Shown here: positions 1 through 32,706 of the stretch, one piece after another
Layout of the letters: each line of letters starts with the position of its first letter
How positions within the stretch are numbered: position 1 is the stretch's first letter
Assembly: GCA_003152165.1 (NCBI GenBank)
Contig: PLZO01000081.1
Location: forward strand, 4,621 to 37,326
Reading direction: 5' to 3'
Length of the DNA stretch: 32,706 nt
Origin: Chloroflexota bacterium
GTDB lineage: Bacteria > Chloroflexota > Limnocylindria > Limnocylindrales > CSP1-4
Made by a program: the position numbers and the translations under genes
The notes under the pieces: model-generated
The model's database searches: none
What the model saw: the letters and a program-made list of their open reading frames with translations, nothing else
Told to the model about the DNA's origin: nothing

Positions 1-564
1 TTCGACCTCGAGCGTGGGCACCCGATCGATCACCTCGATTCAACCCGCGCCGCGATCGACTGGTTGCATGGCAACGTGGGTATGGACCCGGCCGGCGTTG
101 CGGAATCCGCGGCGGTTCTGGCCCGGGTCGTCCGAGTTCGGGCCGCCTTTCGCGACCTGTGGGATGCTGCCGTCGAGGACCGCCAGGTCGACGAGTGGGC
201 CATCCGCGAGCTGAATTCGGTCCTGAGCCACCGATCCGTGCTGGAGCTCCGGCCGAGCCGCGACAGCGGGGGAGCGAGCGGCTATCAGCTTGCCCAGCGT
301 GCAGTCGGCGACCCGGTCGATGATGCCCTGGCTCGGCTGGCCGAGCCCCTCGCACTGACACTGGGGTCGGACGAAGCGCTCACCCGGCTGCGGACCTGTG
401 CCGACGATGCGTGTCGCTACGTCTTCTTCGACGGATCGCGAACGCACCAGCGGCGCTGGTGCGACATGGCCAGTTGCGGCAACCGGGCCAAGGCCGCCCG
501 TCACCGGGCACGAGCCCGGGGTAGCGGTCAATCACCGGGAGCCGACGCCCAGACCGCCGGGTAG
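1..564 (+). CDS. CGNR zinc-finger (ABATE-type) protein, 5'-truncated
   Basis: The frame is open from the first base of the window to a TAG at 562-564, so the true start lies upstream. The visible 187 residues end in a CGNR zinc finger: C-x4-C, then Y-x-F-F-D-x-S-R, an RRWCDMASCGNRAK block, and a basic RHRARAR tail. The upstream part is an alpha-helical region like the ABATE domain that precedes this finger. The family is thought to contain DNA-binding, stress-linked regulators; no specific target is known, so the regulator role is family knowledge only. It converges with leuS, leaving 27 nt between the two 3' ends. A TTG at 64 could be taken as a start, but coding sequence clearly extends before it. 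Confidence 0.85.
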   Translation, partial: FDLERGHPIDHLDSTRAAIDWLHGNVGMDPAGVAESAAVLARVVRVRAAFRDLWDAAVEDRQVDEWAIRELNSVLSHRSVLELRPSRDSGGASGYQLAQRAVGDPVDDALARLAEPLALTLGSDEALTRLRTCADDACRYVFFDGSRTHQRRWCDMASCGNRAKAARHRARARGSGQSPGADAQTAG

Positions 565-591
565 ACGCCCGAGACGACGAAGACGCGCCTG

Positions 592-3126
592 TCAGCTCTC
601 GCGCACGACAAGGTTGACCAGCCGGCCGCCGGCATGGATCACGCGGTCCGGCGTTCGGCCACCGAGGACCTCGCGGACACGGTCACGAGCCAGGACCAGG
701 CGCTCGAGCTCGGCCTGGTCGATTCCGGCCGGCACCGTGATCCGGTCGCGGACCTTGCCGTTGACCTGGATCGGCACCTCGCGCAGCTCGGCGGCGGTCG
801 CCGTGTCGTCCACGGCCGGCCACGATTCACGGTGGATCGTTGACTCGGGCAGGCCGGCCTCGGCCCGCAGGCGGTTCCACAACTCATCGGCGACGTGCGG
901 CGTGGCCGGCGCGAGCATCAGCAGCAACAACCGGATCGCCTCATCCCAGGCCGGCCCGTTGGCCACCTCGCTGCCCCGGTAGCGGAAGAGCGTATTGGCC
1001 AGCTCCATCAGGTGGGCGACCATCGTGTTGAACCGGAAGCCTGTGTATTCCTCCGTGACGGCCCGCAGGGTCCGGTGGGCGGCCATCCGGATCGATCGTT
1101 CGGCGGCCGCCCGATCCTCGCCCGCCGGCAGCTTGCCGGAGTCGGGATCGCCACCCTCCAAGCCCTGCGGATCGAGAGCCAGGGTCCAGACCCGGTTCAG
1201 GAAGCGGTGGACGCCCCCGATCCCGGTCGGGCTCCACGAGCCACCCTGGTCCCACGGTCCCATGAACATCAGGAAGAGGCGGATCGTATCGGCGCCGTAC
1301 CTCGCGACGAGGTCGTCCGGGTCCTGCACGTTGCCGCGCGATTTGCTCATCCGCTCGCCGTCGGCGCCCAGGATCTGGCCCTGGTTGAACAGCCGCAGGA
1401 ACGGCTCGCCCTGCTCGACGAGGCCGATGTCGCGCATCATCTTGGTGACCTCGCGGGCATACAGCAGGTGCATGACGGCGTGCTCCGCCCCGCCCGTGTA
1501 CTGGTCGACGGGCGTCCAGCGGGCCACCATGGCCGGGTCGATTGGACCGTCGTCCTTGTGGGGCGACAGGTAGCGGAACCAGTACCACGACGAATCCATG
1601 AACGTGTCCATCGTGTCCGACTCGCGCTGGGCCGGCCCGCCGCAGCTCGGGCAGGTCACGTTCAGGAAGGCGAGGTCGCGGGTCAACGGGTTGACGCCGC
1701 TGCCGGCGTAGTCGACGTTCTCGGGCAGCAGCACGGGGAGATCGGCCGCGGGCACAGGCACGATCCCGCAGCGCTCGCAGTGGATCACCGGGATCGGCGT
1801 GCCCCAGAAGCGCTGGCGACTGAACCCCCAGTCACGCAGGCGGTAGGTGACCGTTGGCTTGCCCGCGTCGTGCTGCTCCAGCCAGGCGACGATCTCGCCG
1901 AACGCATCGGCCGCCGGCCGGCCACTGAACGGCCCGGAGTTGACCAGGACTTCGTCGGCGGAGTGCTCGACGAATGCGCTCGTCAGGGCGGCGTCCGGAT
2001 CACCGTCCGAGGGCATCACGACCTTGATGATCGGCAGTCCGAACCGGGTGGCGAAGTCGAAGTCGCGCTCGTCGTGAGCGGGGACGGCCATGATCGCCCC
2101 GGTCCCATACGAGCCCAGGACGTAGTCGGCCACGAAGATGGGGATCCTAGCCTGGTTCACCGGGTTGATCGCGTCAGCACCCAGGGCAACGCCGGTCTTC
2201 TCCCGATCCGCGGCCAACCGATCGATCTCGGTGCGGGCGGCGGCCTGGGTCAGGTAGGCCTCGACCTCGGCCTTGCGCTCCGGCGCCGTCAGGGCGCCGA
2301 GCAGCGGATGCTCCGGGGCAAGGACCATGAACGTCGCCCCGAAGAGCGTGTCGGGCCGGGTCGTGAACACGCCCAGCGGCTCGCCGCCGGCATGGTGCGC
2401 CGACGGAGCCGTCGTGAAGGTCACCTCGGCGCCCTCGGAGCGGCCGATCCAGTTCGTCTGCATGATCCGGATCGGGTCCGGCCAGCCGAGGCCGTTGAAG
2501 TCGAGCAGCTCGTCCGCGTACCTGGTCACCCGCAGGTACCACTGGTCGAGCTCGCGCTTCTCCACCTTGGCGCCGCAGCGCCAGCAATGGCGGTCGGTGC
2601 CTTCGACCTGCTCGCGGGCGAGCGTCCCGTCATTCGGGCACCAATCGACCGCCGACTTCTTGCGATAGGCCAGGCCCGCCTTCAGGAACTCGAGGAAGAG
2701 CCACTGGTTCCAGCGGTAGTAGTCCGGTTCGCAGGTGATGACCTCGGCGCTCCAGTCGAACGAGGCGCCCATACTCCGCAGCTGGACCCGCATCTTGTCG
2801 ATGCTCTTCATCGTCCAGGTGCGCGGGTTGACCCGGTTCTTGATCGCGGCGTTCTCGGCCGGCAGGCCGAAAGCGTCGAAGCCGATCGGCATGAAGACGT
2901 TCTCGGCGTGCATCCGGTGGAACCGGGCGATCGCGTCGGTCGGGGTCGTGATGTACCAGTGGCCGATGTGCAGGTCGCCCGAGGGGTAGGCGTACATCGT
3001 CAGCAGGTAGAATTTGGGGCGGGTCGTGTCGGCCAGGTCGGCCCGGTGCAGGCCGAGCTCGTCCCAGCGGGCCTGCCAGCGCGGCTCGATCTCGCTAGGC
3101 TGATAGCGATCGATCCTGGCGCGCAT
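592..3126 (-). CDS. leuS: Leucyl-tRNA synthetase
   Basis: Class I aminoacyl-tRNA synthetase that charges tRNA-Leu with leucine in the cytoplasm. The 844 residues show the HIGH motif (residues 53-56), a first zinc ribbon (WCPNDG, then CWRCG), the inserted CP1 editing domain (TTRPDTLFGATF; GTGAIMAVPAHDERD), a second zinc ribbon (CERCG, then CPSCGG), the MSKS signature (about 593-596) and the C-terminal domain ending near NGKVRDR. This is normal length for bacterial LeuRS. I chose the ATG at 3126 (MRARIDRYQPSEIEPRWQ) because it matches the family N-terminus. The frame stays open a further 71 codons, but that extension translates the tRNA-Ala gene and is not real. The gene lies 83 nt downstream of that tRNA on the same strand, with no separate promoter evident, so they are probably co-transcribed. 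Confidence 0.97.
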   Translation of the reverse strand: MRARIDRYQPSEIEPRWQARWDELGLHRADLADTTRPKFYLLTMYAYPSGDLHIGHWYITTPTDAIARFHRMHAENVFMPIGFDAFGLPAENAAIKNRVNPRTWTMKSIDKMRVQLRSMGASFDWSAEVITCEPDYYRWNQWLFLEFLKAGLAYRKKSAVDWCPNDGTLAREQVEGTDRHCWRCGAKVEKRELDQWYLRVTRYADELLDFNGLGWPDPIRIMQTNWIGRSEGAEVTFTTAPSAHHAGGEPLGVFTTRPDTLFGATFMVLAPEHPLLGALTAPERKAEVEAYLTQAAARTEIDRLAADREKTGVALGADAINPVNQARIPIFVADYVLGSYGTGAIMAVPAHDERDFDFATRFGLPIIKVVMPSDGDPDAALTSAFVEHSADEVLVNSGPFSGRPAADAFGEIVAWLEQHDAGKPTVTYRLRDWGFSRQRFWGTPIPVIHCERCGIVPVPAADLPVLLPENVDYAGSGVNPLTRDLAFLNVTCPSCGGPAQRESDTMDTFMDSSWYWFRYLSPHKDDGPIDPAMVARWTPVDQYTGGAEHAVMHLLYAREVTKMMRDIGLVEQGEPFLRLFNQGQILGADGERMSKSRGNVQDPDDLVARYGADTIRLFLMFMGPWDQGGSWSPTGIGGVHRFLNRVWTLALDPQGLEGGDPDSGKLPAGEDRAAAERSIRMAAHRTLRAVTEEYTGFRFNTMVAHLMELANTLFRYRGSEVANGPAWDEAIRLLLLMLAPATPHVADELWNRLRAEAGLPESTIHRESWPAVDDTATAAELREVPIQVNGKVRDRITVPAGIDQAELERLVLARDRVREVLGGRTPDRVIHAGGRLVNLVVRES

Positions 3127-3209
3127 GGTCACGTCGGGCCTCGAAATGCCGAACCCCCCGGTGGGCCGCCGGCCGCGTCGAGGGGTGAGGAAATGATGGC
3201 GAAGATGGA

Positions 3210-3285
3210 TGGTGGAGCTACGGGGATTCGAACCCCGGACCTCTTGCATGCCATGCAAGCGCTCTGCCAGCTGAGCTACAGCCCC
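3210..3285 (-). tRNA. tRNA-Ala (anticodon GGC)
   Basis: A 76-nt cloverleaf read on the minus strand. The acceptor GGGGCTG pairs with TAGCTCC and includes the G3:U70 wobble, the main identity element of alanine tRNA. The anticodon stem CTTGC/GCAAG closes the loop ATGGCAT, giving anticodon GGC for GCC/GCU codons. The T arm has GGTTCGAATCC. The discriminator is A and the 3' CCA is encoded. It lies directly upstream of leuS. Confidence 0.97.
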
Positions 3286-3298
3286 GCCGTGGAGGGGC

Positions 3299-3304
3299 AG
3301 TATA
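3299..3304 (-). promoter_or_regulatory. Extended -10 promoter of tRNA-Ala(GGC)/leuS
   Basis: On the minus strand TGCTATACT gives a TG-n extended -10 with hexamer TATACT. It ends 13 nt before the tRNA 5' end, so transcription would start about 6 nt upstream of the tRNA. I see no convincing -35, which fits an extended -10 promoter. The same TGCTA-C/T-ACT form occurs before the other tRNA-Ala. Confidence 0.6.
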
Positions 3305-3397
3305 GCAGCGGGCCCGGCTCGATCCGGCGGGGCACCCATTCGGTCAGTCTCACCGATTGCCCGGTGCCATTGTCAGGATCATGTCAGGCCAAATCGC

Positions 3398-3403
3398 TAG
3401 ACT
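3398..3403 (+). promoter_or_regulatory. Putative -10 of the arylsulfotransferase-like gene
   Basis: TAGACT lies 7 nt before the ATG at 3411, so the transcript would begin at or next to the start codon. There is no Shine-Dalgarno. A TTGTCA at 3370-3375 is 22 nt away, too far for a standard spacer. The call rests on position and similarity to other starts in this window. Confidence 0.35.
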
Positions 3404-3410
3404 TGGGCCG

Positions 3411-4964
3411 ATGAGCACGCCCGACTCAGCTGCAGGCGGCTGGACCCGTCGGCGGTTTCTGCAGGCCGGCGGCGTTCTCATTGTCGGCGCCACCGCGCTC
3501 GGTGCGGTCGCGATCGAGGCCGGCTCGGCAGGTGCTGCCCGGAGCAGCAGCCCGTCTCCGGCTGGTTCAGCCGCCCAGGTGGTTCGCCGTCGCTATCGCT
3601 CTCGTCCGGATCTCAGTTCGGCGCCGGTGGCGGTGGCTGCTCCGGTCGGCGCGGTGGCACCCGGCCTCGTCTTCCTGACCCCCAACAATGGTCTGGCTCC
3701 TGACGGCCTGCTGGTCACCGATAACGCGGGCAAGCCGGTTTGGATCCGTCCAGACACCGGTTCGTATGCGGCAAATTTCCGGGTGGCCCAATACCGCGGC
3801 AATCCCGTCCTGACGTGGTGGGAAGGCAGCGTGAACGGCGGCTACGGATCGGGCCAGCTGGTCATCGTCGATGACACCTACACCGAGCTTCTTCGGTTCG
3901 GGGCCGGCGCCGGGCGCAAAGCCGATATCCACGAGTTCCAGATCACCCCCCGCGAGACCGCCCTGATCCTGACCGATCTGGCGGTCCCGAACCCAGCTGG
4001 GGCGACGCCTCCGCCCTGGCAAAATTGGGATTGCGTCGTGGAGGAGGTCGACATTGCTACAGGCACCCTCCTGTTAGAATGGCATAGCGCCGACCACATC
4101 GCGCCAGACGAGTCGGTCCTGCCGGCTCCGACGACGACCGCCAGCCCCGCGGCGACCACTAGCGCAGACTCGACCGCTGCACCGGTCGAGGCGGTATACG
4201 ACACGACCCACGTCAACGCCATCGAGCAGGATACCGACGGCAACCTGCTGGTGTCGGCGCGCAATACCTCGACGGTCTACAAGGTCGACCGAACGACCGG
4301 CGCGATCCTGTGGCGGCTGGGCGGCACGAACTCCGATTTCCAGATGGGCGACGGAGCCAAGTTCGCCCTGCAGCATGACGCGCGCCGGCACCCCGATGGG
4401 ACGATCACGATCTTCGACGACGGCAGTGGGCCCGGCACGTCGCGGGCGATCGTTCTGAACGTCGACGAGGTGGCGAAGACGGCCACCCTGGTTCGCTCGT
4501 ACCTCCATCCCCATGCCAAGATGGCGATGAGCCAGGGCAACATGCAGGTCCTGCCCAACGGCAACGTGTTCGTTGGCTGGGGCAGCACGGGCTACGCCTC
4601 GGAGTTTTCGGCCGATGGTCAACTCCTGTTCGATGCCGATTTCAGTGGCTCGATCCAGTCCTACCGCTGCTTCCGCTTTCCCTGGATGGCGCGTCCGACG
4701 GCGCAGCCGGCGGTGGCCGTCGATCCCCCCAATAACGGCACCGTCACTGTCTATGCCAGCTGGAACGGCGCCACCGAGGTCGTCACCTGGGAGGTCATGA
4801 GCGGGGCTGATCCAAGTCAGCTGGCCTCTCTGGGCACATTTCCCCGGACGGATTTCGAAACCGTGCTTGCCGTGAAGCCGGGCGGTCCGCTGCTGGCCGT
4901 CCGAGCGCTCGACGCAAACGGGATGGTCCTGGGCACTTCGGCGGCGGTGACGCTCCAGGGCTAG
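3411..4964 (+). CDS. Exported arylsulfotransferase-family protein (Tat signal)
   Basis: A 517-residue protein with a twin-arginine signal near the N-terminus (TRRRFLQAGG, a hydrophobic stretch, then AGSAGAA), so export in folded form is expected. The mature part has the repeated beta-propeller signatures of the ASST family: THVNAIEQDTDGNLLVSARN, STVYKVDRTTGAILWRLGG, FALQHDARRHPDG and IFDDGSG, then MAMSQGNMQVLPNGNVFVGW. This family transfers sulfate between phenols in characterised members; many homologues, including this type, have no proven activity. A Thr/Ala/Pro-rich linker sits near residues 240-262. I chose ATG 3411 because the Tat motif then lies about 10 residues in; in-frame ATG 3381 and TTG 3357 are alternatives. 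No operon partner is evident. Confidence 0.85.
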   Translation: MSTPDSAAGGWTRRRFLQAGGVLIVGATALGAVAIEAGSAGAARSSSPSPAGSAAQVVRRRYRSRPDLSSAPVAVAAPVGAVAPGLVFLTPNNGLAPDGLLVTDNAGKPVWIRPDTGSYAANFRVAQYRGNPVLTWWEGSVNGGYGSGQLVIVDDTYTELLRFGAGAGRKADIHEFQITPRETALILTDLAVPNPAGATPPPWQNWDCVVEEVDIATGTLLLEWHSADHIAPDESVLPAPTTTASPAATTSADSTAAPVEAVYDTTHVNAIEQDTDGNLLVSARNTSTVYKVDRTTGAILWRLGGTNSDFQMGDGAKFALQHDARRHPDGTITIFDDGSGPGTSRAIVLNVDEVAKTATLVRSYLHPHAKMAMSQGNMQVLPNGNVFVGWGSTGYASEFSADGQLLFDADFSGSIQSYRCFRFPWMARPTAQPAVAVDPPNNGTVTVYASWNGATEVVTWEVMSGADPSQLASLGTFPRTDFETVLAVKPGGPLLAVRALDANGMVLGTSAAVTLQG

Positions 4965-5070
4965 CCCCAGATCACGGCTCGTTCCGGCCGACGATCCGCC
5001 TGGGATCGCGGCGGAGAAATAGATGCCCCGAGATAGCCCGCTCGGGTGAGTCGCCCAGGGAGTCTTGCGT

Positions 5071-5931
5071 GTGGCACCATCGGCGGGTGATCCCGCCCGT
5101 GCCCGCCAGGTGACCAGCCCGAGCGAGCAAGCCGCCGAGCTTGCCCTGCCCGGTGGCTCGCTCGACTACATCCTGCGGCGTTCAGCCCGGGCTCGGCGGG
5201 TGCGGGTGACGGTCGACCCGTTGCGCGGGGTGATCGTGACCGTCCCCGCCCGCCGACCGGGTGCCCGGGATGCGCTGGCCTCGGTGGAGTCGTTCCTGCG
5301 CGAGCGCGAAACGTGGATCCGGACCCATCTCGTTCGGCAGGCCCGCCAACGGTCCCGGGTGGCGGGCTTGACCGCTGGCCTCGCGGCAGGCGAGCTCCGC
5401 GACGGGGCCCTGTTGCCATACCGTGGCCGGGCTCACCGGATCCGGATCGTCGGCCCACGCAGAGACCTGGCCCGATCCGGTGTCCGGATCGAGGATGCCG
5501 ACGTGCTGGGGACCAGCCGCACGATCATTCTCGAGCTCGCGACTCGCGATCGGCGCCGCCCGGCCCGGATCCTCGAGGCCTGGCTGCGCGGCCGCGCGGT
5601 GATCCAGATCGAGGCCGTGATCGCCCGCCATGCGCCTGGCCTGGGCGTTCATCCCTCGGTCGTCGTGATCCGCGATCCGCGCAGCCGTTGGGGCAGCGCT
5701 TCGCGGACGGGCCGGGTGGCGCTCAGCTGGCGGCTCATCCTCGCGCCGCCAGAGGCCCTGGAAACGACCGTCGTCCACGAGCTTTGCCACCTGCGCGTGT
5801 TCGGCCACGGCCCGACGTTCTGGGCACTCGTCGGATCGCGCCAGCCGGACCATCGGCACTGGCGGCGCTGGTTGCGCGACCACGCCGTCGAGCTCCATTC
5901 GGTCCTCGCCGAGGATCCTGCCTCAACCTGA
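5071..5931 (+). CDS. YgjP/DUF45-family metallopeptidase-like protein
   Basis: A 286-residue soluble protein. The N-terminal part (LDYILRRSARARRVRVTVDP, then VTVPARRP) and the C-terminal zinc site (RWGSAS, then VVHELCHLRVFGHGPTFWALV) are the hallmarks of the YgjP/DUF45 family. HELCH supplies two histidines and a glutamate, and the second conserved histidine is in FGHGP. These proteins resemble M48/SprT-type metalloproteases, but a substrate is not established for most. I chose GTG 5071 because AGGGAG at 5057-5062 stands 8 nt before it; TTG 5065 in the same frame is too close to that site. Residues between about 100 and 190 are the less conserved middle. It stands alone, 106 nt after the previous gene. 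Confidence 0.88.
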   Translation: MAPSAGDPARARQVTSPSEQAAELALPGGSLDYILRRSARARRVRVTVDPLRGVIVTVPARRPGARDALASVESFLRERETWIRTHLVRQARQRSRVAGLTAGLAAGELRDGALLPYRGRAHRIRIVGPRRDLARSGVRIEDADVLGTSRTIILELATRDRRRPARILEAWLRGRAVIQIEAVIARHAPGLGVHPSVVVIRDPRSRWGSASRTGRVALSWRLILAPPEALETTVVHELCHLRVFGHGPTFWALVGSRQPDHRHWRRWLRDHAVELHSVLAEDPAST

Positions 5932-6014
5932 TCCGACGGTCTGATCGGCCCGGTCGTGGCAAAGTTGACGAGTAGCCCTCAATCGCCGCTGTTCGTATCC
6001 AGGGAGGGTGGGCC

Positions 6015-6509
6015 ATGTCCGCCGTCATTCGCCTCAATCATGCCGTCCTGTATGTCCGCGATGCCGGAGCCTCGGCTGACTTCTATCGAGACGCATTCGG
6101 TTTCATCGAGGTCAGCCGCGAGTTCGGCGGCCATGCGGTCTTCCTGCGTTCGCCGTCAAGCGACACGGACAACCACCACGACCTCGGCCTGTTCTCGGTC
6201 GGGCCGAGCGCGCCGCGGCCGCCGCGCGGCTCGACCGGGCTCTACCACCTCGCCTGGGAAGTGGCGACGATCGAGGATCTGGCCGCGGCCGCCGAACGGC
6301 TGTCGGGCGTAGGCGCGCTCACGGGGGCGAGCGACCATGGCGTCTCAAAGTCGCTCTACGGTCGCGATCCGGACGGGATCGAGTTCGAGGTGATGTGGCG
6401 CGTGCCGCGTGAGGATTGGGGCGAGGACGAGACCCGGGGCGTGGTCCGCACCCTCGATCTCGCTGCGGACGTCAGGCGCTATGGCACGAAGGCCGGCGCA
6501 GCGGGGTAG
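6015..6509 (+). CDS. VOC-family (glyoxalase/extradiol dioxygenase fold) protein
   Basis: A 164-residue protein with two beta-alpha-beta-beta-beta modules of the vicinal oxygen chelate fold. The first has LNHAVLYVRDAGASADFYRDAFGF; the second has GLYHLAWEVATIEDL and ends in YGRDPDGIEFEVMW. The expected metal ligands are visible: the His in LNHAV, the His in YHLAW and the Glu in EFEVMW. Members include catechol dioxygenases, glyoxalase I and fosfomycin-type enzymes. The sequence does not settle the substrate; the N-terminal signature is most like the ring-cleavage dioxygenase branch. A GGGAGGGTGGG stretch just before ATG 6015 is a strong ribosome-binding site. It is convergent with the following tRNA. 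Confidence 0.88.
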   Translation: MSAVIRLNHAVLYVRDAGASADFYRDAFGFIEVSREFGGHAVFLRSPSSDTDNHHDLGLFSVGPSAPRPPRGSTGLYHLAWEVATIEDLAAAAERLSGVGALTGASDHGVSKSLYGRDPDGIEFEVMWRVPREDWGEDETRGVVRTLDLAADVRRYGTKAGAAG

Positions 6510-6524
6510 AGCGGCGAGAGGAAT

Positions 6525-6600
6525 TGGTGGAGATGAGGGGACTCGAACCCCTGGCCTCCGCGATGCGAACGCGGCGCTCTGCCAGCTGAGCTACATCCCC
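6525..6600 (-). tRNA. tRNA-Ala (anticodon CGC)
   Basis: A 76-nt cloverleaf on the minus strand. The acceptor GGGGATG pairs with CATCTCC and again has G3:U70. The anticodon stem CCGCG/CGCGG closes the loop TTCGCAT, giving CGC for GCG codons. The T arm has GGTTCGAGTCC. The discriminator is A and CCA is encoded. It shares its D-arm sequence with the tRNA-Ala at 3.2 kb but differs in anticodon and T stems. Confidence 0.97.
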
Positions 6601-6650
6601 ACCGAGGGTCGAACCGGGCGGCGTTTCCTGGCGCCTCGGGACCGCCGCCG

Positions 6651-6656
6651 AGTGTA
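6651..6656 (-). promoter_or_regulatory. Extended -10 promoter of tRNA-Ala(CGC)
   Basis: The minus strand reads TGCTACACT, an extended -10 with hexamer TACACT, 50 nt upstream of the tRNA 5' end. No clear -35 is seen. It nearly matches the promoter before the GGC isoacceptor (TGCTATACT). Confidence 0.55.
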
Positions 6657-6750
6657 GCAGAGGCCAGCGCAGGATCTGCCTTCGGCGTCTGCTGCTCGAT
6701 ACTCGTGGGTCTCAACGACGTCCATGATGCGTGCTCAGGGGTCGCTGACC

Positions 6751-6780
6751 TTGACAATACAGAACATTTGTTCGATTATC
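6751..6780 (+). promoter_or_regulatory. SOS promoter with LexA box upstream of imuA
   Basis: A consensus -35 TTGACA (6751-6756) and -10 GATTAT (6774-6779) are separated by 17 nt. The spacer holds the palindrome GAACATTTGTTC (6762-6773), a LexA operator of the GAAC-N4-GTTC (Gram-positive/Cheo box) type. Bound LexA would directly block RNA polymerase. The predicted start site is at about 6786-6789, on the imuA ATG, so the mRNA is probably leaderless. Confidence 0.88.
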
Positions 6781-6788
6781 AATGACCC

Positions 6789-8039
6789 ATGGCGAGCCTT
6801 TCCCCGGACGTCTCGGCCGCTCTCGCATCCCTTCGGACGCGCTGGGGAGCGGCAGCTCCGCGGGTGATCGGATCGCTCGCCATCGCCCCCGAGGCGGCCG
6901 AGGATTCGGCGCTCGGCGAGTTGGCGGATGCCCTGCCAGGCGGCCTGCCTCGAGTGAAGCCTCGGCCAGCTGATGCGGATCGGGTAATCGGGACCGGCTT
7001 CGCCGCCCTCGATGCGATCCTCGGCCCGGGGGGAATGCCGCGCGATGCAGCGGTCGCGCTATGCGGGGAGCCCTCGAGCGGCCAGACGACCCTGGCCCTG
7101 CGGCTGGTTGCCGAGGCCCAGACCGGTGGCGCGATTGCCGCCTGGGTAGACCTTGCCCGGAGTCTCGATCCGGTCGAGGCGGTTGCCCGCGGGGTCCGGC
7201 TGGAATGGCTCGTCGTCCTGCAGCCGGAATCGCCGGACGAAGGGATCGCGATGGCCGGGTCGCTGCTGGCGGGCCGATCGGTGGATGTCCTGGTCATCGA
7301 CCTGCCAGACCACGCTCGAACCGGTCACTCCCCGCAAAACCCGCCGCGGCCCGGTCCACGGAACGATCCACCGGCGCCGAGAAACGGCCCCCGGAGTGGC
7401 CATCCGCCGAAACGTCCGCCCAGCCTGGCCAATCGCCTCGAGCGTCTCGCCGCGCTCGCCCGCCGGGCAGGCGTACTGTTCGTCGTCCTCGAGCCACCGG
7501 GACTCGGGCAGGAGCTGACTGCCGCCGTCGCTGCATCAACAGCGCTCCGGCTGGAGCTGGCCCGTCGATCGTGGATCCGGCTCGGTCGGGATGTCGTCGG
7601 GCAGCGCACCGAGGTGGTCGTCGGCCGGAATCGGTTCGGGCCGACGGGTCGCCGGGCAGAGTTGCGGATCCTGTACGCCGAGGGCGGCGGTCGAGACGCC
7701 TGCCTCGAGCGCGACGCACTCCTCGCCGATCCGCGCGGCACGCCGGACACGGCGCTGGCCAGCTTGCCCATCACGGGCCTGGCCGGCCCGCGCGCCACCA
7801 CAGACGCCCCCATCAGCCTGCATTCACGGACACACGATCGTGCGACGTCTCCACCTTCTCTGGACGCATCTGCCGCTCCGTCTCGCCCGGGCCCGCTCCG
7901 CCTCGTTCCCGGCCGGACCGTTGATCCTGGGCGGCCAACCCTGGACAACGGGCAACGTCCTCGACGCGAATCCGGCCGCGGTCGAGCTTGGCGTTCGGCG
8001 GGGGATGCCGCTCGGGAGCGCACACCGGCTCGCCCCTGA
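6789..8039 (+). CDS. imuA: ImuA-like RecA-fold protein of the SOS mutasome
   Basis: A 416-residue RecA-like protein, the accessory partner of ImuB and DnaE2 in error-prone translesion synthesis. Residues 68-180 align by eye with the RecA core: GTGFAALDAILGPGGMPR, a Walker A-like GEPSSGQTT at 93-101, a DLARSLDP block matching RecA DAEHALDP, and a Walker B-like DVLVIDLP. The Walker A lysine is Gln here (position 99), so normal ATP binding is doubtful. An Arg/Pro-rich low-complexity insert (about residues 178-212) replaces the RecA loop region. The frame overlaps imuB by 200 nt and the last 66 residues look unconserved. Start ATG 6789 lies 9 nt after the -10; ATG 6782 is out of frame. LexA control is inferred from the operator. 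Confidence 0.85.
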   Translation: MASLSPDVSAALASLRTRWGAAAPRVIGSLAIAPEAAEDSALGELADALPGGLPRVKPRPADADRVIGTGFAALDAILGPGGMPRDAAVALCGEPSSGQTTLALRLVAEAQTGGAIAAWVDLARSLDPVEAVARGVRLEWLVVLQPESPDEGIAMAGSLLAGRSVDVLVIDLPDHARTGHSPQNPPRPGPRNDPPAPRNGPRSGHPPKRPPSLANRLERLAALARRAGVLFVVLEPPGLGQELTAAVAASTALRLELARRSWIRLGRDVVGQRTEVVVGRNRFGPTGRRAELRILYAEGGGRDACLERDALLADPRGTPDTALASLPITGLAGPRATTDAPISLHSRTHDRATSPPSLDASAAPSRPGPLRLVPGRTVDPGRPTLDNGQRPRRESGRGRAWRSAGDAARERTPARP

Positions 8040-9087
8040 GGCCACCTTCCTCGATCCCGAGCCGGAGCGGGATGCCGCGGCGATCGAGGCGGCACTCGAA
8101 CGGCTCGCGGTATTCAGTCCAGGGGTCGCCGGGATCAGCGATCCGGCCGATCCGGCCTTCGGCCTGCTCGAAGTCCAGGTGGACGGCCTCGAGCGCCTGT
8201 GGGGCGTGGAACCGGCCCTCACCGCCCGCCTCGTCGAGGCGCTCGCCCCGATCCTCCCCGGCGCTCCCCGGGTTGGCATCGCCGGGACACGCTTCGCCGC
8301 GACCGTGGCGGCGGCCACCGCAGCGCCCGGTGATCGCTCGGCGATGATCGTGGGGCCCGGCGATGAGGCGATCTTCCTCGGACCGCTGCCGGCCGGCCTG
8401 CTCACCCCGGACGAGGATGTTCGAGTCCGGCTCAGCCGGTTCGGGCTGCATCGGATCGATGCCGTGGCCGGGATCGCCCGATCGGCCCTGGTCGCCCGAT
8501 TCGGCGATGAGGGTGCCCGGATCCATGCCCGGGCGATCGGTGAGGAGCTCGAGCCGTTCCGGCCACGCCGTACCCCCGAGCGACTGCGCCTGGGGATCGG
8601 CCTCGAGCCGGCGATCGAGGAGCTCGAGCCGCTTCGATTCGTCCTCCACCGCCTGACCGCGGCGCTCGCCGACCAGCTTGTCGCTCGGGGAGCGGCAACC
8701 GGGCGGGTGGAGCTGCGACTCAGCCTGGACCCGGCGTTCGCCCGGCGCGGCAACCCCACCGAGCTGTGTGTCGAGCAGCGCCTCCCGGAACTGTCAGCAG
8801 ATGCCGAGGCGATCGAGCGGCTCCTGTTCGCTCGCCTGGAGCGCGAACCACCGCCGGTCGCCGTGAGCCGGCTCGAGCTGGAGCTCTCTGAGGTGGCCCC
8901 GGCGAGCGGCCAGCAACTCGCCCTGTTCATCCCCCAGGCGAATCGCGTCTCCCGATTGCGTTGGCAGCTCGCCCGGCTTGCGCTGGCCTTCGGCGAGGAT
9001 CGCATCGGGCGGGTGGAACTGGCGGATCCCGAGGCCCCGCTGGCCGAAGGGCGCTGGATCTGGCACCCGGTCGAGATCGCCCGATGA
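7840..9087 (+). CDS. imuB: ImuB: catalytically degenerate Y-family polymerase homologue
   Basis: A 415-residue Y-family-like protein that, in characterised systems, bridges DnaE2 to the sliding clamp. The palm/fingers region is recognisable (GPLILGG, VLDANPAAVELGVRRGMPL). The N-terminal catalytic Asp pair is absent, and the second acidic motif reads VDG (114-116) instead of the usual DE, so it should not polymerise. A QLALF motif at about 359-363 matches the beta-clamp-binding consensus, and the C-terminal RVSRLRWQLARLALAFGEDRIGRVEL region is typical of ImuB. I chose GTG 7840 because conserved sequence begins just after it; the frame is open further upstream but that part is antisense-like. 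It overlaps imuA by 200 nt, and its TGA overlaps the next ATG (ATGA). Confidence 0.92.
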   Translation: MRRLHLLWTHLPLRLARARSASFPAGPLILGGQPWTTGNVLDANPAAVELGVRRGMPLGSAHRLAPEATFLDPEPERDAAAIEAALERLAVFSPGVAGISDPADPAFGLLEVQVDGLERLWGVEPALTARLVEALAPILPGAPRVGIAGTRFAATVAAATAAPGDRSAMIVGPGDEAIFLGPLPAGLLTPDEDVRVRLSRFGLHRIDAVAGIARSALVARFGDEGARIHARAIGEELEPFRPRRTPERLRLGIGLEPAIEELEPLRFVLHRLTAALADQLVARGAATGRVELRLSLDPAFARRGNPTELCVEQRLPELSADAEAIERLLFARLEREPPPVAVSRLELELSEVAPASGQQLALFIPQANRVSRLRWQLARLALAFGEDRIGRVELADPEAPLAEGRWIWHPVEIAR

Positions 9088-9332
9088 CCCGGCTCCTGCG
9101 CGAGCATCCCCTGATCGACGCGGAGCTGGACGTTGCGGGCCGGCTCGTCGCGTTTCGCTGGGCCGGTCGGCGCGAGGCCGTCGAGGTCTGCAACCGTTGG
9201 CGAGTCGATGAGGCCTGGTGGCGCCAGCCGATTTCCCGGGACTACTTCAAGGTCGTCGGCCCGCGCTGGCTGGCACTGGTCTACCTAGACCGCCTCGACG
9301 GCTCATGGCACCTCGAGCGCGTCTACGACTGA
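9084..9332 (+). CDS. DUF6504-type small protein of the imu cassette
   Basis: An 82-residue protein starting at ATG 9084, whose first bases overlap the imuB stop (ATGA), so translation is coupled. The composition is Trp/Arg-rich: RWAGRREAVEVCNRWRVDEAWW, ISRDYFKVVG, LALVYLDRLDGSWHLERVYD. Small proteins of this kind (DUF6504) often follow imuB in actinobacterial and chloroflexotal cassettes; their function is not known. Position and coupling suggest a role with ImuA/ImuB/DnaE2, such as an assembly or regulatory subunit, but this is inference. No membrane segment or signal peptide is visible. Confidence 0.8.
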   Translation: MTRLLREHPLIDAELDVAGRLVAFRWAGRREAVEVCNRWRVDEAWWRQPISRDYFKVVGPRWLALVYLDRLDGSWHLERVYD

Positions 9333-9366
9333 GCAGCGATGCTCCGGAAGGTGGGCGGCAACGGCG

Positions 9367-9465
9367 CTACTTCGGGATGTTGCCCACGACAAACAGGACA
9401 ACCAGCCCGATCAGCACGCCGGCCAGGCAGGCCGCGCCGAGCACATCGCGAATTCGGAGATGCAT
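9367..9465 (-). CDS. Candidate 32-residue single-pass membrane microprotein
   Basis: A minus-strand ORF of 32 codons lying between the two SOS transcription units. It encodes a short basic N-terminus (MHLRIRDV), one hydrophobic helix (LGAACLAGVLIGLVVLFVVG) and a short NIPK tail, which fits a single-pass inner-membrane peptide with the N-terminus inside. A -10-like TACAGT (9474-9479, minus) ends 8 nt before ATG 9465, matching the leaderless spacing seen at other genes here. I see no Shine-Dalgarno. The frame is open much further upstream, but that part has no protein-like character. It is not recognised, and conservation would be needed to call it firmly. Confidence 0.42.
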   Translation of the reverse strand: MHLRIRDVLGAACLAGVLIGLVVLFVVGNIPK

Positions 9466-9753
9466 CGCTGCGTACTGTACCCGGCCACTTCGACCAATGC
9501 TCCACGGCGATGTTGCCAGTGCCCAGAGCCCAGTCTGATGCTTCCGGGTTATCGCCGGGGGCGGTGCTAAGGAACAAGTGAGGCGGCTATGAGGCCGATT
9601 CTGCCCCATCGCGCGCCAGCCCACGCACGGAAGAGTTGCCTGGCGTCGAAATTGGGCGAGGAAACGACGACGGTTCTCCCATCCGACCACCCCCAGTGCT
9701 ATTCCGGAAAGTCTCTGCCGGACGCACGCTCCAGCTGGCTTCGGAACGTTGTG

Positions 9754-9786
9754 CGAGGCCCCGTCGCCCCTGGCGACGGGGCCTCG
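9754..9786. terminator. 15-bp perfect hairpin between imu cassette and dnaE2
   Basis: CGAGGCCCCGTCGCC is followed by a 3-nt loop (CCT) and its exact reverse complement. No T-run follows on either strand. It lies 421 nt after the DUF6504 gene and 235 nt before dnaE2. A factor-assisted or U-independent terminator for the imu transcript is the simplest reading; a processing site or protein-bound palindrome is also possible. The remainder of 9466-9986 shows nothing I recognise. Confidence 0.5.
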
Positions 9787-9986
9787 TGGGCACCCTCGCT
9801 CGTCCTCGAGCGGCGGGGCCGGGTCGGCGGACCGACTGACGGGCCGGTCGCCGCCAAGAGCGGTCGCGAACCCCCAGGCACGCAATCGATCTGGCCTGCC
9901 ACAAATGACGCCTGAGCTCTCCGAAATGTTTCATCCGCCGGCTCCTATTTCCTGCTCACCCACAGGCAGCTCAGCCGGACCCGTCG

Positions 9987-10016
9987 TTGACACATACAGA
10001 ACATGTGTTCGATGAT
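9987..10016 (+). promoter_or_regulatory. SOS promoter with LexA box upstream of dnaE2
   Basis: TTGACA (9987-9992) and GATGAT (10011-10016) are separated by 18 nt, with a perfect palindromic LexA box GAACATGTGTTC at 9999-10010 in the spacer. Apart from one inserted base and two substitutions it is the same sequence as the imuA promoter. The -10 ends 5 nt before ATG 10022, so the transcript is probably leaderless. Confidence 0.88.
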
Positions 10017-10021
10017 TGGCC

Positions 10022-13000
10022 ATGGCCTACGCCGAACTCCATTGCCACACGAACTTCTCATTCCTCGACGGCGCATCGGCCGTGGACGAGCTCGTCGACC
10101 GGGCGCTGGTGCTGGGTCTGACGGGCCTCGCCGTTACCGATCACGGGGGCCTGTACGGGGTCGTCCGGTTTGCCTCGGCCGCCCGCGAAGCAGGTCTCCA
10201 TCCGGTGATCGGGGTGGAGATCGAGCTTCTTGATGCGTTCGCGCCGGATCCCGATCGGATGGTCGTCCCGGCTCGGCGACCGGTTCGCGGCGCGACGGGA
10301 CGCGCGACGGGACGACCGGCCGAACGATCCCTGGACCCGATTCGTGCCCCGAGCGAGGGCCTACCGGCCCGGCCCCGGCCCGAACGGACCCGGCTGCCCG
10401 GCCGCCGCGAGCCGGTCAAGGAAGACTTTCGTGGGATCGGCGCCGGGTCGCGCGGCCCGCACCTCGTCCTCCTGGCCCGCGATGCGACCGGCTATCGGAG
10501 CCTGTGCCGCCTCATCAGCCGGGCGAACCTGGCCGGCACCAAGGGCGCGCCCCGCTTCAGCCAGGCCCTCCTCGCCGATCATGCCGAGGGGCTCCTCGCG
10601 CTCTCCGGTTGCCACGACGGAGAGCTCGCCCGGCGACTCCGGGTCGGCGATCGCGATGGAGCGCAGCGAGTTGCCGAGGGCTATGCGGCGATCTTCGGCG
10701 GGTCGGCCCGGAGTGGGAGGGGGGCCGCTGGGCCGGGCTTCATCCTCGAACTCCAGCATCACCTCCTGCCCGAGGATGACTGGCTGGTCGCCGAGACCGC
10801 CCGCCTGGCCGAGCAGGTCGGGTTACCGAGTGTCGTCACGAATGACGTCCACTACGCCCTGCCCGAAGGCCGCGAGATGCAGGACGTCGTCACGGCCATT
10901 CGCCATGGTCGAACCCTCGAGACACTGGCCGCCCTGCGTCGGCCGGACGGCGAGTCGTACCTCAAATCCGAGGCGGAGCTCCTGGCCTTGCCGCCGGGTG
11001 ATCCGTTGAACGGCATGAACGATCCGCAGACGGCCCGGGCGTGGGCGGAGGGACTGGTCACAGCCGGCGAGATCGCCGCGGCCTGCTCGGTTGACCTCGG
11101 CTTCGAGCGCTATCGGTTTCCCGGTTTCAGCGTCCCGGCCGGGGAGACCCCGTTCAGCCAGCTCGCCGAGTTGTGCAACACCGGCGCTCGACGACGCTAT
11201 CACCCGCTGACCCCGGCCGTCCTCAGCCAACTCGCCCATGAGCTGGAAGTGATTGAGCGGACCGGCCTGGCCGAGTTCTTCCTGATTTGCTGGGACCTGA
11301 TGCGCTTTGCCCGTGAACGACGGATCCCGGCCCAGGGTCGGGGCAGCGCCGCCGATTCGATCGTGGCCTACGTCCTGGGGATCACCAGGGTGGACCCGAT
11401 CCGCCACAACCTCCTCTTCGAACGGTTCATCAACGAGGGCCGGACGACCTACCCGGATGTCGACATCGACTTCTCATCCGAGCGCCGTGAGGAGGTTATC
11501 CAGTACGTCTACGGGCGCTACGGCACCGAGCATACCGGGATGGTCTGCAACATCGTGACCTACCGGGCCCGGTCGGTCGTACGCGAGGTGGGCGTGGCCC
11601 TTGGCTTTCCGCGACCGCTCGTCGACCGGGTCGCCAAGGCTCTCGAGACCTACGACTCAGTGATGGTCCGACGTGACCTCGAGGCAGAAGGCGGCTTCGC
11701 CGAATTCTTTCATCGACCTGCCGATCCGATCACGCCCATGGCCGAGGCGCGTGGACTGACCGACCGGATGGGCCAGCTCCGTCTTGCCGGCAAGCCCGCG
11801 ATTCGAGCCGGCGGATCGGCGAATGACAAGGGCGGACCGGGCGACTCCCCGGCAAGTGTCGCCTGGCTCCAATCCGGACGCGGCACGGGGTACGCGGCCG
11901 CCGCGACCGGCGCCCGTGAGGAGCCGCCTGGCATGGTCGACGGTCGGTTGATCGACCCGGAGAGCGGGGTGCTCCTCCCGCCGGAACGGCGGACCGACAA
12001 GCTCGGCCGGCCGAATCACTGGGATGGCGGCCATTCCGACGCGGCGAGCCGCCATGCCGGTAGCACCGTCGGCCTGTCCAACTGGGAGCGCTGGCTTGAG
12101 TTCTGCGCCCGACTAGACGGCTTTCCGCGCCATCTGAGCATCCACACGGGGGGCATGCTGATCACGGCTGCGCCGCTGATCGACATCGCGCCGCTCGAGC
12201 GAGCAACGATGCCGGGCCGGGTCGTGGTCCAGTACGACAAGCGCGATGTCGAGACGATCAAGCTGATCAAGCTGGACCTGCTCGGGCTGGGGATGCTCGC
12301 GGCGATCGACGAGACCGTCCAGCTGATCGAGCATGACTGCGCGGTCTGTCTCGACCTCGATCGCCTGCCCGAGGATATCTCCGAGGTCTTCCGGATGCTC
12401 CAGGCGGCCGACACGGTCGGCGTCTTCCAGGTCGAGAGCCGGGCCCAGATGCAGACGCTCCCGAAATCGCGTCCGAACTGTCTCGACGACCTCGTGGTCG
12501 AGGTGGCGATCATCCGACCGGGCCCGATCCAGGGCAATGCCGTCCATCCCTACCTCCGCCGCAAGCAGGGCCTCGAGCCGGTCACCTACCTCCATCCGAG
12601 CTTGGCCCCGATCCTGTCCGACAGCCTCGGCGTGATCCTGTACCAGGAGCAGGTCATGCGGATCGCGATCGACGTGGCCGGCTTCAGCGCGGCCGATTCC
12701 GATGGGTTCCGGCGGGCGATGGGTACCTGGCGCTCGAGCCGCGAGATGGAAAAGCTCCACGCTCGCTTCGTCGACGGCTGCATGGCGATCCAGGGCCTGC
12801 CGCTCGAAGACGCCGAGGAGCTCTTTCGACGAGTGGCCGGGTTTGCCTCATTCGGCTTCGCCAAGAGCCATGCCGCCGCCTTTGCCCGGACCGCCTACGA
12901 GTCGTCCTTCCTCAAGCTGTTCTATCCCGCCCAGTTCCTGGTCGGCCTGGTCAACGCCCAGCCGATGGGCTTCTATCCGGTCGAGGTCCTGGTCAACGAC

Positions 13001-13975
13001 GCAAAACGCCACGGCGTTGCGGTCCTGCCGGTGGACATCAACGCCTCGAGCTTCCGGACGACGACCGAATGGACCGGTCGACCGGGCGAACCGTTGCCGG
13101 CGGGCCTTGGCATCAGCCACCGCCCGGAGCCGGTTCGTTCGCCGGCCTGCGTCCTGCCGGATCCAGCGAATCGCGAGCGCTGGTCAGCCGAGAGCGCGGT
13201 CGGCTGGGGTGTCCGGCTCGGATTGAGGCTGGTCAAGGGGATTGGCGAGGAACATGTCGAGCTGCTCGACGCCGAGCTCGCCCGTGGTCCGTACCGCAGC
13301 CTGGCTGAGGTTATCGAACGGACGGGTCTGGCAGAGGAGACGATCGAGCGGCTGGTCCGGGCCGGCGCTCTCGATTCGATCGGACGGCCGCGGCGGGAGC
13401 TGCTCTGGCAACTGCGTGAGGTGGCCTCGCGCCGGACGGCCGGGACTTCGGGCCGGGCGGCGGGGCGCCCGCTCGACCTGCGCCTCCCGGCGACGGACGC
13501 GCCGGAGCTGCCGCCGATCGGCGAGACCGAGCGGCTGGGTGATGCGTACGCTGTCCTGTCGCTGGACGCCCGCCAGCAGGTGATCGGGATCTTCCGGGTC
13601 GCCCTCGGCCGGCTGGGCGCCGTTCCCAATGCCGCACTCAACGAGCATCCCCTCGGTCGGGTTCGGATCGGCGGCCTGGTGGTCACCAGGCAGCACCCCA
13701 TGACGGCCAAGGGGACGGTTTTCCTGGCTCTCGAGGACGAGACCGGAATGGTCAACGTCACGCTCTGGCCGGATGCCTGGGCCCGCCTCCGGGGGGTCGT
13801 TCGGCGCCACGCCCTGCTGCTCGTGGATGGGCAGCTCCAGCGCGAAGGCGATGTCGTCAACGTGATCGCCCGCGAGATCCGGTCGCTGCCCGAGGTTGCG
13901 GCCGGTGTCGGCGGGCCGGGTCGGCCCACCGGAGTCCGCCAGCTCGGTTATGCCGGCGGACGGCGAACCGGCTGA
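10022..13975 (+). CDS. dnaE2: Error-prone DNA polymerase III alpha subunit DnaE2 (ImuC)
   Basis: The C-family translesion polymerase of the SOS mutasome, 1317 residues. It begins with a PHP domain (AELHCHTNFSFLDGAS, AVTDHGGLYG), followed by the palm with catalytic PDVDIDF (Asp481, Asp483) and KLDLLGL (Asp752), then FQVESRAQMQTLP, the fingers (LYQEQVMRIA, RRAMGTWRS) and a C-terminal OB fold (GGLVVTRQHPMTAKGTVFLALEDETG). The alpha-subunit tau-binding region is missing, as is usual in DnaE2. It is about 200 residues longer than typical. Arg/Pro/Gly-rich insertions lie near residues 76-145 and a larger one near 585-687. I chose ATG 10022 because it fits the promoter and the conserved N-terminus; TTG 10016 lies inside the -10. 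LexA repression is inferred from the operator. Confidence 0.96.
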   Translation: MAYAELHCHTNFSFLDGASAVDELVDRALVLGLTGLAVTDHGGLYGVVRFASAAREAGLHPVIGVEIELLDAFAPDPDRMVVPARRPVRGATGRATGRPAERSLDPIRAPSEGLPARPRPERTRLPGRREPVKEDFRGIGAGSRGPHLVLLARDATGYRSLCRLISRANLAGTKGAPRFSQALLADHAEGLLALSGCHDGELARRLRVGDRDGAQRVAEGYAAIFGGSARSGRGAAGPGFILELQHHLLPEDDWLVAETARLAEQVGLPSVVTNDVHYALPEGREMQDVVTAIRHGRTLETLAALRRPDGESYLKSEAELLALPPGDPLNGMNDPQTARAWAEGLVTAGEIAAACSVDLGFERYRFPGFSVPAGETPFSQLAELCNTGARRRYHPLTPAVLSQLAHELEVIERTGLAEFFLICWDLMRFARERRIPAQGRGSAADSIVAYVLGITRVDPIRHNLLFERFINEGRTTYPDVDIDFSSERREEVIQYVYGRYGTEHTGMVCNIVTYRARSVVREVGVALGFPRPLVDRVAKALETYDSVMVRRDLEAEGGFAEFFHRPADPITPMAEARGLTDRMGQLRLAGKPAIRAGGSANDKGGPGDSPASVAWLQSGRGTGYAAAATGAREEPPGMVDGRLIDPESGVLLPPERRTDKLGRPNHWDGGHSDAASRHAGSTVGLSNWERWLEFCARLDGFPRHLSIHTGGMLITAAPLIDIAPLERATMPGRVVVQYDKRDVETIKLIKLDLLGLGMLAAIDETVQLIEHDCAVCLDLDRLPEDISEVFRMLQAADTVGVFQVESRAQMQTLPKSRPNCLDDLVVEVAIIRPGPIQGNAVHPYLRRKQGLEPVTYLHPSLAPILSDSLGVILYQEQVMRIAIDVAGFSAADSDGFRRAMGTWRSSREMEKLHARFVDGCMAIQGLPLEDAEELFRRVAGFASFGFAKSHAAAFARTAYESSFLKLFYPAQFLVGLVNAQPMGFYPVEVLVNDAKRHGVAVLPVDINASSFRTTTEWTGRPGEPLPAGLGISHRPEPVRSPACVLPDPANRERWSAESAVGWGVRLGLRLVKGIGEEHVELLDAELARGPYRSLAEVIERTGLAEETIERLVRAGALDSIGRPRRELLWQLREVASRRTAGTSGRAAGRPLDLRLPATDAPELPPIGETERLGDAYAVLSLDARQQVIGIFRVALGRLGAVPNAALNEHPLGRVRIGGLVVTRQHPMTAKGTVFLALEDETGMVNVTLWPDAWARLRGVVRRHALLLVDGQLQREGDVVNVIAREIRSLPEVAAGVGGPGRPTGVRQLGYAGGRRTG

Positions 13976-14172
13976 GCGACCGGATGTGGACGCGCCCGGG
14001 GATCCCTCGGCATCGGTGCTGGACCGTCGTTCGGTCCGAGCCTCCGTTCGAGATCCGGTACCTCCGCCGCCGATCGTCCGGGACGCGTCCTACCCTTCCT
14101 TCGTCCGGCCGGGCCGGTCGGATTGCCAGGCTCGGCCCGGCGAGCCGATCGGTGCGACCCTAAGGAGGACAG

Positions 14173-14856
14173 CTAGCGGCCTCGGGCGGTCGGCTTCGCG
14201 CCTCGGGCCGCCGGACGGTTGCCTGCGTTTGGATTGGCCATACGCAGGAACCGCCGGTAGAAACCAGCGAAGCCGCCCACCGCCACCCCGCTCACCGGCG
14301 ACACGAGCAGGGCATAAAACGCGTTCTGTAGCCTGATATCACTGGTCACGGCGACGCCATTGGCCGGGGCAAAGGTTGCCGACAGCACGTATGTGGCGAA
14401 CAGGATCCCGGCCAGCAGGCCGACGATCCCGCCGGCCAGGTAGCTCGAGCGTTGGGTCAGGATCCCGGCAAGGAAGGCGGCTGCCAGTGGTGGTGGGAAG
14501 ACGAACAGGTTGAAGGCGAGAGCCTGCACACTCTGGTTCGAGATGTTCCCGCCCGATGCCTCGAACAATCCGAAGACGGCCAGGATCAGAAGCGACGGCA
14601 CCCAGATCGCGAACGTCCGCGTCGCCAGGCGGGGCAGGTCCAGCAGGTCTTCGCGCAGGTGGATCGGCCGGATTGCGCCCCGGAACGATCCAAAGATGCC
14701 CGTCCGCGCCGGGCCTGCCGGGCCAGACGCGCCCGTGCTGGTTCGCGCCGCGGCCGATGGGACGGCGAGTGAAGGACTCTCGGCCACAGCGGCGGCCGTC
14801 GCGGCACGATGGCGGCGACGGGCTTCGGCGCGATCGGTGCTCTTGGCGCGGGCCAC
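14173..14856 (-). CDS. Multi-pass membrane protein, unknown function
   Basis: A 227-residue protein. The first about 75 residues are basic and Ala/Arg-rich (AKSTDRAEARRRHRAATAAA), probably cytoplasmic. Four hydrophobic segments follow: TFAIWVPSLLILAVFGLF, FNLFVFPPPLAAAFLAGIL, YLAGGIVGLLAGILFATYVL and FYALLVSPVSGVAVGGFAGF. A basic tail (RRFLRMANPNAGNRPAARG) ends it. I chose GTG 14856 because AGGAGG stands 5 nt before it; the frame is open further upstream without protein-like sequence. I do not recognise the family. It converges on dnaE2 from the other strand, with 197 nt between the two stops that hold no gene I can support. Confidence 0.78.
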   Translation of the reverse strand: MARAKSTDRAEARRRHRAATAAAVAESPSLAVPSAAARTSTGASGPAGPARTGIFGSFRGAIRPIHLREDLLDLPRLATRTFAIWVPSLLILAVFGLFEASGGNISNQSVQALAFNLFVFPPPLAAAFLAGILTQRSSYLAGGIVGLLAGILFATYVLSATFAPANGVAVTSDIRLQNAFYALLVSPVSGVAVGGFAGFYRRFLRMANPNAGNRPAARGAKPTARGR

Positions 14857-15093
14857 GGTGCCTCCTGCTGGGCGATCTCGGACAACGGGGCCTGGCGGCG
14901 GAGAGCCGGTTCGGGTCCGGGCGTCATCGTAGACGAAAGCCAGGTCGATCGACCGGCGGGCCCGCTCCCCGAACGGACCGGCCCAGCCGGTTACGCCTCG
15001 ACGCAGAGCTCGTGCAGGCTCAGGTGAGTACCGAGTAAGGGCGCAGCGCGACAACCGAGGTCCGCTTCGCGAATCCCCGCCGGGAGGTCGTAG

Positions 15094-16354
15094 ATGGTTC
15101 GAGCCCAGCGTGCGGCCCTGGCCGCATTCGTTCTGATTTGGTCGGTGGCCGCGCTCGTCCTGGCGGCGGCGCCGACGACCGCCGCGCCTGTGGCGGCCAC
15201 CGGCGAAGCTCCAGGGGTCGCCTGGCCGCCGTCTACCGGCTTGTTAATTGCCGAGGTCGTCGCTGGCGGAACGTCCGCTTCCGAGCAGATGCCGGCCGGG
15301 ATCGAGCGGCGTGGCCGTCGCCGCGCCTCAGCGCAAGCAGCGTGGCTGGCTCGGCTCGGCGAGCCAGCCACTCCCGCTTCGGCTCACGGCTGCGCCCGGC
15401 CCCGAGCTCGAGTGGCGCCTCGTCCAGGTCAGCGGCCGATTCGAAGCAGTGCACCGGCTCGGAGTGCGCTGGCGAGCCGACCTCATCATCGGTTCGACCC
15501 CGATCCCGGTTGTCGGCCTGGCTGGCTCCCGGATCGCCGTCGGCCGAGTGCACGAGGATCGCCGGGTCACGATCGTCGGGATCGTTCGGCCGGCGTACCC
15601 GTCGGCGATTGACCAGCGCTTCGCCATCGATCCTCGCTCGGTGTCCGATCTCTCATTCGAATGGCCGACCGGTTCGTCCAGGGCCGACCGGCCGTTCGGC
15701 GGGCCCCGTTAGCCGGCTTCGGAACCGGGACGGCGTCTGGTCCGGCTGCCGCAGTCGGCGGCGCCTTCGGTAGTTCGCCGGGGGCGTCAGGCAAACCGGG
15801 CGTCGACCTGCGCGATCTGGCGTTCCGCCGCGGTCAGCTTGTCCGGGTCGGAGGCCTCGTTACCCGGGTTGATGGCGCGGTCATCTCGCTCGACGATGGC
15901 TCCGCCACGGGCCGTCTCATCCTCACCGGCGCTGCGGCACCCTATCTCGATCTCGTCGAGGTTCGGCGATCCGCTCGAAGCCACAGGGCTGGTCGAGTCG
16001 GACACGAGCGGCCCGTATCTCCTCGTCAGCGATGCAAACGGTGTCGCCCAGACCGGCGATCCCAACGCCGGGACGCTCTCGGCCGCGGGGGCATCGGCGG
16101 CGGCCGGCCCGTCGGCCGGACCGACGCGTCACCCGGAAGCGCCGACGAATGGGGCGGCCGATGCCGGTTCAACGATCGATGAACCGGCCGGCTCGGGCTT
16201 GACCAGCCTGCTCGAGGCTCTTGGCCTGGCTCTCCTTGGGGCGATCGTGGCCCTGGCGATCGCGCTTCCGCTGGTCCGACGCGGCGCCCGAGCGGCCAGG
16301 CGGCCGGGGCCCGATGACCTTCCGCGTTCCCGCCCTACGCTCGGGCCGAGTTGA
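15094..16354 (+). pseudogene. Frameshifted exported lamin-tail/OB-fold surface protein
   Basis: Coding sequence can be followed through four segments that switch frame three times. It opens at ATG 15094, after GGGAGGT, with a signal peptide (AALAAFVLIWSVAALVLAAA) and GLLIAEVVAGGTSAS, the start of a lamin-tail-like domain. That domain stops almost at once. From about 15,290 a second frame gives an OB-like stretch (LVQVSGRFEAVHRLGVRW, RRVTIVGIVRPAYPSAIDQRF). Near 15,700 it returns to the first frame (GQLVRVGGLVTRVDGAVISL). Near 15,963 one extra base moves it again (FGDPLEATGLVESD). It ends with a C-terminal membrane helix (LLGAIVALAIALPLV) and a basic tail at TGA 16352-16354. Intact relatives would be cell-surface proteins. 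Sequencing error could explain single shifts but not the lost lamin-tail body. Confidence 0.7.
15342..15371. repeat. 12-bp perfect inverted repeat inside the pseudogene
   Basis: GTGGCTGGCTCG, a 6-nt loop, then CGAGCCAGCCAC. It sits where the lamin-tail remnant gives way to the OB-like part, near the apparent deletion and first frameshift. No related copy was noticed elsewhere in the window. Confidence 0.6.
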
Positions 16355-16429
16355 CGCTCGTTCAAGCGCGGGTCTATCCTCGGCCGAGTTTCGCGCCAGC
16401 GAAGCCCTACGCGAGCGAGGGACGAGGTC

Positions 16430-17275
16430 TTGCCGAACGCGGATCACCGCGTCGCACTCCCCGCCGGAGAACGGCAGTACCACATCGGACTCGGCCCGGG
16501 GGACCTGGCCGAGTACATCCTCCTCCCCGGCGACCCTGATCGGACCCATCGGATCGCCACGCGCCTAGAGAACATTGAGGGCGAGTGGCGGCACCGGGAG
16601 TTCGCCTCGGTCACCGGGACGTATCGCGGCGAGCGGATTTCGGTCGTCTCGACCGGGATCGGCGCCGATAACGTCGAGATCGTAGTAGCGGAGATCCTGG
16701 CGATTACGGAACGTCCGACCTTCATCCGGGTCGGGTCGTGCGGCGCGCTCCAACCGGAGATCGCCGTCGGCGACCTGATCATCTCGTCCGGCTCCGTCCG
16801 GCTCGAGGCGACGACAAGCTTCTTCGTGCACGATGGGTATCCTGCGGTCGCCGACTATGAGGCGGTCGCGGCGCTCGTCGAGGCTGCGGCGAAGCTTGGG
16901 CACCGGGCACACGTCGGGATAACGGCCACGGCTCCTGGGTTCTTCGGTGCGCAAGGGCGTCCGATACCGCAGCTGCCCATCCGCTACCCTGACCTCGCCG
17001 AGGAGATGGCGCGCCAGCGCGTCCTCAACTTCGAGATGGAGGCATCGGCATTACTGGTCCTGGCCGGGTTGGCTGGGTGTCGGGCAGGCGTCGTATGTGC
17101 GGTCTACGCACATCGGCCGTCGGGCGACTTTGCAGTCGGCGAAGCCAGGAGCCGCGCAGAGGCGGCCTGCGTCGAGACCGGGCTTGAAGGGCTCCGGAAC
17201 CTCGCCGCAATGGAGCGTCAGAAGCGCAGCGCTGGGACGGATCGCTGGCGGCCGTCCCTGTGGACCGGAACGTAG
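16430..17275 (+). CDS. udp: Uridine-phosphorylase-like nucleoside phosphorylase
   Basis: A 281-residue member of the PNP/UDP family, which cleaves a nucleoside with phosphate to give a base and (deoxy)ribose 1-phosphate in pyrimidine or purine salvage. Visible motifs are YHIGLGPGDLAEYILLPGDPDR (phosphate-binding glycine and Arg), RVGSCGALQPEIAVGDLII, and LNFEMEASALLVLAG near residue 200, where the EME triplet binds ribose. The N-terminal YHIGL and the PAVADYEAVAALVEAA region resemble uridine phosphorylases more than purine enzymes. Start TTG 16430 is supported by GACGAGG just upstream and by the conserved N-terminus following directly. The last 25 residues are a variable tail. It is followed after 59 nt by the DUF5679 gene, with which it may be co-transcribed. 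Confidence 0.83.
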   Translation: MPNADHRVALPAGERQYHIGLGPGDLAEYILLPGDPDRTHRIATRLENIEGEWRHREFASVTGTYRGERISVVSTGIGADNVEIVVAEILAITERPTFIRVGSCGALQPEIAVGDLIISSGSVRLEATTSFFVHDGYPAVADYEAVAALVEAAAKLGHRAHVGITATAPGFFGAQGRPIPQLPIRYPDLAEEMARQRVLNFEMEASALLVLAGLAGCRAGVVCAVYAHRPSGDFAVGEARSRAEAACVETGLEGLRNLAAMERQKRSAGTDRWRPSLWTGT

Positions 17276-17334
17276 GGGCGGATGCGGAGCGAGCGCTTCG
17301 CAACGCCGAGGATTTCATGGAGAGGAGACCCGGA

Positions 17335-17475
17335 ATGGCCGAGGCCTATTGCGTCAAGGACAAGAAGAAGGTCGAAGTCAAGAATGCCCAGAAGATCACG
17401 ATGAAGAACGGCAAGCCGGCGATCCAGGGCACCTGCCCGATCTGCGGCGGCAAGGTCTTCAGGATCGGCGGCTGA
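17335..17475 (+). CDS. DUF5679-type zinc-ribbon miniprotein
   Basis: A 46-residue basic protein: MAEAYCVKDKKKVEVKNAQ, then KITMKNGKPAIQGTCPICGG and a KVFRIGG end. The CPICGG knuckle is intact. The first knuckle has only one Cys (YCVKD), where a CxxC would be expected of a full zinc ribbon. Such miniproteins are widespread in Chloroflexota and Actinomycetota, and their role is unknown; a nucleic-acid or ribosome association is only a guess from size and charge. GAGAGGAG lies 8 nt before ATG 17335. The frame is open further upstream but that part is not conserved-looking. A strong terminator follows 17 nt after the stop. Confidence 0.88.
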   Translation: MAEAYCVKDKKKVEVKNAQKITMKNGKPAIQGTCPICGGKVFRIGG

Positions 17476-17492
17476 TCGCCCAGGGCAAGGCA

Positions 17493-17529
17493 CAGGAAAC
17501 CCCCGCCGAACGCCGGCGGGGGTTTCCTG
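17493..17529 (+). terminator. Strong intrinsic-type terminator after DUF5679 gene
   Basis: CAGGAAACCCCCGCCG, a 5-nt loop, and its exact complement form a 16-bp stem; the 3' arm carries GGGGGTTTCC and is followed by TGCTTTGCT. It ends the udp/DUF5679 unit. Because the stem has AAA on one side and TTT on the other it could work in both directions, but nothing on the minus strand needs it. Confidence 0.85.
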
Positions 17530-17582
17530 CTGCTTTGCTAGAGTGAAGCTGCCCCGGATGCATCCGAGCGAGGGACGATCCA

Positions 17583-18629
17583 CTGTTTCACGCACCGGTT
17601 CTCGCCCTTGACCTCGGTGGCACGCAGGTCCGGGCTGCAGTGATCCTGGCCGATGGCAGCCGGATTGCCCGCCACGCCACGTCGACGCCGAGTGAGCTCG
17701 GTCCCGATGCGGTCGTTCGAGCCTGTATCGAGACGCTTGCCGCGGCGCGGACCGATGCGCCGCTGGAGATTCGGGCCGCGCTGGCTGGCATTGGCGTGTC
17801 GTCGCCAGGGCCGATCAACCCGTGGACGGGCGTGATCGTCAGCCCGCCCAACCTTGGTCCGGATTTTCACGACATCCCGTTCGCGACCGAGCTGGAGGCG
17901 GCGCTCGGCCTGCCGGTCTATCTCGATCGGGACACGAACGTTGCGGCGCTGGGCGAGCAGGCGTTCGGCGCGGCGCGCAACGTCGACGACTTCCTGTACC
18001 TCACCGTATCGACCGGGTTCGGTGGGGCGATCGTGATCGCCAGCCAGCTGCTCCACGGCCCGGACGGCATGGCCGGCGAGCTTGGCCACGTCTCGGTCGA
18101 GCTCGACGGCCCGCTCTGCGGCTGCGGCGGAACCGGCCATCTCGAGGCGATTTCCTCGGGCGTGGCCCTGGCCCGGGACGCCCGCGCCGCGGTCGCCGAT
18201 GGCAGCTCGCCGTTTCTTGCCGCCCGCGCCGCGGTGAGTCCCGAAGGACCAGCCGCGCTAGACGCGCGGGACGTGGCCGAGGGCGAGGCTGCCGGCGATC
18301 CTGTCTGCGCCGGACTCATGGCCCACGCCCGGCATGCCTTCGCGATGGCCTGTGCCGGCTTCGTCAACGCCTTCAACCCCGAGCTCATCGTGGTCGGCGG
18401 TTCGATCGCCGAACATCAGGGTGATCGACTGCTGGGGCCGGCTCGTGACGAGATCAGGCGGGGCGCATTCGCCACGCCTGGTGGCCGGGTCCGAGTCGTC
18501 CCCGCCGAGCTCGGACCGGATGTGAGCCTGGCTGGGTCCCAGCCCCTTGTCAGCGGCCGCCTTCAGGATGAGCGATGGCGGCGCGGTCGGGCTCGGCTCG
18601 GCGCGACCCAGTCCTCCAGGCGGCCATGA
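17583..18629 (+). CDS. ROK-family sugar kinase (glucokinase-like), probable CTG start
   Basis: A cytoplasmic ATP-dependent sugar kinase of the ROK family; glucose is a likely substrate, but N-acetylhexosamines are possible. The phosphate-binding motif LALDLGGTQVRAAV lies at the N-terminus, GVSSPGPINPWTG and LDRDTNVAALGEQ (catalytic Asp) follow, then STGFGGAIV and GELGHVSVELDGPLCGCGGTGHLEAISSG. The zinc cluster has His in place of the usual last Cys. The frame is open back to 17547, but no ATG, GTG or TTG precedes the LDLGGT motif; the next, GTG 17640, would delete it. CTG 17583, with GAGGGA 7 nt upstream, is the best start, giving 348 residues. If a 1-base error exists upstream, ATG 17558 could be the real start. 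The gene stands alone. Confidence 0.82.
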   Translation: MFHAPVLALDLGGTQVRAAVILADGSRIARHATSTPSELGPDAVVRACIETLAAARTDAPLEIRAALAGIGVSSPGPINPWTGVIVSPPNLGPDFHDIPFATELEAALGLPVYLDRDTNVAALGEQAFGAARNVDDFLYLTVSTGFGGAIVIASQLLHGPDGMAGELGHVSVELDGPLCGCGGTGHLEAISSGVALARDARAAVADGSSPFLAARAAVSPEGPAALDARDVAEGEAAGDPVCAGLMAHARHAFAMACAGFVNAFNPELIVVGGSIAEHQGDRLLGPARDEIRRGAFATPGGRVRVVPAELGPDVSLAGSQPLVSGRLQDERWRRGRARLGATQSSRRP

Positions 18630-18791
18630 CTGCCGCGGCGTCGTACGATGCATCCACAAGCCGAACGTCGCATGTTTCGATGACTGATGGCAGTCGTCGG
18701 CCGGTGAGTTCGAGCCTGAAACTCTAACTGCTCATCAACCACCTCGGTGCGGTGCCTGCCGCGGCCGACGTCATCCAGGAGGTACGCCACG

Positions 18792-19814
18792 ATGACCGTT
18801 CGGGTCGGGATCAATGGCTTCGGCCGAATCGGTCGCCAGTCGCTCAAGGCGCTGATCGAACGCGCCCCGGATATTGAGGTTGTGGCCGTCAATGACCTCG
18901 TCGAGACGTCCCTCAACGCCCTTCTCTTCAAGCACGACTCCACCTACGGGTCGTACCCAGGCACAGTCGACCATACCGACGATGCGCTGATCATCGACGG
19001 CCGCGAGATCAGGGTCCTCAAGGAGCGCGATCCTGGAGTCCTGCCGTGGGCCGCCCTGGGGGTAGACATCGTCCTCGAGTCGACCGGCCTTTTCACCGAC
19101 GCGGCCCAGGCCCGGGCCCACATCACCGCCGGCGCCCGCAAGGTGATCATCAGCGCCCCGGCCAAGAACGAGGACATCACGATCGTTCTGGGCGTCAACC
19201 AGGATCGCTACGACCCGGCCCACCACGACGTCATCAGCAACGCGAGCTGCACCACGAATTGCCTGGCCCCGGCTGCCAAGGTCGTCCACGACAACTGGAC
19301 GATCGAGCGCGGCCTGATGAATACGATCCACTCGTATACCAACGACCAGCGCATCCTCGACGTGGCCCACAAGGATCCGCGGCGCGCCCGGGCGGCCGGC
19401 CTGAACATCATCCCGACGACGACCGGAGCAGCCAAGGCGCTGGCGCTCGTGATCCCGGACCTGAAGGGCAAGTTCGACGGCTTCAGCCTGCGTGTCCCGA
19501 CACCCACGGTCAGCGTGGTCGACTTCACCGCTGACCTGGCTCGGCCAACCACGGTCGAGGAGGTCAATGCCGCCTTCCGGGAGGCGGCCGCTGGGCCGCT
19601 CAAGGGGATCCTCGGCGTGTCCGACGAGCCGCTCGTGTCGACCGACTTCCGGGGCGACAGCCGCTCCTCGATCATCGACGCGGAGTCGACCATGGTGCTA
19701 GGCGGGACGATGGTCAAGGTGATCTCGTGGTACGACAACGAGTGGGGCTACAGCTGCCGCGTCGCGGATCTGATCCGCTTCGTGGCCGAGCGCCTGCCTG
19801 TCAGCGTCGCCTGA
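18792..19814 (+). CDS. gap: Glyceraldehyde-3-phosphate dehydrogenase, type I
   Basis: A 340-residue glycolytic enzyme that oxidises glyceraldehyde 3-phosphate with NAD and phosphate to 1,3-bisphosphoglycerate. The Rossmann start [12 protein letters not shown], the cofactor region AVNDLVE, the active site [12 protein letters not shown] (Cys153) and the His in [11 protein letters not shown] (His180) are all present. [15 protein letters not shown] closes the C-terminus. I chose ATG 18792 because CAGGAGG lies 9-15 nt upstream. The 162-nt leader after the ROK gene carries a TACGAT (18644-18649) that could be a -10, without a clear -35. It is the first gene of a gap-pgk-eno operon; pgk begins 16 nt after its stop. 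Confidence 0.98.
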
Positions 19815-19830
19815 CGGAGCGGCCACCGAC

Positions 19831-22942
<3,112 letters not shown>

Positions 22943-23011
22943 CCCGAAAGCAAGCTCAGGAGCGGGCCCGCCGGGTTGTCACTCCTGATCGATCCCGGGG
23001 TTGCTGCCGTG

Positions 23012-23042
23012 CGAGGTTTCGGCTTTGTGTCGCTAAACCTCG
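23012..23042 (-). terminator. Weak hairpin at the rpsT stop
   Basis: CGAGGTTT and AAACCTCG form an 8-bp stem with a 15-nt loop that overlaps the last codons of rpsT (stop 23033-23035). No T-run follows. It could end either convergent transcript; the support is modest. Confidence 0.35.
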
Positions 23043-23734
23043 GACTTCTTGGCCGAAGTCTTGGCGGGAGTCTTGGCCCGGGCGGGAGCCTTGGGCGTGG
23101 CCACCTTTGTCGGGCTCTTGGCGGCCGCCTTGGCAGCCGGGGCGGTCTTGCTCGCGGTTTTGGTGGCGGCGGCCTTCTTCGTCGCTGCGCGGGCCGGCTT
23201 CGCCGACGTGGTCGCGGTCCTGGACTGGACCTTGGACTCGGCCTTGGCTGCGGCTGCCGCGGCGCTGGCAGCTGCCTCGGCCCGGGCGGTCTTGCTCAGG
23301 GCCGCGCGAGCCTTGCCAGCGGCCGTCTGAGCACCCTTGGCCTTGTCCGCCTTGGCCAGCGCGATGCGCGCCTTGGCGGCCTTCCCGGCCGCGGCCTTGC
23401 CGGTCGTCTTGGTCAGCTTCGGCGCGGTCTGGACGTGGGCGCCACCGAGCGCTGCGTTCACCTTGCGCGTGAGCCGTGACTTTCGGCGGGCGGCGGCATT
23501 GGCATGGATGGCGCCGGCCTTCGCGGCTCGATCGAGCGCGCTCAGCGCGTCCTTGAGGGCTTGGACCGCGTCACCGACCTGGCCACCGGTGGCGACCTTG
23601 ACGGCTTTCGAGACGAGCGTCTTGGCGGCGCTACGGCGTGGCTGATTGACCTCCGCCCGGCGCTCGGCGGTGCGCACGCGCTTGAGCGCAGAGGGAGTTC
23701 GAGCGCCGGTCCAGCCGCGGGGCTTCCTGGCCAA
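23033..23734 (-). CDS. rpsT: 30S ribosomal protein S20 with long Ala/Lys-rich tail
   Basis: Residues 14-97 match S20: SALKRVRTAERRAEVNQPRR, then AVQALKDALSALDRAAKAGA and IHANAAARRKSRLTRKVNAA. S20 binds 16S rRNA at the bottom of the small subunit and is normally about 85-90 residues. Here the protein has 233, because about 135 residues of Ala/Lys/Thr/Pro repeats follow (AKAD, KAAATK, TPKAPARAKTPAKTSAKK), resembling histone H1 or mycobacterial-type basic tails. The tail is probably disordered and nucleic-acid binding; this is inference. I chose TTG 23734 because GAGG lies 7 nt upstream; TTG 23740 in the same frame is too close. A TGGTACCAT extended -10 stands about 72 nt upstream. Confidence 0.9.
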   Translation of the reverse strand: MARKPRGWTGARTPSALKRVRTAERRAEVNQPRRSAAKTLVSKAVKVATGGQVGDAVQALKDALSALDRAAKAGAIHANAAARRKSRLTRKVNAALGGAHVQTAPKLTKTTGKAAAGKAAKARIALAKADKAKGAQTAAGKARAALSKTARAEAAASAAAAAAKAESKVQSRTATTSAKPARAATKKAAATKTASKTAPAAKAAAKSPTKVATPKAPARAKTPAKTSAKKSEV

Positions 23735-23805
23735 GTTCAAACCTCATGGATGCACGAGACGGGCTGCCGGGGGTGCTCAGGGTACGACCCGACAAGGGCG
23801 GGCGA

Positions 23806-23811
23806 ATGGTA
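23806..23811 (-). promoter_or_regulatory. Putative extended -10 promoter of rpsT
   Basis: The minus strand reads TGGTACCAT, a TG-n extended -10 with hexamer TACCAT, giving a leader of about 65 nt before the TTG start. No clear -35. The rest of 23741-24139 (about 400 nt) holds no gene or repeat that I can support. Confidence 0.4.
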
Positions 23812-24139
23812 CCAGAAGCCCCGTTCGACGGCCACGTTGCTCCGTCGTTGTCGAGCCCTGGCCCCTGATGACCGGTCGAATGACCACGACGCAGATGGTG
23901 CTCTCCACGCAACAAAACGCATGTTTCGGAGGCCACGGCCTCCGATTCGGGCCACCGAGCTTCCATCGAGATGCGATTTGATCCCTTGGTTGAGCGTGGG
24001 TTGGGACAAACTGGAGCGACTCGACCTGGAGCACGTCCATGGCCGTGCCGGGATCGCGGCGTCTGTCGCTCTGGGCGCACCAACAGCACACACGCCGGTG
24101 GAGAGCAGCAGGACCGCCCGGTCCGTCACACTTGGCTCG

Positions 24140-25000
24140 ATGATCCCCATTCTGGGTGGCCTTGGTGCCGCCGTCATGTTCACCGTGTCCGTGCTGACCT
24201 CGGCCCGAGCCAGCCGGCTGATCGGCGCGCCCTCGACCGTCGCCTGGGCGATGGCGGTCGGATTCATGGTTGTCCTGCCGGTCGCGCTGTTCGCGGCGCC
24301 GGCCCCGGACTTTGGCCGGGGCGCCCTGTTCTGGTTCGTATTGGCCGGCCTGGGCAACGTGATTGGACTCCTGATGACCTATGCCGCGTACCGCGTTGGC
24401 GCCGTCGCCGTGGTCGTGACGATCGCCTCGACCGAGGGTGCGATCGCGGCGATCCTGGCGGTCCTCGCCGGCGAGGCCCTGGCGCCGGGCACTGGAGCCA
24501 TCCTGGCGATCATCGCGATCGGGGTAGCGATCACGGCCACCGGCACCCAGGCAGGTGCCGAGGGAACCCTGATCGCGCCCGAGCGGGCCCCGCGAGCCGT
24601 GCTCCTGGCCGGGATCTCGGCCGTCTCCTTCGGGATCGGCCTGTACTCGTCCGGGCGGATCAGCACGTTGCTGCCCGTCCCCTGGGCAATCCTCCCGCCG
24701 CGGACGGTCGGCTTCCTATTGATCTTCCTGCCCCTGGTCGCCCTCCGCCGGATCCAGATCAGCTGGGCCGCCGCGCCGTACGTAGTGGCGGTCGGCCTGG
24801 CCGAGGTGTTCGGCTACGTGTCGTACACGATTGGGGCCCGCGAGGCGATCGCGATCACGGCCGTCCTGACGACCCTCTTTGCACCACTCTCGGCTCTCGC
24901 CGCCTGGCTCCTGTTCCGGGAACGCATAGCAACCCGCCAGGTCGCCGGGATCGGCCTCGTGGTGGTCGGCATCGCGATCCTGGGCGCCGTCCAGGGCTGA
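24140..25000 (+). CDS. EamA/DMT-family transporter
   Basis: A 286-residue inner-membrane protein with about ten hydrophobic helices in two repeats of five, as in EamA drug/metabolite transporters. Examples are ILGGLGAAVMFTVSVLTSA, WAMAVGFMVVLPVALFAA, LFWFVLAGLGNVIGLLMTY, and in the second half AVLLAGISAVSFGIGLYSS and VAVGLAEVFGYVSYTIG. The last helix pair ends EAIAITAVLTTLFAPLSALAAW, then FRERIATRQVAGIGLVVVGI, the family's typical closing segment. The substrate cannot be told. ATG 24140 has no Shine-Dalgarno; a weak CACACT (24127-24132) 7 nt before it might be a -10 of a leaderless transcript. The frame runs far upstream, but only antisense to rpsT and in non-coding sequence. Confidence 0.87.
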   Translation: MIPILGGLGAAVMFTVSVLTSARASRLIGAPSTVAWAMAVGFMVVLPVALFAAPAPDFGRGALFWFVLAGLGNVIGLLMTYAAYRVGAVAVVVTIASTEGAIAAILAVLAGEALAPGTGAILAIIAIGVAITATGTQAGAEGTLIAPERAPRAVLLAGISAVSFGIGLYSSGRISTLLPVPWAILPPRTVGFLLIFLPLVALRRIQISWAAAPYVVAVGLAEVFGYVSYTIGAREAIAITAVLTTLFAPLSALAAWLLFRERIATRQVAGIGLVVVGIAILGAVQG

Positions 25001-25009
25001 GCTCGCTGC

Positions 25010-25015
25010 TACACT
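25010..25015 (+). promoter_or_regulatory. Orphan extended -10 (TGCTACACT)
   Basis: The same TGCTACACT as at the tRNA-Ala(CGC) promoter, 10 nt after the EamA stop. Transcription would begin near 25022, 5 nt before an ATG (25027) that opens a 35-codon ORF without recognisable content. What it drives is unclear. Confidence 0.4.
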
Positions 25016-25096
25016 CGAAAACCGCGATGTCGACCTCCCGCCGGTCCCCCCTCGCGTCTGTCCGCGCCGACCCACCCGCCCCGATGGAGGACCCCG

Positions 25097-25252
25097 GTGA
25101 ACCCCCAGAGCGCCTGCGCCTGTGGAAACCGTGACCCCTCAAGCCCGGGTCCGGATGCCCTCCCCGATGGCGCGTCGCTTGAAGGGATCAGGGACGGCCT
25201 CAGGCCGGCGTGGCCACCGCCAATCTCTGGTCCTCGAACTCAGCGCGGGTGA
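25097..25252 (+). CDS. Doubtful 51-codon ORF behind a good ribosome-binding site
   Basis: GGAGG stands 6 nt before GTG 25097, and an upstream -10 (25010) faces it. The peptide begins MNPQSACACGNRDPSSPGPD and is Pro/Gly-rich; a CACGN start might be half of a zinc knuckle. I do not recognise it. Its 3' end runs 53 nt into the GNAT pseudogene on the other strand, so it may be only a shadow or a decayed gene. Confidence 0.22.
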   Translation: MNPQSACACGNRDPSSPGPDALPDGASLEGIRDGLRPAWPPPISGPRTQRG

Positions 25253-25753
25253 CCGTATCCACAGCAATGTCATGCCACTGGCCGCGGGTTATACCATCCG
25301 GCGCGGGACGTCCCCTCGTAGCTGAATCCGCATTTCTCGGCCACGCGTCGCGACGCCTTGTTGTCGACGGGAACGCTGGCCCGCAGCCGCTTGGCGTGCC
25401 CAGTGTCGAACAGCCAGCCGACGAGCAAGCCCAACGCTTCGGTCACGATCCCTTTTCCGCGATCAGCCTGATCGAACAGGCGATAGGAGACCTCGATGTC
25501 CGCGACGTCCCCGTTCAGCTGCTCCCAGCCGACGATCCCAACCAGGCGATCGCTGCGGGTCGACGATCGCGAAGATGCCATCCCCTGCCGTCCAGAACCC
25601 CGACCCTGCAAAGTCGGCCTCGAACTTGGCCAGCGGCGTTGTTGATAATGGGTACCAGAGCCCTCGATTTTCCAGGTCCAACGAACTGTCATGGAGCGGT
25701 CCGATGTCGTCGGCCCGCTCCGGGCGAAGAGTGATCGGGCCTCCGATGAGCAT
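25200..25753 (-). pseudogene. GNAT N-acetyltransferase with two frameshifts
   Basis: Three frames are needed to read one GNAT-fold protein (RimJ/RimL-like) of about 184 residues. The start is ATG 25753 (MLIGGPITLRPERADDIGPL, then FWTAGDGIFAIVDPQ). Near 25,555 one extra base shifts to the second frame (DRLVGIVGWEQLNGDVADIE, SYRLFDQADRGKGIVTEALG), which contains the acetyl-CoA loop RGKGIVTEA. Near 25,285 another extra base, within an AACCCGCGG run, shifts to the third frame (RGQWHDIAVDTVTRAEFEDQ) with stop at 25200-25202. The last segment matches the W-x-D-x-x-x-x-V-T end of this family, so the reconstruction is good. Both events are single-base gains and could be assembly errors; otherwise it is a recent pseudogene. 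Confidence 0.82.
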
Positions 25754-25892
25754 GATGTCGCCCTCCCTAACGTCGGGCCTCGGTTCGTCGAACCGCGGCC
25801 ATCATGGCAGTCAACAGGATGACGTCATCGTCAACCGCAACGTGTTCCTGTGGACCTCTCCAGTTCGCCCGGGTCCAGGGCGTGACGCCCGC

Positions 25893-25898
25893 TACACT
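25893..25898 (+). promoter_or_regulatory. Putative -10 of lepA (leaderless)
   Basis: GCTACACT puts a TACACT hexamer 8 nt before the lepA GTG at 25907, so the start site would fall on or 1-2 nt before the codon. No Shine-Dalgarno is present. The same hexamer serves the tRNA-Ala(CGC) gene. Confidence 0.5.
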
Positions 25899-25906
25899 GC
25901 CGCAGC

Positions 25907-27727
25907 GTGAAGATCCCGCAGGAGCGCCTGCGCAACTTCTCGATCATCGCCCATATCGATCACGGCAAGTCCACGCTGGCCGATCGGCTGCTCGAGATGA
26001 CCCACACGATCGAGGCGCGCTTGATGACGAGCCAGGTCCTCGACTCGATGGATCTGGAGCGCGAGAAGGGGATTACGATCAAGGCGCGGGCGGTCCGCCT
26101 TGACTATCTGGCGCGGGACGGCCGGACCTATGGCCTGAACCTGATCGACACACCCGGACACGTCGACTTCTCGTACGAAGTCAGCCGATCGCTACAGGCT
26201 TGTGAGGGCGCGATCCTCGTGGTCGACGCCGCCCAGGGGATCGAGGCCCAGACCCTGGCCAACGTCCACCTCGCCCTGCGGGAGGGGCTGACGATCATCC
26301 CGGTCATCAACAAGATCGACCTGCCCAGCGCCCAGCCGGACGTTGTGATCGAGGAGCTCGAGAATGTCCTGGCGATTCCGCGCGAGGAGGTGCTCCTCGC
26401 CTCGGCCAAGGAGGGCATCGGGATCGACGCGATCCTCGAGGCGATCGTCGAGCGGATCCCGGCTCCGAAAGGCGATCCCGATGGGCCGCTTCAGGGTCTC
26501 ATCTTCGACTCGCACTACGACGCCTACAAAGGGGTTGTCGTGTACGTGCGCCTCGCCTCGGGCACGCTCCACGCCCACGACACGATCCGGCTGATGGCCT
26601 CCGGGGTGGAGTCCGACCTGCTTGAGCTGGGCGTCTTCCGGCCGCAGCTGGTGCCCGTCCAGGCACTCACCGCCGGTGAGGTCGGGTACGTTGCGACCGG
26701 CCTGAAGAGCGTCCGCGATGCGCAGGTCGGTGACACGCTCACGAACGCGAAGGCACCGGCGAGCACGCCCCTGCCCGGCTACAAGGAAGCCAAGAGCCTC
26801 GTCTTTGCCGGGATCTATCCGCTCAGCGGTGATGACTACCCGCTCCTGCGCGAGGCCATCGAGCGGCTCCACCTCAACGACGGGAGCTTTACCTACCAGC
26901 CGGAGAGCTCGGTTGCCCTGGGCTTCGGCTTCCGCTGCGGCTTCCTCGGCCTGCTCCATATGGAGATCGTCCAGGAGCGCCTCGAGCGCGAATTCTCGCT
27001 TGACCTGATCGCGTCGGCCCCCTCGGTCCAATACCGCGTCGTCCTGATCGGGAACCGGGGGACCCTCAGCGTCGACAACCCCGCCTTCTTCCCGAATGCG
27101 GGCGAGATCGAGGCGGTCGAGGAACCCTGGGTGAGCCTGGCCGTGATCACCCCGGCGACCTACATCGGGCCGCTGCTGGAGCTTTCGACCAGCCGGCGCG
27201 GGACGTTCGTCGGCCTCGAGTATCTCGATCCGCAACGGGTCCTGATTCGCTTCGAGCTGCCCCTGGCCGAGCTGATCATCGACTACTTCGACCAGCTCAA
27301 GAGCCGCAGTCAGGGCTACGCCTCGATGGACTACGAGGAGATCGGCTACCGGGCGGCCAACCTGGTCAAGCTCGACATCATGGTGGCCGGCGAGCCGGTC
27401 GATGCGCTCAGCCTGATCGTCCACCGCGATCGGGCAGCGACGACCGGCCGGCAACTGACTGAGCGGCTCAAGGAACTGATCCCGCGCCAGATGTTCGAAG
27501 TGCCGATCCAGGCGGCGATCGGCAGCAACGTGGTGGCCCGGGAAACCGTCAGAGCCCTGCGCAAGAACGTCCTCGCCAAGTGCTACGGTGGCGACATCAG
27601 CCGCAAGAAGAAGCTGCTGGAGAAGCAGAAGGAGGGGAAGCAGCGGATGAAGCGGGTTGGGTCCGTGGAGATCCCCCAGGAGGCATTCCTCGCCGTCCTC
27701 CGAATCGACGACGGCGCAGGGCGCTGA
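25907..27727 (+). CDS. lepA: Elongation factor 4 (LepA)
   Basis: A 606-residue translational GTPase that binds the ribosome and acts in initiation/back-translocation. The G domain is complete: [18 protein letters not shown] (G1), RGITI-like [11 protein letters not shown] (G2), [16 protein letters not shown] (G3), [11 protein letters not shown] (G4). Domain II follows, then the LepA-specific C-terminal domain with [20 protein letters not shown] and [18 protein letters not shown]. Length and order are normal. The start is GTG 25907 ([18 protein letters not shown]), supported by the family N-terminus and by a -10 just 8 nt before it. It is followed by the CPBP-like gene after 10 nt and hemW after that, which probably form one transcript. 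Confidence 0.98.
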
Positions 27728-27737
27728 CCGGCGACCG

Positions 27738-28511
27738 ATGGACGAGCTGATTCGGCCGTTCGGCCTGCTCATCGCTCTGGCCTTCACGCTGCTGCTGGTC
27801 GTGCTGCGCTTCCAGGCCGCCCTGTTCGGAGTCGCCGAGTATGCCGACGCCGGACCGGACGACCGGCCGACCCGCCTGCGTCGGCGCCTGAGCTGGTACC
27901 TGATCGGCTTTGTCATCGTGCTGGCCATCGTCGAGGTCGATCCGTCGGTCGGGACCGACCTGTACGTCGGGCTGGGCGACGGCGGCGGTGCGGTCCTCCT
28001 GGGAATCGCCTTCGGACTGATTGGCACGGCCCTCGCCGTCGGCGTGGCCTGGTTGCGCTACGGGCACCTGCGCCTGCCGCCCATGGGCTCCTACCCGGTC
28101 GCCCTGCTGAACGCGCTCGGGACCGCGTTCATCGATGAGGTCACGTTCCGAGGTGCGGTCCTGGGCTTCCTCGTCCTGGTCGGGTTGAACGGCTGGCTGG
28201 CGATCGTCATCCAGGCCCTGATCTACGGCCTCGCGACCCGTCTCGGGGCACCCGGCCGGGATCGCTCGATCTTCATCCTGGCCCTCATCCTGGCCGTGGC
28301 CACCGGCTGGGCGACGATTGAGACCGGCGGGATCGGGGCGGCCTTCATTGGCCACGCGATCGCCCGATTTGCGATGTTCGTCGCTACCGGCCATGCAGGC
28401 CAGCCCCTGCCCGAGGGCCGCGAAGTCGAGGAGATCGAGAAGCGCCGCCGGCCACCGGACGGCTGGAGCATCGTCGCCGTGGTCCGGGACACGATCAGCC
28501 GGGATCGATGA
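27738..28511 (+). CDS. CPBP-like membrane protein with altered protease motifs
   Basis: A 257-residue protein with about seven hydrophobic segments (FGLLIALAFTLLLVVLRF, WYLIGFVIVLAIVEV, VLLGIAFGLIGTALAVGVAW, then the core helices). AFIDEVTFRGAVLGFL (residues 130-145) corresponds to the EExxxR motif of CPBP/CAAX intramembrane proteases, with the first Glu as Asp. The second motif, usually FGLAH, reads YGLAT (163-167), and the third (GHAIARF) keeps the His (206) but lacks the following Asn. Two of the catalytic-site positions are thus changed, so activity is doubtful. ATG 27738 is 10 nt after lepA, and the TGA overlaps the hemW ATG (ATGA). No function links it to its neighbours. Confidence 0.7.
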   Translation: MDELIRPFGLLIALAFTLLLVVLRFQAALFGVAEYADAGPDDRPTRLRRRLSWYLIGFVIVLAIVEVDPSVGTDLYVGLGDGGGAVLLGIAFGLIGTALAVGVAWLRYGHLRLPPMGSYPVALLNALGTAFIDEVTFRGAVLGFLVLVGLNGWLAIVIQALIYGLATRLGAPGRDRSIFILALILAVATGWATIETGGIGAAFIGHAIARFAMFVATGHAGQPLPEGREVEEIEKRRRPPDGWSIVAVVRDTISRDR

Positions 28512-29752
28512 GCAGCGTCGCGGAGTTCCCGGCGACCGAGCCCGCATTCGGCCTGTACGTCCACCTGCCGTTCTGCGTCTCGATCTGTCCTTACTGTGAT
28601 TTCGTGGTCTACGCCGGGGCTGACGCCCGCGGCCCACGCAATCGGATCGAGATCCTCGTCGACGCGCTGATTGTCGAGATCGGCTTGCGGGCCAGGTCCG
28701 GAGGCACGGCCGGCCGGGCCGACCCGGCGCGCCGACCACTGAGCACGGTCTACCTCGGTGGGGGCACGCCGTCCCTGCTCCCGGTGGGCAGCCTCCGTCG
28801 AATCCTCGATGCGATTCGGACGGCCTTCGGGATCGCCCCGGGTGCCGAGATCACCCTCGAGGCGAATCCAGGGCCGGACGAACGCGGCGATCCGGCCGCT
28901 CAGGCCGCCGCGGGGATCACCCGCCTCAGTGTCGGCGCCCAGTCATTCGCGCCGGCCGAGTTGAAGCGTCTCGGTCGACGCCACTCCCCGGCGGACATCG
29001 GGCTGGCGCTCGACGCAGCCCGCCAGGCAGGCATCCGCTCGATCAGCCTGGACCTGCTCTACGACGTGCCCGGCCAGACCCTGGACAGCTGGGCGGACGG
29101 GTTGGAACGCGCCGTTAGCTTGGGTCCGGAGCACCTCTCGCTGTACGCCCTGAGCCTCGACGATCCCGACGCCGAGGGCCTGACCGGTCCCGGCGGCGAC
29201 CACCTGCCACCATCCGCGGGTGCCCGCCGCTGGCGGAAGCGGGCTCGGCCGGAACAGGACGATGACCGGGCTGCGGCTATGTATCACCTGGCTGTGCACC
29301 GCCTGCGCGAGGCCGGCTTCCTGGGCTACGAGCTGGCCAACTGGGCTCTGCCCGGCCACGAGTCGCGCCACAACCTGGGGTACTGGGAACGCCGTTCGAT
29401 CGAGGCCGTCGGCCCCGGTGCCCATGCGTTCGACGGTCGGGTCCGGCGCTGGAATGCGGCGCGCCTCGACGGCTACATCGCGGCCTTGCTGCCCGGCGGC
29501 GGCCGACAGCCCAGCCTGCCGCCCGGCGGCGAAGAGATCCTCGACTCGACCTCGGCGGCTGCCGAAAGCCTGATCCTGGGCCTTCGGCTCGATCGCGGCG
29601 TCCCGCTCACGGCGTTCCTCGAGCCGCCGTTTATGGACGCCTTCGATTGGGCGGTGTCGGCCGGCCTGCTCGAGGAAACCGGCGACACTCGGGTCCACCT
29701 GACGACCCGTGGCCGGCTCCTCTCGAACGAGCTCTTTGCCCGCCTGATCTGA
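28508..29752 (+). CDS. hemW: Radical SAM heme chaperone HemW
   Basis: A 414-residue radical SAM protein, related to coproporphyrinogen III oxidase HemN but acting as a heme-binding chaperone. LYVHLPFCVSICPYCDF holds the three cluster cysteines (Cys23, Cys27, Cys30). The core continues with STVYLGGGTPSLLP, ITLEANPGP, RLSVGAQSF, and SLDLLYDVPGQTLDSW. The HemW-type C-terminus has ELANWALPGHESRHNLGYW, and the HNLGYW stretch is diagnostic; a cysteine upstream of CVSIC that HemN needs is not present. A Gly/Pro/Arg-rich insert lies near residues 222-255. It starts by ATGA overlap with the CPBP-like gene. lepA-hemW-hrcA-grpE-dnaK is a common order in bacteria. Confidence 0.95.
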   Translation: MSSVAEFPATEPAFGLYVHLPFCVSICPYCDFVVYAGADARGPRNRIEILVDALIVEIGLRARSGGTAGRADPARRPLSTVYLGGGTPSLLPVGSLRRILDAIRTAFGIAPGAEITLEANPGPDERGDPAAQAAAGITRLSVGAQSFAPAELKRLGRRHSPADIGLALDAARQAGIRSISLDLLYDVPGQTLDSWADGLERAVSLGPEHLSLYALSLDDPDAEGLTGPGGDHLPPSAGARRWRKRARPEQDDDRAAAMYHLAVHRLREAGFLGYELANWALPGHESRHNLGYWERRSIEAVGPGAHAFDGRVRRWNAARLDGYIAALLPGGGRQPSLPPGGEEILDSTSAAAESLILGLRLDRGVPLTAFLEPPFMDAFDWAVSAGLLEETGDTRVHLTTRGRLLSNELFARLI

Positions 29753-29763
29753 GCCCTTGACCG

Positions 29764-29793
29764 TTGACACTCGGCTGGACTGACTGGTACGAT
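29764..29793 (+). promoter_or_regulatory. Promoter of hrcA-grpE-dnaK
   Basis: TTGACA (29764-29769) and TACGAT (29788-29793) are separated by 18 nt, a standard housekeeping sigma promoter. The predicted start is near 29800, just before CIRCE, so HrcA bound there would block escape. Confidence 0.85.
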
Positions 29794-29805
29794 GCGGGCA
29801 GCAAG

Positions 29806-29832
29806 TTAGCACTCTGGCATGGAGAGTGCTAA
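29806..29832 (+). promoter_or_regulatory. CIRCE operator (HrcA-binding site)
   Basis: TTAGCACTC, nine bases, GAGTGCTAA: a perfect match to the CIRCE consensus, positioned between the promoter and the hrcA start. HrcA binds this palindrome and represses the operon until heat shock. Confidence 0.97.
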
Positions 29833-29853
29833 CTCAGAAGGAGCAAGCGCACC

Positions 29854-30933
29854 GTGGCGCGACGAATGCGACCCACCAGCGGCCCCTTGGATGCCCGAGC
29901 CAGGGCGATCCTCCAGGCCGTCATCGATGACTATGTGACCACCGCGAGTCCGGTCGGTTCTCAGGCGCTCGTCGAGCGGTACAGCCTGGGCGTGAGCAGC
30001 GCAACCGTGCGCGGGATCCTGGCTGATCTCGAGAGCGCCGGCCTGCTGACCCATCCCCACACCTCGGCCGGGCGGGTCCCGACGGATGCCGGCTACCGGA
30101 CCTACGTCGAGTCCATCGTCGAGCTCGGCGCGCCGCCGCCGCCCGTCGAGCAGCTGATGATCCGCCACCAGTTCGGGCAGGTGGAGTTTGCCAGCGAGCA
30201 GTGGTTCCGCCTGGCGGCGACGACGCTTGCCTCGATGACCCGCTCGGCCGGCCTCGCCACCGCGGCCAAGCCGGTCGCCGCCCGGGTTCGCAGGATTGAC
30301 CTCGTCGCGATCCAGGAGCGGCTGGCTAGTCTGATCCTGGTCCTTCGCGAGGGCACCATCAAGCAGGGCCTGATCGCGCTCGACCTGCCCGTGACCCAGG
30401 CCGACCTAACGCGCGTCGCCAACCTGCTCAACGAGCGGCTCGCCGCGCTTACCGCCGCCGATATCGTGGACATCCTGCCCCTGCTGGAGCGCGCCCTGGG
30501 CGGCGACGACAAGACGCGCAACCTGACCCACAAGATCGCCGAACGGATCATCCGGACGGTCGCCGAGTTCGACGCCCTGCGCGTCGAGGAGGTCTACAGC
30601 GACGGCCTGCTCAACGTGATGGAGGCGCCTGAGTTTGCCCAGAGCGAAAAGCTCCGGCGGGTCTTCACGGCGCTCGAGAACCGGGCGTATCTCGCGGACC
30701 TGATCGCGGTCGTGACCGAGACCGGCCGGATCCACGTCTTCATCGGACGGGAGAACGGGCCCGCCGAGATGGGCGAAGTCTCGCTCGTCCTCGCCCCCTA
30801 CGGCCAGGCCGGCCGAGCCGTCGGCGTGGTCGGCGTCCTCGGCCCGACCCGGATGGCGTATGCGCAGGCGATCGGGACGGTGGGCTTCATCTCCGGGCTG
30901 ATGAACGAGCTCGTCGATCACCTCTACGCCTGA
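29854..30933 (+). CDS. hrcA: Heat-inducible transcription repressor HrcA
   Basis: A 359-residue repressor that binds CIRCE and is kept active by GroEL. The N-terminal winged helix has LDARARAILQAVIDDYVTTA, then SPVGSQALVERYSLGVSSAT (recognition helix region) and VRGILADLESAGLLTHPHTS, then AGRVPTDAGYRTYVE. The C-terminal domain includes FIGRENGPAEMGEVSLVLAP and GVVGVLGPTRMAYAQAIGTV. Length is slightly above the usual 340. GAAGGAG stands 11 nt before GTG 29854. It is the first gene of the operon and its own CIRCE is 21 nt before the start, so it is autoregulated. grpE begins 26 nt after its stop. Confidence 0.97.
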   Translation: MARRMRPTSGPLDARARAILQAVIDDYVTTASPVGSQALVERYSLGVSSATVRGILADLESAGLLTHPHTSAGRVPTDAGYRTYVESIVELGAPPPPVEQLMIRHQFGQVEFASEQWFRLAATTLASMTRSAGLATAAKPVAARVRRIDLVAIQERLASLILVLREGTIKQGLIALDLPVTQADLTRVANLLNERLAALTAADIVDILPLLERALGGDDKTRNLTHKIAERIIRTVAEFDALRVEEVYSDGLLNVMEAPEFAQSEKLRRVFTALENRAYLADLIAVVTETGRIHVFIGRENGPAEMGEVSLVLAPYGQAGRAVGVVGVLGPTRMAYAQAIGTVGFISGLMNELVDHLYA

Positions 30934-30959
30934 ACCAAGCACACGCGAGAGACTAGACC

Positions 30960-31541
30960 ATGAGACCTGACCGCAGCCGAACCCGCTCCGAAGAACGAGT
31001 CGAGGAGCTCGACGTCTCCCCGACCAAGTTGCTGGCCGACATTGAGGCCCTCACGGCCGAGCGCGACGCGGCCCAGGCCCAGGCCGCCGATTACCTGCTG
31101 GCGCTTCAGCGCGAACGGGCCGAGTTCCAGAACTTCAAGCGCCGGACGGCCGACGAGCGCGAACGCGAGGCCGGCCTGGCCAGTGACGCGCTCATCTTCA
31201 AGGTGCTCGTGCTGGCCGACGACTTCGACCGGGCAATCGAGTCGCGACCCACCAGCGTCGAGGGCGCGAGCTGGGCGGAGGGTGTGACCGCGATCGATCG
31301 CAAGCTGCGGGCGCTGCTCGAGAGCGAGGACCTGCGGGCGATCGAGGTAACCCCCGGGATGGCCTTCGATCCGCACCAGCACGAGGCGCTGGTCAATGTC
31401 CCCGGCAGCGAGTTTCCGGATGGCACGATCGTAGCCGAGCTCCAGCGGGGCTATCGAATCCGTGACCGAATCCTGCGACCGGCCCGGGTCGCCATCGCGG
31501 CCGAGCCCGCCGGCGGCGATCCAGCACAGCGGACCAACTGA
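30960..31541 (+). CDS. grpE: Nucleotide exchange factor GrpE
   Basis: A 193-residue cochaperone that releases ADP from DnaK. The N-terminal part ([20 protein letters not shown], then [20 protein letters not shown]) is the long coiled coil. The middle [15 protein letters not shown] and [20 protein letters not shown] follow, and the C-terminal beta domain has [20 protein letters not shown] and [20 protein letters not shown], the family signature. The start is ATG 30960; the Shine-Dalgarno is weak. It lies between hrcA and dnaK, and is expected to be co-transcribed under CIRCE control. Confidence 0.96.
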
Positions 31542-31591
31542 CTTCCAGCAACCCTGAATCACGCACACAGACTCGAGGAGAACTAGCAACC

Positions 31592-32706
31592 ATGGGCAAG
31601 ATCATCGGGATCGATCTGGGAACGACCAACTCCGTGGTGGCCATCATGGAGGGCGGCGAGCCGACCGTGATCGCCTCGGCCGAGGGTGGCCGAACCGTTC
31701 CCTCGGTCGTTGCCTTCACCAAGACTGGCGAGCGGCTCGTTGGCCAGCTCGCCAAGCGTCAGGCCGTGACCAACCCCACCAACACGATCTACTCCATCAA
31801 GCGCTTCATGGGCCGTCGCTGGGACGACCCGGAGACAAAGCGCTCGTTGGAACTGGTGCCGTACAAGGTCCAGAAGGACGCCAAGAGTGACGGGCTCGTC
31901 GTGGTCGCCGCGGACAAGACGTACACGCCGCCGGAGCTCAGTGCGATGATCCTCCAGAAGCTCAAGGCGGACGCCGAGGCGTACCTCGGCGAGAAGATCA
32001 CCGAGGCGGTGATCACGGTTCCGGCCTATTTCGATGACACCCAGCGCCAGGCGACCAAGGACGCCGGTCGGATCGCCGGCCTCGAGGTGAAGCGAATCAT
32101 TAACGAGCCGACCGCGTCGGCCCTGGCCTACGGTCTCGACAAGAAGACCGACGAGAAGATCGCCGTCTACGACCTGGGCGGTGGCACATTCGACATCTCG
32201 ATCCTGGAGCTCGGCGACGGCGTCTTTGAAGTGAAGGCGACGAATGGCGACACCCACCTCGGTGGGGACGACTTCGACCAGCGGGTGATCGAGTGGCTCC
32301 TGGCCGAGTTCAAGAAGGACCAGGGGATCGACCTGCGCAAGGACCAGCAGGCGCTCCAGCGCCTGAAGGAAGCCGCCGAGAAGGCGAAGATCGAGCTCAG
32401 CTCGACCAGCCAGACCGAGATCAACCTGCCCTACGTGACGGCCGATGCCGGCGGTCCCAAGCACCTCGTGGTGACCCTTTCCCGGGCGAAGCTCGAGGAT
32501 CTGGTCTCCGACCTGATCGACAAGACCCGGGAGCCCGTCCAGAAGGCGCTCAAGGATGCCGGCCTGAAGCCGGGCGAGATCGACGAGGTGGTGCTCGTCG
32601 GTGGGATGACCCGAATGCCGGCGGTCATCGAGGCCGTCAAGGCGATGTTCAACGGCAAGGAGCCGAACCGCGGGGTCAATCCGGACGAGGTCGTGGCCGT
32701 CGGCGC
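31592..32706 (+). CDS. dnaK: Chaperone DnaK (Hsp70), 3'-truncated by window end
   Basis: The first 371 codons of Hsp70, covering almost the whole ATPase domain. [20 protein letters not shown] (phosphate 1), [35 protein letters not shown] (connect 1), [19 protein letters not shown] (phosphate 2), [16 protein letters not shown], and [20 protein letters not shown] (adenosine-binding) are all present and intact. The substrate-binding domain and lid lie beyond the window. The loop reading [17 protein letters not shown] is typical of Gram-positive-type DnaK. CGAGGAG stands 12-18 nt before ATG 31592. It is the third gene of the CIRCE operon; dnaJ is likely to follow but is not seen. Confidence 0.98.

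Follow-up and report, generated by a model that had tools for sequence, protein, structure and literature searches.

The only bS20 found in this Chloroflexota genome carries, after a canonical S20 core, a conserved module under purifying selection as strong as that on the core itself, followed by a disordered distal tail which keeps its composition and charge but not its sequence. As constraint on the module equals that on the ribosomal protein to which it belongs, it probably has a real role on the ribosome. We consider it likely (probability about 0.6) that the module docks on the 30S subunit near bS20 and strengthens its assembly or the link between the 5' domain and helix 44, and that the tail makes loose contacts with RNA. 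The gene and its parts are placed as follows within the window, meaning the whole stretch of 32,706 nucleotides analysed.

23033..23734, minus strand: rpsT, encoding bS20 with a C-terminal extension, 233 amino acids plus a TAG stop, TTG start codon
23742..23745, minus strand: Shine-Dalgarno-like GAGG upstream of the TTG, with a GAGG-like stretch upstream in most of the relatives inspected
23699..23734, minus strand: lineage-specific N-terminus MARKPRGWTGAR, residues 1-12, called by the pattern PRxWxGARTP
23450..23698, minus strand: S20 core, residues 13-95, a three-helix bundle (Pfam/NCBIfam, AlphaFold, Foldseek)
23411..23449, minus strand: variable linker, residues 96-108 (identity 0.35; pLDDT < 50 at 105-108)
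23270..23410, minus strand: new conserved module, residues 109-155 (identity, dN/dS, phylum scan, AlphaFold)
23036..23269, minus strand: distal disordered Ala/Lys/Pro/Thr-rich tail, residues 156-233 (low identity, dN/dS, pLDDT)

The sequence-only reading had located the gene at 23033-23734, which is the right position, with the strand now corrected to minus. On that strand the open frame covers 23033-23740 (235 codons, stop at 23033-23035). The TTG at 23734 (MARKPRGWTGA...) is most likely the true start, giving 233 amino acids, because the GAGG lies just upstream and both the start and the N-terminus are conserved in relatives. Nearly all of the latter begin at the same position with TTG, sometimes GTG or ATG, and open with a conserved MAxxPRxWxGARTP. 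A non-AUG start, UUG, is likewise used by rpsT of E. coli (PMC10931766). The PRxWxGARTP pattern is common to the window's family (f1), family f2 of the same order (with Tyr for Trp) and family f5 of the same class, and R6, G10, R12 and P14 are invariant in an alignment of 73 sequences.

The identity of the core is clear. Residues 13-95 of the 235-residue frame match PF01649 over the entire profile (1-83 of 83) with 72.3 bits against a curated cut-off of 29.5, and the TIGR00029 match (70.8 bits, cut-off 33) places the protein in bS20. Its sequence relatives in the PDB are nearly all S20 chains, the best being from Thermus, and Thermus S20 is also the best Foldseek match of the structure model, in which most of the core has a pLDDT of 94-98. 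The core aligns over its full length with the canonical Thermus thermophilus S20 (PDB 1fjg chain T; 47% identity by structure), but the Thermus chain has 106 amino acids compared with 233 in the window protein, which adds the N-terminal arm, the module and the distal tail. Only one S20 match was found in the genome of the window (assembly 92% complete), and as the sole S20 the protein would have to serve the ribosome.

Within the window rpsT is divergent from a lepA-(CPBP)-hemW-hrcA-grpE-dnaK block, and lepA-hemW-hrcA-grpE-dnaK surroundings are usual for this gene. The left part of the window encodes an arylsulfotransferase-like protein (3357-4964, plus strand), a YgjP-like metallopeptidase (5065-5931, plus strand) and two tRNA genes (3213-3285 and 6528-6600 (-)).

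About 138 residues follow the core in the same frame, more than doubling the protein as had been read from the sequence alone, and the absence of a frame break was confirmed: the frame is free of stops and codon-position GC is uniform across core, module and tail, with GC3 values of 0.88, 0.89 and 0.86, respectively. The description of these residues as a histone-H1-like tail is apt for the last 78 or so only, since it missed the conserved module within the first 60 or so. An apparent low-complexity tail can thus conceal a constrained module. In the alignment of 73 proteins, identity with the window S20 is 0.68 in the core, 0.35 in the linker and 0.75 in residues 109-155, and falls to 0.36 in residues 156-166 and 0.22 beyond. 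The module consensus is TGKAAAxKAAKARIAAxKAxKAKGxQTAAGKARAALSKxxR, in which TAAGKA (residues 137-142; 23309-23326) is near-invariant.

The module is the strongest evidence of function in the S20 extension. When dN/dS was computed by region in five groups, the module and core values were 0.03 and 0.04 in the window's own genus, 0.09 and 0.12 in g20, 0.03 and 0.14 in g6, 0.20 and 0.21 in g5, and 0.21 and 0.23 in g13. AlphaFold predicts helices at 113-136 and 138-166 in the module region, and two extra helices in both one f1 and one f5 protein, with moderate confidence (block pLDDT about 51-78). A module profile matched 42 of the 399 genomes sampled from the phylum, all of them in f1 and f5 and all within S20 or S20-fragment frames, and found no match among PDB sequences. 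Pfam and NCBIfam searches of the window protein returned S20 alone above cut-off and no family for the module. Duplication of the core hairpin is not supported as its origin, with a probability of 0.1% between the module and core profiles in hhalign. Searches of the open-access literature turned up no account of an S20 extended in this way.

In E. coli, S20 is reported to be non-essential. It is known that bS20 contacts both the 16S 5' domain and helix 44, that in its absence mRNA associates more slowly and assembly of the 70S initiation complex is impaired (PMC10931766), and that it becomes structured only once in the ribosome (PMC5074805). In the lineage studied here, the lone bS20 would have been rebuilt with the PRxWxGARTP arm, a basic helical module and, in f1, the disordered Lys/Ala/Pro/Thr tail. 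A fixed 30S site is most likely for the module, given its slow evolution, its basic and helix-prone character and its attachment to bS20. This site would lie beside bS20, on the 16S 5' domain or on helix 44 and its neighbours, where the module would reinforce assembly or the connection between the 5' domain and helix 44. The distal tail would act as a sequence-independent polycation, loosely touching rRNA or mRNA. We also propose, tentatively, that the module may be a new bS20 domain which, on its fixed 30S site, links for example the 5' domain with either helix 44 or a neighbouring protein, while the polycationic tail holds mRNA, rRNA or neighbouring ribosomes; if so, the small subunit of these bacteria would be structurally different. 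Additions to universal ribosomal proteins which are conserved in sequence, and not merely in composition, mark a change in the ribosome itself. A module that evolves at the slow pace of the ribosomal core and has no counterpart in the structure and family libraries searched is a clear target for cryo-EM of ribosomes from environmental lineages.

The distal tail behaves differently from the module. In the window's own genus its dN/dS is 0.37 with 19.6% gap columns, and across the genera analysed the ranges are 0.31-0.40 and 11-20%; its length varies from 41 to 132 amino acids, and the model of the window protein is unstructured (pLDDT about 50) from residue 170. These values, together with 12-nt imperfect repeats in the tail-coding DNA of the window, might suggest that the tail has for the most part no adaptive value, being a GC-rich KAP repeat that is prone to slippage and drifts in length beside a module that alone is functional. 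The lack of a basic distal tail in f5 points the same way, as does one genome (G001, KatS3mg065; loci L062 and L202) in which the module is intact and the distal tail, in a shifted frame, is Arg/Gly-rich, reflecting either a genuine frameshift or an error of assembly. We regard this explanation as rather unlikely, because composition and charge are tightly held: in 92 proteins 89% of the tail is Lys, Ala, Pro, Thr or Ser, the Lys plus Arg fraction is 0.225 +/- 0.027, and longer tails carry more charge (Spearman 0.84). Both other frames of rpsT contain stops whereas the real frame has none. Nor does the tail look like a product of genome-wide drift, as no equally strong Lys/Ala/Pro/Thr stretch was found in another protein when 1.14 Mb of the window's genome, roughly one third, was read. 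The stretches closest to it there were Pro/Thr linkers and the Ala/Lys-rich C-terminal end of an RNA methyltransferase of the SpoU type (L327:1012-3171, contig C9), whose N-terminal part is long and of low complexity.

The window's family comprises 107 genomes in 27 genera, 101 of them with an S20 match. Nearly all of the intact loci fetched from it have 100-205 residues beyond the core, and the motif [QR]TA[AV]GKA[RK] is found after the core in 98 of the 100 loci read, twice (L025 and L033) in the variant QTAVGKA; the two loci without it (L063 and L097) have unread bases at the site. The extension is therefore family-wide, and the normal-length S20 that had been named as grounds for doubt was not seen in close relatives. 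Beyond f1 the picture varies. Members of f2, with genomes of about 1.1 Mb, have a basic tail of 34-76 amino acids and no recognisable module, which indicates that at least one lineage can do without the module. The f5 proteins have the module and then a short, roughly neutral end of 13-26 amino acids. In f3 and f4, also of the same class, S20 is of normal length, stopping 3-12 residues past the core, and most of the S20 proteins sampled in the rest of the phylum are of ordinary length. In the phylum as sampled, module-bearing S20 is limited to a single large clade of uncultured Chloroflexota from soil and groundwater.

Some members of f8, another family of the phylum, have S20 tails of 20-85 amino acids and others only 4-6. 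In three of them (L384, L386 and L387, from G211, G430 and G498) the tail is 65-85 amino acids long, Lys/Ala/Glu/Pro-rich and, as in the window protein, basic and placed after the core; these tails differ in having no TAAGKA module and frequent acidic residues. Two contigs binned as Proteobacteria and Steroidobacteraceae (L219 and L224) bear the Chloroflexota type of S20 described here and are likely mis-binned. The presence of two S20 genes in one genome (G099), of which one is of f5 type, is likely due to contamination.

The C-terminal domain of histone H1 and the KAP-rich tails of some HU proteins have a composition like that of the distal 78 residues of the window S20. In keeping with this, the extension could have a second, extraribosomal role in which it binds DNA like H1 or HU in the nucleoid and replaces HU. 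HU/IHF (PF00216) was undetected in the window's genome, and within the class it was found in none of 95 genomes of f1, f2 and f5, which have the basic extension, compared with 21 of 22 genomes of f3 and f4, which do not. On the 16S tree, however, this pattern amounts in essence to a single split and so provides no independent replication. HU is missing from 214 of the 399 phylum genomes sampled, and in the HU-less families f9, f36, f39, f46, f61 and f87 S20 ends 3-13 residues past the core; in f8 some members have S20 tails and others do not. Because so many HU-less Chloroflexota have a normal S20, HU replacement was rejected as a general rule despite the complementarity within the class. Furthermore, S20 is single-copy, and the window protein, unlike histone H1 or HU, is joined to a ribosomal protein, with no H1 globular or HU domain above the Pfam and NCBIfam cut-offs and no Pfam histone match. 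A DNA-binding role is thus improbable, and the suggestion that the tail reaches DNA finds no direct support. That the extension is an artefact of assembly or annotation, arising from a frameshift or from reading beyond the true stop, has next to no chance of being correct, for although most assemblies are drafts and the frame is broken or contains unread bases at a few loci (L063, L097 and L034), the survey of relatives refutes it: 98 of the 100 loci read, from 27 genera and many independent projects, share the extension, which has the codon-position GC and dN/dS of a coding gene.

Returning to the extension as a part of the ribosome, the 16S tree separates f1 and f5 from f3 and f4 with a support of 1.000. 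No 16S gene of f2 was found in the search, and the placement of this family rests on kinship given by genome tools. In the simplest history, the N-terminal arm and the module would have been gained once, before the split of f1, f2 and f5, and f2, with its small genomes, would have lost the module. The basic distal tail has been less stable, being present in f1 and f2, absent from f5 and found separately in some f8. Compensation by the module for a change in 16S rRNA was considered and rejected, the 16S genes of f1, f5 and f4 being of about equal length. Between f1/f5 and f4 neither the 5' domain nor the 3' end showed a change in length for which the module would compensate, the surroundings of the bS20 region were likewise free of indels, and the h6 spur region of f1 differs from that of f4 in sequence and is of the same length. 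It was also observed that the 16S gene of one f3 genome (L297, G118) is interrupted close to the 790 loop by about 276 nt that look like an intron or intervening sequence.
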